Shown piece after piece: positions 1-64,000 of a stretch of DNA of 64,000 bases (its first letter is position 1; each line of letters begins with the position of its first letter). The stretch is taken from the NCBI GenBank assembly GCA_025934485.1, contig JAICXX010000011.1, forward strand, positions 1 to 64,000, given 5' to 3'. The DNA comes from Chitinophagaceae bacterium (GTDB lineage: Bacteria; Bacteroidota; Bacteroidia; Chitinophagales; Chitinophagaceae). The notes beneath the pieces are model-generated. The model did not search any database. It saw only the letters and a program-made list of their open reading frames with translations, and was not told the DNA's origin. Position numbers and translations under genes: made by a program.

Positions 1-474
1 ATGGGCATCGGAGGCGCCGCTTTGGTTCATTTTAAGCTCTTTGACGTTGACAGCGCCACGGAAATCGCTGGCTCCGCTGAGGGTCACTTCGAGATTATCA
101 CCGGATATGACCCCGTCGACGAAGATATCACTGGCGCCGGACGCATCGAGACGGTCCAGCAGGGTATACGATACATAAGCTTTGAGCTTCGTGTTGCCCA
201 ATGAAAAATGGCTGTTCTCTAGATAGATGCGCAGGATGCCGTCACGGACTTCGGTGCGGATGCGGTCACGCCATTTGACGTCCGGCGCGCTGACCACCAC
301 GGTCTCGGCGTCGCCCTGGCTCAAGTAGAGATTGATCGCATTCGACACTTCGATGCCATGAAAGCCTTTAAGGCCAGTCCGCAGCTCCGCATTTGCGTCG
401 TGGATCACGGTCTTCTGGGCCCGCGCGCCGAAGACGCAAAGACTGACTATCAATATGAGTAATGGCTTACGCAT
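1..474 (-). CDS. DUF2807 (GIN-domain) secreted protein, 3' end cut by window edge
   Basis: Translating the minus strand from the ATG at 474 gives an open frame that runs off the left edge. The first 19 residues form a signal peptide (MRKPLLILIVSLCVFGARA), followed by a stretch closely resembling the next gene (GFHGIEVSNAINLYLSQGD against GFHGIHISSGIDLYLSQGN). This is the DUF2807/GIN family, which folds as a right-handed beta-helix and is exported or outer-membrane associated; its exact role is not established. Repeated SGASD-type turns are visible where the paralogue has SGGSD. It lies 23 bp downstream of that paralogue in the same direction, so the two look like a tandem duplication in one operon. 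The C-terminus is missing only because the window ends. Confidence 0.85.
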   Translation of the reverse strand, partial: MRKPLLILIVSLCVFGARAQKTVIHDANAELRTGLKGFHGIEVSNAINLYLSQGDAETVVVSAPDVKWRDRIRTEVRDGILRIYLENSHFSLGNTKLKAYVSYTLLDRLDASGASDIFVDGVISGDNLEVTLSGASDFRGAVNVKELKMNQSGASDAH

Positions 475-497
475 AGGGTAAAGTTAGGGGAAATGAT

Positions 498-1220
498 CTA
501 ATCCCTATGGGAGATGCTGCCCGAGCCGCTGGCCTGAGAAGACCGGACGACGCCGTTGCCTTTATAGTGAACATCACTCCCGCCGCTGGCTGAAGCCGAG
601 AGCTCTTTATTCACTGTGAGGTAGGCGTCGCTGCCGCCGCTGGCCTCGACATGACAATTGTCGGCTGCCAGGTCGTAACCGTGGTAGTCGCTGCCCCCGC
701 TGGTGTTGACATTGAGCGTTGTGGCGGTGCCATTCACATAGGAGTCCGAACCGCCGGACTGCATGACCTTGAGGTCCCCAACGTTGAGTTTTCCGTGAAA
801 ATCGCTGCCGCCCGAAAGATTCATATCCAGCTGTGGCGAGTGGATCTGGTCCTGGACATAGACGTCCGAGCCGCCGGAAGCGTGTAGCTGGTCCATGGTC
901 TTGCAGGAGACATACGCTTTCATGTGCCTGCTCCCCCAGCTCCCCCAGTGAAAACCATGGTTATCGATATAGATCTCGAGAATACCGTCTTTTACCTCTA
1001 CCTGGATCTTGTCGCGCACTTCGGGATCGTCGGCGCTGACGGCTACGGCTTCTTCGTTCCCCTGGCTGAGGTAAAGGTCGATGCCGCTGGAGATATGGAT
1101 GCCATGAAAACCGGCGGCGGGGCGTTTCTGCGCGTGACTATCGTTGATGCCCTTGCCGTTCTGTGCGAAGGAAACAAGGGAGGCGAGGGTAAAACTTGCG
1201 ATGAGTAGAGTATTTTGCAT
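498..1220 (-). CDS. DUF2807 (GIN-domain) secreted protein with SGGSD repeats
   Basis: This 240-residue protein starts at the ATG at 1220, preceded by an AAGAGA ribosome-binding stretch and followed by a signal peptide ending at SFAQ; the frame stays open 15 codons further upstream, but that part lacks signal character. The second half contains six SGGSD motifs spaced roughly 15-22 residues apart (for example ASGGSDVYVQD, LSGGSDFHGKL, TSGGSDYHGYD), one per predicted beta-helix turn. DUF2807 proteins are exported, and an adhesin-like or cell-surface role is often suggested without proof. It is immediately upstream of a shorter-motif paralogue. The regular Gly-Ser-Asp turns could bind a cation, but that is inference. 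Confidence 0.88.
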   Translation of the reverse strand: MQNTLLIASFTLASLVSFAQNGKGINDSHAQKRPAAGFHGIHISSGIDLYLSQGNEEAVAVSADDPEVRDKIQVEVKDGILEIYIDNHGFHWGSWGSRHMKAYVSCKTMDQLHASGGSDVYVQDQIHSPQLDMNLSGGSDFHGKLNVGDLKVMQSGGSDSYVNGTATTLNVNTSGGSDYHGYDLAADNCHVEASGGSDAYLTVNKELSASASGGSDVHYKGNGVVRSSQASGSGSISHRD

Positions 1221-1323
1221 GTTTCTCTTTTTTATATAGACACCCGTGTGGGGCCGATGTTGCATCTTCCGTTTGTTTGACGGCCAGGGTTTTTAAAAAG
1301 TTACAGGACGGGCGAAAAACACC

Positions 1324-1331
1324 TAACTTTG
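1324..1331 (+). promoter_or_regulatory. Bacteroidota -7 box upstream of the TPP riboswitch
   Basis: TAACTTTG matches the TAnnTTTG consensus of the Bacteroidota housekeeping sigma factor and lies about 10 bases before the first base of the riboswitch, the right place to start a transcript that contains the whole aptamer. No convincing -33 TTTG box is seen at the usual spacing. Confidence 0.55.
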
Positions 1332-1339
1332 CGGTATTG

Positions 1340-1425
1340 TTCCTCGGGGTGCTGTCCGGCTATGGCCGGACGGCTGAGAAATACCCGTAGAACCTGATCA
1401 GGGTAATGCCTGCGCAGGGAAGGTG
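1340..1425 (+). promoter_or_regulatory. TPP riboswitch (THI element)
   Basis: The sequence carries the hallmark conserved blocks of the thiamine pyrophosphate aptamer in order: GGGGTGC, then CTGAGA at 1374-1379, ACCC, GAACCTGATC at 1390-1399, GGGTAATGCC at 1401-1410 and GCGCAGGGA. The ends TTCC and GGAA can close P1, and a hairpin (GTCCGGC...GCCGGAC) fills the variable P3 arm. It is followed by a 59-base leader to the receptor ATG at 1484 with no T-run terminator, so control is probably at translation initiation. TPP binding is expected to switch the downstream genes off. The regulated receptor is therefore predicted to import thiamine or a precursor. Confidence 0.95.
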
Positions 1426-1483
1426 AACCATTCTGGCTTCAATTTTCTATCCCCTTCGCGGTATTCCCGGCTTAAAACAACGT

Positions 1484-3799
1484 ATGATGAGGAATACCTT
1501 TACAATCGTTCTCTTATTTGTGTTTATTCATGTCCAGGCGCAGGTCGACAGCACGGCGCGCCACAATGTCCAACAGCCAAAGAATGTCCAACAGCCAAAC
1601 AACGTCCAACAGCCAGGGAGCCATCGGGATTCGATAAAGCTTTTTCTCCAACCCGTGGAAGTCAGGGCCTTGCGCGCCGGGGAAAAGGCACCCTTTACCA
1701 AGACCGATATTTCGAAAAAAGAGATCGACGCGACCAATGTGGGGCAGGACCTGCCTTTTTTGCTGAACCAGACACCCTCCGTGGTGATCAATTCGGATGC
1801 CGGGAATGGCGTAGGCTATACCGCCATCTATATCCGCGGGACGGACGATTCGCGGATCAACATGACGTTGAACGGCATTCCCTATAACGATGCGGAGGAA
1901 CAGGCGATCTTTTTTGTAGATCTGCCCGATTTCGCCTCTTCGGTGAGCAGTATCCAGATCCAGCGGGGCGTGGGCACGTCTTCCAACGGTGCGGGTGCTT
2001 TCGGCGCTACCATGAATTTCTCCACCAATGAGTTCAACGAAAAGCCTTACGCAGAGCTCAACAACAGCTTTGGCAGCTTCGACACCTGGAAGAATACGAT
2101 CAAGGCGGGTAGCGGACTGATCGATGGGCATTTCACTGTCGATGTACGGTTATCGCGGATCAGCAGCGACGGCTATATCGACCGGGCAACCAGTGATCTC
2201 AAGTCCTTTTATCTTTCGACGGCGTGGTATAGCAAGAACTCCTCGCTGCGGTTCAATGTCCTGCAGGGTACGGAGAAAACCTATCAGGCCTGGAATGGCA
2301 TTCCGCAGGCGAAATGGGATGGCAATCTACCCGCCCTCGAACAGCACTATCAGGACAATGCAGGCTCTTTGTATTTTACGCAGCAAGATTCGCTGAATCT
2401 GTTCCGGAGCAGCAATCGAACATACAATTATTTTACCTACAAGAACCAAACGGATAACTACTGGCAGAATCACTATCAGCTTTTCTTCAACCACCAGTTC
2501 TCCAGCGATCTCGCGTTGAACAGCGCGGTGTTCCTTACGCGTGGGTATGGCTATTATGAGGAGTATCATGACCAGGGCGATTCGGCCAACGCGAAATATA
2601 CGGCTTATGGACTTCAGCCTTACGTGGTCGGCGGGGACACTTTGCAAAGCACAGACCTGATACGCCAGCGGTGGCTCGACAACTACTTCTATGGAAGCGT
2701 GATGTCCCTTCAATATAAGAAGAACAATACACAGTTCATCGTGGGCGGAGGCTGGGACCGGTATGACGGTAGACATTATGGAAACGTGACCTGGGCTGCC
2801 AATGGAGGATTTCCGGATGATTATCAATATTACAACGAGCCGGCGATCAAGATCGACTATAATGTCTACGCTAAACTACAGCAGCAGCTGGGAGAAAGGT
2901 GGACTGGATTCGCCGACCTTCAGTACCGGCATCTCGATTATGAGCTGGATGGTTTCGACGACAATCCTTCGATACTTGTCCATCCGAAATATAACTTTGT
3001 CAATCCCAAGGCCGGCATCACCTACACGCATTTTAACTGGCAAGCCTATTTCTCCTACGCCTTATCTAATCACGAGCCTAACCGGGATGACTTTGAAGCC
3101 GGCGTGCTCGATCAGCCCAAGCCGGAGATGCTGCATGATTTCGAGCTGGGTGTTGGCGAGAAGGGGCTGAAGTATTCGTGGGGCGCTACAGGTTATTATA
3201 TGCTCTATCATGATCAGCTCGTGCTCACGGGGAAGATCAACGATGTCGGAGACTATACGCGGTCGAATATTCCCCGAAGCTACCGGCTGGGTATCGAGCT
3301 GCAGGGGAGCATGCATCCCGTTAGGTGGTTCTCCGCCGACGGAAACGTGGCATTCAGCCGCAATAAAGTCTTCAACTATGTCGAATACGATGACGACTAT
3401 GATAATGGCGGGCAGGTGAGCCATCCTTATAAGACTACCGATATTGCCTTTTCGCCTTCGGTGGTGGCCGCGCTGACGCCGGCTTTTATGCCTTTCCGCG
3501 CGCTTAGCATTAGCCTTCCCGCCAAATATGTCAGCAAGGAATACCTGGACAATGCACAGCAGGAGACGCGGAAACTGGATGGGTATTATGTCCAGAATCT
3601 GCGGGCGGTGTATACCATTCGCGGCAAGATCGCTCGCGAGACTGACGTGATCTTTCAATTGAACAATATCTTCGACAAACGCTATACGCCCAATGGGTAT
3701 ACTTTCAGTTATATCTATGGCGGGGCGCTGCGGACGGACAATTTCGTATTCCCGATGGCGGGGACGAATTTTATGCTGGCCGTGAATATTAAATTGTAA
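1484..3799 (+). CDS. TonB-dependent outer-membrane receptor, probable thiamine/precursor uptake (OMR1-like)
   Basis: The 771-residue product has a signal peptide ending near QAQ at residue 20, a plug domain at roughly 75-190 (PSVVINSDAGNGVGYTAIYIRG, then IQIQRGVGTSSNGAGAFGATMNF) and a long beta-barrel ending in a typical aromatic-rich C-terminus. It has no N-terminal carboxypeptidase-like domain, unlike SusC proteins. ATG 1487 is an equally possible start. The receptor sits directly under a TPP riboswitch, the known arrangement for the thiamine-related Bacteroidota receptor OMR1, so I infer thiamine or a precursor as substrate. The mature N-terminus carries three tandem NVQQP(K/N/G) repeats at residues 28-44. 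The S9 peptidase gene starts 9 bp downstream. Confidence 0.9.
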   Translation: MMRNTFTIVLLFVFIHVQAQVDSTARHNVQQPKNVQQPNNVQQPGSHRDSIKLFLQPVEVRALRAGEKAPFTKTDISKKEIDATNVGQDLPFLLNQTPSVVINSDAGNGVGYTAIYIRGTDDSRINMTLNGIPYNDAEEQAIFFVDLPDFASSVSSIQIQRGVGTSSNGAGAFGATMNFSTNEFNEKPYAELNNSFGSFDTWKNTIKAGSGLIDGHFTVDVRLSRISSDGYIDRATSDLKSFYLSTAWYSKNSSLRFNVLQGTEKTYQAWNGIPQAKWDGNLPALEQHYQDNAGSLYFTQQDSLNLFRSSNRTYNYFTYKNQTDNYWQNHYQLFFNHQFSSDLALNSAVFLTRGYGYYEEYHDQGDSANAKYTAYGLQPYVVGGDTLQSTDLIRQRWLDNYFYGSVMSLQYKKNNTQFIVGGGWDRYDGRHYGNVTWAANGGFPDDYQYYNEPAIKIDYNVYAKLQQQLGERWTGFADLQYRHLDYELDGFDDNPSILVHPKYNFVNPKAGITYTHFNWQAYFSYALSNHEPNRDDFEAGVLDQPKPEMLHDFELGVGEKGLKYSWGATGYYMLYHDQLVLTGKINDVGDYTRSNIPRSYRLGIELQGSMHPVRWFSADGNVAFSRNKVFNYVEYDDDYDNGGQVSHPYKTTDIAFSPSVVAALTPAFMPFRALSISLPAKYVSKEYLDNAQQETRKLDGYYVQNLRAVYTIRGKIARETDVIFQLNNIFDKRYTPNGYTFSYIYGGALRTDNFVFPMAGTNFMLAVNIKL
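1565..1618 (+). repeat. 18-bp tandem repeat, three copies, inside the receptor gene
   Basis: Three consecutive 18-bp units (AATGTCCAACAGCCAAAG and near-identical copies at 1583 and 1601) encode NVQQP-plus-one-residue repeats just after the signal peptide. Near identity at the DNA level suggests recent slippage expansion in frame. Confidence 0.9.
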
Positions 3800-3807
3800 A
3801 TTGGTGG

Positions 3808-5859
3808 ATGCTGAAATCCTCCTTTTGGTTTATGGGCCTTTGGGGCATCGGGATGATGCTGCATGCCCAGACACCCGCCAAGCGGCCCTTGCGGCCGGCG
3901 GATATTTACAGGTTACCGGTAGTTAGCGATCCCCAGGTTTCGCCCGATGGAAAGTGGGTCTCTTATACGATTACGACCATCGACTCGCTCAAGGACAGTC
4001 GGAATGCCGATATCTGGATGGTGAGTACGGATGGTTCGCAGGATATACAGCTTACCAGCAGTCCGGATGGGGAATCGCGGGCCAGGTGGAGTCCCGATGG
4101 GAAATGGATATCTTTTTTGTCGGCTCGCGGCGGCGATGCGTCTCGCGGCGGCGAGATCAAGGGCGCACAGGTCTGGCTGATGGACCGCCGGGGTGGAGAA
4201 GGCAAGCGGCTCACGGAGATCAAGGGCGGTGTCAGTGATTATGCGTGGAGTCCCGATTCGCGGCGGCTTTTGCTGACGTTAACCGATCCGGATGCGGAGG
4301 ATACCGGCAAGATCAAGACGACTAAGCCTTATGTGATCGATCGTTACCAGTACAAAGAAGACGTTTCGGGCTATCGATATAAGAATCAGCATACGCATCT
4401 GTATCTTTTCGATTTAGGATCGCACAAACTCGACACGCTGACACGCGGGATGTATGATGAAAGCGCAGCGGTCTGGAGCCCGGATGGGACGCAGATCGCT
4501 TTTGTCAGCAACCGGACTGCCGATCCCGATCAAAATGAGAATACGGATATCTGGGTCATTTCGGCGCAGCCGGGGTCCACGATGTCTGCTCGACCGGGTG
4601 GCGGGATGCGGCAACTGACGACATGGAAGGGCAGTGATAACTCGCCGCGGTGGAGTCCGGATGGGAGACAGATCGCGTATACGCGGTCGCTGTCCGATGA
4701 AGATTACCATATGTATGATGAGCCGGTGTTGTGTGTCGTGGCGGCTGCGGGCGGGGAGCCGCGGTTGCTGTCGCGCGTTTTGGACCGGCCGGTTTTTAAT
4801 CCGCGGTGGGCGCCGGATGGTAAAACCATATGGGCGCTTGTAGAAGACGACATGCAGGAAACGGTAGGTATCTTCCCGGTCTCAGGAGATAAACCCGAAT
4901 TCTTGGCCCCCGGAGACGGAGCGGTGTATTCAGCATTGGAAAATTCCGGTAATACCAGAGTAGTTTTGTATAGCGATCCGCAGCGTCCGGCGGAGCTCTA
5001 TGCGTTCAATAGGAAAGAGGAACGCAGATTTATAGCGAGTACCGCGCGATTACTTACGCATCATTCGGACAGTTTTCTGGCGCCCTTGAAACTTGCGGAC
5101 GTCAAGGTATTCCAATCGGCGAGCGCGGATGGCACCAAGGTATCCGGCTATTATTATCGGCCCGATGCACCTGCGGACCGGAAGCTGCCGTTGATCTTGT
5201 ATATTCACGGTGGGCCTGTTAGCCAGGATGCCCTAAATTTCGATCTCACGCGGCAGATGCTGGCGGCGGGCGGATATGTCGTGGCCGCTGTGAACTATCG
5301 GGGCAGCAATGGTAGAGGGCTGGAATATAGCAAGACGATCTCGGCGGACTGGGGGAACAAAGAGGTGATGGATCTGCATGGCGCGGTGGACTGGCTGGTG
5401 AAACAGGGGATCGTCGATTCGTCGCATATGGGCGTCGCGGGTTGGAGCTATGGGGGAATACTCACCGATTACCTGATCGCCTCGGATACGCGTTTCAAGG
5501 CCGCCAGCAGCGGAGCAGGGACGGGTTTTACGCTAAGTCTTTACGGAGTGGATCAATATGTCAATCAGTACATGAATGAAATAGGACCGCCGTGGAAGGC
5601 GATCGACAAATATCTTAAGATCGGCTATCCTTTACTCAAGGCCGATAAGATCAAGACCCCTACCCTCTTCATGAGCGGAGAAAAGGACTTCAATGTCCCT
5701 ACGGCGGGCAGCGAGCAGATGTACCAGGCGTTGCGCACGCTGGGGGTGCCGACCGAGCTGATCGTTTACCCGGGGCAGTTTCACGGGATCACTATCCCGT
5801 CCTATCAAAGGGATCGGTTGGAACGTTATTTGGCTTGGTTCGGGAAATATCTGCGGTAA
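3808..5859 (+). CDS. Secreted S9 family peptidase (prolyl oligopeptidase / DPP-type)
   Basis: The 683-residue protein has a signal peptide (MLKSSFWFMGLWGIGMMLHA), a beta-propeller built from several SPDGKW/SPDG(R/T) TolB-type blades up to about residue 400, and a C-terminal alpha/beta-hydrolase domain. The nucleophile is Ser547 in GWSYGG, with Asp627 (GEKDFNVP) and His659 (GQFHGI) completing the triad. Such enzymes cleave peptides in the periplasm, often after proline. It lies 9 bp after the TonB receptor and so probably shares the TPP-riboswitch-controlled transcript. A peptidase under a thiamine riboswitch is unexpected; it may simply be a passenger. The downstream end faces a cluster of hairpins. 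Confidence 0.93.
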   Translation: MLKSSFWFMGLWGIGMMLHAQTPAKRPLRPADIYRLPVVSDPQVSPDGKWVSYTITTIDSLKDSRNADIWMVSTDGSQDIQLTSSPDGESRARWSPDGKWISFLSARGGDASRGGEIKGAQVWLMDRRGGEGKRLTEIKGGVSDYAWSPDSRRLLLTLTDPDAEDTGKIKTTKPYVIDRYQYKEDVSGYRYKNQHTHLYLFDLGSHKLDTLTRGMYDESAAVWSPDGTQIAFVSNRTADPDQNENTDIWVISAQPGSTMSARPGGGMRQLTTWKGSDNSPRWSPDGRQIAYTRSLSDEDYHMYDEPVLCVVAAAGGEPRLLSRVLDRPVFNPRWAPDGKTIWALVEDDMQETVGIFPVSGDKPEFLAPGDGAVYSALENSGNTRVVLYSDPQRPAELYAFNRKEERRFIASTARLLTHHSDSFLAPLKLADVKVFQSASADGTKVSGYYYRPDAPADRKLPLILYIHGGPVSQDALNFDLTRQMLAAGGYVVAAVNYRGSNGRGLEYSKTISADWGNKEVMDLHGAVDWLVKQGIVDSSHMGVAGWSYGGILTDYLIASDTRFKAASSGAGTGFTLSLYGVDQYVNQYMNEIGPPWKAIDKYLKIGYPLLKADKIKTPTLFMSGEKDFNVPTAGSEQMYQALRTLGVPTELIVYPGQFHGITIPSYQRDRLERYLAWFGKYLR

Positions 5860-5890
5860 CAAGCTGCACTTTGGCGGGATGGCTATTTTT

Positions 5891-6008
5891 GGCACCGGTG
5901 CCTGAGAGCTTCGCCCCGTGCCACTGGCACGGTTCTCGCTCGCAGCCTTGCGGCTGCCTAGCCGGGCTAAGGATGGGCCTTCGGCCAGTGACCCTCCGGG
6001 TCACTTTT
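5891..6008 (+). repeat. Array of six inverted repeats ending in the double-hairpin element (copy A)
   Basis: Six perfect inverted repeats follow one another: GGCACCGGTGCC (5891-5902), CCGTGCC/GGCACGG (5916-5932), GCAGCC/GGCTGC (5942-5957), TAGCC/GGCTA (5959-5969), GGCCTTCGGCC (5976-5986) and GTGACCC/GGGTCAC with a TCC loop (5988-6004), followed by TTTT. The last two form copy A of the dispersed double-hairpin element found also at 8218, 8820, 44727 and 58085. The array lies between convergent genes and its end overlaps the rhodanese stop codon; the final hairpin plus T-run can act as a terminator for the peptidase transcript. Confidence 0.85.
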
Positions 6009-6309
6009 GGATGCGTTCTTGCCAGGTGAGCATGCCGCCCGTGAGGTTCTTGACATTTGCGAAGCCGGTGGTTTCGAGGATCATGCAAGCCTGGCCACTG
6101 CGGTTGCCGCTACGGCAGTAGCAAATGACTTCCTGGTCTTTCCAGCCGTCGATATCCTCCGTTTCCATATTTCTGATCCTGCCCAGGGGAAGCAGGGTGC
6201 CGCCGATGTTGAATTCGGCGTGTTCGGCCGGTTCGCGGACGTCGAGCAGGTGGAGGGTTTCGCCGGCGTCGAGCCGGGCTTTGAGTTCTTCAACACTAAT
6301 CGCTTGCAT
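6001..6309 (-). CDS. Single-domain rhodanese-like sulfurtransferase
   Basis: This 102-residue protein is one rhodanese domain without a signal peptide. The active-site loop is CRSGNR with the catalytic Cys at residue 65, preceded by the family's LLDVREPAEH motif at about 21-30. GlpE/PspE-type proteins transfer sulfane sulfur from a donor to thiophilic acceptors in the cytoplasm. It follows the PASTA protein gene by 19 bp and is the last gene of a ddl-PASTA-rhodanese operon. The physiological sulfur donor and acceptor are not evident from context. The stop codon lies inside the final hairpin of the convergent array. Confidence 0.93.
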   Translation of the reverse strand: MQAISVEELKARLDAGETLHLLDVREPAEHAEFNIGGTLLPLGRIRNMETEDIDGWKDQEVICYCRSGNRSGQACMILETTGFANVKNLTGGMLTWQERIQK

Positions 6310-6328
6310 AATTTCTTTGATGATTTAG

Positions 6329-7141
6329 TTATGGTTGGGACGGCTGCGGCAGCGTCGAGTCGCCGGCATTCTTTTTTTGTGTGCTGAGCCAGATATCGAT
6401 AGTTTGGCCCATGTGTACATGGTTCGGCTGACCGTCGTCGCCAAACTGTGCGGGTTCCTGTTTATAGACATATGCTTCGGCTGTATCCCGGACATCATGA
6501 TCACGCATGACGACGCCCACGGACAGGCCAAAGGAATCCAGCCGGGCCCGGGTCTGGAGATAGGTAAGGCCGGTGAGATCGGGTACTACGAATTCCTGGC
6601 CACCGATGCCGCTGCCCACCACGAGGGTGACGGAGCTACCCTGCTGGATCTGGATGCCGGGTTTGATGGTTTCTCCTTTATACTGCTGGTCCAGGACCGA
6701 GTTACGCGCGAAATCGGGCTTGTAGACTGTATCGCCCAATTTGAGCCCGAATTGATGGAGAAGCACCACCGCATTGCGGAGCGTCATGCTCACGAGGTTG
6801 GGCATCGGCACAAGCGGGGCTTGTGAACGATTGATTGTCAGATAGATAGTCCTATTCACCTTTACGAGGTTATCCGGCTCGGGGAATTGCTTGATGACCT
6901 GCAGCGGGCGCATGGTGTCATAGTACATAGAGTCCTGGACCGCTACCGCGAAGCCCTGGGATTCCAGGGTCTTTTTAGCATCGGCAAAGGAAAGACCGGT
7001 GACCGAAGGGATCTTCATCGTTTTCCCATGCTGTGTGAGCAGGGCCAGGGAGCCCAGGAAGAGCAAGAGCAACAGGAGCAATAAAACGACACCTGCTAAA
7101 ATGTTGACCCAGAGCGGTTTGGTAGTAAGAAATTTAAACAT
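6329..7141 (-). CDS. Membrane-anchored PASTA-domain protein
   Basis: The 270-residue product has a short cytoplasmic N-terminus, one hydrophobic anchor at about 12-35 and three PASTA repeats outside (beginning near MKIPSVTGLS, VPMPNLVSMT and EFVVPDLTGL). PASTA domains bind uncrosslinked peptidoglycan or muropeptides and usually sit on Ser/Thr kinases or PBPs; here neither domain is attached. The tail is a short Pro/Gln-rich segment. It lies 35 bp downstream of D-Ala-D-Ala ligase, which strengthens a link to cell-wall synthesis. A role as a peptidoglycan sensor or scaffold is inference. Confidence 0.9.
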   Translation of the reverse strand: MFKFLTTKPLWVNILAGVVLLLLLLLLFLGSLALLTQHGKTMKIPSVTGLSFADAKKTLESQGFAVAVQDSMYYDTMRPLQVIKQFPEPDNLVKVNRTIYLTINRSQAPLVPMPNLVSMTLRNAVVLLHQFGLKLGDTVYKPDFARNSVLDQQYKGETIKPGIQIQQGSSVTLVVGSGIGGQEFVVPDLTGLTYLQTRARLDSFGLSVGVVMRDHDVRDTAEAYVYKQEPAQFGDDGQPNHVHMGQTIDIWLSTQKKNAGDSTLPQPSQP

Positions 7142-7176
7142 AGGCTACCGAAGATAATAAATTTTGGATATCCGGA

Positions 7177-8169
7177 CTACCGGCGGGCCAGGGCCTCGTC
7201 GAGCAGGGAGGAATAGAATTGCTTCAAAGTCCATCCGGCCACATGAAGTTGCTGGGGGACAATGCTGGCCTCGCTTTGGCCGGGAACGGTGTTGATCTCG
7301 AGCATGAACAGCTCTTTTTTCTCTTCATTGTAGATAAAATCGATGCGGATGACGCCGTTGCAGTTGAAGACCTGGTAGATCTTTTTGGCGGTAACCCGGA
7401 CCTTGGCGGCGATGTCCTCGTCGACGACTGCGGGGGTAGTTTCTTCGTTCAGGCCGGCGGTATATTTTGCTTCGAAGTCGAAGAATTCTTTTTTGCTACG
7501 GACCTCGGTGAAGGGGAGGGTGATGATCTCGCCTTTAGCGCGGAAGACACCGATGGTAAATTCGCGTCCTTCGATAAATTCTTCGATAAGGACCTGGTCG
7601 TCCTCTTTGAAAGCTTTTTCTATGGCGGGGCCCAATTCTTCGGAAGGCGAGTTGACCTTTGACATCCCGATGCTCGAGCCGCCATTGTTAGCTTTGACGA
7701 AGACGGGGAATTTGAGTTTTCCGGCTACTTCGTCGGGGCTTTCCATCCGGCCTTTGATCAGCAGTACGGAGCGGGCTACACTGATGCCGCTGAAGGCGGC
7801 AACGGCTACGGTCATCCGCTTGTTAAAGGTCAGTGCCGAGACGGCGGCATCGCAGCTGGTGTAGGGTAATCCGAGCATGTCGAAATAGCCCTGAAGCTTA
7901 CCGTCTTCGCCGGGGGTTCCATGGATGCCGACGAGCACGGCATCGAAGGTGATGCGTTTCCCTTCGATGAGCAAGGAGAAGTCATTCTTATCGACAGGGA
8001 TCTTTGTGCCGTCGGGGAGCGGATGGAACCAGCCTTCCGGCGTGATGTCGATCCGGTAGACCGAGAAGCGGTCGTAGTCCAAATTATTCTGAATGGTGAT
8101 AGCGCTTTTGTAGGAGATCACGGATTCACCGGAATAACCGCCGGTGACAAAGGCGATGGTGGGCTTCAT
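7177..8169 (-). CDS. ddl: D-alanine--D-alanine ligase
   Basis: This ATP-grasp enzyme joins two D-alanines for peptidoglycan precursor synthesis in the cytoplasm. The protein begins MKPTIAFVTGGYSGE, the usual Ddl N-terminus with its Gly-rich loop, and continues with GIHGTPGEDGKLQGYFDMLGLPYTSC and the C-terminal EINTVPGQSEASIVPQQ metal/ATP region. I take the ATG at 8169 (330 residues); 41 additional in-frame codons upstream do not resemble Ddl and contain the promoter. A Bacteroidota-type promoter lies about 20 bases upstream. The gene heads an operon with the PASTA protein and rhodanese. Confidence 0.95.
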   Translation of the reverse strand: MKPTIAFVTGGYSGESVISYKSAITIQNNLDYDRFSVYRIDITPEGWFHPLPDGTKIPVDKNDFSLLIEGKRITFDAVLVGIHGTPGEDGKLQGYFDMLGLPYTSCDAAVSALTFNKRMTVAVAAFSGISVARSVLLIKGRMESPDEVAGKLKFPVFVKANNGGSSIGMSKVNSPSEELGPAIEKAFKEDDQVLIEEFIEGREFTIGVFRAKGEIITLPFTEVRSKKEFFDFEAKYTAGLNEETTPAVVDEDIAAKVRVTAKKIYQVFNCNGVIRIDFIYNEEKKELFMLEINTVPGQSEASIVPQQLHVAGWTLKQFYSSLLDEALARR

Positions 8170-8189
8170 GGATGGAAAATAATTTTGTG

Positions 8190-8222
8190 CAAATGTACTG
8201 GCTGTTCGCGACGCAAACAAAA
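8190..8222 (-). promoter_or_regulatory. Bacteroidota-type promoter of ddl
   Basis: On the minus strand TTTTG (8222-8218) is followed 20 bases later by TACATTTG (8197-8190), a good match to the -33/-7 pair. The -33 box coincides with the T-run at the end of double-hairpin copy C, so a terminator-like element and a promoter are fused here. Confidence 0.7.
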
Positions 8223-8252
8223 GCGAACCACGGGTTCGCTGGCCGAAGGCCC
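8218..8252 (-). repeat. Double-hairpin element, copy C (terminator-like)
   Basis: Read on the minus strand: GGGCCTTCGGCC, then a perfect 8-bp stem AGCGAACC/GGTTCGCT with a CGT loop, then CTTTTG. It is the same module as copy B at 44727, with paired changes in the second stem. It lies downstream of the ferredoxin gene and just before the ddl promoter, consistent with termination between the two. Confidence 0.8.
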
Positions 8253-8433
8253 AGACATTAAACAAGAAAGGTGAAGGAAATATCCCCTTCACCCTTTTAT
8301 GACGGGAAATATCACCCGCCTATTATCCTGTAGCCGGAGCTACATTACGAAAACGATTTGTTACCTTGAAGATAGGACTTTCCGTGTAATTTCCCAATAA
8401 TTAGGGTGCAAATTATCCACAGGCTCCGCACGC

Positions 8434-8781
8434 TTAGATGTGCAGTTTCTCTTTTTTAGCCAGGAGCTCTTCTACGGTCTCGCGGTACATTTCGTCGGGC
8501 ACGCAGCAATCGACGGGACAAACGGCGGCGCACTGGGGCTCTTCGTGGAAACCCTGGCATTCGGTGCATTTATTGGGAACGATGTAGTACGTATCGACGC
8601 TTATAGGGGCATTGCGTTTGGTGGCTTCTACCACTGTGCCATCCAATAAGGTAAAGGCTCCCTTGACGGTGGTTCCATCGGTGATCGCCCATTCTACTCC
8701 GCCTTCGTAAATCGCGTTATTGGGGCATTCGGGCTCGCAGGCGCCGCAATTAATGCATTCTTCGGTTATTTTGATAGCCAT
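8434..8781 (-). CDS. 4Fe-4S dicluster ferredoxin
   Basis: The 115-residue protein has two ferredoxin cysteine patterns: [12 protein letters not shown] near the N-terminus and a second set CTEC...CAAVCPVDC around 73-92, with an insertion between them, as in the YfhL-like bacterial ferredoxins. It carries electrons in the cytoplasm. It is divergent from an acyl-CoA reductase gene; this ferredoxin/reductase pairing is common in Bacteroidota and suggests, without proof, a shared redox step. Downstream is double-hairpin copy C. Confidence 0.95.
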
Positions 8782-8819
8782 GGTAAAGAAATTGGGTAAA
8801 ACGATTATATTTTATGTCT

Positions 8820-8876
8820 GGCCTTCGGCCTAAAGCCAACTATGGTGGCTTTATGTACCTTTGCGGTCTTAAGACC
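8820..8876. promoter_or_regulatory. Divergent intergenic control region: three stacked inverted repeats and a -7 box (includes double-hairpin copy D)
   Basis: Between the ferredoxin and reductase genes lie GGCCTTCGGCC (8820-8830), a perfect 8-bp stem TAAAGCCA/TGGCTTTA (8831-8853), the -7 box TACCTTTG (8856-8863) and the perfect 12-bp palindrome GGTCTTAAGACC (8865-8876). The last sits at the expected transcription start of the reductase gene, where a repressor operator would be effective. The first two form copy D of the double-hairpin element. Confidence 0.6.
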
Positions 8877-8899
8877 AAGGCAAATATAAGTGGGATTTT

Positions 8900-9901
8900 A
8901 TGAAGTTGGAGCAACGTATCGATTTATTGACAAGTCTCGGGAAATACTTATTATCGGCAGAACCGGAATGGGAAGCCGCCAAACGAAAGGCACATGCCCA
9001 GAACGGATGGTTCACCCCGGAATTCATAGAAACGGCTGTGCGGCATATCGCTAATGTTTTTTTGCAAAAGGAGGCGTTGACCGCCTGGGCCGGGCGTTAT
9101 GCCGTTCCCGGGGAGCAGACGGCGCCCCGGACCGTGGGGGTAGTGATGGCGGGCAATATTCCCCTGGTGGGTTTTCATGATATGCTGTGTGTATTTGTCA
9201 GTGGGCATAGACAATTGATCAAGCCCAGCAGCCGGGATGAGACCCTGATCCGGTATCTTATTGATTGCCTAACGGCGCTTGATCCGGAGGTCGCGGAGTG
9301 GATCGGACTTGCCGAACGGCTCAACGGTTGCGATGCCTATATTGCTACGGGCAGCAACAACTCGGCGCGTTATTTCGACTATTATTTCGGGAAATATCCG
9401 CATATTATCCGGCGGAACCGGACCTCGGTGGCGACGCTTACCGGCGAGGAGAGTTGGGAAGAGCTGGAGGCCCTGGCCGATGATGTCTATCTGTATTTCG
9501 GTTTGGGGTGCCGTAATGTGACCCAACTGCTGGTGCCGGAAAATCATGATTTCCTGCGGTTGCTGGAGGCCTTCCGGAAATACAATTACCTCAGCGATCT
9601 TGCCAAGTACAAACACAATTACGATTATCAGCTGACCCTGCTGATCCTGAATAAAAAATATTATATGACTAATGGGTCGATCATCCTCACGGAGGACGGG
9701 TCCCCTTTTAGTCCTATAAGCGTTTTGCACTATGCGTACTACCGGCCGGGTGAAGTTCCTTCGCTGCTGTCCGGAGAGCAGGCAGACATCCAATGTATCG
9801 TGGGAAGGGAACAGATCCCATTTGGTCGCGCACAACGACCGGCGCTGGACGACTATGCGGATGGAGTCGATACGATGGCATTTTTGGCCAATTTGTCGTA
9901 A
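8900..9901 (+). CDS. LuxC-like acyl-CoA reductase
   Basis: The 333-residue protein matches the acyl-CoA reductase (LuxC) branch of the aldehyde dehydrogenase fold: VGVVMAGNIPLVGFHDML at 79-96 is the nucleotide-binding region, followed by KPSSRDETLIRYL, ATGSNNSARYFDYYF and the likely nucleophile Cys204 in YFGLGCRNVTQL. Such enzymes reduce acyl-CoA to aldehyde with NADPH. It is shorter than classical LuxC (about 480 residues), as is usual for the Bacteroidota version. No luciferase genes are nearby, so the role is probably lipid or aldehyde metabolism, with the divergent ferredoxin a possible partner. Confidence 0.9.
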   Translation: MKLEQRIDLLTSLGKYLLSAEPEWEAAKRKAHAQNGWFTPEFIETAVRHIANVFLQKEALTAWAGRYAVPGEQTAPRTVGVVMAGNIPLVGFHDMLCVFVSGHRQLIKPSSRDETLIRYLIDCLTALDPEVAEWIGLAERLNGCDAYIATGSNNSARYFDYYFGKYPHIIRRNRTSVATLTGEESWEELEALADDVYLYFGLGCRNVTQLLVPENHDFLRLLEAFRKYNYLSDLAKYKHNYDYQLTLLILNKKYYMTNGSIILTEDGSPFSPISVLHYAYYRPGEVPSLLSGEQADIQCIVGREQIPFGRAQRPALDDYADGVDTMAFLANLS

Positions 9902-10024
9902 ATTGGGGTGTAAACCGGCGATCTACGAAAGCCTTAGTAAATTATTTGTTAAACTGGGGTAGCGGTATAGAAATTGAAGGAACCGTGACGTTATTTTAGG
10001 TGTGAGATTCAAAAAAATTATCAA

Positions 10025-11560
10025 ATGAGAGCAAAACAAGTAGTAGCGGTCATACTCATCAGCGCTTCGACTGCTTTAGCTACCATGTGGGGCTATAATC
10101 ATTTTACGAACGGCAAGACGTATTATTATTCTTCACAGGATTCCGGAAAGGTTCCGGCCAATTATGCCAGGTTCTTCGAAAGCAAATACAAAGATGCCGC
10201 GGCTCCCACTGATTTGCCGCCAGGTGATTTTGTGGATGCGGCCAGCGCGGCTATTCCGGCTACCGTGCATATCAAGACAAAGACCGTCCGGACGGTCAGC
10301 AACAATCTTCCCCGCCATAATCCTTTCTCCGATTTGTTTGGGATCGACCCCGATGATTTCTTCGGGAATGGCAATGGGATGCGTTCCATGCCTGAAATGG
10401 CTTCCGGTTCGGGTGTCATCATCAGCAATGACGGTTATATCGTAACGAATAATCACGTGGTAGACGGCGCGGATGAAGTGGATGTGACGCTGAGCAACAG
10501 AAAATCTTTCAAGGCCAAGGTGGTCGGCGCCGACCCCAGCAGCGATCTGGCGGTAGTCAAGATCGACGCTCAGAATTTGCCTTTTTTGCTGTACGGCAAT
10601 TCCGACGAGGTAAAGGTCGGACAATGGGTGCTGGCGGTAGGCTATCCCCTGACGCTGGAGACAACGGTTACGGCCGGTATTGTGAGTGCCAAAGGAAGAA
10701 CGCTAGATATCAACAGACGGCAGAGTCAGAGCCCCGTAGAATCTTTTATCCAAACGGATGCCGCCGTCAACCCGGGTAATAGCGGTGGTCCGCTTATCAA
10801 TACCGAGGGGCAACTGGTGGGAATCAACTCCGCCATCGCTTCTCCCACCGGCAGCTATGCCGGCTATTCTTTTACCATACCGGTGAATATCGTCAAGAAG
10901 GTCGTCAACGATCTCATCAAGTTCGGTACCTCGCAACGCGCTTACCTGGGTATCCAATATCCGCGGGATGATCTCAGTGAGGATCAGAAGAGGGAGAATG
11001 GCATCAAGGACGGCGACGGCGTATATGTTTGGGTAGTCACTCCTGACGGCCCCGCCGCGCATGCCGGCTTGAAAGTGGGCGATGTCATCACCAGGATCAA
11101 TGGCGAAGATGTATCGACCGGTGCGGAGATGGTAGGCAAGATCGCCACCTATAGCCCCGGCGACAAGATAAAGGTCACCTATAAACGCGACGGCAAGGAA
11201 AATACGGTACCTATAACGCTGAGCAATAATTCGGGCAGCACCTCGACGGCGATCATCAAGACCACGGTCCTGGACCGGCTGGGGGCGCAGCTCGAGACCC
11301 TGAACAAGAAAGACGCGGCCAACCTGGATCTCAAGGGTGGTGTGGTCGTCAAGGCCATTACCGAGAACGGTTTGATGGATAAGTCGAGGGTGCAGGAAGG
11401 TTTTATCATTTTGAAGGCCAATGGGACGGATGTCAAGACGATCGACGATTTCCAGGCGGTGTTGAATAAAGCGGGTAATGGGACGGTGAAGCTGGAAGGG
11501 GTGTTCCCCGGGTATGAGGGGGTGTATACGTACTCGCTTAAGCTGAACTCGGGGGAATAA
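10025..11560 (+). CDS. Do-family periplasmic serine protease (HtrA/DegP-like)
   Basis: This 511-residue enzyme has an N-terminal signal or anchor segment (about 4-22), a trypsin-like domain with His144 (NNHVVDGAD), Asp174 (DPSSDLAVVKI) and Ser253 (NPGNSGGPL), and two PDZ domains (about 310-400 and 415-505). It degrades or refolds misfolded envelope proteins. Length and order match DegP/DegQ. It appears monocistronic and ends at a strong hairpin terminator. A GGAAC stretch 42 bp before the start resembles an ECF -35 box, but no matching -10 is clear. Confidence 0.95.
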   Translation: MRAKQVVAVILISASTALATMWGYNHFTNGKTYYYSSQDSGKVPANYARFFESKYKDAAAPTDLPPGDFVDAASAAIPATVHIKTKTVRTVSNNLPRHNPFSDLFGIDPDDFFGNGNGMRSMPEMASGSGVIISNDGYIVTNNHVVDGADEVDVTLSNRKSFKAKVVGADPSSDLAVVKIDAQNLPFLLYGNSDEVKVGQWVLAVGYPLTLETTVTAGIVSAKGRTLDINRRQSQSPVESFIQTDAAVNPGNSGGPLINTEGQLVGINSAIASPTGSYAGYSFTIPVNIVKKVVNDLIKFGTSQRAYLGIQYPRDDLSEDQKRENGIKDGDGVYVWVVTPDGPAAHAGLKVGDVITRINGEDVSTGAEMVGKIATYSPGDKIKVTYKRDGKENTVPITLSNNSGSTSTAIIKTTVLDRLGAQLETLNKKDAANLDLKGGVVVKAITENGLMDKSRVQEGFIILKANGTDVKTIDDFQAVLNKAGNGTVKLEGVFPGYEGVYTYSLKLNSGE

Positions 11561-11582
11561 AAAACAAAAACTATTTGATCCG

Positions 11583-11615
11583 GCCCGGGCAGCTATTGCC
11601 CGGGCTTTATTTTTT
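11583..11615 (+). terminator. Intrinsic terminator after the HtrA gene
   Basis: GCCCGGGC at 11583-11590 pairs with GCCCGGGC at 11598-11605 around a 7-base loop, followed by TTTATTTTTT. It overlaps the stop codon of the convergent GH13 gene. Confidence 0.9.
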
Positions 11616-12879
11616 CCAGCACCAGGTAGCCCCAGGGCGGTAGGGTGAGTGTAGAGAATTGGGATAGATCGAACCAATCGTGGCTAAAAGCTTCGCGGTA
11701 TATCCCCTGCAGCAGCAGTTCGGAGACGGGAAGGGCGAGCGGTTGCACGGAGAGGTTCAGGATGACGACGACCTGGTCGTCACCGGCGCGGCGGGCAAAG
11801 GCAAAGCAACGATCGTCCACTTTGGTATTCAGCCGGTGGATGGTTGCAGCAGGGTCGGCCGAACGAAGCGCGGGATTGGTTTTCCGCAGGTTGAGCAGGG
11901 TGCGGTAGAAGCCGTGCAGATCGTAGTGGCCTGTCCATTCGATCGCATCTTTATCAAAGAACTTGAGTCGTTTGTAATTCGGCATTTCCTGGCCGCTGTA
12001 GATCAGCGGCAGGCCGTTCCAGGTGCAACAAAGAACGGCAAAACCCCGGGCCATGGCGCCCATGCGTTCGTATTCGCTGCCGCTGTGTGAGTTCTCGTCA
12101 TGGTTGGTGGTGAAATAGACCCTGAGCCCATTAGGCGGGAACATCGTATCGTAGTAATCGAGCACTTCATCGAGGCCGTGGAGGTTCGATTCGGTACGCC
12201 AGACAGCTTCCATCTTATGCAGGAATTTCCAGGTATAGGTGGCGTCGAAAACCTCGTGATAGGCGATCTCTTCGCATTCGCCCAGCCAGAAAAGCGGTTT
12301 GAGCTTGTCGAGGGCTTCCCGGGCCTGGCGCCAGAAATCCAGCGGGACCAGCATGGCCATATCGCAGCGGAAGCCGTCGACATCTGCCTGCTCGATCCAA
12401 AAGCGCATCACATCGATCATCGCCAGTCGTAGCTGTGGGTTGTCGTAATTCAGATCGATGACATCGGCCCAGCCGTGGGGATCGAAGAACTGGCCTTCGG
12501 CGTTGCGGCGGTAGAAATCGGGATGTTCACGCGTCCAGCGATGGTCCCAACCGGTGTGATTGGCGACGATATCGATGATGACGCGCAGGCCGAGCAAATG
12601 TGCTTCTTTCACGAGGGCTTTAAAATCGCCGAGTGTTCCGTATTCGGGATTAGTGGCGGTATAGTCGCTGCAGGCATAATAGCTGCCGAGGCTGCCCAGT
12701 CTTTTTTCGACGCTGATGGGCGTGATGGGCATAAACCATAGTATTTCGATGCCCATGTCCCTTAGCCGGGGCATTTCGCGGGCGAAGGCCTTGAACGTGC
12801 CCTCGATGGTATATTGGCGGAGATTGACTTCATAGATATTGGATGAATAGATCCAATCGACCGGTTTAAATTCACTCAT
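11593..12879 (-). CDS. Cytoplasmic GH13 alpha-amylase-family glycoside hydrolase
   Basis: I start this at the ATG at 12879, which has a GAGGA ribosome-binding stretch; upstream codons overlap the IspH promoter. The 428-residue protein has the four GH13 regions: DIVANHTG (103-110), GFRCD with nucleophile Asp173, GE with the acid/base Glu201, and TTNHDE with Asp261. No signal peptide is present, so it acts on internal alpha-glucans or maltodextrins. Exact specificity (amylase, glucosidase, transferase) cannot be read from these motifs. It is divergent from ispH and convergent with the protease gene. Confidence 0.9.
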   Translation of the reverse strand: MSEFKPVDWIYSSNIYEVNLRQYTIEGTFKAFAREMPRLRDMGIEILWFMPITPISVEKRLGSLGSYYACSDYTATNPEYGTLGDFKALVKEAHLLGLRVIIDIVANHTGWDHRWTREHPDFYRRNAEGQFFDPHGWADVIDLNYDNPQLRLAMIDVMRFWIEQADVDGFRCDMAMLVPLDFWRQAREALDKLKPLFWLGECEEIAYHEVFDATYTWKFLHKMEAVWRTESNLHGLDEVLDYYDTMFPPNGLRVYFTTNHDENSHSGSEYERMGAMARGFAVLCCTWNGLPLIYSGQEMPNYKRLKFFDKDAIEWTGHYDLHGFYRTLLNLRKTNPALRSADPAATIHRLNTKVDDRCFAFARRAGDDQVVVILNLSVQPLALPVSELLLQGIYREAFSHDWFDLSQFSTLTLPPWGYLVLEKIKPGQ

Positions 12880-12907
12880 ATTTCCTCTGCTTGGGCCGGA
12901 AAGATAG

Positions 12908-12915
12908 TAATTTTG
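12908..12915 (+). promoter_or_regulatory. -7 box four bases before the ispH ATG (leaderless candidate)
   Basis: TAATTTTG is followed by CACC and then the ATG at 12920. With transcription normally starting a few bases after this box, the mRNA would begin at or very close to the start codon. The same layout occurs at 31352 and 47381. Confidence 0.6.
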
Positions 12916-12919
12916 CACC

Positions 12920-14134
12920 ATGAAGAACTTCGATATTCCCATTATCTACCGGAGTCCCCTGATCTCGGCCATCAAGGCGAAGCGTAAGCAACAGGACAAG
13001 ATGAAAAAGGATTTCAGCCCTACCCTGCTGGACCTGGGTCGCGTACAGATCTTCCTGGCCCGGCATTTTGGGTTTTGTTATGGGGTAGAGAATGCGATCG
13101 AGATCTCTTTCCGGACGATCGAAGAGAACCCCGGGCGGCGGATCTTCCTGTTGAGCGAAATGATCCACAACCCGCAGGTCAATGCCGATCTGCAGGCGCG
13201 GGGAGTGCGGTTCCTGCAGGATACGCAGGGGCGGCAGCTGGTGTCTTTCGACGAATTGCGTGCTGAAGATGTGGTGATCATTCCCGCCTTTGGCACCACG
13301 CTGGAGATCGAAAAGCGTTTGCGGGAGATCGGGATACACACGGAGAGGTATAACACCACCTGTCCGTTTGTAGAGAAGGTCTGGAATCGAAGTTCACAGA
13401 TCGCGGGGAAGCAGTACACGATCGTCGTTCATGGCAAGCCGGGGCATGAGGAGACGCGGGCCACCTTCTCGCATGCGGCGGCGGAGACTCCCACGGTGGT
13501 GGTGAAAGATATGGCAGAGACAGTGAAACTCGCTGCCTATATCCGGGGCGAAGTGCCCGTGGAGAGCTTTTACACCGAGTTTAAGGGACAATATTCTGAC
13601 GGATTCGATGCCGGCCGTGACCTGCAGCGGATCGGGGTCGTCAACCAGACGACGATGCTGGCGAGCGATACCCAGGCCATTGCCGATTTCTTAAGACAGG
13701 GAATGATCGCACGCTATGGTGCGGCGGAGATCGACGCGCATTTTGCCGACACGCGGGATACGTTGTGCTATGCAACCCTGGACAATCAGAATGCGATCTT
13801 TGGGCTGCTGGAGGCACCTGCAGATGTGGCGATCGTGGTAGGGGGGTATAATTCTTCCAATACATCGCACCTGGTGGAGCTGTGCGAAGAGAAGCTGCCG
13901 ACCTATTTTATCTCTTCCGATGAAAAGATACTCTCGCCGGGCGAGATACTTCATTATAATTTTCACACCAGGCAGGAATTGCATACGACCGGCTGGTTGC
14001 CCAGGACGGACGGGCCCGTGCGGATACTGGTCAGCAGCGGCGCTTCGTGTCCGGACGCGCTGGTGGAGGCTGTGATCAGTAAGATCGCGAAGTATTATGG
14101 AGCAGACTCGCAGTCGCTGGCTGCGACCATCTAA
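12920..14134 (+). CDS. ispH: 4-hydroxy-3-methylbut-2-enyl diphosphate reductase
   Basis: IspH catalyses the last step of the MEP isoprenoid pathway, reducing HMBPP to IPP and DMAPP with a 4Fe-4S cluster. The three cluster cysteines are visible: Cys53 (GFCYGVENA), Cys148 (NTTCPFV) and Cys283 (DTLCYATLDNQ). At 404 residues it exceeds the roughly 310 of the E. coli enzyme, with about 40 extra N-terminal residues and insertions such as the PVESFYTEFKGQ segment, a form common in Bacteroidota. The start at 12920 fits the -7 box; an internal ATG at 13001 with an upstream AGGA is an alternative that would keep all cysteines. A hairpin terminator follows. Confidence 0.95.
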   Translation: MKNFDIPIIYRSPLISAIKAKRKQQDKMKKDFSPTLLDLGRVQIFLARHFGFCYGVENAIEISFRTIEENPGRRIFLLSEMIHNPQVNADLQARGVRFLQDTQGRQLVSFDELRAEDVVIIPAFGTTLEIEKRLREIGIHTERYNTTCPFVEKVWNRSSQIAGKQYTIVVHGKPGHEETRATFSHAAAETPTVVVKDMAETVKLAAYIRGEVPVESFYTEFKGQYSDGFDAGRDLQRIGVVNQTTMLASDTQAIADFLRQGMIARYGAAEIDAHFADTRDTLCYATLDNQNAIFGLLEAPADVAIVVGGYNSSNTSHLVELCEEKLPTYFISSDEKILSPGEILHYNFHTRQELHTTGWLPRTDGPVRILVSSGASCPDALVEAVISKIAKYYGADSQSLAATI

Positions 14135-14141
14135 TGTCTGA

Positions 14142-14158
14142 AACCGGCCTCCGGCCGG

Positions 14159-14160
<2 letters not shown>
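14142..14160. terminator. Hairpin terminator between ispH and accC
   Basis: AACCGGCC and GGCCGGTT form a perfect 8-bp stem with a TCC loop between the two convergent genes, overlapping the accC stop codon. No T-run follows on the plus strand. The TAATGTCTG just before it also precedes double-hairpin copy C. Confidence 0.6.
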
Positions 14161-15496
<1,336 letters not shown>

Positions 15497-15512
15497 GCTG
15501 TGGGTTCTCTGG

Positions 15513-16004
15513 TTATGGTTCTACGAGGAAGAGCGGCTGGTCGTATTCCACCGGGGAGGCATCTTCCACCAGCACCTTGACGATCTTGCCCGATACTTCG
15601 CTTTCGATCTCGTTAAAGAGTTTCATGGCTTCGATGATGCAAACCACTTTGCCGGGATTGATCTCGTCACCTACATTTACAAAGGAAGGTTTATCCGGAG
15701 CAGAGCTGCGGTAGAAGGTACCGATCATGGGACTCTTTATAGTGACGGTGTTACCGGATGGAGCTTCCGCTGCTTTAGCGGGTTTGTCGGTAGCGATAGC
15801 GGGTTGCGGCTGGGGAGCGGCTATGGGGGCAGCGGCCATCGCGGCTATCGGTGCGGCCTGTACGGGGCCGGCGATCACCTGATGAATAGCGGGTTCTTCT
15901 TTTTGTTTGATGGTCAATTTAAATCCTTTCTCTTCGATGCTGACTTCGCCGATGTTTGACTTGTTGATCATTTTGATCAACTCCTGAATCTGTTTAAAAT
16001 CCAT
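15513..16004 (-). CDS. accB: Acetyl-CoA carboxylase, biotin carboxyl carrier protein
   Basis: I use the ATG at 16004, giving 163 residues beginning [16 protein letters not shown], the standard AccB start; 21 more in-frame codons upstream are not AccB-like. An Ala/Pro-rich linker (about 45-83) joins the N-terminal segment to the biotinyl domain, whose modified Lys128 sits in [12 protein letters not shown] (the canonical motif is EAMKM). The C-terminal thumb and barrel end in PLFLVEP. It pairs with accC, 16 bp downstream. Confidence 0.97.
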
Positions 16005-16126
16005 GGTGGATGAATTTACAGTTTTATTTGGGCGGCTAAAATAGGGATTAAAGGTAAATATACCCAAAATCAGGCGAAAATAAATGATTGAACCTCCGGT
16101 TTTTGACCTGCGGTTCCTGCTAAATT

Positions 16127-16153
16127 GAACCTCCGGTAATTGGCCGGAGGTTC
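16127..16153 (-). terminator. Hairpin terminator after efp
   Basis: GAACCTCCGG (16127-16136) pairs perfectly with CCGGAGGTTC (16144-16153) around a 7-base loop. The 14-base string ATTGAACCTCCGGT also occurs at 16087-16100, so the left arm is duplicated. Its position suggests partial termination or processing between efp and accB. Confidence 0.65.
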
Positions 16154-16170
16154 TTATAATTTAACCACAA

Positions 16171-16734
16171 TTATTTCACGCGTTCTACGTACTCTCCCGT
16201 CTTCGTGTTGATCCGGATCAACTCCCCTTCGTTGACGAAAAGGGGAACGTTGACAGTAGCGCCGGTTTCCACTGTGGCGGGTTTGAGGGTACGGGTAGCT
16301 GTGTCGCCTTTGACTCCCGGTTCGGAGTAGGTGACCAGCACGGTGATCTTGTCTGGCAATTCCACGCTCATGGGTTGCTCGGTCTCGGTGTTGATGAGGA
16401 CCGATACCTCCTGGGCTTCCTTAAGGAACTGAGGGGCGTCGATGAGCTGTTCCTGCAGGGCTATTTGTTCAAAGGTTTCATTGTCCATGAAATTATAGCC
16501 GGTGTCGTCCTTGTAGAGGTATTGATACGCTTTTCTTTCTACACGTACGGGATAGATGGTGTCGCCGCTGTTCCAGGTCTTTTCGATGGAACGGCTGTTG
16601 TCGACCCCTTTGAGCTTAGCCCAGACCTTTGCTGCAGCCCGAGCCGTTTTGTTCTCCCCGAACTCCACGACGGTATAGAGGCTACCGTCCAATTTGATAA
16701 TCATGCCACGACTGATGTCTGCGGTATTTGCCAT
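16171..16734 (-). CDS. efp: Elongation factor P with non-canonical tip loop
   Basis: EF-P binds stalled ribosomes and promotes peptide bonds at polyproline stretches. The 187-residue product has the three OB-like domains and the typical C-terminal region VTYSEPGVKGDTATRTLKPATVETGATVNVPLFV. The N-terminal domain loop that inserts near the P-site tRNA normally reads (K)PGKG; here the corresponding stretch is FGENKTARAAAKVWAKL, with Lys29 the residue that best aligns with E. coli Lys34. Nothing in the window encodes an EpmA or EarP modifying enzyme. A well-formed promoter lies about 40 bases upstream. Confidence 0.93.
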   Translation of the reverse strand: MANTADISRGMIIKLDGSLYTVVEFGENKTARAAAKVWAKLKGVDNSRSIEKTWNSGDTIYPVRVERKAYQYLYKDDTGYNFMDNETFEQIALQEQLIDAPQFLKEAQEVSVLINTETEQPMSVELPDKITVLVTYSEPGVKGDTATRTLKPATVETGATVNVPLFVNEGELIRINTKTGEYVERVK

Positions 16735-16775
16735 AAAAGCGGTAAAAGTTTTAGCTTACTAAACAAGTTAGGCGG

Positions 16776-16806
16776 CAAAAATACATCAAAATCATTTTGT
16801 GGCAAA
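16776..16806 (-). promoter_or_regulatory. Bacteroidota-type promoter of efp
   Basis: On the minus strand TTTG (16806-16803) is separated by 19 bases from TATTTTTG (16783-16776), a close match to both boxes and to their spacing. It lies about 40 bases upstream of the efp ATG. Confidence 0.75.
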
Positions 16807-16832
16807 CTTCTGTCCAAAAGTCGGAAAAGACC

Positions 16833-19058
16833 TTATTTTGGAATGTTCTTTAGGGTGATCAATATGACGCCGTCACGGCCTTTTTCGCCATAAATGGCTT
16901 TTGCAGCTTCGGGTTTGAGAACATTGATGGAGAGAATGGCATTGGGATCGAGTGTCGCCAGAACATCAGGGCTTGCTATCCGACCATCGATTATATATAA
17001 GGGATGCAGATCGCGGGACAACCGGGAGAACTGAAACAATGGGTTTTGACCGGATGCGGTAAGGATCGCGAGGACGCCGTTAGTCCCGGCCTTGCCAAAG
17101 ATGCGGATCGCCTGCTCGCCTGTTAAGAGGTCCTCGCTCGCGATACTTACGCCCATGAGCGAATCCCGCCAATCCCAACCGGCGGGTTTGGTCACGCCAT
17201 CGACGACCCAGAGGGCTTTGTCTTTATCGATCGGGATATCTTTCAGGGGAGCTGCAGCCATAACAATCGGTGTTTGCTTCAAGGTATCCCGACTATGCGG
17301 GACGGTATCGACAGGCGCAGGAACAATGGTGGGCGGAGGAGCGTTCCTGGATGGTGCGGGGACACAGTCAGGAAGTTTTCCGTAAAGCCGTTCGAAGGCC
17401 GGTCGTTCTTTTGGATTGGCGCTATTCATATCAAATACCCGGGGGTTGCCGGAGATTGGCACGACGATAACGCGACTATCGCCAGGGAAGACTATGGACC
17501 GGATGCCGGGCGTGGCGGTATGGAACTCTTTTTCGGCCTGCGCGGAGATGGCGGCCCAGCGGGAAAGATAATTGCTGCTTACGGGAGGGAGGTGAGCGGC
17601 CATTATAAAAAACTCAGGTCCATATTTACCGCCAATGTCCGTGACCGGAGGAGTCCCGGGATAGCCATAGCGCTCCACCGTGCCATCCGTATGGACGAGG
17701 ATCCACTGCTGTGCGTGCGGGCCAATATACCAAAGACTGATCTCGGGGTGGGCCTTTTGCATTGATTCCCGTACTTGTGCTACAATATCTACCACCTGCA
17801 CAGTTTTCAGCCTGCGTACCGCATCGGCATAGGAGGGGTCGACCGGCGGCTCTTCCATGGGCCGGAGTGAATAGATCCCGTTACCGGTATCGGATTGCAG
17901 GTGCACAAACCCAATATCGCACATGCCCTTGCTTTCCTTAACAGAAGTCCAGTTCCTATCGGTAATAGTACCGTCATACCCTGTTTTTGAATACTGGATA
18001 CTCACCCGGACCGAATCGCTGTTAATGGGGATCCTGAGCTTATAATACCCGCGGCTATCCGTGGTAGTTCGTATTCCTGTGTTCAGTTCCTTAACGGTCA
18101 CATTGGCAACGGGTTTTCGGCTGGGCGTGTTGATTACGATACCTGCGGCATTAACGAACAGGTCTTTTCGTGAATGAAAGGCGGGGAGACGGTCCCGGAA
18201 AGCTACGAGGAGAGTGGCCAGCAACGGCAGGATAAAGAGAAAACGCAGAAGATGGAGACGGGTGCTTTTCATTTTGTTCATCATGATTATACGTTTTTTC
18301 AGGGATGAGAAATTGAAATTATTGGCAATCCGGTAGCGGTTCTCACCGACTACCTTAAGCAGGTGATACTGGTAGTCTTTTTTGTCGCGGCCGGTTTCCA
18401 GCACGGCACGGTCGGCAATGAATTCCAGATTCTGCCGGATCGAATGGCGGATGAGCCAGGCAAAGGGATTGTACCAGTTGACGATGACCAGCAGCTCGCC
18501 GAAAAGGATGTCGAGGGTATGCCGTTGGCGGATGTGCACATATTCGTGGAGGATGATCTCCTCCCATTGGTTTTGGCTATGTTGGTCCGGGTTGATATAA
18601 ATGGCGTTGCCGAAAGAGAATGGCGCGATAGGATGTCCGACATGGAAAATACGGATGGGACCGTCCCCGATGAGCAGGGCCTTGCGGCGGATAGCGTAGA
18701 GAGAGCACCAACGAACGGCGAAGCGGATCAGCAGGAAAGAGGAGCCCAAGGCAAGAACAAGCAAAAGATAATTCCAAGGGTTCATTGCGGCGGGACCAAC
18801 AGCTGTAGGGAGTGCGGGATGGGCCGGCTCACCGATCACGGGGATATATTGAATGATCACCGGCTGGAGGGCCGGGTCCTCGCCGCGGATGGGGCCGATA
18901 TTGATAAAAGGTATCAAAAAGCAGAGAAGCGAATAGCCCATCAGGTACCATCGGTTCCAGTTATAAAAGGTCAGGCTACGCAGGACCAGCCTGTAAAATA
19001 GCCAGAGGATACCGAGCGAGCAAGAGAATTTGACGAGGTATAAGAGGATTGCAGGCAT
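16833..19058 (-). CDS. BlaR1-like M56 metallopeptidase with two C-terminal TonB-plug-like segments
   Basis: The 741-residue membrane protein has an N-terminal M56 domain: several transmembrane segments (about 3-25, 35-55, 95-118) and the zinc motif HEYVH at 171-175 with a downstream LEFIADRAVLE. Another hydrophobic stretch follows near 265-285. The outer part holds a carboxypeptidase-regulatory-like beta fold (ITPSRKPVANVTVKEL region) and two segments of the plug type, VVDGV...IRIFGKAGTNGVLAI and YIIDGRI...AIYGEKGRDGVILITL. M56 proteins cleave a BlaI-type repressor after sensing a signal. The partner repressor is 3 bp upstream. No beta-lactamase gene is near, so the signal is unknown. Confidence 0.9.
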   Translation of the reverse strand: MPAILLYLVKFSCSLGILWLFYRLVLRSLTFYNWNRWYLMGYSLLCFLIPFINIGPIRGEDPALQPVIIQYIPVIGEPAHPALPTAVGPAAMNPWNYLLLVLALGSSFLLIRFAVRWCSLYAIRRKALLIGDGPIRIFHVGHPIAPFSFGNAIYINPDQHSQNQWEEIILHEYVHIRQRHTLDILFGELLVIVNWYNPFAWLIRHSIRQNLEFIADRAVLETGRDKKDYQYHLLKVVGENRYRIANNFNFSSLKKRIIMMNKMKSTRLHLLRFLFILPLLATLLVAFRDRLPAFHSRKDLFVNAAGIVINTPSRKPVANVTVKELNTGIRTTTDSRGYYKLRIPINSDSVRVSIQYSKTGYDGTITDRNWTSVKESKGMCDIGFVHLQSDTGNGIYSLRPMEEPPVDPSYADAVRRLKTVQVVDIVAQVRESMQKAHPEISLWYIGPHAQQWILVHTDGTVERYGYPGTPPVTDIGGKYGPEFFIMAAHLPPVSSNYLSRWAAISAQAEKEFHTATPGIRSIVFPGDSRVIVVPISGNPRVFDMNSANPKERPAFERLYGKLPDCVPAPSRNAPPPTIVPAPVDTVPHSRDTLKQTPIVMAAAPLKDIPIDKDKALWVVDGVTKPAGWDWRDSLMGVSIASEDLLTGEQAIRIFGKAGTNGVLAILTASGQNPLFQFSRLSRDLHPLYIIDGRIASPDVLATLDPNAILSINVLKPEAAKAIYGEKGRDGVILITLKNIPK

Positions 19059-19061
19059 AGT

Positions 19062-19424
19062 TTATTCCTTTTTTCCTTCGATAAGGTCGATGAGCTCCTT
19101 AAGCTCTCCCGCGCTGAGCTTTTTTTCATCGATGAAGAAGTTGACGAGGGCTTTGTAGGAATCGTCGAAATAGTCTTTGACGAAGCCGCTCATGAATCTC
19201 TTTTTGTATTCGTCCTCGGAGATCCGGGGTTTATACAAATAGGCGTTGCCGATGAGCCGGCTGGACAGGTAACCTTTCTTTTCCAGGTTTTTGATCGTAG
19301 AGGCCAGCGTGGTATAAGGAGTGCCCGGCGCGGGCATATTTTCCAGGAAGAGTTTTACGCTCCCCTCCCCCGTTTTCCATACCGCCTGCATGGCTTCTTC
19401 TTCCTGGCGACTGAGTTTTTCCAT
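19062..19424 (-). CDS. BlaI/MecI/CopY-family transcriptional repressor
   Basis: The 120-residue winged-helix protein starts MEKLSRQEEEAMQAVWKTG, with YTTLASTIKNLEKKGYLSSR as the recognition-helix and wing region typical of BlaI. These repressors bind as dimers and are inactivated by proteolysis triggered by an M56 membrane partner, here encoded 3 bp downstream. Two palindromes right at and upstream of its start codon (19427-19461) are probable operators, implying autoregulation of the pair. Confidence 0.95.
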   Translation of the reverse strand: MEKLSRQEEEAMQAVWKTGEGSVKLFLENMPAPGTPYTTLASTIKNLEKKGYLSSRLIGNAYLYKPRISEDEYKKRFMSGFVKDYFDDSYKALVNFFIDEKKLSAGELKELIDLIEGKKE

Positions 19425-19426
19425 GA

Positions 19427-19461
19427 TTACGAAGTTTTCGTAAAGCTACGAAAATTTCGTA
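19427..19461. promoter_or_regulatory. Two BlaI-type operator palindromes
   Basis: TTACGAAGTTTTCGTAA (19427-19443; 7-bp arms, 3-bp spacer) and TACGAAAATTTCGTA (19447-19461; 7-bp arms, 1-bp centre) share the half-site TACGAA. They begin 3 bp upstream of the repressor ATG, with centres 19 bp apart (about two helical turns), which suits cooperative dimer binding. Confidence 0.85.
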
Positions 19462-19575
19462 ATAAACAAATAAAACGTTCTCTTTTTCGTTAAACCTTAA
19501 CGGACGGTGTGCCGCAATCCGTTACTTTTACACCCGATTTACGTCGTAATCCCATTTTTGTCTGAAACTTTTAAG

Positions 19576-20124
19576 ATGAAGCACGCATTTCTGGCCTTGA
19601 TTGCCTTTGCTTTTTGTTATACCGTTTCCGCCCAGTCCAAGCTTCCCAATCAGCCCGCCACTGATCCGGCCAATGCGCAGGCGCCGTTCATGCGATTTCC
19701 GACGATCCCACCTTTCAAGCTCCTGGCATTGGACAGCAGCACTTATTTGACCCCGGCAGATCTGAAGAAAAATCGCAAGACCATTGTCATGTATTTTAGT
19801 CCGGATTGTGAGCATTGTAAGCACCAGACGGAAGCTTTTTTGGCCGATTGGGACAACTTCAAGGACATCAATATCGTGATGGCCACCTATCAGCCTTTCG
19901 AAGAGATGAAGGAGTTCAATACACATTACAAGATGTATGAGCATTCGAATGTGAAGATCGGCCGGGATGAAAAATTCGTTCTGCCTCCTTTCTACAAAAT
20001 ACACAGCCTGCCTTATCTCGCCCTTTATGATAAAAAGGGTAACCTCATCACCACCTTCGAAGGAACCCAAAAGACAGAATTGATCTTGAATGCCCTCAAC
20101 GAAAAGGCACTAGCTAGTCATTAA
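19576..20124 (+). CDS. Secreted thioredoxin-like protein
   Basis: Starting at the ATG at 19576 the 182-residue product has a signal peptide (MKHAFLALIAFAFCYTVSAQ) and a thioredoxin fold with the redox pair CEHC in YFSPDCEHCKHQTEAF and a cis-Pro-type loop near HSLPYLALYDKKG. The first in-frame ATG, at 19507, would bury the signal peptide and is unlikely. Periplasmic TlpA-like proteins of this type reduce disulfides or act as thiol-disulfide oxidoreductases; the substrate is unknown. It lies 24 bp upstream of mdh. Confidence 0.88.
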   Translation: MKHAFLALIAFAFCYTVSAQSKLPNQPATDPANAQAPFMRFPTIPPFKLLALDSSTYLTPADLKKNRKTIVMYFSPDCEHCKHQTEAFLADWDNFKDINIVMATYQPFEEMKEFNTHYKMYEHSNVKIGRDEKFVLPPFYKIHSLPYLALYDKKGNLITTFEGTQKTELILNALNEKALASH

Positions 20125-20148
20125 TTTTATCACTCAAATATTTAACAG

Positions 20149-21078
20149 ATGAAAGTTACGGTTGTAGGCGCCGGCGCGGTAGGCGCCACCTGTGCCGACA
20201 ATATTGCCCGTGCAGCATTGGCCGAAGAGTTAGTTCTTTTAGACATCAAGGAAGGTCTAGCCGAAGGTAAGGCCCAGGACATGATGCAGACGGCGGCCCT
20301 GTTAGGATTCGACACCCGGATCACCGGCAGCACCAATGATTATTTCAAGACAGCGGGTAGTGATGTAGTTGTTATTACCTCGGGGCTTCCCCGCAAGCCC
20401 GGTATGACACGTGAAGAGCTTATCGGCACCAATGCCGGGATTGTACGTGGCGTGGCCGAGAACATCCTGAAACATTCCCCCAATGCGATATTGATCATCA
20501 TCAGCAATCCCATGGATACGATGACCTATCTGGCGCTGACCGCAACCGGTCTACCCAAGAACCGGATCATCGGGATGGGGGGGACGCTGGATAGTGCCCG
20601 GTTCAAATATCAGCTGAGCCAGCATCTGGGTTGCAGTGCCGGCGATCTGAATGCCGTTGTCGTAGGTGGTCATGGCGATACGACCATGATCCCGCTGATC
20701 CGGCTGGCGACCTGGAACAGTGTTCCGGTAACGAAGTTCCTGAGCGAAGAAAAACAGAAGCAGATCGTTGCGGACACGATGGTTGGCGGTGCTACGCTTA
20801 CCAAGCTCATAGGCACCAGTGCCTGGTATGCTCCGGGAGCAGCCGGTGCCGCGCTGGTAGAGAGCATTGTGCGGGACGAGAAGAAATTGTTCACCTGTTG
20901 CGTGTCGCTGAATGGGGAATACGGCCAGAAGGATATCTGTCTGGGTGTGCCGGTTGTCATCGGCCGCAATGGCTGGGAGAAGATCCTCGATTTCGGTTTG
21001 AATGCCGAAGAGCAGCTGTTGTTCAACAAGAGCGCCGATGCCGTCCGGAATATGAACGATGTGTTGAAGACGTTGTAA
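20149..21078 (+). CDS. mdh: Malate dehydrogenase
   Basis: The 309-residue enzyme interconverts malate and oxaloacetate with NAD in the TCA cycle. It has the NAD loop GAGAVGATCADNIA (7-20), the substrate-loop arginines in GLPRKPGMTREEL and catalytic His175 in VVGGHGDTTMIP, in the LDH-like malate dehydrogenase subfamily. A textbook terminator follows 13 bp after the stop codon. Confidence 0.97.
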   Translation: MKVTVVGAGAVGATCADNIARAALAEELVLLDIKEGLAEGKAQDMMQTAALLGFDTRITGSTNDYFKTAGSDVVVITSGLPRKPGMTREELIGTNAGIVRGVAENILKHSPNAILIIISNPMDTMTYLALTATGLPKNRIIGMGGTLDSARFKYQLSQHLGCSAGDLNAVVVGGHGDTTMIPLIRLATWNSVPVTKFLSEEKQKQIVADTMVGGATLTKLIGTSAWYAPGAAGAALVESIVRDEKKLFTCCVSLNGEYGQKDICLGVPVVIGRNGWEKILDFGLNAEEQLLFNKSADAVRNMNDVLKTL

Positions 21079-21091
21079 GGTTCAAAATCTC

Positions 21092-21121
21092 AAAAAACGC
21101 CCCGCATGGGGCGTTTTTTTT
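21092..21121 (+). terminator. Intrinsic terminator after mdh (bidirectional)
   Basis: AAAAAACGCCCC, loop GCAT, GGGGCGTTTTTT: a GC core flanked by A and T runs, so it can work on both strands. It ends at the stop codon of the convergent glycosyltransferase gene. Confidence 0.95.
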
Positions 21122-22127
21122 ATATAATGATCTTGTCGACAGGTTGTTGTTCCATGCATTTGAAGTGGCCTTTGGGGCATTTATCATAGCCGATCTTGGA
21201 GCAGGGCCGGCAGGACAGGCCTTTGATCTCCATGACCTGGTAGGGCAAGTCCCCGAAAAGCCGCTGGGAGCCCAGGCTGTAATTGAACAGGTAATTTTCT
21301 CCATAATAGGGATACATGCCAAATTCTGGCACGGTGTTGCCCCAGATGGAGATAATGGGCCGCTTGAACGCCGCGGCGATGTGCATGAGGCCGGTGTCAT
21401 GGGTGACGATCATCTTCGCCTGGCGAACCAGGGCCGCGGATTCATTGAGCTTGAACTGACCGCAGGCATTGTAGATCTTTATCGGATCGATGGCCGCGAG
21501 CTTTTTGGCTGTTTCGGCATCTTCCGGCCCTCCGAGCAGGATCAGCGGATGGCGGGCTTCTTTGCAAATGGTCTCGAGCTTGTGTAGCGGAAGTCGTTTG
21601 GTGGCATGTGCAGCGCCGATCACGAGGCCGATATAGCCCGCTTGATGAGAGGTAGGAATATCCGTTGGCTGAAGCTCTTCGTCAGCGGGAATAAAATAAT
21701 CGAGACCTGCACCGTCGTTGGCGATGTTGAATGCTTTTAGCGTATCGAGGTAGCGGTCGACGATATGCCGGTCCGGGAGCTTATTGATCTTGAAATTGGT
21801 GAGGAGCCATTTTTCGATATTGAGCTTGTCGAAGCTGAAGGCTTGCTTTTTCAGACCGCGTTTGACCTTCCAGGTCCGAAGGTTATGGTGCAGGTCGATG
21901 ACATAGTCGAAGTCTTCTTTTTTCAGCTCCCCGATAAGCTCGTCGAGGTTGTCTTTTAGTGTATGGATGCGATCGACATAGGGATTGGCTTTCAGGATGG
22001 GCTGGAAGGAGGCTTTTGTGAGATAGTGCACCTTGGCAGTGACGAGCTGTTTTTTGAGACAGCGGATCACGGGCGTCGTCAGGACGATGTCGCCTATGGA
22101 GCTAAAGCGTATGATGAGAAATTTCAT
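21120..22127 (-). CDS. Glycosyltransferase family 9 (heptosyltransferase-like)
   Basis: The 335-residue cytoplasmic enzyme begins MKFLIIRFSSIGDIVLTTPVI, the GT9 hallmark, and has the GT-B nucleotide-sugar region VTHDTGLMHIAAAFKRPIISIWG. GT9 enzymes add heptose or related sugars to the LPS inner core. The C-terminus carries a Cys cluster (LSCRPCSKIGYDKCPKGHFKCM) seen in Bacteroidota members. It is the last gene of a tight operon, 7 bp after an MFS gene. Confidence 0.93.
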   Translation of the reverse strand: MKFLIIRFSSIGDIVLTTPVIRCLKKQLVTAKVHYLTKASFQPILKANPYVDRIHTLKDNLDELIGELKKEDFDYVIDLHHNLRTWKVKRGLKKQAFSFDKLNIEKWLLTNFKINKLPDRHIVDRYLDTLKAFNIANDGAGLDYFIPADEELQPTDIPTSHQAGYIGLVIGAAHATKRLPLHKLETICKEARHPLILLGGPEDAETAKKLAAIDPIKIYNACGQFKLNESAALVRQAKMIVTHDTGLMHIAAAFKRPIISIWGNTVPEFGMYPYYGENYLFNYSLGSQRLFGDLPYQVMEIKGLSCRPCSKIGYDKCPKGHFKCMEQQPVDKIII

Positions 22128-22134
22128 TTGTTTA

Positions 22135-23364
22135 TTATGCCTCGATATAGTTCAATTCTTTGCCGTAGGTTTCTTCGGTCAGTGCAAGGGCGAGGAAGGC
22201 GATCGCAAATACGATGATGCCGGTGACCCAGCCGGCTTTGAAATAGCCTTGCGACGGGATCAGGGAATTGAACAGCAGCGCCACCAATGCCAGCGAGCCG
22301 CGCGCCATGTTAGGTACGGTAGTAGCGACGGTAGCGCGGATATTGGTGCCAAACTGTTCGGCGGCCATGGTCACGAACATGGCCCAGAAACCGGTGCCGA
22401 AGCCAAGGATCGCGCAGACCCAATAGACGGTGCTGCCCGCGGCATCCTGGAGGTTGAAGAACCAGACGACCCCGATGACCGTGATGATATTAAAGATCCA
22501 CAAAGAGGCTTTTCGGCTTTTTAACCATTGGCTTATGAAGCCGATGAGGACATCGCCCACCGAGATGGCGACATAGGCAACCATGATCCCTTTGCCTGGG
22601 TCGATGGGATCCCGGACCTTCATGATGCTGGCGAATTTGTTGGAGAAGGTGATGAGGATGCCGATCACAAACCAATTGGGCAACGCGATGAGGATGGCCG
22701 TGCTATATTTCTTAAATCGTTTGCCGTTTGTGAACAGCGTGATAAACGCGCCTTTGCGAACGGCTTTGTCTTCGATGCTCTTATACATGCCGGATTCGAG
22801 GATGCCTATGCGCAGGAATAGGAGCAGGAAGCCGAGTGCGCCGCCGATAAAATAACAGGTGCGCCACCCTTCGGGGCTGGAGCCAAACCGGACCTTTATA
22901 AAATAGGCGAATACCGCGCCGCTCAGACCGATGCCGGCGACGAGGGAGGTGGCCAGGCCGCGTTTTTCTTTGGGCATGATCTCGCTGACGAGGGTGATGC
23001 CGGCACCTAGTTCCCCGGCGAGGCCGAGACCGGTAAGGAAGCGGACGATAGTATATTGTGTGACGTTGTGCACGAAACCATTGGCGATGCTGCCGAGGGA
23101 ATAGAGGATGATGGAGGCGAAGAGGACTTTCAGCCGGCCCTTTTTATCGCCCAGGATGCCCCAGATGATGCCACCCAGGAGCAAGCCGATCATCTGGATA
23201 TTGAGGATATTGGTCCTATCGACGGCCTCCTGGCTGAGGCCGAGGGATTTGAGACTCGGGATGCGGATGATGCTGAACAGCAGGAGATCGTATACGTCGA
23301 CGAAATAGCCTAGCGCACCGACGATCACGGCCAGGTTAAAAAGAGACGGGGATTTTTTCTCCAT
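22135..23364 (-). CDS. MFS transporter, metabolite:H+ symporter type
   Basis: The 409-residue protein has about twelve transmembrane helices and the MFS loop motif GILGDKKGRLKVLF between helices 2 and 3, repeated weakly in the second half. The RFLTGLGLAGELGAGITLVSEIMPKEKRG stretch resembles the sialate/shikimate/benzoate-type metabolite:H+ symporters. The substrate cannot be read from sequence. It is 7 bp from genes on both sides in the operon. Confidence 0.9.
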   Translation of the reverse strand: MEKKSPSLFNLAVIVGALGYFVDVYDLLLFSIIRIPSLKSLGLSQEAVDRTNILNIQMIGLLLGGIIWGILGDKKGRLKVLFASIILYSLGSIANGFVHNVTQYTIVRFLTGLGLAGELGAGITLVSEIMPKEKRGLATSLVAGIGLSGAVFAYFIKVRFGSSPEGWRTCYFIGGALGFLLLFLRIGILESGMYKSIEDKAVRKGAFITLFTNGKRFKKYSTAILIALPNWFVIGILITFSNKFASIMKVRDPIDPGKGIMVAYVAISVGDVLIGFISQWLKSRKASLWIFNIITVIGVVWFFNLQDAAGSTVYWVCAILGFGTGFWAMFVTMAAEQFGTNIRATVATTVPNMARGSLALVALLFNSLIPSQGYFKAGWVTGIIVFAIAFLALALTEETYGKELNYIEA

Positions 23365-23371
23365 ATTGGGC

Positions 23372-24076
23372 TTATGCTTTTTTATAGGGGTCTTCGATGC
23401 CGCTGGTATCTTTTTTCCCGAAAAAGAGTTTGTAGAGGACCGGCGCGGTGGTGATGACGACGATACCGATGACGATGATCTCGAGATGTTTTTTGAGGTC
23501 GAAGTTGAATTTCATCAGAATGATCTTCTGCAGATAGTGACCGGCGAAGAGCATGGCGAAGACCCAGGCAATACTGCCGATGAAATTGTACAGCCAGAAT
23601 TTCTTTTTGTCCATGGCCACGATACCGGCGATGATGGGGGCAAAGGTACGCACGATGGGTAGAAAGCGGGCGAAGATAATCGCTTCACCGCCGTGTTTAT
23701 CATAGAACTCTTTGGCCTGGAAGAGATGTTTTTTCTTGAAGAGCAAGTTGTCTTTCCGATGGAAAAGAAAAGGACCGCTTTTATGGCCGAACCAATAACC
23801 TGCCGCGTTGCCGAGGATACCGCAGACGGAGATCAACAGCCATAGGACGACGAGGTCGAGGAAATCGCTGCCGGTGCTATGGCCGAAAAGGCTGGCTACG
23901 AGGCTTTGGTTGTAGATGCCTGCTACGAAAAGCAGGCTATCTCCGGGGAGAAAGAATCCGACCATGAGGCCGGTTTCGGCGAATACAATAAAGAGCAGAA
24001 CCCATAACCCACCGTTATTGATATAGAATTCGGGGTTGAGCAGGTCGTGAAAGGAGATCGTTAAGAGTTCAAACAT
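23372..24076 (-). CDS. DedA-family membrane protein
   Basis: This 234-residue protein has the DedA (SNARE-associated) signature: GFFLPGDSLLFVAG near the N-terminus and FARFLPIVRTFAPIIAG in the middle, with four to six membrane segments. DedA proteins are implicated in phospholipid flipping, undecaprenyl phosphate recycling and membrane potential. It overlaps no neighbour and is spaced 7-8 bp on either side. Confidence 0.95.
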   Translation of the reverse strand: MFELLTISFHDLLNPEFYINNGGLWVLLFIVFAETGLMVGFFLPGDSLLFVAGIYNQSLVASLFGHSTGSDFLDLVVLWLLISVCGILGNAAGYWFGHKSGPFLFHRKDNLLFKKKHLFQAKEFYDKHGGEAIIFARFLPIVRTFAPIIAGIVAMDKKKFWLYNFIGSIAWVFAMLFAGHYLQKIILMKFNFDLKKHLEIIVIGIVVITTAPVLYKLFFGKKDTSGIEDPYKKA

Positions 24077-24084
24077 AAGTTAGG

Positions 24085-25332
24085 TCATTTAATATGGATG
24101 GCGGGTTGTTCCAATCCTTTTTCCCATTTACTAACGACAGCGGCGGCTATACTATTACCCAGGACGTTGGTGGCGCTCCGCGCCATGTCCAGTATCTGGT
24201 CGATCCCCAGCAAAAGTAGCAGCCCTTCCTGCGGAATATTGTACATGGACAGGGTGCCTGCGATTACGACCAGCGCAGCGCGCGGGACGCCGGCGACGCC
24301 TTTGCTGGTCAGCATCAGCGTCAGCAGCATGGAGATCTCCTGGCCGAGTGTCAGGGGAATGCCATAGGCTTGGGCGATGAACAGCGAGGCAAAGGTCATA
24401 TAAAGCATGCTACCGTCGAGGTTAAAAGAATAACCCAGGGGCAGCACGAAGCTTACGATGCGCGGGGAACAGCCGAAGTTCTCCAGTTCCACCACCAGCC
24501 GGGGAAAGGCGGCTTCCGAGCTGGCGGTACTGAAAGCCAGCAGGATCATATCCTTTACGGTGAGCACCAGGTCGAGGACCCGTCGGCCGATGATCGGAGC
24601 GGCAGCGAGGATCAGAATGAGCCACAGGCCGAGAACGGTGAGATAGAAGCTGAAAATGAATTTTCCATAGGTGAGCATCAACTCAGGACCTTTTGTCGCG
24701 ACGACGGCGGCGATGGCGGCCATAGCGGCTACAGGAGCCAGGTACATCACATACCCGGTGACTCGGAGGATAACGTTCGCTATCGCGTCGAGCGCTTTGA
24801 TGACGATCTTACCCTGCTCGCCGATGGAGGCCGTGGCGATGCCGAAGAAGATGGCGAACACCACAATCTGCAGGATCTGGTTTTGGGCCATCGCCTCGAA
24901 GATGCTTTGCGGGACGATATGGAGGAAGAATCCTTTGAAGCTCAGCGTGGAGGTATCGATGCCGGTGGTCGCATTGCCCGCTGGCAGCGGAAGGTTGAGC
25001 TCATTTCCCAGGTTCAGGCTGTTCATGATGATCAGCCCCAGGAAAAGCGACGCGAGGGAGGCGCACATGAACCAAAGGAGGGTTTTGCCGCCGATGCGGC
25101 CCACGGAGCGGACGTCGCCCAGTTTAGCGATGCCTACCACCAGGGTGGTGAAGATCAAGGGGGCGATGACCATTTTTATCAACCGCAGAAAAATGTCGGT
25201 GGTGATCACGCTCATATAGCCGGAGAAGGCGTCGATCTGGGTTGGGCTGCCATTATAATGCACCCATAGACCCAGCGACACCCCTGCCACCATGGCGATC
25301 ATGATCCATCCGGTGAGGCTGATTTTAAGCAT
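24085..25332 (-). CDS. Dicarboxylate/amino acid:cation symporter (DAACS family)
   Basis: I choose the ATG at 25332 (MLKISLTGWIMIAMVAG); 15 further codons upstream are possible. The 415-residue carrier has eight membrane helices and two re-entrant loops, with STASSEAAFPRLV and LPLGYSFNLDGSMLYM as the signature segments. The SSEAAFPR form is closer to C4-dicarboxylate carriers (DctA) than to glutamate carriers, so succinate, fumarate or malate uptake is my best guess. It is the first gene of the four-gene operon. Confidence 0.92.
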   Translation of the reverse strand: MLKISLTGWIMIAMVAGVSLGLWVHYNGSPTQIDAFSGYMSVITTDIFLRLIKMVIAPLIFTTLVVGIAKLGDVRSVGRIGGKTLLWFMCASLASLFLGLIIMNSLNLGNELNLPLPAGNATTGIDTSTLSFKGFFLHIVPQSIFEAMAQNQILQIVVFAIFFGIATASIGEQGKIVIKALDAIANVILRVTGYVMYLAPVAAMAAIAAVVATKGPELMLTYGKFIFSFYLTVLGLWLILILAAAPIIGRRVLDLVLTVKDMILLAFSTASSEAAFPRLVVELENFGCSPRIVSFVLPLGYSFNLDGSMLYMTFASLFIAQAYGIPLTLGQEISMLLTLMLTSKGVAGVPRAALVVIAGTLSMYNIPQEGLLLLLGIDQILDMARSATNVLGNSIAAAVVSKWEKGLEQPAIHIK

Positions 25333-25530
25333 ATCCGCTTGTCTGAAAGCCGGTTTGGCTCGCGTTTGACCATGCAAACAATCGAAAAATATTGATTTGA
25401 CAAAACTTTACCCTCAAAATTCCGATGGGTGTCCAAGATTCGAAGTACGAGTATTAAATATTTGTTTATTTTCGACCCTAGTCGCACACACAACTTATTA
25501 CCATCTAATTATTATCAAAACAAGCTTGTT

Positions 25531-27027
25531 ATGAGTTTATTTCGAAAGAAATCCCTGGAAATGCTGATGGCCCAGGCTGGCGAATCCGATAAGGGTTTGA
25601 AGCGCACCCTTGGTGTTTGGAGCCTGATCGCCCTGGGTATCGGCGCTATCATTGGAGCCGGGCTTTTTGTCCGTACGGCAGCAGCCGCAGGGGAGCATGC
25701 CGGACCTGCCGTAACCCTATCATTTATCATTGCCGCGGTGGGCTGCGCCTTTGCGGGACTTTGTTACGCCGAGTTTGCCTCCATCATTCCCATAGCCGGA
25801 AGTGCCTACACTTACGCCTATGCTACTATGGGCGAGTTGGTCGCCTGGATCATCGGCTGGGCGCTGATCCTGGAATATGCGCTTGGCGCCGCTACCGTTG
25901 CGATCTCGTGGAGTGAATATCTAAACAACCTGCTTTTTTCCTTTTTTCATTATACGGTACCATATGAATGGTGTCATTCGCCGCTGCAATCCTTTTTGGA
26001 TGCATCCGGGACGATGCATCATGGGATCATCAATCTCCCCGCCCTTTTTATCCTCGCCTGTTTGACGCTTTTGCTGATCAAGGGGATGCAGGAATCGGCG
26101 GTGGTCAACGGGATCATCGTTTTTTTGAAGGTGTCCATTGTCCTGGTGTTTATTTTTATTGGCTGGGAGTTCATCAAGGGGGTCAATCATCACCCCTATA
26201 TGATCCCTGCGAATGCTCCACCCGCGATGCAGATGGACGGTACGGAATATTCGTATTTGCCGTTTCTGAACCATGGCTGGGGCGGGGTGCTGCGCGGCGC
26301 GGCGGTGGTTTTCTTTGCCTTTATCGGTTTTGATGCCGTGAGTACGGCGGCACAGGAGGCCAAGAACCCCAAAAAGGACATGCCGATCGGCATCCTTGGT
26401 TCGCTGGCGATCTGCACCATATTATATATTCTTTTCTCTTATGTGCTCACGGGTGTGGCGCCTTATACGGATTTTGTGAAGGCAGGCAAGGAAGCCTCCG
26501 TGTCTTATGCGATCGAGACGTATATGCCGCATTATCACTGGCTTTCGAACCTGGTGACGGTGGCGATCCTGCTTGGATTCTCTTCGGTGATCCTGGTGAT
26601 GCTGATGGGGCAGAGCCGGGTATTCTATACCATGTCTACGGATGGGCTTCTCCCCAAGGTCTTCTCCAATCTTCATCCGAAGTTCAGGACGCCTTATAAG
26701 AGCAATATGATCCTGTTCGTTTTCGTCGGATTGTTTGCCGGTTTTTTGCCGGAGAGCGTAGCGGGTGACCTGACCTCGATTGGGACCCTGCTGGCCTTCG
26801 TGCTGGTCTGCGTTGGCATCATCATCCTTAGAAAGAGGGACCCGGGGCTGGTCCGGCCGTTCCGGACACCGCTGGTGCCGCTCGTGCCCATCCTGGGAAT
26901 CATCGTTTGTAGTGCTATGATCATCAGTCTTTGGGGCACCACCCTTCTAAGTGCGTTTATCTGGATGATCATCGGGCTTATTATCTATTTTGGTTATAGC
27001 AAAAATAACAGTAAGCTGAAAGCCTAG
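25531..27027 (+). CDS. APC-family amino acid permease
   Basis: Starting at the ATG at 25531, the 498-residue protein opens MSLFRKKSLEMLMAQAGES and has about twelve transmembrane helices, with the APC motif LGIGAIIGAGLFVRTAAAAGEHAGPAV in the first helix and GFDAVSTAAQEAKNPKKDMPIGI around helix 6. It resembles the cationic amino acid transporter group (YfnA-like). The upstream in-frame extension of 34 codons is not hydrophobic and is unlikely to be translated. Downstream is yebC. Confidence 0.93.
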   Translation: MSLFRKKSLEMLMAQAGESDKGLKRTLGVWSLIALGIGAIIGAGLFVRTAAAAGEHAGPAVTLSFIIAAVGCAFAGLCYAEFASIIPIAGSAYTYAYATMGELVAWIIGWALILEYALGAATVAISWSEYLNNLLFSFFHYTVPYEWCHSPLQSFLDASGTMHHGIINLPALFILACLTLLLIKGMQESAVVNGIIVFLKVSIVLVFIFIGWEFIKGVNHHPYMIPANAPPAMQMDGTEYSYLPFLNHGWGGVLRGAAVVFFAFIGFDAVSTAAQEAKNPKKDMPIGILGSLAICTILYILFSYVLTGVAPYTDFVKAGKEASVSYAIETYMPHYHWLSNLVTVAILLGFSSVILVMLMGQSRVFYTMSTDGLLPKVFSNLHPKFRTPYKSNMILFVFVGLFAGFLPESVAGDLTSIGTLLAFVLVCVGIIILRKRDPGLVRPFRTPLVPLVPILGIIVCSAMIISLWGTTLLSAFIWMIIGLIIYFGYSKNNSKLKA

Positions 27028-27050
27028 TTTTTTCTGCCAAGTTAAACCCG

Positions 27051-27058
27051 TAATTTTG
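27051..27058 (+). promoter_or_regulatory. -7 box upstream of yebC
   Basis: TAATTTTG matches TAnnTTTG and lies 28 bases before the ATG at 27087, leaving a short leader. No good -33 box is seen. Confidence 0.5.
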
Positions 27059-27086
27059 CACCCGCACCAAAAAAGTTTAAGCGTCT

Positions 27087-27809
27087 ATGGGTCGCATATT
27101 TGAAGTTAGAAAGTCTACGATGTTTGCCCGGTGGGACCGGATGGCCAAGCAGTTCTCCCGTATCGGTAAGGAAATTGCCATCGCCGTCAAGGCCGGGGGC
27201 CCTGATCCTGCCACCAACCCGGCCCTGCGGCGTTGCCAGCTGAACGCCAAGAGTGTGAACATGCCGAAGGACCGGGTCGAGGCCGCCATCAAGCGTGCCC
27301 AGGGCAAGGAGATGGAGAACTACGAGGAGATCCTGTATGAAGGCTATGGCCCGCATGGGGTTGCCATCCTGGTGGAGACTGCCACCGACAACCATGTCCG
27401 GACGGTGGCCAATGTCAAGTCACATTTCAACAAAGGCGGCGGGACGCTGGGCAATAGCGGAAGTGTAAGCTTTCAATTCAAGAAGATGGGTGTCTTCAAG
27501 CTAAAGCCGGAAGGTCTCGATGCCGATGACCTGGAGCTGGAGCTGATCGATTTTGGCCTGGAAGAGATGGGCGAAGGCACGGGTGAGCATGACGAGCCGG
27601 TGTTGGTATTGCGGGCCGCTTTCAGCGATTTCGGGAAGATGCAGAAGGCGTTGGAGGAAAAGCACATTACGCCGATCTCGTCCGAGACGGAATGGATCCC
27701 GACCAGTACGGTGGAATTGCCGGAAGACCAGGCGCAGGAGGTGCTGAAGCTGGTGGACAAGCTGGAACAGGATGAGGATGTGCAAAAAGTATTCTACAAT
27801 TTGAAATAA
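27087..27809 (+). CDS. YebC/PmpR-family protein
   Basis: The 240-residue protein has the conserved N-terminal helices ([36 protein letters not shown]) and the [34 protein letters not shown] core of the family. Members were named as DNA-binding regulators; more recent work on YebC2/TACO1-type proteins supports a role in translation through polyproline stretches. It ends at a strong bidirectional terminator. Confidence 0.95.
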
Positions 27810-27812
27810 TGT

Positions 27813-27842
27813 GAGAAAGGCCGCTTAACAGCGGCCTTTCTC
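27813..27842. terminator. Bidirectional terminator between yebC and the 2-oxoacid dehydrogenase gene
   Basis: GAGAAAGGCCGC pairs perfectly with GCGGCCTTTCTC over 12 bp around TTAACA, followed by TTTATTA. It serves two convergent genes. Confidence 0.92.
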
Positions 27843-27846
27843 TTTA

Positions 27847-30249
27847 TTACTCTGCGACCATCCCGCGGATCGCATCCACGATATCTTCTACGTTGGGTTT
27901 ACTGAAATAATCTCCGTCGCTGGAATAGGCCGGGCGGTGCGCTTTCGCGGTGATCGTGCGCGGAGCGGTATCCAGCCACCTATAGCCCCCTTGTTCTTCC
28001 ATGACCTTATTATAGATATAGGCTGCCGCACCACCGGGGACGTCTTCGTCGACGATGAGGATACGGCTCGTTTTTTTCAGTGAGTCGAGGATCTGGTGAT
28101 GGACGTCGAACGGCAGCAGGGTCTGCACGTCGATGACCTCGCAACTGATGCCTTCAGCTTCCAGGGCCTGCGCTGCCTCATTCGCGATGCGGAGGGTGGC
28201 GCCATAGGAGACGACGGTGATGTCCTCCCCTTCCCTGATCACTTCGGGCACGCCGAGCGGGACTTTGAATTCGAGGAGATTGGAAGGCAGCTTCTCCTTT
28301 AGCCGGTAGCCGTTGAGACACTCGATCATTAAGGCAGGATCGGCTCCTTCAAGGAGTGTATTGTACATCCCCGCCGCTTGCACCATATTCCGTGGCACAC
28401 ATATATGAAGGCCTCGTAATGAATGGAGGATCATGCCCATGGGTGAACCGCTATGCCAGATGCCTTCGAGCCGGTGTCCGCGGGTGCGGACGATCACCGG
28501 GGCCGTTTGGCGACCCGCGGTACGGTATTGCAGGGTCGCAAGGTCATCGCTGAGTGGTTGGAGGCCATAGAGGAGGTAGTCTATATATTGGATCTCTGCG
28601 ATGGGCCGGAGACCGCGGAAGGCCATGCCGATGCCCTGGCCCATGATGGTGAGTTCGCGGATGCCGGTATCGAAGATGCGGTCGGCGCCGTGTCTGGCCT
28701 GTAGGCCCGCAAAGCCCTGATTGACGTCGCCGATCTTTCCCAGGTCTTCGCCAAAGGCAAGCACCTTTGGATTGCTCGCGAAGAGTTCGTCGAAGTACCT
28801 GTTGAGCACTTCGTAGCCATTGAGGATGGGGGCATTGTGCGCGTAGACGGCTTTGACTTCCGGAACCTGCAGGATGTTACGGTCGCCTTCGTGGTAGAGA
28901 TGACTGTTGTAGAGCTTTTCGTTTTCGGCTTTTAGTTCCTTATAATATGTTTTTGCATTTTGCCCTGCGTGGGTTTTGCCGCCGAGCCCGATGGCCTGGT
29001 GCAAGGTTTGCAGCACTTCTTTTCTCCCCGGCTCCCGGTTGGTCGCAAGGGCCGAGGCCAGTTTCTGCAGTTGAACGGATTCCTCAGGCGATTCATTTGC
29101 GATCTCACGGATCAGCTCGACGGAATGGGAGACCTGTACTTTTATCGGTGCCTGGTATTTTTCCCAGGCGAGGTTGCGGCTACTGCGAATATGCACTTTG
29201 GCATCCGTTTCGATCTCGCCCAGCTCTTCTTCGCTGGCGAGGGCATTTTCCATGATCCACTCCTTCATTTTTTTGATGCCATCCCATTCCCGTTCCCATT
29301 CGAGGCGTTCGGGCGATTTATAGCGTTCGTGGCTACCCGAAGTAGAGTGGCCCTGGGGTTGGGTGACCTCTTCGACATGGAATAACACGGGAGTATGGGT
29401 ATGCCGTACGGACCGGATGCCGGCTTCGAAGGCTTCGCACATGCCCGCATAGTCCCAGGCTTTGACCTTATAGATATCGATACCGTTTGTGCCCTCTTTT
29501 TTCTGGAACCCTTTGAGGGCTTCCGAGATCGAGCCTTTGGTGGTTTGGTACTGGCGGGGAACGGAGATGCCATAGCCGTCGTCCCATACAAAAATGGCGA
29601 GGGGTACCTGCAGTACGCCTGCGGCGTTTACCGCCTCCCAAAAATGGCCTTCGCTGGTGGAGGCGTCGCCGATGGTACAGAAACAAACTTCATTGCCCTG
29701 GTTGGACAGCTCCGTGAATTGCTGCAGAACATCGACTTCTCGGAATACCTTGGAGGCGTAGGCCAAACCAAGCGCTTTGGGCATTTGTGCGGCGGTGGGC
29801 GCCAGGCCCGCGGTGAGGTTTTTACGGTGCACTAAGTCCAGCGGGGCACCGTCCGTATCCACGAAGGCGGTTGCAAAATGCGAATTCATCTGGCGGCCGG
29901 CGCTATGGGGGTCATGGCTGGGGTCCGGGTCCGCGTATAGCTGAGAGAAGAATTCTTCGATGGATGCCGCGCCGGTGGCGAAGGCGAAGGTTTGATCGCG
30001 GTAATAGCCTGCGTAGAAATCTCCGGGCTTGAAGAATTTGGCCATTGCCACCTGAGGAACTTCTTTTCCGTCGCCAAAGATGCCGAATTTGGCCTTCCCT
30101 GTCAACACTTCTTTCCGACCAAGAAGGCTGGCTTCCCGGCTCTCGCAAGCCAAGCGATAATCGTTGAGCACTTCTTCCCTGAACTTATCGAAGGAAAGTT
30201 TCTCGGGATCTATGTGATCCAGCACCTCGTTGGGAAATAGATTTTCCAT
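27847..30249 (-). CDS. 2-oxoacid dehydrogenase E1, fused alpha and beta subunits
   Basis: The 800-residue protein joins an E1-alpha half (about 1-350) to an E1-beta half (about 460-800). The alpha half has the TPP-binding pattern IGDASTSEGHFWEAVNAAG; the beta half has LAFGEDLGKIGDVNQG, FDTGIRELTIMGQGIGMA and the C-terminal ILIVDEDVPGGAAAYI. Fused E1 of this kind in Bacteroidota is usually annotated as branched-chain 2-oxoisovalerate dehydrogenase, which supplies acyl-CoA primers for iso-branched fatty acids. No E2 or E3 gene is adjacent, so pyruvate cannot be excluded as substrate. Confidence 0.92.
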   Translation of the reverse strand: MENLFPNEVLDHIDPEKLSFDKFREEVLNDYRLACESREASLLGRKEVLTGKAKFGIFGDGKEVPQVAMAKFFKPGDFYAGYYRDQTFAFATGAASIEEFFSQLYADPDPSHDPHSAGRQMNSHFATAFVDTDGAPLDLVHRKNLTAGLAPTAAQMPKALGLAYASKVFREVDVLQQFTELSNQGNEVCFCTIGDASTSEGHFWEAVNAAGVLQVPLAIFVWDDGYGISVPRQYQTTKGSISEALKGFQKKEGTNGIDIYKVKAWDYAGMCEAFEAGIRSVRHTHTPVLFHVEEVTQPQGHSTSGSHERYKSPERLEWEREWDGIKKMKEWIMENALASEEELGEIETDAKVHIRSSRNLAWEKYQAPIKVQVSHSVELIREIANESPEESVQLQKLASALATNREPGRKEVLQTLHQAIGLGGKTHAGQNAKTYYKELKAENEKLYNSHLYHEGDRNILQVPEVKAVYAHNAPILNGYEVLNRYFDELFASNPKVLAFGEDLGKIGDVNQGFAGLQARHGADRIFDTGIRELTIMGQGIGMAFRGLRPIAEIQYIDYLLYGLQPLSDDLATLQYRTAGRQTAPVIVRTRGHRLEGIWHSGSPMGMILHSLRGLHICVPRNMVQAAGMYNTLLEGADPALMIECLNGYRLKEKLPSNLLEFKVPLGVPEVIREGEDITVVSYGATLRIANEAAQALEAEGISCEVIDVQTLLPFDVHHQILDSLKKTSRILIVDEDVPGGAAAYIYNKVMEEQGGYRWLDTAPRTITAKAHRPAYSSDGDYFSKPNVEDIVDAIRGMVAE

Positions 30250-30326
30250 TAGAATCGATGTTTGAAACCCATTAATAACATGTCTATCTCATTGATTGTT
30301 AAAAAAATAAAATAGACGATAATTTA

Positions 30327-30357
30327 TTGGTAAAGCTGGCGACAAGTACTAATTTTA
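30327..30357 (+). promoter_or_regulatory. Candidate promoter of the DUF1573 pair
   Basis: ATTG (ending at 30329) and TAATTTTA (30350-30357) are spaced 20 bases apart and each differs from the -33/-7 consensus by one base. The ATG of the first DUF1573 gene is 39 bases downstream. Confidence 0.45.
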
Positions 30358-30395
30358 TAATCGGCCAAAGGTCAGCAACTTAACGCAGCCAAACT

Positions 30396-30854
30396 ATGAA
30401 AAAATTAGCAATTGTGATCAGCCTTTTTACTACCGTTTTAGGTGTTCGTGCACAAGCGGTGAATAATGGGGGTACAGCAGTCACGCCGCCGCCCGATGTG
30501 CTGGTCGTCAAACAGAACACCTTTGACTTCGGCAAGATCCCCCAGGGCCGGCCCGCTGTTACCACTTTCGAGATCGTGAATACGGGGTCTACCCCCCTGA
30601 AACTGGATAATGTGCAGGCTTCCTGCGGATGTACTACGCCTATCTGGAGCCGCGATCCCATCGAGGCCGGAGCCACGGCGGAGATCAAAGTAGGTTACAA
30701 TGCTTACGCCAAGGGTCGTTTTACCAAGATGGTGACGATCATTTATAATACGAACCGGACGAAGACCCTTACTATCTCCGGTGAAGTGTATGCTGCTCCT
30801 GCCAGTTCGGCGCCTGAAAACTCCTCTGTTGAATTATTAAAACAAATAAACTGA
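30396..30854 (+). CDS. DUF1573 secreted protein, first of a tandem pair
   Basis: The 152-residue product has a signal peptide (MKKLAIVISLFTTVLGVRAQ) and one DUF1573 domain: FDFGKIPQGRPAVTTFEIVNTG, then QASCGCTTPIWSRDPIEAG. The domain is an immunoglobulin-like fold related to ASH/HYDIN domains; its function in Bacteroidota is not known. The SCGCT pair of cysteines is invariant in both tandem copies. It is followed 8 bp later by its paralogue. Confidence 0.92.
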   Translation: MKKLAIVISLFTTVLGVRAQAVNNGGTAVTPPPDVLVVKQNTFDFGKIPQGRPAVTTFEIVNTGSTPLKLDNVQASCGCTTPIWSRDPIEAGATAEIKVGYNAYAKGRFTKMVTIIYNTNRTKTLTISGEVYAAPASSAPENSSVELLKQIN

Positions 30855-30862
30855 TACAAACC

Positions 30863-31297
30863 ATGAAGAAATTATTCCTATTTGCAAGCGCATTGGTCCT
30901 GAGTGCAGGTGTTTTTGCTCAGCAAGCCCAAAAAGCCGAAGATGTGCTGAAGTTCAAGGAGCTCTCCTATGATTTCGGCAAGATCAAGCAGGGAACGCCC
31001 GTGTCGCATGATTTCGACTTTACCAATATCAGCAATAATCCCGTCATCATCGAGTCCGCCATGGCCTCCTGTGGTTGTACGACGCCTGTAAAACCCGAGG
31101 GAGCCGTTCAGAAGGGAAAGGACGATGTGATCAAGGCCGGGTTCAATGCTGCTGTCGCCGGGCCTTTCAACAAGAGCATCACGATCAAGGTAGCCGGGGT
31201 GCAAATGCCGCTGCAACTGCATATTACCGGTGAGGTGCTGACGCCGGATGCCTATGCTAAGTATGAGGCCTCCAAGGGTGGAAAGGGGAGCCGCTAG
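30863..31297 (+). CDS. DUF1573 secreted protein, second of a tandem pair
   Basis: This 144-residue protein has a signal peptide (MKKLFLFASALVLSAGVFAQ) and a DUF1573 domain with YDFGKIKQGTPVSHDFDFTN and ASCGCTTPVKPEGAVQKG. It is clearly paralogous to the preceding gene and is expected to be co-transcribed. The basic tail (SKGGKGSR) is unique to this copy. A terminator follows. Confidence 0.92.
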   Translation: MKKLFLFASALVLSAGVFAQQAQKAEDVLKFKELSYDFGKIKQGTPVSHDFDFTNISNNPVIIESAMASCGCTTPVKPEGAVQKGKDDVIKAGFNAAVAGPFNKSITIKVAGVQMPLQLHITGEVLTPDAYAKYEASKGGKGSR

Positions 31298-31317
31298 AGG
31301 TAAGACATCTTTGTATG

Positions 31318-31349
31318 GAGGCCCTCGCTGAGCGGGGGCCTCTTTTTTT
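31318..31349 (+). terminator. Intrinsic terminator after the DUF1573 pair
   Basis: GAGGCCC pairs with GGGCCTC across TCGCTGAGCGG, which itself has internal pairing, and is followed by TTTTTTT. It ends just before the next -7 box. Confidence 0.9.
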
Positions 31350-31351
31350 AA

Positions 31352-31359
31352 TATTTTTG
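31352..31359 (+). promoter_or_regulatory. -7 box four bases before the aminotransferase ATG (leaderless candidate)
   Basis: TATTTTTG is followed by CGCC and the ATG at 31364. The terminator of the preceding gene ends immediately upstream, so this must be the promoter if one exists here. Confidence 0.6.
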
Positions 31360-31363
31360 CGCC

Positions 31364-32557
31364 ATGTTAACCATCAGTAAACGCGGACAACAGATGCCGG
31401 CTTCGCCGATCCGGAAACTCGTGCCGTATGCCGAAGCCGCCAAAAGGAAGGGCACCAAAGTTTATCATCTCAATATCGGTCAGCCCGATATCGAAACGCC
31501 CAGGATGGCGCTGGATGCGGTGAGGCATTTCGATTTCAAGGTGCTGGAATACAGTCATAGCGCGGGTAACGAAAGCTACCGGCGGAAGCTTTCCTCCTAT
31601 TATAAGCGAATGGGGATCGATGTGGATTATTCCCAGATCATCGTGACCACGGGTGGGTCCGAAGCGATCCTCTTTGGGTTTATGAGCTGTCTGGATGCGG
31701 GCGACGAGGTGATCATTCCCGAACCTTTTTATGCGAATTACAATGGATTTGCGGTAGCGGCGAATGTGGTGGTGAAACCCCTGACCTCTTATATCGGGAA
31801 TGGATTTGCGCTGCCGCCGGTAGCGGAGTTCGAAAAGCTGATCACGCCGCGGACGAGGGCCATCGTGATCTGTAATCCCAATAACCCCACAGGCTACCTG
31901 TATAGCAAGGAGGAGATGGAGACGCTTGCAACCATCGTGATCAGCCGTGGGCTTTATTTGTTCTCCGATGAAGCTTACCGGGACTTTTGTTATAGCGGGA
32001 CGCATCTTAGCGCCATGAACCTCAAGGGTGCCGAGGACAATGTGTTGATGATGGATACGATCTCCAAACGGTATAGTGCCTGTGGTGGCCGGATCGGGGC
32101 GTTGGTGACGCGGAATCAGCAGGTGTTGGACACGGTGATGAAATTTGCCCAGGCTCGGCTGAGCCCGCCTTCCTTCGCGCAGATCCTGGGAGAGGCGGCT
32201 ACGGAGCTGCCGGCCGACTATTTCAATTCTACCAAGGCAGAATATCTGAAGCGGCGGGATGTGCTTGTGAGCCGGCTGAACAAGATGCCCGGCGTATTTT
32301 GCCCGAATCCTGGCGGGGCCTTTTATGCTATGGCGAGTCTGCCGGTGGATGATTCGGATGTGTTTTGTCAGTGGTTACTGGAGAGTTTCTCTTATGAGGG
32401 GCAAACGTTGATGCTGGCGCCGGCGGGCGGGTTTTATGGAACGCCCGGTTTGGGTACGAAGGAGGTGCGGTTGGCGTATGTGTTGAATACGGAGGATCTG
32501 GAGAAGGCAATGGATTGTCTGGAAAGGGCGTTGGAGGAGTATCCGGGGAGGTCTTGA
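31364..32557 (+). CDS. Class I/II PLP-dependent aminotransferase
   Basis: The 397-residue fold-type I enzyme has HLNIGQPDIETP near the N-terminus, NPNNPTG at 171-177, SDEAYRDF and the PLP-binding Lys235 in DTISKRYSACGGRIG. It belongs with aspartate aminotransferase-like enzymes (AspB group), but the amino-donor specificity is not readable. The final 40 codons are strongly G-rich. The coding region starts within a few bases of a -7 box. Confidence 0.92.
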   Translation: MLTISKRGQQMPASPIRKLVPYAEAAKRKGTKVYHLNIGQPDIETPRMALDAVRHFDFKVLEYSHSAGNESYRRKLSSYYKRMGIDVDYSQIIVTTGGSEAILFGFMSCLDAGDEVIIPEPFYANYNGFAVAANVVVKPLTSYIGNGFALPPVAEFEKLITPRTRAIVICNPNNPTGYLYSKEEMETLATIVISRGLYLFSDEAYRDFCYSGTHLSAMNLKGAEDNVLMMDTISKRYSACGGRIGALVTRNQQVLDTVMKFAQARLSPPSFAQILGEAATELPADYFNSTKAEYLKRRDVLVSRLNKMPGVFCPNPGGAFYAMASLPVDDSDVFCQWLLESFSYEGQTLMLAPAGGFYGTPGLGTKEVRLAYVLNTEDLEKAMDCLERALEEYPGRS

Positions 32558-32860
32558 TGAGATTTCGGCGGCTTATTTGACGGTCTTTTACATTATAATT
32601 TTTTACTATTTATGTTCGTTTTTGAAAACTAGGGCGTTTTTGAGGCATTTATAGCGCTTTATGCCCATTTTTTAATATTAAAAATAATTACATGTTTTGT
32701 TTTAGCCAATTATTGGCGATTTTTTATAAAAATCTACCCGAATAATTTCTTCTTTCCGGAAAAAACTCCGACCTTGGTCTCAGAAAGGAACGGATACAGA
32801 AAAACCAGTAGCTTCCGATAAACCGATTTAGCAATTTAACTTTTTGATATTATTCGGTTC
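32558..32860. other. AT-rich gene-free stretch with inverted repeats
   Basis: No plausible coding sequence is seen on either strand. Two inverted repeats stand out: the perfect 16-bp palindrome TTTTTAATATTAAAAA (32669-32684) and GCCAA/TTGGC with a TTA loop followed by a T-rich run (32705-32724), which could be a weak terminator for the aminotransferase gene. The composition is clearly more AT-rich than the neighbours. Confidence 0.5.
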
Positions 32861-32891
32861 TTTTTTAGATGTACTTGGGTTCTTACATTTG
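32861..32891 (+). promoter_or_regulatory. Promoter of the candidate small RNA
   Basis: TACATTTG (32884-32891) is a perfect TAnnTTTG box. A TTTT tract (32861-32864) stands 19 bases upstream at the -33 position. No start codon with coding potential follows. Confidence 0.65.
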
Positions 32892-32897
32892 TGGGCG

Positions 32898-33021
32898 CAA
32901 CGGAAGAGACAGGGAAGTGAATGGAGGGTTGCAACACACACGGTCAACTTAGATCTTTCGAAGAATTTTCATATGGCAAGCAATCGTTAGACGGCCTTCT
33001 GTTTCCACAGAGGGCCTTTTT
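32898..33021 (+). ncRNA. Candidate small RNA, about 124 nt
   Basis: A perfect -7 box at 32884-32891 and a strong intrinsic terminator at 32993-33021 delimit a transcript of about 124 nt with no convincing open frame. The 5' part GGAAGAGACAGGGAAG (32902-32917) is complementary with small gaps to CTTCTGTTTCC (32996-33006) inside the terminator stem, so either a long closed molecule or the terminator can form. The size and the possible closing helix would suit a 6S-type regulator such as the Bacteroidota 6S-Flavo class, but I cannot confirm the match by eye. It lies just upstream of a tRNA gene with its own promoter. Ends are estimates. Confidence 0.55.
32993..33021 (+). terminator. Intrinsic terminator of the candidate small RNA
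   Basis: GGCCTTCTGT pairs with ACAGAGGGCC (10 bp, one G-U) around TTCC and is followed by TTTTTGTTTTT. Confidence 0.9.
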
Positions 33022-33027
33022 GTTTTT

Positions 33028-33050
33028 GGGAGGTGGCGCCCTCCCTTTTT
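33028..33050 (+). terminator. Second, back-to-back terminator hairpin
   Basis: GGGAGG pairs with CCTCCC around TGGCGC and is followed by TTTTT, immediately after the first terminator. Tandem terminators isolate the tRNA gene downstream from the small-RNA unit. Confidence 0.75.
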
Positions 33051-33087
33051 CGATCGTTTATGCTTGCTTTTTACGCTTATTTTTCTC

Positions 33088-33095
33088 TATCTTCG
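33088..33095 (+). promoter_or_regulatory. Possible promoter of the tRNA gene
   Basis: TATCTTCG differs from TAnnTTTG at one position, with CTTG 21 bases upstream. It lies 49 bases before the tRNA. Confidence 0.4.
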
Positions 33096-33144
33096 CGTCC
33101 CGTTTCGGAAATGTGCCACATGGCCGGGTCGAATGCAGGTAACC

Positions 33145-33218
33145 GGCGAGATAGCTCAGTTGGTTAGAGCACAGGATTCATAACCCTGAGGTCTCGGGTT
33201 CAAATCCCGATCTCGCTA
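33145..33218 (+). tRNA. tRNA with CAU anticodon, probably elongator tRNA-Met
   Basis: A full cloverleaf folds: acceptor GGCGAGA/TCTCGCT with a G1-U72 wobble, D arm GCTC/GAGC, anticodon CAT at 33179-33181, and T arm TCGGG/CCCGA with loop TTCAAAT. The anticodon stem CAGGA/CCCTG has an A31-C39 mismatch at the loop end. The discriminator base is A and CCA is not encoded. It lacks the C1-A72 mismatch and GGG/CCC stem of an initiator; a lysidine-modified tRNA-Ile (CAU) remains possible. Confidence 0.95.
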
Positions 33219-33222
33219 CAAA

Positions 33223-33268
33223 GCCCCATAATAATTGGACTGTCAATTTATTATGGGGTTGTTTTTTA
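33223..33268 (+). terminator. Terminator after the tRNA gene
   Basis: GCCCCATAATAATTG pairs with CAATTTATTATGGGGT with a one-base bulge around a short loop, followed by TTGTTTTTT. Confidence 0.88.
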
Positions 33269-33317
33269 AATAGACCGCTTCTGCCAAAAATACATTTGTG
33301 GCAGGGTTTAAAAAACA

Positions 33318-33791
33318 TTAAAACTTATAAACCAAGTGATAAAGCTCCTTCAGGGGGAAGTCTCCCTCTGTCACGCCATAATCTTCGACTTTTATCGTGC
33401 TGTCCTCAAAGTAAAAGATATTCGTGGAGGTGGGCTGGTCGGTCTCCAGTACGGTATACTTTGCTTTTAATGACTTAAAATCATAACGATCGACGAGGTG
33501 TCGAACACTATCCATATCCTTTTCGGATAATCGATAGGTTCTATCCTTGAATTTAGGATCATCATAGGTTACCCGACAATAACTTGTGTCATTCTTTAGA
33601 TTTATGATTGCCTTGATATTCGGGAAACCGGCCGATTCAACGCCGAAGTTGGACAAATCCATTTCAATTTTGGTAACGGTTTGATCCTGGGTAGTGGAGA
33701 CAGCGCTGACCTGAGGTTGCGGTCCTTCGCAATTTTGCGTGAGTATTGGTAAAGTGCATATCAATATGAATCCCAGCCAACTATTTCGCAT
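33318..33791 (-). CDS. Small secreted protein of unknown function
   Basis: The 157-residue protein has a hydrophobic N-terminal signal (about 5-18). A Cys at residue 21 follows TQN, a poor lipobox, so lipidation is uncertain. The rest is a compact mixed fold with a YRLSEKDMDSVRHLVDRYDF helix and beta strands; its general pattern recalls the DUF6438 type of short Bacteroidota secreted proteins, but I would not assign it firmly. It ends 23 bp from the phosphotransferase gene on the same strand, and may be a late gene of that transcript. Confidence 0.75.
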   Translation of the reverse strand: MRNSWLGFILICTLPILTQNCEGPQPQVSAVSTTQDQTVTKIEMDLSNFGVESAGFPNIKAIINLKNDTSYCRVTYDDPKFKDRTYRLSEKDMDSVRHLVDRYDFKSLKAKYTVLETDQPTSTNIFYFEDSTIKVEDYGVTEGDFPLKELYHLVYKF

Positions 33792-33814
33792 TTGCGTAAA
33801 CTACTAAAAAGCGC

Positions 33815-34849
33815 TCAATCCTGCAATAGCCCAAGGGCGGCGGCAAAGCGGGGGGAGCGCATTTGGCGGAGGGCCTCGTTCATTTGCGCCTTGCCATACA
33901 TCAGCTGTCCTTCGTGGGTTGCCATGGACAGTTTGCCGGCGGCCATCCATTCACTAAACCTTTGCAGCGTATTGCCTTCCATCTCCTGGTCAAGGGGATG
34001 CCCTGCGGGTTTGTTCCGAACCGCCACCTGCACAAGCAAGATGGCATAGATAATCCTGGAGATCTGTCGCATGATATAGAAACGGGCGCTTTTATATTCG
34101 TCCACTCCGCCATCAAAATACACCTGCAAAAATTGCGTTTCCTGTTCTTCGGTGTGTATGAAAAAATTGGCTGCGGTCGCGAGGTCGACATACCGGTCGT
34201 TTGAAAACGCCGCATCCCAATCGACAACCCACAGCTTGTTGCCATCAGCCAACAGATTAGCCGGATTGAGATCGTTATGGCTAAGCACTCTTTGAGGGTC
34301 GTGCCAAGTGTATTTTGAGGCAATAGCCGCATAATGCGAAAAACACTCCTGAACGACGGGGCCAGTCAATATTTTTGATTGTGCAAAGCCAGCTACCATC
34401 GCCGCAATTGTTTCCTGCAGATCGGGTCCGGGAAGGTTACAGGGAAGGGAATGGATGGAACGGATGGTCTTTGCAAGCTCAACCACCAACTTTTCGGGCG
34501 AGAAGGTCGTCCTTATCGGTGCGCATTCGATGAAATCAGTGATCGTAATACCGGCGGATATGTCCTGAAAGTGTAACCGGGGCGCGATACCCGCCGACGA
34601 CGCCAACGCCAACGCACGGTTGCCGGACACCGATGGCGCATCCAGTTTCAATACATATGGGCGATGGTCTATCGTAAGCTTATAGACCCCCGAGCCGGAT
34701 AAACCGCCGGAAAGCTGTTCTATGCTGTCGATGGTATTCGATCCAAAGGTCTGTGATAAGGCGGCTTCTACTGCTGGCAAGCGCCATTCCGGTATAAAAT
34801 GAACAGGTGTGTTTTCCACTTTCGATAGGTTATTCGAGATTTCCGCCAA
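33815..34849 (-). CDS. Aminoglycoside phosphotransferase/choline kinase-fold protein
   Basis: The 344-residue protein shows the APH kinase motifs: catalytic loop HNDLNPANLL at 191-200 (Asp193, Asn198) and the metal-binding Asp210 in WVVDWDAAF, with an N-terminal Gly-rich SGGLSGSGVYKL loop and YVLKLD lysine. The family phosphorylates small hydroxylated molecules. The closest general resemblance is to the choline/thiamine kinase branch. Its first 20 bases overlap the MarR gene's end, which indicates translational coupling with that regulator. An antibiotic-resistance role is not supported by context. Confidence 0.88.
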   Translation of the reverse strand: MAEISNNLSKVENTPVHFIPEWRLPAVEAALSQTFGSNTIDSIEQLSGGLSGSGVYKLTIDHRPYVLKLDAPSVSGNRALALASSAGIAPRLHFQDISAGITITDFIECAPIRTTFSPEKLVVELAKTIRSIHSLPCNLPGPDLQETIAAMVAGFAQSKILTGPVVQECFSHYAAIASKYTWHDPQRVLSHNDLNPANLLADGNKLWVVDWDAAFSNDRYVDLATAANFFIHTEEQETQFLQVYFDGGVDEYKSARFYIMRQISRIIYAILLVQVAVRNKPAGHPLDQEMEGNTLQRFSEWMAAGKLSMATHEGQLMYGKAQMNEALRQMRSPRFAAALGLLQD

Positions 34850-35261
34850 GCGCTTTTAACAAGCCCACCAGCGGGTGATTGTTCTTGCCATACTCCGCAG
34901 GTACAATTTGCTTTGCAATATGATTGGCCGTTCCCAGCGCCTCCTCATAGATACGCTTTCCTGCAGCAGTAATGACCACCAGACTTACCCGGGCATCCCG
35001 CTCCCCCGCCTGACGCGCGATCAAGCCGATCTTTTCCATGGGCAGCAGCATCCGTGTAACGCCTGATGCGGTAAGGCCTGTTCTTTCCGCCAGATCCGTA
35101 GGCCTCATCTTTTCTCCAGGCGCTTCATGCAACAGGTAAAGGATGAGAAAATCATTGAATCCGATGCCGTACATGGTCAACGGGTCGAGTCTTCGCGACA
35201 ACATCGCCTGGATCTTGAACAGGTTCAGCAACACCTTCAATGAGGGATTAATACTTGACAT
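34830..35261 (-). CDS. MarR-family transcriptional regulator
   Basis: The 143-residue winged-helix protein has the MarR core: MRPTDLAERTGLTASGVTRMLLPMEKIGLIARQAGERDARVSLVVITAAGKRIYEE, covering the recognition helix and the D-x-R wing. MarR proteins repress their own operon until a small ligand binds. Its gene overlaps the phosphotransferase start by 20 bp, so the two form one unit. Candidate operator repeats cover the start codon. Confidence 0.95.
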   Translation of the reverse strand: MSSINPSLKVLLNLFKIQAMLSRRLDPLTMYGIGFNDFLILYLLHEAPGEKMRPTDLAERTGLTASGVTRMLLPMEKIGLIARQAGERDARVSLVVITAAGKRIYEEALGTANHIAKQIVPAEYGKNNHPLVGLLKALGGNLE

Positions 35262-35277
35262 ATACTTGACTAATCAA
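35251..35277. promoter_or_regulatory. Candidate MarR operator
   Basis: ATACTTGAC occurs twice 11 bp apart (35251-35259 and 35262-35270), and the second copy runs into an imperfect palindrome TTGACTAATCAA (35266-35277). The repeats straddle the MarR start codon, fitting autoregulation. Confidence 0.55.
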
Positions 35278-35361
35278 TTACATTGCAAATAAACAACATT
35301 TTTCCGGAAAATGTGCAACCTTTTTACATTTTGGCAGTACTTAGGGTATAAGCCCGCTTCT

Positions 35362-37740
35362 ATGCTGAAAAACTATTTCAAGATAGCCTTGCGCAATCTG
35401 CGTAAGAGCCGGATGTATTCGCTTATCAACGTCATCGGCCTCTCCACGGGTCTCGGCATCTGCATCCTGCTGTTGCTTTGGGTAAAGGACGAATTAAGCT
35501 ACGACCGGTTCAATGTCCATGCCGCCAACCTGTACCGGCTGGCGCCGACCTTCGACAACGAAGGGCAGGTCAATGTATGGGATGTCACCTCGGCGCCAAT
35601 TGCCATCTTTGCCAGGAAGGAACTTCCCGAGGTTGAAAATGCCTGCCGGCTCGCAGACAACTGGGCCGTAACCTATTTTGTATACAAAGGGAAGAAGATC
35701 GAGGAATGGCATAACAAGCACGTCGACCCTTCCTTTTTCAGAATGTTCACCTTCCCGCTTGTCGAAGGCAATCCGGAACACCCATTCGAGGATGCCCACT
35801 CGATAGTTCTGTCCGAATCTACGGCCAAAAGAATATTTGGGGACGAGTATCCCATAGGCCAAGTGCTGGCAGGCGATGACAAAAAATTATATCATGTCAC
35901 CGGCGTGATGAAAGATATTCCCGGGAATTCCTCCATCCAATTCAAGGTCGCGTTTAATTTTGAACAGCTGGAACAGGAATATGACAGCACCGGCAGATAT
36001 TGGAAGACGCTGAACAGCAGCTGGGGCCAGTACGATTATGACACCTATGTGCAGCTGAAGCCCGGTGCCAATCCCACGGCTGTCGGGGAGCAGTTGGGGC
36101 AGATCCACCGTCGCAATGAGCAGGACAATTTCACCAAACATCTTAGCTACCGGCTCAATCCGCTTACCAGGATCCACCTCTATGCCTCGGACGGCAAAGA
36201 ACAGGGAATGGCGGTCGTTCGGGTGTTCTTTATCGTAGCTGTGATCGTGCTCGCCATTGCCTGTATCAACTACGTCAACCTGATCACCGCAAGAGCTATC
36301 AAGCGAAGCAAGGAGATAAGCCTGCGTAAGATCATCGGCGCGGATAAAAGAAGCCTGTTCCTGCAATTCCTGAGCGAGTCGCTGGCGCTATTCCTGATCT
36401 CGCTGGTGCTGGCAACCGGCCTGATCTACCTCGTGATGCCGCTCTACAACAATATTGCCGACAAGGCTCTTGTGTTCAAACCCTGGGAACCCGATGTCCT
36501 CGAAGTATACGGGCTGACGCTGCTCGTAACCCTGCTGCTCGCGGGTATCTACCCCGCGATAACCTTATCCTCCTTTAAGCCTTTGGAAGCGATGAGGGGC
36601 AAACTAAGCGGGATCGGCAGTAAGGGCAATTTCCGCAAGGTGCTGGTAGTCGTACAGTTCAGCTTTTCCATTACGCTTATCGTGAGCACCATTATCATCG
36701 GCGAGCAACTTAAATACATCCGGGCGAGAAACCTGGGGTACGATAAGGAGAATGTCTTCAGTTTCTGGATGCGGAATATCGACAAGCATTACGATGCTGC
36801 AAAAGCCGAACTGCTGAAACAGCCCGGCATCCTGGGTGTCACAGAATCCGGAGTGGATATCATCAACACACATAGCGGCACTTCGGATGTGAGCTGGGAC
36901 GGCAAGCGGGCAGACCAGCAAACCTTTACCATTGCCCAAATGCCGGTAGAACACAATTTTCCGGAGGTGATGGGCATACAGCTGCTCGAAGGAAACGGAT
37001 TTACAGGCACACCGGCCGACAGTATGCATTTCATCCTCAACGAAACCGCCATCAAAGAAGCCGGCATCGCCGAGCCGGCCGTCGGTAAACGTTTTACGAT
37101 GCACGGTGTCAACGGGGTGATCTCGGGCGTGGCAAAGGATTTCCATTTTCAGTCCATGCGTACCCGGATCCGGCCGTTGGTGATGCATTACAGTACGAAC
37201 TGGCGGGGGAAGATGTATATACGCACCACAGGCAAGGATGTCTCAAAGGCACTGGCGGCCGTCGAATCCGTATGGAAAGCGTACAACCCCGACTATGATT
37301 TTGAATATACCTTTTTAGACAGCGAGTTCAACGATCTGTATAAATCCGATCTGCACGTCGGGCAGCTCTTCAACGCCTTTGCCGCATTGGCTATCTTTAT
37401 CTCCTGTCTTGGTCTTTTTGGGCTGGTGACCTTTACCGCCGAAAGCAAGGTCAGGGAGATCGGGGTTCGCAAGGTGCTCGGGGCAGGCTTGCCGCATATC
37501 GTCGCGCTGCTGTCGAAGGATTTTGTGGTACTGGTAGCCATCGCCGCAGCCATCGCCTTTCCCGTGGCCTGGTATGGGCTCACCGGTTTTTTGCAAGGTT
37601 ATGCCTATCGGACCGAATTGCACTGGTGGGTATTTGCGGCAGCGGCCGCCATGACGTTGATCATTGCACTGCTAACCGTAGGATTCAAGTGTGTGCAGGC
37701 TGCGATGGCGAATCCCGTGGAGAGTCTGAGGACGGAATGA
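35362..37740 (+). CDS. MacB/FtsX-type ABC transporter permease
   Basis: Starting at ATG 35362 (MLKNYFKIALRNLRKSRMYSLINVIGLSTG), the 792-residue protein has a first membrane helix, a periplasmic MacB-core domain, three helices, a middle helix near 430, a second periplasmic domain and three final helices, ending NPVESLRTE. This duplicated FtsX layout without an ATPase is typical of Bacteroidota export permeases. No ATPase gene is adjacent, so an unlinked one must serve it. Substrate unknown. It is divergent from the MarR gene, which may regulate it. Confidence 0.93.
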   Translation: MLKNYFKIALRNLRKSRMYSLINVIGLSTGLGICILLLLWVKDELSYDRFNVHAANLYRLAPTFDNEGQVNVWDVTSAPIAIFARKELPEVENACRLADNWAVTYFVYKGKKIEEWHNKHVDPSFFRMFTFPLVEGNPEHPFEDAHSIVLSESTAKRIFGDEYPIGQVLAGDDKKLYHVTGVMKDIPGNSSIQFKVAFNFEQLEQEYDSTGRYWKTLNSSWGQYDYDTYVQLKPGANPTAVGEQLGQIHRRNEQDNFTKHLSYRLNPLTRIHLYASDGKEQGMAVVRVFFIVAVIVLAIACINYVNLITARAIKRSKEISLRKIIGADKRSLFLQFLSESLALFLISLVLATGLIYLVMPLYNNIADKALVFKPWEPDVLEVYGLTLLVTLLLAGIYPAITLSSFKPLEAMRGKLSGIGSKGNFRKVLVVVQFSFSITLIVSTIIIGEQLKYIRARNLGYDKENVFSFWMRNIDKHYDAAKAELLKQPGILGVTESGVDIINTHSGTSDVSWDGKRADQQTFTIAQMPVEHNFPEVMGIQLLEGNGFTGTPADSMHFILNETAIKEAGIAEPAVGKRFTMHGVNGVISGVAKDFHFQSMRTRIRPLVMHYSTNWRGKMYIRTTGKDVSKALAAVESVWKAYNPDYDFEYTFLDSEFNDLYKSDLHVGQLFNAFAALAIFISCLGLFGLVTFTAESKVREIGVRKVLGAGLPHIVALLSKDFVVLVAIAAAIAFPVAWYGLTGFLQGYAYRTELHWWVFAAAAAMTLIIALLTVGFKCVQAAMANPVESLRTE

Positions 37741-37745
37741 TGCAG

Positions 37746-38360
37746 TTATCTCTTTCGCATGGAAACATTCTCATGAACCCATAGGGCTTCGGCGTCAGGT
37801 GAAATTTTATCTATCGTACTGTCTACCCTACTGAATGTGGCTCCGGCATGGTGATAAGGCTCACTATCGTCGAAAAAAGGGCCGACAACACCAAGTATCC
37901 ATCCATCTTTAGCTGCCCAGTGTGGTTCATTTACCTTGTATTTAAAGACCTCGTAATGCACATAACTTCCCTGCCCGTCAAAATCGAAAGTTGCGCGTTT
38001 GATATGCTCTATTTCATCGGGACAAGCGCCAAGCTCTGTGGGAAATTCCAGCCAATTAGCCAGCTGGCTCTCAGCGCCCTTGATCAACGTATAATACTCT
38101 TCCGGGAACAAATCTTTTTTGCCACGGCTGGTCAAAAGCTGATAGGTGAGGTGCCTGGTTTTAATATCCGCCGCATAGGGCAAAACATCTTGCGGATCGA
38201 CCGTTTGGCTATTCGCCAATTTTTCATACAAGGGTCTAATCCTTTCAAATCTTAACCTATTCAGGTTTTTATTCTGATGGCTGACTTTTAAGTAGCGGTA
38301 AATGACAAAAATTATAATTAGTGCAAGGAGAATCCCTACTACGATCAAGGCAATGTTCAT
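37746..38360 (-). CDS. Membrane-anchored protein of unknown function
   Basis: The 204-residue product has one N-terminal transmembrane helix (about 4-22) followed by a soluble domain with no motif I recognise. The C-terminal half contains DGQGSYVHYEVFKYKVNEPHWAAKDGWILGVVGPFFDD, rich in aromatic residues. The gene is 5 bp from the convergent permease gene and stands alone on its strand. Confidence 0.7.
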   Translation of the reverse strand: MNIALIVVGILLALIIIFVIYRYLKVSHQNKNLNRLRFERIRPLYEKLANSQTVDPQDVLPYAADIKTRHLTYQLLTSRGKKDLFPEEYYTLIKGAESQLANWLEFPTELGACPDEIEHIKRATFDFDGQGSYVHYEVFKYKVNEPHWAAKDGWILGVVGPFFDDSEPYHHAGATFSRVDSTIDKISPDAEALWVHENVSMRKR

Positions 38361-38419
38361 GCGTTTCCAGGAGTTATTTACGCATTATACAAAATAAATT
38401 TCATTTGTGCAATGCGCAG

Positions 38420-39265
38420 CTACAGCTCGACGTGCAGATCGTTGCGCAATTTTTCCGGATCTACTATCGTGTTTATCTGCATGATCTTTCCTTCGCTGTC
38501 GAACTCGAAGACCTGGCAAACGGCTAGCCGGTCGCCGTCGTAGTAGACCAACGCCGGCTGATAGTTGACCCAGATAAGCCGCATCGTCAGACGCTGCAGG
38601 AACCGGTAATAGGCCAACATCGCCAATTCTGCGACATCATGCGCGCCCACACATTCTTTCTTCACCACATGCAGCCTGGTGCCACCGTCCGCATAATAGG
38701 CGATGTCTGCGGAGAGCAAACTTTCCAATTGCGGAACGTCTCGTCGCTGGATGGCGTCCATATACCGCTCGAGGAGCATGGAGGTTTGGGCGTCCCTGTC
38801 CACTGTGCCGGGCCCAGGCTTGAATAGCTTGGCTTTGGCCCGGCTGAGCAGCTTACGGGAATGCTCTTCCGTGATCGACAAAACCCCGGCAATCTCCTGG
38901 TGGCTATAGTCGAAGCTTTCCTTTAAAATGAAAACAGCCCTTTCCGTGGCATGCAGTTTTTCGAGCAGCACCAGCAATGAATAGGACAGGATATCCTTGA
39001 GGTAAAGGTTGCGATCCGCCGCGTCGTCGGTAGCGACGGGTTCGGGCAGCCAGACTTCTGACTGCCCGATGATCTTCCTTTTCCGTTTTTTGGCGTTGAT
39101 GGCCCGGTTGATGACACTTTGGATGAGATAGTTCTTCTCGTCCCCGACGTCCGCCCGATCGTGGGCAACATAATTGGATAGTACGTCCTGAATGACATCC
39201 TTGGCGTCTTCGGCCGAACCGAGGATGTTGTACGCGTATGGAAATAGGATCCGTTGGTCGATCAT
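38420..39265 (-). CDS. ECF41-type (SigJ-like) sigma factor with SnoaL-like C-terminal domain
   Basis: The 281-residue protein has a sigma region 2 (about 1-60), a region 4 helix-turn-helix (about 105-145: FDYSHQEIAGVLSITEEHSRKLLSRAKAKL) and a C-terminal SnoaL-like fold (about 160-281). Signature motifs of the ECF41 group are present: WLPEP at 72-76, DGGTR at 193-197 (group consensus DGGGK) and DPEKL at 269-273 (consensus NPDKL). In this group the C-terminal domain replaces an anti-sigma factor. The gene follows a carboxymuconolactone decarboxylase-family gene by 8 bp, the classic ECF41 neighbour. Confidence 0.93.
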   Translation of the reverse strand: MIDQRILFPYAYNILGSAEDAKDVIQDVLSNYVAHDRADVGDEKNYLIQSVINRAINAKKRKRKIIGQSEVWLPEPVATDDAADRNLYLKDILSYSLLVLLEKLHATERAVFILKESFDYSHQEIAGVLSITEEHSRKLLSRAKAKLFKPGPGTVDRDAQTSMLLERYMDAIQRRDVPQLESLLSADIAYYADGGTRLHVVKKECVGAHDVAELAMLAYYRFLQRLTMRLIWVNYQPALVYYDGDRLAVCQVFEFDSEGKIMQINTIVDPEKLRNDLHVEL

Positions 39266-39273
39266 AAGCTGTA

Positions 39274-39726
39274 TTATGCGTGTTGCCCCACTTTATACCC
39301 GCCCGGAACCGTCCGGAACGCGCGGTTGAGCCTGTTCCAGGTGTTAATGGTCGCAACGGCCAGTGTAAGGTCGGCAATTTCCTTTTTACTGAAAAATTCC
39401 GTGAGGGCATCGAAGACCTCGTCTTCCACATTACCCGCAGTCACCGCTTCCGCGTAGGCCAGCGCAGCGCGTTCTTTATCTGAATAATAGGGGCAATCCC
39501 GCCAGGCGGCCACGGAATAGAGGCGTTGTTCCGACTCACCCCTGGCAACGGCATCCTTGAAATGCATATCCAGACAATAGGCACAGCCATTGATCGTAGA
39601 GACATGGAAATCTATGAGTTCTATCAAATTAGGCTCGAGTCCGGACCTGCGGATATATACACCGGGTTTTAGTAATACTTCCATGAACTCTTTGGAGGTT
39701 TCTTCAAATGAGATCCTTGCTTTCAT
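39274..39726 (-). CDS. Carboxymuconolactone decarboxylase-family (AhpD-like) protein
   Basis: The 150-residue helical protein has the redox motif CAYCLDMH, with ERAALAYAEAVTAG further on, which places it with AhpD-like peroxidase/CMD proteins. These act as small peroxidatic or reductase subunits; the substrate here is unknown. It is upstream of the ECF41 sigma gene and a likely target of it. Confidence 0.93.
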   Translation of the reverse strand: MKARISFEETSKEFMEVLLKPGVYIRRSGLEPNLIELIDFHVSTINGCAYCLDMHFKDAVARGESEQRLYSVAAWRDCPYYSDKERAALAYAEAVTAGNVEDEVFDALTEFFSKKEIADLTLAVATINTWNRLNRAFRTVPGGYKVGQHA

Positions 39727-39809
39727 TGTTATAGTTTTTGCATGATGAATACTTTACTATAACTAGACACGCAAGTGTTCTGCCGCGTGACCGATCTGCA
39801 AGATTTTTT

Positions 39810-40796
39810 TTAATGCCGTTGATGGGCCTGCATTATCGGGAGGAAAGGGCCGAATTTGTGTGTCTCCGCCGGAAAACTGTCTATGAAGGGGCCAAAGGGA
39901 TAATCCACCGGTTTAAGCGAGATGTCCGGCCAGTCCGCTGGAAAATCCCGGACCGGCCTGGGTTGGGAATTGATAAACGCCGAAAGGTCCCAGGCCTCAT
40001 CGGCCGACAGTTCCATCGTTCGGTAATCTGCGCCAAAAGGCATGTTGTAGCGTATGAACCCTGCGAGGCGGGCGACGCGGAAAAAGCCTGCGGCTGTATT
40101 GTAGCTGTTATCGCCCCACAGCGGAGGATAGGTATACGTTCGTGCGTTGTTGTCCTTTAATCCCTCGCCGTTGGGCCCATGGCAGCGACTGCATTTCGTC
40201 TCGTAGGATCTTTTCCCTTTTTCCGGATCGGCGGCCCGGTCCATAAAGGAGAGAACTGCAATACCGCTGCCTGCCGGCTTTTTCCCTTTGGACACACCCG
40301 TTCCCAGCCACTGCATATAGGCGATCATGGCCCGGACTTCCCTGGACGTGCTGTCCGGTGCCTCCCCGTTAAGACTGCGCTGAAAACAGTCAGCTATGCG
40401 TTGGGCAATGCTTTCCAATCCACCTCGCCGTTCCTTGAATTTGGGATAGGTGGATGCAACACCCCCGAAATTGTTTCCCCAGGGCTGTCGCCCTGCCTTT
40501 AAATGACAGTTCTGGCAGTCCAGTCCGTTCTGTCGCCTGTCGATGGTGCCAGCAGGCCCAAAATAATAGCCTGTGCGGGCGATGAGGTCCTGGCCATATC
40601 GGACGAGGGCACCTTCGGGCCCGTCTGTTATCGATATACTGTCGGGTGCCTGCCAGAGCGAGTCTGCAGGGGGCTTCGCGGGTGTCGTGGCCTGTACGCG
40701 CCGGGATGGGGCACGCATGTAATGGAGGAGTAACTCTCCAGCCGCCAGCGCCACGATAATGATGATCGTTACGGCCGGCATGATCCTGGTTTTCAT
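39810..40796 (-). CDS. Diheme cytochrome c, periplasmic, TsdA-like
   Basis: I start at ATG 40796, giving 328 residues with an N-terminal anchor or signal (about 8-25). Two c-heme sites are clear: CQNCH at 94-98 and CSRCH at 202-206, each followed by a cytochrome c domain. The pattern (GPAGTIDRRQNGLDCQNCHLKAG, GNNFGGVASTYP) resembles thiosulfate dehydrogenase TsdA-type and related diheme proteins. The gene overlaps the preceding DsrE-like gene in a TGATG arrangement, so the two are coupled, consistent with a sulfur-compound role. Confidence 0.9.
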   Translation of the reverse strand: MKTRIMPAVTIIIIVALAAGELLLHYMRAPSRRVQATTPAKPPADSLWQAPDSISITDGPEGALVRYGQDLIARTGYYFGPAGTIDRRQNGLDCQNCHLKAGRQPWGNNFGGVASTYPKFKERRGGLESIAQRIADCFQRSLNGEAPDSTSREVRAMIAYMQWLGTGVSKGKKPAGSGIAVLSFMDRAADPEKGKRSYETKCSRCHGPNGEGLKDNNARTYTYPPLWGDNSYNTAAGFFRVARLAGFIRYNMPFGADYRTMELSADEAWDLSAFINSQPRPVRDFPADWPDISLKPVDYPFGPFIDSFPAETHKFGPFLPIMQAHQRH

Positions 40797-41509
40797 CAGC
40801 CGGCAAAGCAATAGGTACACCCATGCTCCTGCGCGCGACCTACCGCCCAAACACCCGATGGCATAGGCTGAATGGAGGGAAGTATGCCAGCAAGCCATTC
40901 GGTTTTGACCGCACTGCCATCCATATTAGCATGCATACCCGCGACAGCGCTAAATACGGTAAGGGCTACATCGCAAACACAAAACAATACCCCACTAGCC
41001 TGCAGATCGCGGATACCGATCGCCACCGGTCCGATGCCAGGGATCTTGAAATCTTCGGGACGCGTCTCCCAATACGGATTTCGGGTAGCCGGCGCCGATG
41101 TACGGGGGTCATTGATCTTGAACATTTCCCCAAATTTGTACTTTGCCCACAGGTCATCGCCCATCGCGTAAGGGATCGCCTCGTGGCGCAGGACGACGAC
41201 TACGCTGCAATCCCTTTCGGTTGTTCCGGTAGCGGCGTTGGTCAATAAGAAAACTTTGGGCCATGCAAATGTCATCATCTCCTTGGGCGCCGGGGCGTCG
41301 AAGACGATCTTGTGTTTCCCTTTGATATTGGCGCTGAACCATTCGTCGGGGTCCGACAGATCGGCGACGGCAGACGAATCGCTTTCCTTTGCGGTTTGCG
41401 AAGCCGCTGCCAATGTAAAATTGCTCATTCCGAGAAGCGCGGCGGTGCCGGCTAGCTTTCCCAGAAAATTCCGCCTGTTGCCAAGCTGATTTTGATGGAT
41501 TGTGCGCAT
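40796..41509 (-). CDS. Tat-exported DsrE-like protein
   Basis: The 237-residue product has a twin-arginine signal (NRRNFLGKLAG followed by a hydrophobic stretch). The mature part matches the DsrE/YchN-like fold, ending in GVWAVGRAQEHGCTYCFAG with a conserved Cys-x-x-Cys near the end, plus CVCDVALTVFSAVAG. DsrE proteins handle sulfur or act in redox partner roles. It is translationally coupled to a diheme cytochrome c (TGATG overlap), so the pair probably forms a periplasmic electron-transfer unit; substrate unknown. Confidence 0.75.
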   Translation of the reverse strand: MRTIHQNQLGNRRNFLGKLAGTAALLGMSNFTLAAASQTAKESDSSAVADLSDPDEWFSANIKGKHKIVFDAPAPKEMMTFAWPKVFLLTNAATGTTERDCSVVVVLRHEAIPYAMGDDLWAKYKFGEMFKINDPRTSAPATRNPYWETRPEDFKIPGIGPVAIGIRDLQASGVLFCVCDVALTVFSAVAGMHANMDGSAVKTEWLAGILPSIQPMPSGVWAVGRAQEHGCTYCFAG

Positions 41510-41675
41510 AAAAGTGCGTTTTGATGTTGAGAGATCAAATTAGGCGGAGCGGATTCCGGCTGGCGCCGAATTGAGGCTTTAGAGAAAAGCACTGCAGGGA
41601 GAAGGCATTGAAGGCCTCAACAAGTTAAAGAAAATATTTATAAATAAAAATTATTATATTTTGTTGGCGCGATTT

Positions 41676-42302
41676 TTACCTGATCAACATCAAGAGCAGG
41701 TAAAGCACTACCGCGATGATCCCGATGATGAAAAATATCCTGCCGCGTTTTCTCGTGGCCGGAGAATAGGCATGTACTTCCCGGCCATCCGGTAAGATCT
41801 TTTTTTGGCTGGAAACCGCATAGCCCGACATCACGCCTATCCCTAAAAGCGGTGGGTTTTTTCGCCCATCGGCGTCGTCATACTTTTCCAGTTCCGCCAG
41901 ACGCTGTGCCTTCAGCTGATCTGTGAGCTCCGGCGTAATATCATAGCCGCGTTCTCTGAGCAGCTTCCGGGCAAGCACGTAGTCAAAGTGCCCCCATTCG
42001 TCCGGCTTGGCAAGGATATCCAGCAACTCCTGGTCCGTAAAAGTGAAAAGGTAGTAGTCCGGATCGACATCCTGCAACTGCCCTTCATAATAGGCTTCCA
42101 GTACCGCATGTGCGCGGCTAAAATCCGCGGCAGGGATCTTGAGATGGATCAGCGGGTCGGATGTATTGCCGATAATAGCCGGGTCCAAATGCAGGTGCTC
42201 GCCTTCTATCTCATATTCGATACCTGCTTTTCCCAACATCTCGCCTATTGCCCGGGCGAGACCGGGGTCGTTGTATTTCTGAAAGGTCAATAATTTCGAC
42301 AT
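41676..42302 (-). CDS. DUF2007-like membrane-anchored protein
   Basis: The 208-residue protein begins with a small beta-alpha fold (MSKLLTFQKYNDPGLARAIGEMLGKAGIEYEIEG) like the DUF2007 'putative signal transducing protein' family, continues with a helical middle, and ends with a C-terminal transmembrane helix (about 188-207). No catalytic motif is seen. It lies 5 bp upstream of nothing else on its strand except the EF-G paralogue, whose stop codon is 5 bp from its start, so the two could be one transcript. Confidence 0.75.
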   Translation of the reverse strand: MSKLLTFQKYNDPGLARAIGEMLGKAGIEYEIEGEHLHLDPAIIGNTSDPLIHLKIPAADFSRAHAVLEAYYEGQLQDVDPDYYLFTFTDQELLDILAKPDEWGHFDYVLARKLLRERGYDITPELTDQLKAQRLAELEKYDDADGRKNPPLLGIGVMSGYAVSSQKKILPDGREVHAYSPATRKRGRIFFIIGIIAVVLYLLLMLIR

Positions 42303-42307
42303 GGTGT

Positions 42308-44446
42308 TTATGCCAGCTGGTGCGCGGCAAATTTATGATATTCATCGATCAACCGGCGCTGGATCTCGGCGGGGACCGGGGCATATTCGAGGAACTTCAT
42401 GCGAAATTTGGCACGGCCCTGGGTGAGCGACCGGAGTGTCGAAGAGTAGTCGTGCATTTCCGCCAGGGGAACGCGGGCGATGATCTTGGTAAAATGTGCT
42501 TCCGTGTCCATTCCTTCCATGATAGCGCGACGGGTTTGAAGATCGCTGATGATGCCACCGGTGAGCTCATCCGGACATAACACGGTCACGGAATATACGG
42601 GTTCGAGGATTTGGGGATCGGCCTGCTGAAATGCCTGTTTGAAGGCCATCATGCCCGCAATCTTAAACGAGATGTCGTTGGAGTCGACGGGATGCATCTT
42701 GCCATCGTAGACGATCACGCGGACGTCACGGACATGCGAGCCCGTGAGCGGCCCCTCGTGCATCTTGTCCATAACGCCCTTGAGTATAGAGGGCAGAAAA
42801 CGCTGATCTATGGCGCCGCCGACGATGCAATTCAAAAAAACCAGCTTTCCACCCCAGTCCAGCTGAAATTCTTCGCGGCCACGCACGGAGAGTCCTTTGG
42901 GATCGGGCATGCCTTCAAACCAGGGCTCTACCTGCATGTATACTTCGCCGAACTGCCCTGCTCCCCCCGATTGCTTTTTATGACGGTAGCTGGATTGCAC
43001 CGGTTTGCGTATCGTTTCCCTATAGGGGATGCGTGGCTGGCTGAAGCTCGCCCGCAGGTTTTTGGAAATATGTTCCAGTTTCCATTTTATTACTGCGAGA
43101 TGCAGCTCGCCCTGGCAGTGGATGATGGTCTGCTTGAGCTCCTGCGACATCTCGAGCAATACGGTGGGATCTTCCTCACAGATCTGCCGGATCGCCGTAG
43201 CAAGCTTTTCCTCCTCGCCCTTTTGCGCCGATTCGATGGCAATACTCATGAGGGGGGAAGGGAATTCGATTGGATAGAGCTCCAGGTCTTTCCCCGGAGC
43301 ATAGAGGGTATTGTTGACGTGCGTATGTTTGAGCTTGATCGTGGCGCCGATATCTCCTGCCGACAATTCATTAACCGGAATACGCTTGTTGCCTTCCACC
43401 ACGAAGAGCTGGTTGATCTTTTCTATTGCACCATCGGCGCCATTGACCAGCTCCATACCCGCCCTGACCGTCCCGCTATAGACTTTGAAGAAGGACATCT
43501 CGCCGATGTGACTTTCGGAAAGGACCTTGTAGACAAAGAGACAGGGGGGGCCGGCGGGATCGCAGGGAAGATATTCGCCGTTCACGGTGAGCTGCGGCGG
43601 CATGTCGGCAGGCCCGGGACAGATATTGTCGATGAAACCCATGAGCCGCCCGCTGCCCATGTTCTTTTTCGCGGAGAGACAAAAAAGAGGGAACAGATCG
43701 TGATTGATCATGGCTTTCTTGAGCCCCTGCCGCATCTCGTTCTCTTCCAGATTGCCCTTTTCGAAATATTTTTCCATGAGGGTTTCGTCGTTGCCGGCGA
43801 TGGCTTCGATGAGATCCTTGTGGAGCTGATCTGCTTTAGCCCTTTCCGTTTCCTGAATGGGCAGTTTTTCCGGCCGGCCGCCTTCGGCGGGAAACCGGTA
43901 TTGTGTCATCTGCAGCACATCGACGATGGTGTTAAAGCCCAGTCCCTGGTTCAGCGGATACTGCACGATCACAACTTTGTTGCTGAAATGGTCGCGGGCC
44001 TGTGCCACCGTCCGGTCGAAGTCCGCCTTATCCTGATCGAGTTTGTTAACGGCAATCACCATGGGTGTCCGGAAGCGTTCCGTATAATCCCATATGATGT
44101 CCGCGCCTACTTCCACGCCGAAATTCGCATTGAGGAGCAAGACGCCGGTGTCCGCCACACGTAGCGAGGCGAGTACGTCGCCTGCGAAGTCGTCGTAGCC
44201 GGGGGTATCCATGATGTTGATCTTATAGCCGCGCCACTGCGTATGCAAGAGCTTGGAAAAGATCGAGTTGCCTCGTTGCTGTTCCAGCTCGTAAAAATCG
44301 CTGACGGTATTCTTTTCTTCGATGGTGCCGCGCCGGGTGGTGAGTCCCGCCTCGTAAAGCATACATTCGGACAGGGTGGTCTTGCCAGAACCGGCATGAC
44401 CGAGCAATACAATGTTTTTGACGTGAGAGGTGTCAAAGCTAGTCAT
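42308..44446 (-). CDS. EF-G paralogue with altered GTPase centre (EF-G2-like)
   Basis: Starting at ATG 44446 the 712-residue protein has the five EF-G domains: P-loop GHAGSGKT at 16-23, NKLD at 134-137, and the tip and C-terminal domains. The switch II motif, normally DTPGH, reads DTPGY at 80-84, so the catalytic His is replaced by Tyr84; switch I has RGNSI where canonical EF-G has RGITI. Bacteroides EF-G2 paralogues that lack GTPase activity have been reported, and this protein may be an orthologue. A canonical fusA gene is expected elsewhere. The frame stays open 54 codons further upstream without EF-G homology. Confidence 0.9.
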   Translation of the reverse strand: MTSFDTSHVKNIVLLGHAGSGKTTLSECMLYEAGLTTRRGTIEEKNTVSDFYELEQQRGNSIFSKLLHTQWRGYKINIMDTPGYDDFAGDVLASLRVADTGVLLLNANFGVEVGADIIWDYTERFRTPMVIAVNKLDQDKADFDRTVAQARDHFSNKVVIVQYPLNQGLGFNTIVDVLQMTQYRFPAEGGRPEKLPIQETERAKADQLHKDLIEAIAGNDETLMEKYFEKGNLEENEMRQGLKKAMINHDLFPLFCLSAKKNMGSGRLMGFIDNICPGPADMPPQLTVNGEYLPCDPAGPPCLFVYKVLSESHIGEMSFFKVYSGTVRAGMELVNGADGAIEKINQLFVVEGNKRIPVNELSAGDIGATIKLKHTHVNNTLYAPGKDLELYPIEFPSPLMSIAIESAQKGEEEKLATAIRQICEEDPTVLLEMSQELKQTIIHCQGELHLAVIKWKLEHISKNLRASFSQPRIPYRETIRKPVQSSYRHKKQSGGAGQFGEVYMQVEPWFEGMPDPKGLSVRGREEFQLDWGGKLVFLNCIVGGAIDQRFLPSILKGVMDKMHEGPLTGSHVRDVRVIVYDGKMHPVDSNDISFKIAGMMAFKQAFQQADPQILEPVYSVTVLCPDELTGGIISDLQTRRAIMEGMDTEAHFTKIIARVPLAEMHDYSSTLRSLTQGRAKFRMKFLEYAPVPAEIQRRLIDEYHKFAAHQLA

Positions 44447-44547
44447 GGCAAGTGTATTTCCCTTTAAGTTACGAAAAATTCGCACACGTCGCCGTGCAGT
44501 TCGGGCTTTTAGGGCCGAAGGGGAGGGATAAAAAAATTGGCATGCTC

Positions 44548-44577
44548 TTGGATTATTCTTCTTTTCGATTACTTTTG
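44548..44577 (+). promoter_or_regulatory. Orphan promoter divergent from the EF-G paralogue
   Basis: TTG at 44548-44550 (as CTTG) is separated by 19 bases from TACTTTTG (44570-44577), a full match to the -7 box. Nothing coding follows on the plus strand. Confidence 0.7.
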
Positions 44578-44582
44578 CGACC

Positions 44583-44675
44583 CTGTTCAAATCGATACGA
44601 ACGATCATTTAAAGATATTGGACCCTGGACGGTTTCAAGCAAAAAAAAGAGCTGCGGTTTGTAGCTCTTTTTTGT
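44583..44675 (+). ncRNA. Second candidate small RNA, about 93 nt
   Basis: The orphan promoter at 44548-44577 is followed by about 60 bases and then by a terminator (44641-44675). The intervening sequence, from CCCTGTTCAAATCG to GGACGGTTTCAAGC, has no ribosome-binding site or plausible frame; the only open frame spanning it crosses the terminator. The next gene is convergent, so no mRNA explains the promoter. Function unknown; exact ends are estimates. Confidence 0.5.
44641..44675 (+). terminator. Terminator of the second candidate small RNA
   Basis: AAAAAAGAGCT pairs with AGCTCTTTTTT around a 9-base loop, followed by GTTTT. The A-run and T-run make it bidirectional in principle. Confidence 0.85.
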
Positions 44676-44726
44676 TTTGGGCCCTTGGCAGTCCAGGGAA
44701 AATACCGCTGGGCCGAAAACGGCTGA

Positions 44727-44765
44727 TGATGGGCCTTCGGCCAGCCGACCCGTGGTCGGCTTTTT
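44727..44765 (+). repeat. Double-hairpin element, copy B
   Basis: GGCCTTCGGCC (44732-44742) is followed at once by AGCCGAC/GTCGGCT around CCGTG (44743-44761) and TTTT. Compared with copy C, the second stem differs by paired changes (GCCGACC/GGTCGGC against GCGAACC/GGTTCGC) while the loop CGT is shared. It lies between the second small-RNA candidate and the convergent propeller gene. Confidence 0.85.
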
Positions 44766-44783
44766 ATACGTGTCTGTTGCGGT

Positions 44784-45836
44784 CTAGTCTTGAACGGCCC
44801 AGGCCATGCCGTCGGGGACGCCGCCGACGTCGAGATGGCCGGTGATCTCCAGCGTTTTGAGGTCGACGATGGCGATGTTGTTATCGGCGGAGCAGGCGAC
44901 GAAGGCGCGGTGGCCTTCGGGGTCCATGAGGATGCCGGCGGCGCCGTGGCCAGTCTTCAGGTGCTTGATCTCTTTGTGGGTGTGCGCATCATAGATCGTC
45001 AATTCCCCCGAGGAAAGACTCGTAATAAATACCTGTGAGCCATCGGGGGTGAACTTGAGGCGGTTCGCGCCGCGGACGCCCGCGTCGAGTGTCGCCGACA
45101 GCTGTTTTGCCTGGAGGTCGATGATGAATATGGTGCCATCGCCGGCGCCGGCCGTCCAGAGTTCGCGGCCATCGGGGGATACGTCGAACCCTTCCGACCC
45201 ACGGCCCACGGGGATCACCGTCTGTCGCCAATCTTCGTGGGGGCGGGCGCCGGGAGGAGGACCTTGCGCGCCGGGAGGCGGGCCTTGCGCTCCAGGGGGC
45301 GGGCCGGGTTGCACCAGTGTATCGATGAGGATACTCACGGTCCCGGAATTGACATTGGTAGTATAGATACGGCGGCCATCGGGCGTCACATAGAGCATAT
45401 GCGTTCTATCCTGGCCCGTACCCATGCTCCAGTCGAGGCGGCCCGTTGCAGGATCATATCGCCCAACGGCTTTGGAGCCTTCCGCGGTGAACCAGGCCTT
45501 GCCGTTCTCGAAGACCAGTCCGTGGGGACCGAACAGGGGCCGGGTGTCGACGGCGGGCAAAGGTTTTTGCCCGATGAGATCGAGAATATCCAGTTCGTGC
45601 AGGCTACCGCCGCCATAAATCGAAACAAAGGCTGTTTTGCCGTCGGCGGAGGCGATCACTTCGTGCGGGTCCTCTCCTACCGGGATACGTGCGACGACCC
45701 TCAATGTCGAAGGATCGACAATGGCCAGGGTATGATTGGTTTTGGAAAGCGCGAGCAGCGCCCGGCGCGGCGTCGGCTGGGCATTACAGGCTACTACCCC
45801 CGAGAGGGCGGCGATGAAGAGATAAGAACGTATCAT
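44784..45836 (-). CDS. YncE-like beta-propeller lipoprotein with GPPPGAQ insert
   Basis: The 350-residue protein has a lipobox (SGVVAC, Cys17) and YVTN/YncE-type propeller repeats such as NHTLAIVDPSTLRVVARIPVG and GTIFIIDLQAKQLSATLDAG. A loop near 178-200 carries three GPPPGA(Q/R) heptads encoded by a 21-bp tandem repeat, a proline-rich insertion not part of the propeller fold. Such proteins are periplasmic or outer-membrane lipoproteins of uncertain function, often thought to bind ligands. Confidence 0.88.
   Translation of the reverse strand: MIRSYLFIAALSGVVACNAQPTPRRALLALSKTNHTLAIVDPSTLRVVARIPVGEDPHEVIASADGKTAFVSIYGGGSLHELDILDLIGQKPLPAVDTRPLFGPHGLVFENGKAWFTAEGSKAVGRYDPATGRLDWSMGTGQDRTHMLYVTPDGRRIYTTNVNSGTVSILIDTLVQPGPPPGAQGPPPGAQGPPPGARPHEDWRQTVIPVGRGSEGFDVSPDGRELWTAGAGDGTIFIIDLQAKQLSATLDAGVRGANRLKFTPDGSQVFITSLSSGELTIYDAHTHKEIKHLKTGHGAAGILMDPEGHRAFVACSADNNIAIVDLKTLEITGHLDVGGVPDGMAWAVQD
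45247..45309 (-). repeat. 21-bp tandem repeat, three copies, in the propeller gene
   Basis: Three 21-bp units (45247-45267, 45268-45288, 45289-45309) encode the heptads GPPPGAQ, GPPPGAQ and a diverged third copy. In-frame length suggests expansion by slippage. Confidence 0.85.
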
Positions 45837-45853
45837 ATACGAAAGTTACGGTT

Positions 45854-46372
45854 TTATTCGATCCGTTTTTCGTACAGGCTTAAGCCTACGCCAAGGTAAT
45901 GGCGCGGAACGGCGGGGTTGCCGTCATCGCGAAATTGTTTGCTGCCGCAATAGACAAAACCACATTCCTGGTAATATTCGTTCAAACGGCGGTTATCCCT
46001 CCCCGTGTCCAGGCGGAGATATTTTTTTCCGGTGGCCCGGCCGAAATCACTCGCCCATGAAACGATCGCCTTTACATATGCCCTACCCCGGAAGGCGGGG
46101 TTGGTGATGATACGATGGAGATAGAGGGATGGATCGGCATCCTTTTCGTCCCAGACCAGCGGGTCGGTGTACAGCATGGAAAAGCAACAGGCGATCTGGT
46201 CTTCGTCGACGATCTTCCAGTGTAATTTCGCTTCGATCTCCCGGGTGATAAACTCCCGGTTCATCCGCTGCCAGACATTGCTGGCTGATCTGGACCGCTG
46301 GAAGGAAATGGCTTCATCGAATAATGCTTCGAGGACGTCCAGGTCCCCGATGGTCGTATTCGTAATGATCAT
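45854..46372 (-). CDS. GNAT-family N-acetyltransferase
   Basis: Starting at ATG 46372, the 172-residue protein has the GNAT core: RIITNPAFRGRAYVKAIVSWASDFGRATGKKYLRLDTGRDNRRLNEYYQECGFVYCG, including the acetyl-CoA-binding motif region and the C-terminal NxxLNxxYxxxGF. The open frame extends 115 codons upstream but there it overlaps the transglycosylase gene in another frame and is not GNAT-like. Substrate unknown. It follows the transglycosylase stop codon by 1 bp. Confidence 0.88.
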   Translation of the reverse strand: MIITNTTIGDLDVLEALFDEAISFQRSRSASNVWQRMNREFITREIEAKLHWKIVDEDQIACCFSMLYTDPLVWDEKDADPSLYLHRIITNPAFRGRAYVKAIVSWASDFGRATGKKYLRLDTGRDNRRLNEYYQECGFVYCGSKQFRDDGNPAVPRHYLGVGLSLYEKRIE

Positions 46373-46373
46373 G

Positions 46374-47147
46374 CTACAATGTACCGAGAAATTCCGGACC
46401 GGCTTGTTGCGTTTGCTCCACACACAGCGCGTTGTCCGCCGGAATCGAAGGGACAAGAGGATCCACGGTGTCGATCGTATTAAAATAATACGCCGTGGCA
46501 ATGAAGCGCTTGACGTGCTGACGCGATTCGGCCGGCAGGTAGCGTTCCAGGACCCAGAAATTCCGGCTATGCGAGCGATGGATAGCCCGTTCCACGGGCA
46601 GGGGGCCGGCATTATACGCTGCAAGGACGAGCAGCCAGTCTTTAAACTGTCTATGCAGGTCGCGCAGATAGAGGGCAGCGGCTTTGGTGCTCTTATAGAT
46701 GTTGGTGCGTTCGTCATAGCGGTTGTTGACCCTGAGGCCCAGATCGCGGGCGGTTTGGGCCATCAACTGCCAGGTGCCGCGGGCGCCCACACGAGAGCGG
46801 GCCGTGGACTTCAGTTCGGATTCGATGACGGCGAGATATTTGAGTTCACCCGGCAGACCGTATCGAGTCATTATGGAATCGATGATGATAAATGGCCGTC
46901 CGCTTCTTTGCCGGACAAGAGAAAGCGCTTCGTCGTTGTTGCGGATATACTTATCCACGAAATTACGGACCTGTTTACCAGGCTGTGCGAAGGAGACTGT
47001 TGAACTGGAAGTCCTGTTAAGGATGACGCCACCGCCTACGCTGGCAACGGTTCTTACCGGCACCGAAGAGGCGGGGTTAGCAGCCGAAGGTAACGTGGTG
47101 GTCAGCGTAAGGCTGCAGATGAAAACGGGTACTGATGACTTCAACAT
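46374..47147 (-). CDS. Lytic transglycosylase (MltD/Slt-like domain)
   Basis: The 257-residue protein (ATG 47147) has a signal peptide and an SLT domain: catalytic Glu109 in YLAVIESELKSTARSRVGARGTWQLM, then NNRYDERTNIYKSTKAAALYLRDLH and AAYNAGP. These enzymes cleave the MurNAc-GlcNAc bond in peptidoglycan with anhydro-product formation. No LysM domain is attached. A second possible ATG 24 bases upstream is less likely. It is translationally adjacent to the GNAT gene (1-bp gap). Confidence 0.93.
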   Translation of the reverse strand: MLKSSVPVFICSLTLTTTLPSAANPASSVPVRTVASVGGGVILNRTSSSTVSFAQPGKQVRNFVDKYIRNNDEALSLVRQRSGRPFIIIDSIMTRYGLPGELKYLAVIESELKSTARSRVGARGTWQLMAQTARDLGLRVNNRYDERTNIYKSTKAAALYLRDLHRQFKDWLLVLAAYNAGPLPVERAIHRSHSRNFWVLERYLPAESRQHVKRFIATAYYFNTIDTVDPLVPSIPADNALCVEQTQQAGPEFLGTL

Positions 47148-47380
47148 CGTTTTAGGTTTTGAATAAAACAATGCCGGTCCCAGGTAATGGATTAAATCAA
47201 ATGAAGAGAGGGTTAAGAATAGAATAGAGGAGAGTCAAGGCCTTGCCGTGGGTACGGTGAATGGGTTTTTCATTCACGGTGGCTGTAACGGGTCAAATAT
47301 AATAGGCAATTCTGGCACCTCATAGGGGTTTTTACGATGGTTTTTTCACGCCGCATGTAACAGGTTTCAAATCAATAAAA
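47148..47380. other. Intergenic region between divergent transglycosylase and nitroreductase genes
   Basis: This stretch of about 233 bp has no coding potential. It contains a perfect palindrome CAAGGCCTTG (47236-47245) and an inverted repeat GTGAATG/CATTCAC around GGTTTTT (47257-47277). Either could be a regulatory site for the divergent genes; neither matches a known operator that I recognise. Confidence 0.4.
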
Positions 47381-47388
47381 TATTTTTG
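47381..47388 (+). promoter_or_regulatory. -7 box four bases before the nitroreductase ATG (leaderless candidate)
   Basis: TATTTTTG is followed by CGTT and ATG at 47393, the same spacing as upstream of ispH and the aminotransferase gene. Confidence 0.6.
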
Positions 47389-47392
47389 CGTT

Positions 47393-47983
47393 ATGGAAAA
47401 ATTTAATGCTCTGCAGGAGATCGTCACCGAAAGGCGTAGTATAAAACCGGCCGTTTTTAACGGAAAAAAGATCGAAGATCACGAGATAAGACAATTGCTG
47501 GAATTGGCTCACTGGGCGCCTACACATGGTTTTACGGAGCCCTGGCGTTTCGTCGTTTATAGCGGGAAGGCCGTCGTACAATTTTGCCACCGGCATGCCG
47601 ATCTCTACCGGCAAGGCACACTGCCGGATAAATTCAACGCAGGCAAATATGAAAAGCAAAAACACAATGGCGACAAGGCCTCGCATGTGATCATCGCCTT
47701 TATGCAACGCGGCGATAACAGCAATATTACGCAGCTCGAAGAGATCTGTGCGACGGCGGCGGCGATGCAAAACATCTTATTGGGAGCAGAAGCATTGGGT
47801 ATAGCGGCGTTGTGGAGCACAGGGGGGATGGTAATGCATGGCGTGATGAAGACGTGGCTGGGTTTGCGTGAAGAAGATATCGTCATCGGGCTGGTGTACC
47901 TCGGCTACACCGATGAGCCCTTGAAACCGGGGCGGCGGGTGCCGGTGGAAGCAAAAACGACGTGGATCGACGAGCTGAAATAA
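47393..47983 (+). CDS. Nitroreductase-family flavoprotein
   Basis: The 196-residue protein has the nitroreductase hallmarks: VTERRSIKPAVFNGKKIEDHEIRQLLELAHWAPTHGFTEPWRFVVYSG at the N-terminus (FMN-binding Arg-Arg-Ser) and GAEALGIAALWSTGG in the C-terminal half. It uses FMN and NAD(P)H to reduce nitro-compounds, quinones or enoate-type substrates; the physiological substrate is not known. It ends 5 bp from the convergent large gene. Confidence 0.93.
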   Translation: MEKFNALQEIVTERRSIKPAVFNGKKIEDHEIRQLLELAHWAPTHGFTEPWRFVVYSGKAVVQFCHRHADLYRQGTLPDKFNAGKYEKQKHNGDKASHVIIAFMQRGDNSNITQLEEICATAAAMQNILLGAEALGIAALWSTGGMVMHGVMKTWLGLREEDIVIGLVYLGYTDEPLKPGRRVPVEAKTTWIDELK

Positions 47984-47988
47984 ATGGG

Positions 47989-50900
47989 TTAGCGGGATGT
48001 TCGCGGAGGGAGCGAATAGGTCGGGGCGAGCTGATCATAGCGTTTGCGATAGTTCCATTGTTTCTCGCGGACGAGAGCGGAGAGGATGCCGCTGGCCTGG
48101 GTCTTGACCCAATAGTTAAAAACAAATTTTTCGCGGTCGCGTTCGAAGAAGATCTCCGAGGTCCTTTTGTTGGAGCCAGGTAGCAGGATGCGCGCAGCCC
48201 AGGTCTCCAGTTCGGGCACTACACCTCTGCGCAGGCTATCCTTTTTGTTGAGCACTTTGATCCGGAGCTTGTTGAAATAAAAATTCATGGTCCCATACGC
48301 GGCATAGCGGTTGCCCTGCCAGGTGGACCAGGCGGTGTCGACATAGCCGTTCGTGATGCTTACTGATGCCGCGGGGATGGAGATCTCGGAGAATTTTTTG
48401 AGATCGACGGCAGCAAGAGTTGTTTTAGCCGTGAAGGACGATAGAGAATCACCATAGGATTCGCGGTATTCAAATCGCCGGATATATCCGTCGAACAGGC
48501 GTGCGCGGGCATCGAACTTCAGGGTATCCCTGGTATTGTCGCGGGTGGCGAGATTACGGATAGTGCCGTCGATATTCGTAATGCCCACGGTGGTCCAGCG
48601 GTTGGTTGTAGCCGACAGCTCGTTGTACGTGACACTGTCGTTTATCAGCAGCGCGGTATCGACGCGGATGTCGAAAGGGATCTTCGCAATCAACTTTGTG
48701 GGCATCGGTTTTTCGATGCCATGATGAAATGGAAGATGTTTATCGCGGGTTGCGTCGACCGATACTGCATCGAGGGTAAGCTTATCGATGCGTACCGCGG
48801 TAAGGCGGTCTCCGCCCGCCAGGGTTATGCCCGAGAGCAGGAGGGCGCGCCCTTTGGTGGTGACATAATCCTGTTGCCAGCGGGCTTTTTCAAATGTCTG
48901 CTCGCGGCTCAGCCGTGGACGGATTTGAAAGCCGGCGATCCTGAGCGTATGGGCAACCGGGTCCCAGGAGGAGGTGGCAGCGTCGGCAATCAGCTTACCG
49001 GTGGAATAGTGCAAGGCGGCATGACCAATGGTTATGCGGTTCAGCCAGGGTAGCAAGCTATTCTCGTTCAGGGTCGCAAGGGTAAATGCATTATCATGAA
49101 GGCTCCCCGATACTCCCTTTAGATCCAGCGTCATCGAATCGGAATGAAGGTGGATATCGGTGCCCTTCCAGCACAGGTCGGCGACGGCTTTAAGCGTTGG
49201 ATAGAGCTGCAGTTTTTGCAGGTCCAGCTTCACGGTGCCGGCAACCTGGAAAGTATCTTTTTTTAGCAGGCCTGTATATTTAAAAGGGATTTCGCTTATC
49301 GTAACCGATGAGAGTGGGAATTGCGCCAGATCGCTCGAATGCAGAGATGCGAGCCAATGGATGGTTGGCACCGCCAATTCCAGCGGATGTCCCCCTTCCC
49401 TGCCTGCCCTTGTCAACCGGACATCCCTGGCAGCGAGCCCATGGTCGCTGTCGAACAAAGCAGTCTTAACATCGACGTTGGTCTGTCCCGTTCGCAGGCC
49501 GATGTCTTGCAGCCGCATGATGGCATGGCTCCAGACTACATTATGGCCTTCCGTGCGGACGTTAGCGGCATGCAGGGCATTCCCGGAGAAATGTATCGGC
49601 GCCAATGGTGACGATCGCTCGAAGGAAAGCGCACCCAGATCCAGGGTGTGGACACGGATCACGGGAAATGGCGCGGTGGCATAGTGATGTGCGGTGGCCG
49701 CTTCGCGGCGTGCGATGCGGGACCCATTTGCGTCTGCGGCCGCCGGGGGAGCATGCAGCATCAATTCGTCGAGATGCAAGGAATCGATGGATACCTCGCG
49801 CGTTTTTTCAAAGCGATCCCAGTCCAGGACATTCCAGAAGGTGTTCTTTGCCTGGATCAGCCACCCATCGTCCGTGGTGATCCTGACCAGCCTGCTCAGG
49901 CTTTTGCGGTCGATGCCTTCGAATCCGTATTGGTCCACCGAAAGATGGAGTCCGGCCGCGTTCAGCGTTAGCTTATCGATATGGCAGGAGGGAATCGCCT
50001 GCTTGATCGCCACGAGACTATCGCTGCCAGAGAAATTATTTAGCAGGATATGTGCCTCGAGGCCGGCGACCTGTGCATCGATGGGGGTCTTTCCGGTATG
50101 GATATACCCCGCGGCGCCCCCGGTGATCCGGAAATCCGGTGCGTCGATGAGTTCGTGGATATTGTGCAACGTACGGTAGAACAAGGCCAGTTTCCTGGCA
50201 GCAACGATGCGATCGCGTGCCCTACCGGATTTGGGTTCCGGTGGCAGATTGTCCGTGAGCATTATCTTCGGATCGATGAGCTCTGCGCTTGTCGCCTTGA
50301 TATGTTTTCGCATGAGGTCGGGGAGGTCGATGTTTCTCAGCCACAGCAATGGGGCGGTAAAGACCACGGATTTGCCGTTGCCCTGAACCGTGGGGCCATA
50401 GCTGACCTGTTTGAACAGGGCATCGTCCCCGCGGATAGAGAATTCGCCGATGGACAATTTATAGGCGCTGTCCCGGGTAAGGAATTCGATATTGTTGAAG
50501 CTCATCCGGAGGCTATCTGAAGTAAGGGGTTTGGGTCCGTAGGGGTCCATGGTGAGGTTATAGATGCGGAGATTGGCTTTGCGGGTGGACGCATTATCCG
50601 CCAGATCCGCTTTATTCCGCACTAAAAGGCGGCCGTCGATCACCCGGACAAAACGCACGTTTATCGAGCGATAGATGGTCTGCCGGATCGCATTTTTAAT
50701 GGCTTCTCCCTGGTATTTTTTTGTGCTTTCCGGGATGGACAGAACGGGGTTGATACACACCAGGGTATCCAGGAGCAATTGGAGCTGGCCATCTTTTTCG
50801 TAGACGGCCGGAAGGCGATTCGAATTGAAAAAGAAGCGGGGCACGGTAAGGCGGAATTCGCCCCTGGCCGTATCCGCAGGCTGGCGTAGCGAGAACGAAT

Positions 50901-51618
50901 CCATCGCAAAACGATGGCCTTTGCTGTCAAACGTGAGCCGGGCGAAATCGATAAGCTGATGGCCGCCGGCCAATGCCCAATGCTCACGGCCAAGTGAGAT
51001 CGAAAACTCATCGGAGCCCAGCAGGTGGCTATCGGTGCGGCCGAACCGGGCAAAATTCGAAACGGATACGTCGATATGCTCTGTGTGCAGGGGTTCTGTT
51101 CCGGCCGGCCCATGCCAGGTAAAAGAAAGATCTTTCAGCGAAAAGGCATGGACGTTGAGATGCTGTAGCGTCGCTTTAAGCTTTTCGGTGAGATCGACGA
51201 TATGCCAGGGGGGCTTCGGTCCTTCCGGGTGCGTGACCACGTGAACATCCATAGAGGCGCCGATAATGGCGATGCTGTCGAGGATGAGTTTTTTATCGAA
51301 AAGCAAGGCCTTCCACGAGGCCAATGAGCAATAGATCTGTGGCGTGCGGAGGTTACACCAGGCCTCCATGCCGGCGGTGTCGAGGCAAGATAATTGCGAT
51401 CCTTTGAGTATGACCGTTCCTCTCCAGAGCGAGATAGAGGCGTCGCGGGCGTTGAAAGCGTATCGGCCTTTCGATTCCCTGGCCACCAAATAGCTTATAC
51501 TTTCCCTGAAGCGGTAGTGGATCAGGAAGTCCGATGCTCCGGCGGCTGTCAACAGACAACCGGCAGGTAGGAGGAAAATGAGCAGAAAGCGCTTTTTTAA
51601 CCTGGCGGAACGTTTCAT
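47989..51618 (-). CDS. 1209-residue AsmA-like periplasmic protein
   Basis: The protein has an N-terminal membrane helix (about 10-29: FLLIFLLPAGCLLTAAGAS) and a very long extracytoplasmic part made of repeating beta-rich segments of about 100 residues, each with patterns such as ISLWRGTVILKGSQLSC and LILDSIAIIGASMDVHV. This resembles AsmA/DUF748-type proteins, which form long lipid-carrying bridges between membranes; family assignment is moderate. No internal stop or frameshift is seen. It is divergent from the AI-2E transporter gene by 27 bp, which may share the promoter region. Confidence 0.75.
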   Translation of the reverse strand: MKRSARLKKRFLLIFLLPAGCLLTAAGASDFLIHYRFRESISYLVARESKGRYAFNARDASISLWRGTVILKGSQLSCLDTAGMEAWCNLRTPQIYCSLASWKALLFDKKLILDSIAIIGASMDVHVVTHPEGPKPPWHIVDLTEKLKATLQHLNVHAFSLKDLSFTWHGPAGTEPLHTEHIDVSVSNFARFGRTDSHLLGSDEFSISLGREHWALAGGHQLIDFARLTFDSKGHRFAMDSFSLRQPADTARGEFRLTVPRFFFNSNRLPAVYEKDGQLQLLLDTLVCINPVLSIPESTKKYQGEAIKNAIRQTIYRSINVRFVRVIDGRLLVRNKADLADNASTRKANLRIYNLTMDPYGPKPLTSDSLRMSFNNIEFLTRDSAYKLSIGEFSIRGDDALFKQVSYGPTVQGNGKSVVFTAPLLWLRNIDLPDLMRKHIKATSAELIDPKIMLTDNLPPEPKSGRARDRIVAARKLALFYRTLHNIHELIDAPDFRITGGAAGYIHTGKTPIDAQVAGLEAHILLNNFSGSDSLVAIKQAIPSCHIDKLTLNAAGLHLSVDQYGFEGIDRKSLSRLVRITTDDGWLIQAKNTFWNVLDWDRFEKTREVSIDSLHLDELMLHAPPAAADANGSRIARREAATAHHYATAPFPVIRVHTLDLGALSFERSSPLAPIHFSGNALHAANVRTEGHNVVWSHAIMRLQDIGLRTGQTNVDVKTALFDSDHGLAARDVRLTRAGREGGHPLELAVPTIHWLASLHSSDLAQFPLSSVTISEIPFKYTGLLKKDTFQVAGTVKLDLQKLQLYPTLKAVADLCWKGTDIHLHSDSMTLDLKGVSGSLHDNAFTLATLNENSLLPWLNRITIGHAALHYSTGKLIADAATSSWDPVAHTLRIAGFQIRPRLSREQTFEKARWQQDYVTTKGRALLLSGITLAGGDRLTAVRIDKLTLDAVSVDATRDKHLPFHHGIEKPMPTKLIAKIPFDIRVDTALLINDSVTYNELSATTNRWTTVGITNIDGTIRNLATRDNTRDTLKFDARARLFDGYIRRFEYRESYGDSLSSFTAKTTLAAVDLKKFSEISIPAASVSITNGYVDTAWSTWQGNRYAAYGTMNFYFNKLRIKVLNKKDSLRRGVVPELETWAARILLPGSNKRTSEIFFERDREKFVFNYWVKTQASGILSALVREKQWNYRKRYDQLAPTYSLPPRTSR

Positions 51619-51645
51619 ACAATAATCGTAGTAAATTTAGGCTAA

Positions 51646-52731
51646 ATGATCAATAAACCGCTTCAGAACAGTTCGCGCAATATCGTAGAGGCTATCCTGG
51701 TGGTCATTCTGCTGGTGAGCCTGATGCTGGCTTTATATGATGTCCTGAAGGTGTTTTTCGGCGTGCTTACTTTTGCGCTGATCTTCTCCGTTAGTTTCGC
51801 CGGGCCGTTCGAGTGGCTTGCCCGCACTTTGGGCAATCGCCGGGTATTGGCGGCGGTAATATATGCCCTGGTATTGATCGCGATCGTGGCCATACCACTG
51901 ATCTATCTCATCAAGTCTTTACAGTATCATGTCAAGGATGCCATTGGCTGGATGAACGATATCCGGACGAACGGGCTGCCGCCGCTTCCCAGGTGGATCA
52001 CCAACCTGCCACTGCTAGGTGAGGAAATCTCATCGTTCTGGCAGCAGCTGCAAAGCAGCCCGAGAGAAACCATTGTATCGCATGGGGAACCGATCAAAGA
52101 GGCGATGCGGCATGTCATTACCAGCGGAGCCGGCGTGCTGGGAACGGCCTTGCAATTCATTGCCGGTATCATTATCTCCGCTTTTTTATTGGTGTCCGGG
52201 GAGAAGGCCCTGCAGCCGGTGAAATCCACCACGCAGCATCTGTTAGGAAAGCGGGACGGGCTTTCCCTTTTGAAGGCGACGGCCGTCGCGATAAAGAGCG
52301 TGTCGATCGGGGTGATGGGAACGGCTTTCATCGCCGCGATCATTTCCTGGATCGGGCTGGTGATCGCGGGTATCCACTATAAGATGGTGCTCGCGGCACT
52401 GATCTTCTTCCTCGTATTGATCCAGCTCGGCCCGTTGTGGGTATGGGTGCCGCTGGTGATCTGGACGGCCAGCCAGGGACATACGGGGGTGACCGTGTTT
52501 TTAATCATCTATGGCATCGGGCTGCTGATCATCGACGCCATATTAAAGCCCATCCTTCTCGCCAAAGCGGGTGGTAAGATGCCTTTTCTCGTGCTTTTTC
52601 TCGGTGTTGTCGGCGGCTTGTCCGCGTGGGGTTTTACGGGAATGTTCAAGGGCGCGATCATCCTGGCTGTTTTCTACACTTTGTTCAACAGCTGGCTGGA
52701 GAAAAGCAGTCTTTCAGCCACACGGCAATAG
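51646..52731 (+). CDS. AI-2E family transporter
   Basis: The 361-residue membrane protein has about eight transmembrane helices and typical AI-2E family segments: SFAGPFEWLARTLGNRRVLAAVIYALVLIAIVAIPLIYLI near the N-terminus and LGPLWVWVPLVIWTASQGHTGVTVFLIIYG later. The family includes exporters of the autoinducer AI-2 but most members have other or unknown substrates (for example Na+/H+ antiport). The promoter is probably the TAAATTTAG 10 bases before the ATG. Confidence 0.9.
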   Translation: MINKPLQNSSRNIVEAILVVILLVSLMLALYDVLKVFFGVLTFALIFSVSFAGPFEWLARTLGNRRVLAAVIYALVLIAIVAIPLIYLIKSLQYHVKDAIGWMNDIRTNGLPPLPRWITNLPLLGEEISSFWQQLQSSPRETIVSHGEPIKEAMRHVITSGAGVLGTALQFIAGIIISAFLLVSGEKALQPVKSTTQHLLGKRDGLSLLKATAVAIKSVSIGVMGTAFIAAIISWIGLVIAGIHYKMVLAALIFFLVLIQLGPLWVWVPLVIWTASQGHTGVTVFLIIYGIGLLIIDAILKPILLAKAGGKMPFLVLFLGVVGGLSAWGFTGMFKGAIILAVFYTLFNSWLEKSSLSATRQ

Positions 52732-52741
52732 ATGAACCGGC

Positions 52742-54136
52742 TCAGTCGATGTTGATCGGCCAATTATCGGTGCGGAACGGAGCCAGCGGAAGGCCGTCTT
52801 TGCCGAAGATGTTGCCGACGCCGGCATTGCTGAACTGGTATCGGACGGCGACGGGTTTTTTCACGGAAGGCGACGAGACGATGAGCTTATCCGCCTTGAT
52901 CTGCGCATTTGCGGGCCAAAAGACCCCGTCTTCACCGGCTATTGTGAGCGCTTTTGCGGTTTTGCCTTTCAGCAGCAGGCCGGTGGGCGCGTCCGAGATC
53001 GTGACGATGGCTTTATCACCCCTGATCTCCATGTCCTGGTAGGTGGGGTTCTTATAGTCGGGGCCTTGCCGGCGGTAGGTATCCGCAAGGGCCCAGGCGG
53101 CCAGCCGGTCGCCAACGTCGTGTTTATCTTTGGGATGGATATTGTTCGTGTCGCCAGCAATGTCGCTCACCACCACCATACCGGTGTGTTCGATCTGCAT
53201 CACCCGGGCCTGCTGTTCGCGGAGCAGGCTGCCCTGGTCTTTTACGCCGTAGGTGAACGGAGCAATCTGCACATAATAAAACGGCAGCGGCAGCCCCCAT
53301 GCCTGGCGCCAGGCGGCGATCATGGTCGTGAAAAGCCGGCTATACGATCCCGGGGCCACGGTGTTGCCTTCGCCCTGGTACCAGATGGCGCCGGCGATGG
53401 CAAAGGGGGTAAGGGGCGCGATCATCCCGTTGTAGCAATAGCCGGGTTTATAGGGCCAGCCGTTTGCGGGTGTCTGTTTTTCGTTGGCTGCCTCGAGGAT
53501 AGTATCATCTTCCACCAGCGGCGCCGGTGTCCAGACCTCGGCAGGCGTTCCGCCCCAGGCAACCTCAATGAGCCCGATGGGCACGCCCAGTTCCTGGTTG
53601 AGCTTTTTGCCAAAGAAATAGCCTACGGCACTGAATTGTTTGAGCGTGTTGGAGTCGCAGGCCGTCCATGCCCCGGGGCAATCGTTCTGTGGGGTTTTCG
53701 CCGTGGTCCTCGGTACATGGAAGAAGCGGATCTTATCCGTATAGCAAGTGGGGAGTTCGGCCTTTACATCGGGCAGCCCCCAGGTCTCGCACATCTCCAT
53801 ATTGGACTGGCCCGAGCAGACCCACACCTCGCCGATGAGGATATTATCCAGTACGATGTGATTTTGCGCGTCGAGGGTGATCGTATAGGGGCCACCGGCG
53901 GCAGGGGTAGCCAGCGTCAGGCGCCAGTTACCATCACGGGTACCCGTAACTGAAATTGTCCGGTGGTCCCAGGAGGCGGTCACGGCGATCTTTTCACCGG
54001 GTTCGGACCAGCCCCATAGGTTTACCTGAGATCGCTGTTGCAGGACCATATTATCCGAAAGGACAGCAGGAAGACGGACATTGGCTTTACAGAAAACGGC
54101 GGGGGTCAGCAGGACGAGCAAGCAATAGATTCTCAT
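52742..54136 (-). CDS. Sialate O-acetylesterase (SASA domain)
   Basis: Using ATG 54136, the 464-residue protein has a signal peptide (MRIYCLLVLLTPAVFCKA) and a SASA-type SGNH hydrolase: nucleophile Ser111 in VCSGQSNMEM, GAIWYQGEGN in the middle and HPKDKHDVGDRLAAW carrying the Asp/His pair. It removes O-acetyl groups from sialic acids or other glycans outside the cytoplasm. An ATG at 54160 is an alternative start. It is divergent from an M28 peptidase gene 47 bp away. Confidence 0.9.
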   Translation of the reverse strand: MRIYCLLVLLTPAVFCKANVRLPAVLSDNMVLQQRSQVNLWGWSEPGEKIAVTASWDHRTISVTGTRDGNWRLTLATPAAGGPYTITLDAQNHIVLDNILIGEVWVCSGQSNMEMCETWGLPDVKAELPTCYTDKIRFFHVPRTTAKTPQNDCPGAWTACDSNTLKQFSAVGYFFGKKLNQELGVPIGLIEVAWGGTPAEVWTPAPLVEDDTILEAANEKQTPANGWPYKPGYCYNGMIAPLTPFAIAGAIWYQGEGNTVAPGSYSRLFTTMIAAWRQAWGLPLPFYYVQIAPFTYGVKDQGSLLREQQARVMQIEHTGMVVVSDIAGDTNNIHPKDKHDVGDRLAAWALADTYRRQGPDYKNPTYQDMEIRGDKAIVTISDAPTGLLLKGKTAKALTIAGEDGVFWPANAQIKADKLIVSSPSVKKPVAVRYQFSNAGVGNIFGKDGLPLAPFRTDNWPINID

Positions 54137-54183
54137 GCGAGGGGAAAGTTTTATTCGCATAAATTTACACAAAACAACTCCAT

Positions 54184-55728
54184 ATGGCTTCAAAACTAAC
54201 ATTGCTGACCTGCCTGCTGCTCGTCGCAGGACGGAGCTTTGCCCAGCTCCAGGACCCGGTGATCGACAATATAGTGAAAGAAGAAACGGATCATTCGCGG
54301 CTTCGGGAGCTGGCGCATGACCTGTTCGACCGCATCGGTCCCCGGCTGGTGGGTACGCCTCAGATGGAGAAGGCGGCGGAATGGGCCATTGCAAAATATA
54401 CGGGCTGGGGGATCGACGCGCGGATGGAAAAATGGGGGGAATGGCATGGTTGGGAGAGAGGAATTTCACATATCGACATGGTCTATCCGCGGATAAAATC
54501 GCTGGAGGGGATGCAGTTGGCATGGAGTCCGGGGATGGGCGACAAGACGGTGACGGCCGATCTCATCATCCTGGCGGATGTGGCCGATTCGGTGGCTTTC
54601 CAGCAATGGCTTCCGGCCGTCAAAGGAAAATTCGTGCTGATCTCCCTATTACAGCCCACCGGAAGACCCGATGATAACTGGCAGCAGTTCGCCACGACCG
54701 AATCGTTTGAAAAAATGAAGAAGCAGCGCACCGAAGAGCAGGAGGCCTGGGCCCGCAGGATCAAAAAAACGGGTTATACGAACAAGACCCTGCCTGTAGC
54801 GCTGGAAAAAGCCGGAGCCGCGGGTGTCCTCCTCAACAACTGGTCGGCAGGATTCGGTGTCGACAAGATCTTCGGAGCTTATACGAGGAAGATACCCACG
54901 GTGGACATCGGGCTGGAAGATTATGGGCTCCTCTACCGTCTTACGGAATCGGGTGACAGGCCGCGGATCAGCATTCACACGGAATCAAAGGAGCGCGGCC
55001 CCGTTCCGGCCTTTAATACGATTGCCGAGATCAAAGGAAGTGAGAAACCGGACGAGTACGTGATCCTTAGTGCACACTTCGACAGTTGGGATGGGGGCAC
55101 CGGCGCTACCGACAATGGCACGGGCACACTGACGATGATGGAGGCGATGCGCATCCTGAAGATGGTATACCCCCACCCCAAGCGGACAATTCTTGTGGGG
55201 CATTGGGGCAGTGAGGAAGAGGGACTTAACGGTTCCCGCGCTTTTGTGGAAGATCATCCGGAGATCGTGGCGCATGTACAGGTGGTACTCAACCAGGACA
55301 ATGGCACCGGCAGGGTTGAAAACCTTCAGGGGCAAGGTTTTTTGAATTCGTATGATTATCTGCAGCGCTGGTTGTCAAAGGTCCCTTCATATATCCGCGA
55401 CAGCATCAAGACGACCTTTCCCGGCACGCCGGGTGGCGGCGGATCGGATTATGCAAGTTTCGTAGCGATGGGCGCCCCGGCGTTCTCGCTGAGCTCGCTC
55501 AACTGGTCCTATGGCATCTATACCTGGCACACGAACCGGGACACCTATGATAAGATCGTATTCGACGATCTGCAGAACAATGCCATTCTGGTGGCGGTGT
55601 TGGCCTACATGGCGAGTGAAGATCCTGTGGCGGCCAGCCGGGAAAAAAGCGTACTGCCGATCAATACCAGGACGGGGGTGCAGATCAAATGGCCGGAACC
55701 GGTGAAGGCGATACGCAACGGTGGGTAG
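54184..55728 (+). CDS. Secreted M28 family metallopeptidase with PA-like insert
   Basis: The 514-residue protein has a signal peptide (ending SFAQ) and a catalytic M28 domain with metal ligands His298, Asp310, Glu345 (GSEEEGLNG), Asp372 (LNQDNG) and His449 (TWHTNRD). A PA-like region (about 120-270) is inserted before the catalytic core. It is probably a zinc aminopeptidase acting on peptides outside the cytoplasm. Length is normal for the family. Confidence 0.93.
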   Translation: MASKLTLLTCLLLVAGRSFAQLQDPVIDNIVKEETDHSRLRELAHDLFDRIGPRLVGTPQMEKAAEWAIAKYTGWGIDARMEKWGEWHGWERGISHIDMVYPRIKSLEGMQLAWSPGMGDKTVTADLIILADVADSVAFQQWLPAVKGKFVLISLLQPTGRPDDNWQQFATTESFEKMKKQRTEEQEAWARRIKKTGYTNKTLPVALEKAGAAGVLLNNWSAGFGVDKIFGAYTRKIPTVDIGLEDYGLLYRLTESGDRPRISIHTESKERGPVPAFNTIAEIKGSEKPDEYVILSAHFDSWDGGTGATDNGTGTLTMMEAMRILKMVYPHPKRTILVGHWGSEEEGLNGSRAFVEDHPEIVAHVQVVLNQDNGTGRVENLQGQGFLNSYDYLQRWLSKVPSYIRDSIKTTFPGTPGGGGSDYASFVAMGAPAFSLSSLNWSYGIYTWHTNRDTYDKIVFDDLQNNAILVAVLAYMASEDPVAASREKSVLPINTRTGVQIKWPEPVKAIRNGG

Positions 55729-55788
55729 GATTAGCAACGATTTTTTTCCCAACAATCGTTCCATATAGGGTAATTTTACATTTCCCTT

Positions 55789-58062
55789 ATGTTAAGCGAT
55801 GCCAACAACAAGGAATTCACGTTAGCGGTGCAATTCGTGACACAAACGGCGCGGCCGGTGTTTTTGACCGGCAGGGCCGGTACGGGGAAGACTACGTTCC
55901 TAAAGTATATCCGGGAGAACAGTTTTAAAAAAATGGCGGTCGTAGCGCCTACCGGGGTGGCGGCGATCAATGCAGGGGGGACGACCCTGCATAGTTTTTT
56001 TCAACTGCCGTTCGGACCTTTTCTGCCTACCAGTGGTTCTTCGGGATGGGGGATGGAAGACCGGGGTTATTCCGATGCCAACAGTTTATTTAAACATATC
56101 CGCTTCAATGCTTCCAAGCGGGAATTGCTGCAGGAACTGGAGCTGCTGATCATCGATGAGATCTCGATGGTACGGGCCGACACGCTCGATGCGGTAGATG
56201 CGGTGCTAAGACATTTCCGGCAACAGCCGCTCCTACCCTTTGGCGGCCTGCAGATAGTCTATATCGGAGATCTTTATCAGCTACCACCGGTAGTCAAGGA
56301 GCCGGAATGGGAGCTACTGAAGTCCGTGTATGCCAGCCCGTTCTTTTTTGATGCGCAGGTGATCCGCCAGGCGCCGCCGGCATACCTGGAATTAAAAAAG
56401 ATCTATCGTCAAAAAGAGAGCCGTTTTATCGGGCTGCTGAACAATATCCGGAATAACCAGGCGAGCTGGGAGGACCTGGAAAAGCTACATGATCATTATC
56501 AACCGGAGTTCATTCCGTCGAAACACGACAATTATATCACGCTGACGTCGCACAATGCCAAGGCAGATAGTCTGAACAAGGAGGAGCTGGGAAAACTGCG
56601 GGGGCCTGAGCGCCGGTTCGAGGCTACCATTACGGGCGAGTTCAACGACAAGGCCTATCCCGCGGAGAAGACGCTGGTATTGAAAGAAGGTGCGCAGGTG
56701 ATGCTGATCAAGAATGACAAAGGCGAATCGCGACGCTATTACAATGGGAAGATCGGAGTTATTCAGCGGATCACCGAGGACAAGCTGGTGCTGGGTTTTC
56801 CCGATGAACCGGATGAGCTGGCGTTGGAGAAGGAGACCTGGAGAAATATCCGGTATGGGTACAACAGGGACAAAGATGAGATCGAGGAGGAAGAGTTGGG
56901 CAGCTTTCAGCAATATCCGATCCGGCTGGCATGGGCCATTACCATTCATAAGAGCCAGGGCCTGACATTCGAGCGCGCAGTGATCGATGCGGGTGCATCC
57001 TTTGCTGCCGGACAGGTCTATGTCGCATTAAGCCGGCTGACGGGTTTGGAGGGATTGGTCTTACGATCGCGGATCAGTCCGGCAGCCATCAGTACGGACG
57101 GCCGGGTGGTGGCATGGACGAGCAGGCAGGTGGCGGCTGGTGGTCCGGGGCAGGAACTGGAACAGGAGCAGCGGGCATTTATCGGGGAGTCGTTACGGAA
57201 AGCGTTTCAATGGGGCAGGCTTGTAGAGACGCTGGGGGATCACTATGGGGGGTATGCGCACAGAAAGATCCCCGAAAAGGAAAAGGCCCTCTCGCTGGCC
57301 CGCCAATGGCTGAATAAGGTAACGGAACAGCAGGAGGTGGCGCAGAAGTTCTCGAAACAGCTGGAACAGCTGCTTCCCAGAGCGGAGGCCGATGGCTATC
57401 AGCAATTGCTCCAGCGCACTCAAGCCGCGGTGAGTTATTTTGCGCGGCTGCTCGACGAAGACATCATCGCACCCATGCGAACCCATATTCAGGATTTGAG
57501 GTCGAAGCATAAGGCAAAAAAATACCAGCAGGAGATGCAGGCGCTTACGGTGCTTTGTGTGCGGAAGAAGCAGCAGGTCGAAGACGCCTTGAAGCTGGTA
57601 CAAGGCCTGCAGAGAGGCGCCGGCGCCGGAGAGGTGTTGTCGGGCTGGCAGGAAGAGCGAAAGAGCAGGGAGATCACCCACGGCCACGCGGGGGAGCCTG
57701 CGTTCACCCCTGGCGCAGCTTCGGGCAAGGAACCCCGCTCCGGCAAGCCCCAGAAGGGGGATACCAACCGCATTAGCCTTGCGTTGTTCCGGGAGGGCAT
57801 CGGCATTGCGGAGATCGCCAGCCGGCGGGCATTGAGCATATCCACGATAGAAGGCCATCTGGCTTCGTTTGTCCTCACGGGTGAAGTCGACATTAAGGAG
57901 CTCGTGCCGGAGCATAAGATCGGGCCGATACGCGAGTCGATCGAGACCGTCGGTGGGACGGCGCTGGGGCCTATACGCGGCAGGCTCGGGGATGGATATA
58001 CTTTTGGCGAGATCAAGGCCGTGATGCAGCATCTGGCTATTACTCCGTCCGCGAGCTCTTGA
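55789..58062 (+). CDS. PIF1-like AAA helicase with C-terminal HTH_40 (RQC-type) domain
   Basis: The 757-residue protein has Walker A GRAGTGKT at 28-35, Walker B IIDEIS at 121-126, and the later motif AWAITIHKSQGLTFERAVIDAG...YVALSRLTGLEGLVL of PIF1/RecD-type superfamily 1B helicases. The C-terminal HTH_40 domain (about 660-750: RISLALFREGIGIAEIASRRALSISTIEGHL) is a nucleic-acid-binding module. The last seven codons and stop (ITPSASS) lie within a minus-strand permease remnant, so the native C-terminus may have been altered. Function in DNA repair or G-quadruplex unwinding is inferred. Confidence 0.93.
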   Translation: MLSDANNKEFTLAVQFVTQTARPVFLTGRAGTGKTTFLKYIRENSFKKMAVVAPTGVAAINAGGTTLHSFFQLPFGPFLPTSGSSGWGMEDRGYSDANSLFKHIRFNASKRELLQELELLIIDEISMVRADTLDAVDAVLRHFRQQPLLPFGGLQIVYIGDLYQLPPVVKEPEWELLKSVYASPFFFDAQVIRQAPPAYLELKKIYRQKESRFIGLLNNIRNNQASWEDLEKLHDHYQPEFIPSKHDNYITLTSHNAKADSLNKEELGKLRGPERRFEATITGEFNDKAYPAEKTLVLKEGAQVMLIKNDKGESRRYYNGKIGVIQRITEDKLVLGFPDEPDELALEKETWRNIRYGYNRDKDEIEEEELGSFQQYPIRLAWAITIHKSQGLTFERAVIDAGASFAAGQVYVALSRLTGLEGLVLRSRISPAAISTDGRVVAWTSRQVAAGGPGQELEQEQRAFIGESLRKAFQWGRLVETLGDHYGGYAHRKIPEKEKALSLARQWLNKVTEQQEVAQKFSKQLEQLLPRAEADGYQQLLQRTQAAVSYFARLLDEDIIAPMRTHIQDLRSKHKAKKYQQEMQALTVLCVRKKQQVEDALKLVQGLQRGAGAGEVLSGWQEERKSREITHGHAGEPAFTPGAASGKEPRSGKPQKGDTNRISLALFREGIGIAEIASRRALSISTIEGHLASFVLTGEVDIKELVPEHKIGPIRESIETVGGTALGPIRGRLGDGYTFGEIKAVMQHLAITPSASS

Positions 58063-58081
58063 CCGGATTCGCCAAAGCGAC
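58040..58081 (-). pseudogene. Vestigial 3' end of an FtsX-type permease gene
   Basis: On the minus strand these 42 bases read VALANPVKSSRTE then TAA, matching the true permease end VALANPVASLRSE-stop at 58191-58150. The first 20 bases (GTCGCTTTGGCGAATCCGGT) are identical. Upstream sequence is not permease-like, so only the tail remains, left by recombination or duplication. It overlaps the last codons of the helicase gene. Confidence 0.7.
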
Positions 58082-58084
58082 CAA

Positions 58085-58114
58085 GATCAGCCGGAGGCTG
58101 ATCGGCCGAAGGCC
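58085..58114 (-). repeat. Double-hairpin element, copy E
   Basis: Read on the minus strand: GGCCTTCGGCC (58114-58104), then GATCAGCC/GGCTGATC around a TCC loop (58103-58085). It lies downstream of the FtsX permease gene and beside its duplicated tail fragment. Confidence 0.8.
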
Positions 58115-58149
58115 AATCATTAGCCTCGCGTCGGCGCTTCGCAGGACCT

Positions 58150-60519
58150 TTATTCACTCCGCAAGCTGGCTACCGGATTCGCCAAAGCGACGCGAAGCGC
58201 CTGGAAACTCACAGTGATCAATGCGATCGTCATGGCGATCAATCCCGCGAGCATGAATATCCACCACTGTAAGCTGATATGATAGGCAAAATTCTTGAGC
58301 CAAGCGTTCATTGCCCACCAGGCCAGGGGTGATGCGACGAGGAAGGCGACGAGCACGAGGATGATGAAATCTTTTGACAGCAGCGTGAAGAGGGTGGTCA
58401 CTTTTGCACCTAATACCTTGCGGATGCCGAACTCTTTGGTACGTTGTTCTGCGGTGAACATGGCCAGCCCCAGCAGGCCCAGGCAACAGACGAAGATGGC
58501 CAGGCCGGCAAAGCAGTTGGCGAGATTGTGGACGATGGATTCGCTTTTATACAGATCGCGATATTCGTCATCGGCAAACTTGTAGGTGAAAGGGAAGCGG
58601 GGGTTCAGCTGGTGGCAGAGCTGCTCCAGGCTGCTCAGGGCCGCGCGCGTCTGGCTACCCTTTATGCGCACGACAGCCTGGCCATAATTTTCGTCTTCTC
58701 CATAATGAATGATCAGGGGTTTGATCGGTTCGTGAAGGGAGTTGAAATGAAAGTCTTTGACGATGCCGACGATCGTGCCTTTTTTCTTCCACATGGTGAA
58801 GTTGCGGCCAATGGGGTTTTTATACCCTACGCGCCGTAAGGCTTCTTCGTTGAGGATGTATCCCGCGGTATCCGTGGGATAGTCGGGGGAAAAGTCGCGG
58901 CCTGTGGTGAGCTTCAGCTTCATGGTCTTTACAAAATCATACCCTACCGAAACATTGGTGAACATCACGAGGTTGTTCGGGTCTTTGCCATCCCAGTCCA
59001 CGCCACCTGTGCCGTTGTCGAGTTGTGTCGGGTCCTGGTTTGCGCGGGTGACGCCGGTGACACCGGAAAATTGCTGGGCCTGGTCGTGGAACGTCTTATA
59101 CTTTGCCGTGAGATCGCCTTCCAGCGGGATATACACGAGGTTCTCGCGGTCGTAACCTAGGTCCATCGATTGTACGTAGTCGACCTGGCGGGAGACGACG
59201 ATCGTACCGATGATGAGGATGATCGAGAGTACGAACTGGAAAACGACGAGGCCTTTGCGGAACCAGGCTACGCTGGGATCGAATTTCAACGAGCCTTTGA
59301 GCACGCGGATGGGCCGGAAGGCGGAAAGGAAGAGGGCGGGATAGCTACCGGAGACGATGCCTGTAACGAGGGTGAGGGCCAGCAGACTTAGCCAGAACGA
59401 AGCAACACCGTAGGGGAAGGAGATGGATTTCATGGTGAGCCGGTTAAAACCGGGCAAAAGAAGCAAGACCATGCCAAGTGCCAGGAGCACCGAAAAACAC
59501 GAGAGCACGACGGCCTCGCCGATGAACTGGCGGATGAGCGCAGGGCGTACGGCTCCCACCACCTTGCGGATGCCGATCTCTTTTGCGCGGCGGACGGATC
59601 GGGCTGTAGTGAGATTCATGAAATTGATACAGGCGATCAGAAGGATGAAGATCGCCACGATGGTAAACAGCCGGACGTATTCGATACGGCCGCCGGCGAC
59701 CTGTCCATTCACAAAGCTCGAATGCAGGTAGACATTGCCATAGCGTTGCATGCCCAGCTCGATGCGAAAGGATTTGCCCTGGTCTTTGTTATAATTATCC
59801 AGAAAATGGGTGATCTTTTTGGTAAAGGCGACGGGGTCGGCGTCTTTACGAAGCATGATAATAGTCTGTGGGCCATTGTTACCCCAATCCTTTGCCCAGG
59901 TGTTGTCGTCCAGCCAGGAGGTCCAGTTGAGGAGATAGTCGAATTTATTGGAAGTGTTTTCGGGCAGGTCTTCAAATACGGCGGTGATCTTGTATTCTTT
60001 TCGGTTTTGAAAGCGGATGGCCTGGCCGATCGCCGCCTGTGGGCTGCCGAAGAACTCGCCGGCCATTTTACGGGAGATGGCTATGCCCGCAGGGCTGGCA
60101 AGAGCGGTAGCCGGTGTGCCCTGCAGGAGCGGGAAGCTGAACATGCAGAAGAAATCGGCACTGGCCGCCCGGCCCTGTTCTTTTAGGATCTTGTCGCCGA
60201 CCTGCCAGGTAGTCTTCTCGGTCCAGAGGAAACCAGTGGATGCCTCCACTTCCGGCAGGATCTTTTTCATCTCTTCGGGGAGGAGGCCGGGGGTATAACC
60301 GCCAGCGTCGATCTTTCCGTCATAGTATTGGCGTTCATAGATGCTATAGAGGCGGTCGCCATTGGCATGGAAGTTATCCATGCTTTTTTCGTCCCTGATC
60401 CACAGGAGGATCAGCAGGCTGCAGGCCATACCGATGGCAAGGCCAAAAATGTTGAGGAAGCTATAGCCTTTTTGCTTCCACATATTGCGGAGCGCAACTT
60501 TCAGGAAATTTTTGAGCAT
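58150..60519 (-). CDS. MacB/FtsX-type ABC transporter permease
   Basis: Starting at ATG 60519 (MLKNFLKVALRNMWKQKGYSFLNIFGLAIGM), the 789-residue protein has the same duplicated FtsX architecture as the gene at 35362: helix, MacB-core, three helices, middle helix, second core, three helices, ending NPVASLRSE. The two are paralogues, about equal in length, but differ widely in the periplasmic domains. The ATPase partner and substrate are unknown. Element E and the tail remnant follow. Confidence 0.93.
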   Translation of the reverse strand: MLKNFLKVALRNMWKQKGYSFLNIFGLAIGMACSLLILLWIRDEKSMDNFHANGDRLYSIYERQYYDGKIDAGGYTPGLLPEEMKKILPEVEASTGFLWTEKTTWQVGDKILKEQGRAASADFFCMFSFPLLQGTPATALASPAGIAISRKMAGEFFGSPQAAIGQAIRFQNRKEYKITAVFEDLPENTSNKFDYLLNWTSWLDDNTWAKDWGNNGPQTIIMLRKDADPVAFTKKITHFLDNYNKDQGKSFRIELGMQRYGNVYLHSSFVNGQVAGGRIEYVRLFTIVAIFILLIACINFMNLTTARSVRRAKEIGIRKVVGAVRPALIRQFIGEAVVLSCFSVLLALGMVLLLLPGFNRLTMKSISFPYGVASFWLSLLALTLVTGIVSGSYPALFLSAFRPIRVLKGSLKFDPSVAWFRKGLVVFQFVLSIILIIGTIVVSRQVDYVQSMDLGYDRENLVYIPLEGDLTAKYKTFHDQAQQFSGVTGVTRANQDPTQLDNGTGGVDWDGKDPNNLVMFTNVSVGYDFVKTMKLKLTTGRDFSPDYPTDTAGYILNEEALRRVGYKNPIGRNFTMWKKKGTIVGIVKDFHFNSLHEPIKPLIIHYGEDENYGQAVVRIKGSQTRAALSSLEQLCHQLNPRFPFTYKFADDEYRDLYKSESIVHNLANCFAGLAIFVCCLGLLGLAMFTAEQRTKEFGIRKVLGAKVTTLFTLLSKDFIILVLVAFLVASPLAWWAMNAWLKNFAYHISLQWWIFMLAGLIAMTIALITVSFQALRVALANPVASLRSE

Positions 60520-60682
60520 AGCGGGGGTATTTGACGAGCCGACACCGGCGGTTTTTGTCTCTATGGGACGCGCGAATGGCCCGAAATGTTGCACGTTTTA
60601 ACATTTGTATAACATGTATTTTCTGGGCCCGGATAAAACTATTTCGTTTGAGATAAGTCATAAGAACTCAAACAGTGCAATT

Positions 60683-61252
60683 ATGAGACGAATCCTCACC
60701 GTGATCCTTTGTTTTACTTCGCTAACCTTATTGTTTAGCTGTAGCAGCTCGAAGAAGATGTCCAATTATGTTCCATTTACCCGCGATCTCAAGCAGAAGC
60801 TTGAAAAAGACAATATCGATCTGAAGCAGGTTCAGTTCTATGTGGATCAGAAGCTGATCCTGAACAGGAACCTGGGGGACCAGAAGCTGGTTGTCAGCAG
60901 CGGGGTAGTCAAGATGGAGAATGGCAAATACGTCAATGAGGTCATCATTCCGATGCTCACGCCCGGCGTGCTGGAAGAGACTGACAATGACAAGCTGAAG
61001 ATCAGCTTTGAAAAAGGGAATAATGCCCTGGCCTTTGGGCCCGGAAGCGGCTATACTTTCAACAATTATGTTCTATACGGTACGGAGTGGACGAATGGTA
61101 CTACTCTCGTGAATTATGATTCCGAGAAATTCAGAGCGCGTTGCGGCACCTGTTCCGATGTTGCATCGGCATTGCTCGTGATCCGGAAGAAAGAGCTGGA
61201 CAAGTTCGAGCGCAAGTCGCGGACGGTTACCGGTAGGACTGTCGGGAAGTAA
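60683..61252 (+). CDS. Lipoprotein of unknown function
   Basis: From ATG 60683 the 189-residue product has a clear lipobox (LTLLFSC, Cys at about 20) followed by a Ser/Lys tether. The mature domain (KQVQFYVDQKLILNRNLGDQKLVVSSGVVKMENGKYVNEVIIP) is beta-rich, and a Cys pair RCGTC occurs late. I do not recognise a family. Its last 26 bases overlap the end of the convergent next gene. Confidence 0.8.
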   Translation: MRRILTVILCFTSLTLLFSCSSSKKMSNYVPFTRDLKQKLEKDNIDLKQVQFYVDQKLILNRNLGDQKLVVSSGVVKMENGKYVNEVIIPMLTPGVLEETDNDKLKISFEKGNNALAFGPGSGYTFNNYVLYGTEWTNGTTLVNYDSEKFRARCGTCSDVASALLVIRKKELDKFERKSRTVTGRTVGK

Positions 61253-61787
61253 GGCTGGCGGTTTCGATGCCGCTGCCGATGTTTTCTTCGCCGATGAGCT
61301 GAATATCGCCGTCGCAGAGGGAGATGGTCTTGATGGTCGTAGGGCTAACCATTCGCACCAGGTAGACGATCTTTTCCCCATCCGTAATCTCGGTTACGAC
61401 ATTTAATTGATAATCAGGATATTTTCTTTTCAAGAGGTCCCCCGGTTCCCGGGGGATCTCTTTTCCTGCATAGTGGTGCAGGGAATAACGATAGCTTCCG
61501 CGATCGTCGAAATAGGCTTCATAGTGGTACCCTTTCTGGAGAAAGGCAACCCGGTAGCCCTGGTCGGAATAGAACCAATTCTCGTCTCCTGCGACGGTGC
61601 GAAAGATGCGGTGGAAATTCCGCCAGGCATGGATATTGATCTCGTTTAGCGGGACATTGCTTGAAATGGTATTTCCCTGGTCATTATAGGTAAAAGCGGA
61701 CGGACGGATGTCGGTTTGTCCGAAAGTAAAGCAAGGAACAAGGATCAACCCAAAGCACCAATAGCATAGTAGCCGGCAAGCTTTCAT
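61227..61787 (-). CDS. Secreted protein of unknown function
   Basis: The 186-residue product (ATG 61787) has a signal peptide ending CFTFGQ and a beta-rich mature domain with AWRNFHRIFRTVAGDENWFYSDQGYRVAFLQKGYHYEAYFDDRGSYRYSLHHYAGKEIP, reminiscent of the PepSY-like secreted proteins of Bacteroidota but without a firm match. Its C-terminus overlaps the convergent lipoprotein gene by 26 bp. Confidence 0.78.
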   Translation of the reverse strand: MKACRLLCYWCFGLILVPCFTFGQTDIRPSAFTYNDQGNTISSNVPLNEINIHAWRNFHRIFRTVAGDENWFYSDQGYRVAFLQKGYHYEAYFDDRGSYRYSLHHYAGKEIPREPGDLLKRKYPDYQLNVVTEITDGEKIVYLVRMVSPTTIKTISLCDGDIQLIGEENIGSGIETASLTSRQSYR

Positions 61788-62025
61788 AATCAATCGATTT
61801 TTACAGATCCGCGGGGAGCGGCCTTCTATTGTGAACCCGTCGAATATTGGCGGATGAGTCATTTAAGTTAACAATTATTTAATGTTAGAGCAAATTTATT
61901 TTGCCCGATCTTAGTTGGTTTTTTCAGACCCCTCTTATTTCAAGGGCGAAAAAGGCCGGTTCCGGCAGGCGACACCGTTACACGCACGATTTTTCCGATC
62001 TTTACGTCGACTGACTACCAGATCT

Positions 62026-63252
62026 ATGGCAAGAAAAAAGACCCCCAAACTTTTAGCGGGTTATACGCATCATAATAAGGTGAGATTAGTACACGGGGGA
62101 GCGGATTATTTCACCACGATCGTCGAGCTTATCGACGGGGCACGGTTCACCCTCCATTTACAGACCTATATCTTCGACGCGGATGAGACCGGCAAGCTGG
62201 TATCGGCGGCCCTGTTACGTGCTGCGGGTAGAAAAGTGGCCATTTTTGTTTTGCTGGACGGTTATGCTTCGCAGCATCTTTCCCGGAATATGATCGAAGA
62301 GTGGAAGGCGGCGGGTATCCATTTCCGGTGGTTCTGGCCACTCTTCAAAAGCAAACATTTTTATCTGGGCCGGCGCATGCACCACAAAGTGATCGTCGTG
62401 GATGCAGCCAGGGGGATGGCCGGCGGCATAAACGTCAGCGACCGGTACAATGATATCGGCGGCCAGAAGGCCTGGCTGGACCGGGCGTTGCTGGTCGAAG
62501 GGCAGGCGGCTCACCGGTTGCACGCGATCTGCGGGGATATGTGGACGAAGGCCTATTGGAAAGCCAATCCTAAAAGAGAGCGGTTCATGCAACTGCCGCC
62601 CTTTGTTCCCGAAGAGGAATGTATGGTGCGGGTCCGCCGTAACGATTGGGTGATGGGGCAAAACCAGATCTCGCGCAGCTACGTGGAGATGTTCCGACAT
62701 GCTCAAAGCCGGATCATCGTGTTGTCCGCTTATTTTTTACCGGGCAAGATCCTGCGCCGGTACATGGTACAAGCGGCCAAAAGAGGAGTCGTGATCAAGA
62801 TCATCGTCGGCAGCATTTCGGACGTCAGGATCTCCAGGTTAGGCGAGCAGTTCATGTATCGCTGGCTTTTCCGGAACAACATGGAGGTATATGAATACCA
62901 GGAAACGATCCTGCACGGCAAGCTGGCGACCTATGATGGGGTCTGGATGACGGACGGGTCCTATAATGTGAATCGAATCAGCGCCTATGCGAGCGTGGAG
63001 CTAAACATGGACGTCCGTGATCCGGTGTTTGCCACGAAAGTGGAAGAAGAGCTGGAAGGCATCATCCGGGATCATTGTAAGCGGATCGTGCCGGCGGAAT
63101 ATTTCCAGGGGGTGGGGCCTTTCAAGCGTTTCAAACAGCGGCTGGCCTATCAGGTTATCCGGGTGATCTTCTTTTTATTCACTTTTTATTTCCGGCAGGA
63201 AAAAGAGACGGGGACGACCATCGCCAAAAAGAAACGCGAGGCCAGGGGCTAA
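62026..63252 (+). CDS. Phospholipase D-family protein (cardiolipin synthase-like)
   Basis: From ATG 62026 the 408-residue protein has two HKD motifs: His119/Lys121/Asp126 in HHKVIVVDAARGMAGGIN and His297/Lys299/Asp304 in LHGKLATYDGVWMTDGSYN, the pair that forms one catalytic centre. It resembles bacterial cardiolipin synthases of the ClsB type, which lack the N-terminal transmembrane helices. A hydrophobic stretch near the C-terminus may associate with membrane. The 37 codons upstream of this ATG are not PLD-like. Its stop overlaps the next gene's stop by a few bases. Confidence 0.92.
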   Translation: MARKKTPKLLAGYTHHNKVRLVHGGADYFTTIVELIDGARFTLHLQTYIFDADETGKLVSAALLRAAGRKVAIFVLLDGYASQHLSRNMIEEWKAAGIHFRWFWPLFKSKHFYLGRRMHHKVIVVDAARGMAGGINVSDRYNDIGGQKAWLDRALLVEGQAAHRLHAICGDMWTKAYWKANPKRERFMQLPPFVPEEECMVRVRRNDWVMGQNQISRSYVEMFRHAQSRIIVLSAYFLPGKILRRYMVQAAKRGVVIKIIVGSISDVRISRLGEQFMYRWLFRNNMEVYEYQETILHGKLATYDGVWMTDGSYNVNRISAYASVELNMDVRDPVFATKVEEELEGIIRDHCKRIVPAEYFQGVGPFKRFKQRLAYQVIRVIFFLFTFYFRQEKETGTTIAKKKREARG

Positions 63253-64000
63253 TTGCCCCGGATACGCCGGATCATCGCTTTGCAGGTGTGCCAGTTCCAC
63301 CCGGCAAAGCGTCCGCGTTGCACGACTATTTTATTGCCGGTGGGGTATTGCAGGAAATAGTGAAAAACGAAACGTGCCTTGGGATCTTCCCATCCCCGCA
63401 TTTCACCGAAACGGAGATCGTTGAACACGGTGGTATCGCCCCATTGTTCCACTATATAAAATCCCTGAGAAAAACGGCGGAGGTAATAGACGTCCGGGTG
63501 TCCCAGAAAAGGAGAGAGCAGCTTACTGCCTTGGGGCTGGAAACGGAACCGGGTAGGCCGGTGATCGAATACGGAGCGGTAGCCGGTGTGAAAGCCCGTG
63601 CTGTCTTCCGCAACGATGTACCAAAGCCAGCAGTTCAATGGCGTCGGTGTGGAGAGATAGCGGGTATAGGTGATGCCCCGCAGGTCGGCTTTGGCATGGG
63701 CATCGATACTGAGCTTATTGGCAATGGCATAGCACAGATAGCCGCTACTGAAGGCGAGGCCAAACCAGGCCCATCGCTTACGTGCGGGATGTGTGGAACG
63801 AAGAACGATCAGCGCGACAAAGGCTATCGCCAGCCCTACCGAGAAAAAGGGATCGGCCACGAACAGCACATGAAAAGAGATGCGGGAATGACTAAAGGGT
63901 TCGAACCAACCGGTGCCATAGGCGTTGAAGGCATCGATGAAGATATGGGTGAACAACTCTACAGCGAAGAACAGCCACCAGTCTTTTCGGCTCATCGGCG
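63249..64000 (-). CDS. YdjM/YbcI-like membrane-bound metal-dependent hydrolase, 5' end cut by window edge
   Basis: Only the C-terminal part is visible, starting with ELFTHIFIDAFNAYGTGWFEPFSHSRISFHVLFVADPFFSVGLAIAF. The motif HIFIDAFNAYGT and DPFF with membrane helices match the YdjM/YbcI (DUF457) family of membrane metal-dependent hydrolases; its usual N-terminus with SxxHxxxG lies beyond the window. The frame remains open to the edge with no stop. The final codons overlap the end of the convergent phospholipase gene by 4 bp. Confidence 0.85.
   Translation of the reverse strand, partial: PMSRKDWWLFFAVELFTHIFIDAFNAYGTGWFEPFSHSRISFHVLFVADPFFSVGLAIAFVALIVLRSTHPARKRWAWFGLAFSSGYLCYAIANKLSIDAHAKADLRGITYTRYLSTPTPLNCWLWYIVAEDSTGFHTGYRSVFDHRPTRFRFQPQGSKLLSPFLGHPDVYYLRRFSQGFYIVEQWGDTTVFNDLRFGEMRGWEDPKARFVFHYFLQYPTGNKIVVQRGRFAGWNWHTCKAMIRRIRGN

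Follow-up and report, generated by a model that had tools for sequence, protein, structure and literature searches.

An accessory EF-G2 with tyrosine at the switch II histidine position, an ordinary Bacteroidota member of the EFG II subfamily

The analyzed stretch of DNA (64,000 nucleotides, here called the window) contains a gene for an EF-G paralogue, which the original prediction had placed at exactly the coordinates listed in Table 1, with no strand stated. The gene lies on the minus strand as a single frame unbroken by internal stops, and frame 1 of the plus strand over the same interval contains two stops. The longest open reading frame (ORF) comprises 766 amino acids (aa) and begins upstream; the family profile starts at the ATG of the 712-aa form. 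A GTP-binding domain, domain 2, domains III and IV, and the EF-G C terminus were recognized in this protein by Pfam, and its AlphaFold2 model had a mean pLDDT of 90.5. DTPGY in switch II and RGNSI in switch I were present as predicted, and the GTP-binding motifs G1, G3, G4, and G5 are all intact. Tyr84 shares a column with the His of EF-G in pairwise comparisons with solved EF-Gs as well as in alignments of 142 and 182 proteins. The position of the P-loop Asp of canonical EF-G, which is assigned to monovalent-cation binding (PMC4342817), is occupied by Gly19.

Table 1. Positions in the window of the EF-G2 gene, of its motifs and insertion, and of the next ORF
Feature	Position	Strand	Remarks
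EF-G2 / EFG II-type EF-G paralogue	42308..44446	-	712 aa, start ATG at 44446
P-loop (G1) GHAGSGKTT	44375..44401	-	residues 16-24
Switch I (G2) RGNSI	44261..44275	-	residues 58-62; Ser61 replaces Mg-coordinating Thr
Switch II (G3) DTPGY	44195..44209	-	residues 80-84; Tyr84 (44195-44197) at EF-G His position
G4 NKLD	44036..44047	-	residues 134-137, intact
G5 SAK	43667..43675	-	residues 258-260
Domain IV insertion GMPDPKGLSVRGREEFQLDWGG	42848..42913	-	residues 512-533
Next ORF downstream, 208 aa	41676..42302	-	weak DUF2007 match, under cut-off; starts 5 bp past EF-G2 stop

The protein passed the NCBIfam model for the EFG II subfamily (NF009381, PRK12740.1-5) with 869.7 bits against a cut-off of 583, and it stayed at 523.4 bits below the cut-off of 659.4 for canonical EF-G (TIGR00484), carrying DTPGY and not DTPGH. 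The match to NF058620 (EFG2_Bacteroid) was full length (residues 1 to 705 on model positions 1 to 713 of 717) and, at 991.8 bits, fell 8 bits short of the cut-off of 1000, a strict threshold, as it was passed by just 24 of the 58 relatives and by 5 of the 148 genomes from the phylum. The structure closest to the model was 8dmf, the ribosome-bound EF-G2 of Bacteroides thetaiotaomicron (TM-score of 0.93, normalized to query length); with 50% sequence identity to that protein, the predicted homology to Bacteroides EF-G2 held. Both proteins fell into one clade (support, 0.996), apart from canonical EF-G and the other EFG II proteins, and the corresponding clade of a smaller tree comprised 109 proteins (support, 0.906). 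The window protein also displays the traits of the EFG II subfamily, namely, a relaxed switch I (RGNSI), Gly19 in the P-loop, and a second EF-G in the genome. A Gly in the P-loop is a published EFG II feature (PMC4342817), and PMC3150367 describes both the relaxation of RGITI to xxxSx as typical of the subfamily and the rule that another EF-G accompanies EFG II in a genome. The altered switch I noted in the original prediction is real and is a typical EFG II motif (PMC3150367).

The window sits in contig C350 of a genome of 6.75 Mb that is 93% complete. One other full-length EF-G was found in this genome (C355:1785-3887); it carries the motifs AHIDAGKTT, ERGITI, and DTPGH and is 31.6% identical to the window protein. 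The two genes ahead of it were recognized by eye as what we take to be rpsL (S12) and rpsG (S7), i.e., the str operon. A normal fusA of the str-operon type is therefore present elsewhere in the genome, and the absence of a second EF-G gene is ruled out.

His was found at residue 84 in all 30 canonical EF-Gs and in none of 152 EFG II/EF-G2 proteins. Among 109 Bacteroidota EF-G2s (our own label; two of the named records, L047 and L094, are titled as other groups), the position is taken by Tyr (29), Leu (24), Phe (21), Ser (21), Ala (10), Met (2), Asn (1), or Thr (1), and the P-loop Asp is absent from all 108 in which residue 19 could be read. Of five EFG II proteins from Fusobacteriota and Bacillota, four carry Tyr and one carries Asn at residue 84. 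The set of 109 consisted of the window protein, 80 named loci, 27 proteins from the search of relatives, and the B. thetaiotaomicron chain; 40 stretches, hand-picked rather than random, were added from the 148 genomes surveyed across the phylum (38 EFG II/EF-G2 and 2 canonical). A split gene (L036) and a duplicate of the window (L033) were omitted from the counts, L088 is without its N terminus and has a gap for residues 16 to 61, and L037, considered as an EF-G2 relative, proved to be canonical and was kept out of the EF-G2 alignments and trees. Two of the 24 short EFG II proteins, both from the phylum survey (L200 and L203), are set apart from the remaining 22 by having a canonical P-loop Asp (GHSDSGKT) together with Tyr84.

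Ancestral states were assigned by Fitch parsimony on FastTree trees built from one alignment each, and both may be misled by the long branches of EFG II. On the tree of 152 plus 30 proteins, Tyr was reconstructed as the ancestral residue 84 of the noncanonical clade. The position is labile, with 34 changes on this larger tree; on the smaller tree, from which L158 is absent (it is included in the larger one), the Bacteroidota ancestor is ambiguous (Thr or Tyr). All 18 full-length EF-G2s compared from the window's genus, the window included, are identical at Tyr84, Arg58, Gly59, Asn60, Ser61, and Lys135, and the other 17 show 77.5 to 93.0% overall identity to the window protein; given this conservation, Tyr84 in the window is not a matter of chance. 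It looks to have been inherited from the EFG II ancestor and retained, rather than to be a new lesion. The His-to-Tyr event supposed for this lineage was consequently not borne out, and a recent adaptation of this kind was rejected, as His is missing from every EFG II/EF-G2 protein compared and the reconstructed ancestral state is Tyr. Because the missing His is an old hallmark of the subfamily, the window gene looks like an ordinary member, and we conclude that it is an ordinary Bacteroidota EF-G2 within the EFG II subfamily, an accessory EF-G beside the canonical one.

The domain IV insertion is carried by 128 proteins of the set, which together make up a single clade (support, 0.996), and by none of the 24 short EFG II proteins. 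The compared stretch comprises 40 residues in the window protein versus 49 in B. thetaiotaomicron EF-G2. Han et al. (EMBO J 2022) reportedly made a 26-residue region unique to EF-G2 responsible for the absent GTPase in B. thetaiotaomicron. The domain IV insertion would be a candidate for this region, since it is the only such site in that protein, i.e., the sole place with at least 3 residues in columns that are gapped in at least 80% of the canonical rows. Six G-domain positions were tracked (19, 58, 61, 81, 84, and 135). The window protein agrees with the reconstructed EFG II ancestor at all of them, whereas B. thetaiotaomicron EF-G2 departs from it at four (Tyr58, Cys81, Ser84, and Gln135). 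Judged by the retention of NKLD, DTPG, and Arg58, the window protein is the less eroded of the two. The suggestion that it represents the same adaptation as Bacteroides EF-G2 can be kept with regard to the family, which is homologous, but not with regard to the residue, which is Ser in B. thetaiotaomicron (DCPGS). In most of the Bacteroidota EF-G2s compared, NQxD or NHxD stands in place of the G4 motif NKxD (Lys is present in 30 of 109 and missing from 79 of 109), an erosion that should weaken guanine-nucleotide binding. NKLD was kept in all 18 full-length EF-G2s compared from the window's genus.

The 208-aa ORF that follows EF-G2 is possibly cotranscribed with it. In the relatives searched, this gene was not adjacent to EF-G2 in any case; a homologue lies about 4 kb upstream of EF-G2 in locus L181. 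When seven window neighbors were sought beside EF-G2 at 109 other loci, where the flanking sequence was in many cases limited to 1.5 kb, a single transglycosylase match was obtained (L042). Eleven neighbors sought in 19 wider stretches yielded two matches, namely, the L181 homologue of the 208-aa gene and, in L183, a nitroreductase upstream of EF-G2 as in the window. L181 and L183, both near EF-G2 relatives, each have one gene of the window's wider surroundings. A conserved operon as a functional clue was rejected; because no directly adjacent gene is conserved, no operon partner hints at the function of EF-G2. A four-gene block follows EF-G2 on its 3′ side in 13 of 20 wider loci (L169 to L188), and these 13 include neither the window nor L181 or L183. 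Read by eye, the block presumably encodes a uracil-DNA glycosylase (ung), an acyltransferase, a large outer-membrane-type protein, and an amidase. Since it is missing after EF-G2 in the window, L181, and L183, the EF-G2 gene has apparently moved in these three. Elsewhere on the minus strand of the window, a beta-propeller protein (44784-45836) has the short tandem repeat PPPGAQG in its middle, a sigma-70-type factor gene adjoins a carboxymuconolactone decarboxylase gene (38420-39726), and a two-domain cytochrome c gene adjoins a 237-aa ORF without a Pfam match (39810-41509).

In Bacteroides, fusA2 is reported to be induced on carbon starvation by BT4338/Cur via an upstream site (PMC6989115). 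A Cur site is reported only for Bacteroides, and such a site is not required of the EF-G2 family. Our scan took in 99 upstream stretches, none longer than 350 bases and one of them from the window, which represent a subset of the EF-G2 loci (stretches of less than 100 bases were dropped); among the best 40 of the 99, eight loci matched the Cur site with at most two mismatches, including that of Bacteroides (L102) as the positive control. The other seven bear titles that we take to be Bacteroidales. Upstream of the window EF-G2, the best match had five mismatches and was equaled or bettered in 53 of 100 shuffles, and no Cur site was found near the EF-G2 gene within the window. A three-mismatch match at a Chitinophaga-titled locus (L043) was reached by 8 of 100 shuffles. 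Promoter and terminator scans gave no clear excess over shuffles. Control of the window EF-G2 by Cur and starvation, as in Bacteroides, is not supported by the upstream sequence; a different regulator may operate.

Within the genus and family, EF-G2 is accessory and patchily distributed. Among the 58 genomes of the relatives search, which include that of the window, 28 contained a match above 980 bits by our reading of the listing, and the others contained fragments or none; some genomes of the genus or family that are at least 99% complete (G008, G032, and G033) had no EF-G2-grade match. In the survey of the phylum, again by our reading, the match reached 749 bits or more in 54 of 148 genomes, and in another 56 the best match scored about 490 to 565 bits. 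All 19 proteins sampled from the latter group were EFG II proteins lacking both the insertion and His84. Among named EF-G2 loci, the four nearest (68 to 71% identity) are titled Chitinophagaceae (two), Chitinophagales, and Flavihumibacter.

From Tyr at the His position, the original prediction had derived a weak or absent GTPase, and this step is not supported. Thermus thermophilus EF-G-2 (1wdt), with DAPGY in switch II, is reported to have ribosome-dependent GTPase activity, and for Mycobacterium smegmatis EF-G2 (9k0z), with DTPGY, none is reported (PMC3832671, PMC3150367). Because Tyr is found in both the active and the inactive factor, Tyr84 does not predict GTPase activity. In Escherichia coli EF-G, H91Q hydrolyzes GTP like the wild type with slow release of Pi, and H91A, H91R, and H91E are impaired to varying degrees, Pi release being slow in all mutants; Tyr is not among the H91 mutants named in the available part of that paper (PMC4532990). 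No passage on the His position was found in the main text of PMC3150367. As far as these sequences go, Tyr84 by itself is neither the cause nor a marker of lost GTPase. A slow or dispensable GTPase in the window EF-G2 is plausible.

On balance, and with modest confidence, we favor the reading of the protein as a Bacteroidota EF-G2 that acts as an accessory translocase alongside the canonical str-operon EF-G, with GTP hydrolysis and/or Pi release being slow or dispensable. Such a factor would bind GTP as well as the ribosomal factor site and would promote tRNA-mRNA translocation, and under some conditions it may be a back-up translocase or one with a low energy demand, like B. thetaiotaomicron EF-G2, which is described as enabling GTP-independent translation (PMC10294740). 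Several features would speak against so close a likeness. The G domain is nearer to the reconstructed EFG II ground state (Lys135, Thr81, and Arg58 are kept), Tyr84 is the residue of the GTP-hydrolyzing T. thermophilus EF-G-2, the insertion is nine residues shorter, no Cur-like site lies upstream, and the sole Bacteroidota EF-G2 for which we found activity claims is 50% identical. It is possible, if on the whole unlikely, that the window protein is a GTP-hydrolyzing EFG II like T. thermophilus EF-G-2, in which Tyr84 is tolerated and ribosome-stimulated hydrolysis is usable. Besides the Tyr, the two share an identical P-loop (GHAGSGKTT), NKLD, DTPG, and Arg58 are intact in the window protein, T. 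thermophilus EF-G-2 is reported to be active (PMC3832671, PMC3150367), and the E. coli H91Q variant hydrolyzes normally; however, the window protein falls into the insertion-bearing clade of B. thetaiotaomicron rather than among the short EFG II proteins, and the other named E. coli mutants, Tyr not being one of them, were impaired (PMC4532990). We consider it improbable that the protein binds ribosomes without driving elongation, in recycling, protection, or storage, as M. smegmatis EF-G2 might. The latter also reads DTPGY, is bound to the 70S ribosome according to the title of entry 9k0z, and is reported to have no ribosome-dependent GTPase (PMC3832671), but B. thetaiotaomicron EF-G2 is the nearer of the two to the window protein, by its sequence as well as its fold (structure rank of 1 versus 43 for M. 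smegmatis), and translation activity is claimed for this closer relative (PMC10294740). The 7uvp/8dmf chains bear the molecule name "Tetracycline resistance protein TetQ," but membership of the window protein among the tetracycline ribosomal protection proteins is hardly credible and was rejected, since the title of entry 8dmf contradicts the chain name by giving B. thetaiotaomicron EF-G2 and the scores lie far under the cut-offs (271.7 bits versus 775 for the NCBIfam tetracycline-protection model and 133.5 versus 1425 for the TetQ model). The TetQ name on these B. thetaiotaomicron EF-G2 chains is a trap for automatic annotation.

Taken as a Bacteroidota EF-G2 with slow or dispensable hydrolysis, the window protein touches on a wider idea, which we regard as rather doubtful: translocation independent of fast GTP hydrolysis might be an ancient property of all EFG II, some lines (Thermus) having retained or recovered hydrolysis, and not a specialty of gut Bacteroides. 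An ancient origin is conceivable because the EFG II ancestor was already without the switch II His and, like nearly all members, without the P-loop Asp. An EF-G paralogue cannot be called GTPase-dead on the strength of a missing switch II His alone, which is a hallmark of the subfamily. Natural variants for testing the cause of GTP-independent translocation by EF-G2 are at hand in Tyr, Leu, Phe, Ser, or Ala at residue 84, in the insertion lengths, and in NKxD versus NQxD, and the window's genus supplies a less eroded relative of Bacteroides EF-G2.

Among known systems, canonical EF-G (EFG I, fusA) resembles the window protein in domain architecture and fold and differs in its motifs AHIDAGKTT, RGITI, and DTPGH, for which the window protein has GHAGSGKTT, RGNSI, and DTPGY. 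M. smegmatis EF-G2 (EFG II; 9k0z) shares DTPGY, a P-loop without Asp, and the role of accessory EF-G; it is 31% identical in the structural alignment and is reported to be without ribosome-dependent GTPase. T. thermophilus EF-G-2 (EFG II; 1wdt/2dy1), likewise an accessory EF-G, has the same GHAGSGKTT and the Tyr of DAPGY, whereas its identity is 30% (structural alignment), its chain has 665 residues, and GTP hydrolysis is reported for it. B. thetaiotaomicron EF-G2 (fusA2, BT2167; 8dmf/7uvp) differs in having Ser for Tyr84, DCPG for DTPG, NQLD for NKLD, Tyr for Arg58, and an insertion that is nine residues longer, and the Bacteroides locus L102 has a Cur-like site upstream of EF-G2, whereas the window gene has none; it is nevertheless the best match in both structure and sequence, belongs to the same clade with the domain IV insertion at the same site, and likewise has neither the switch II His nor the P-loop Asp.
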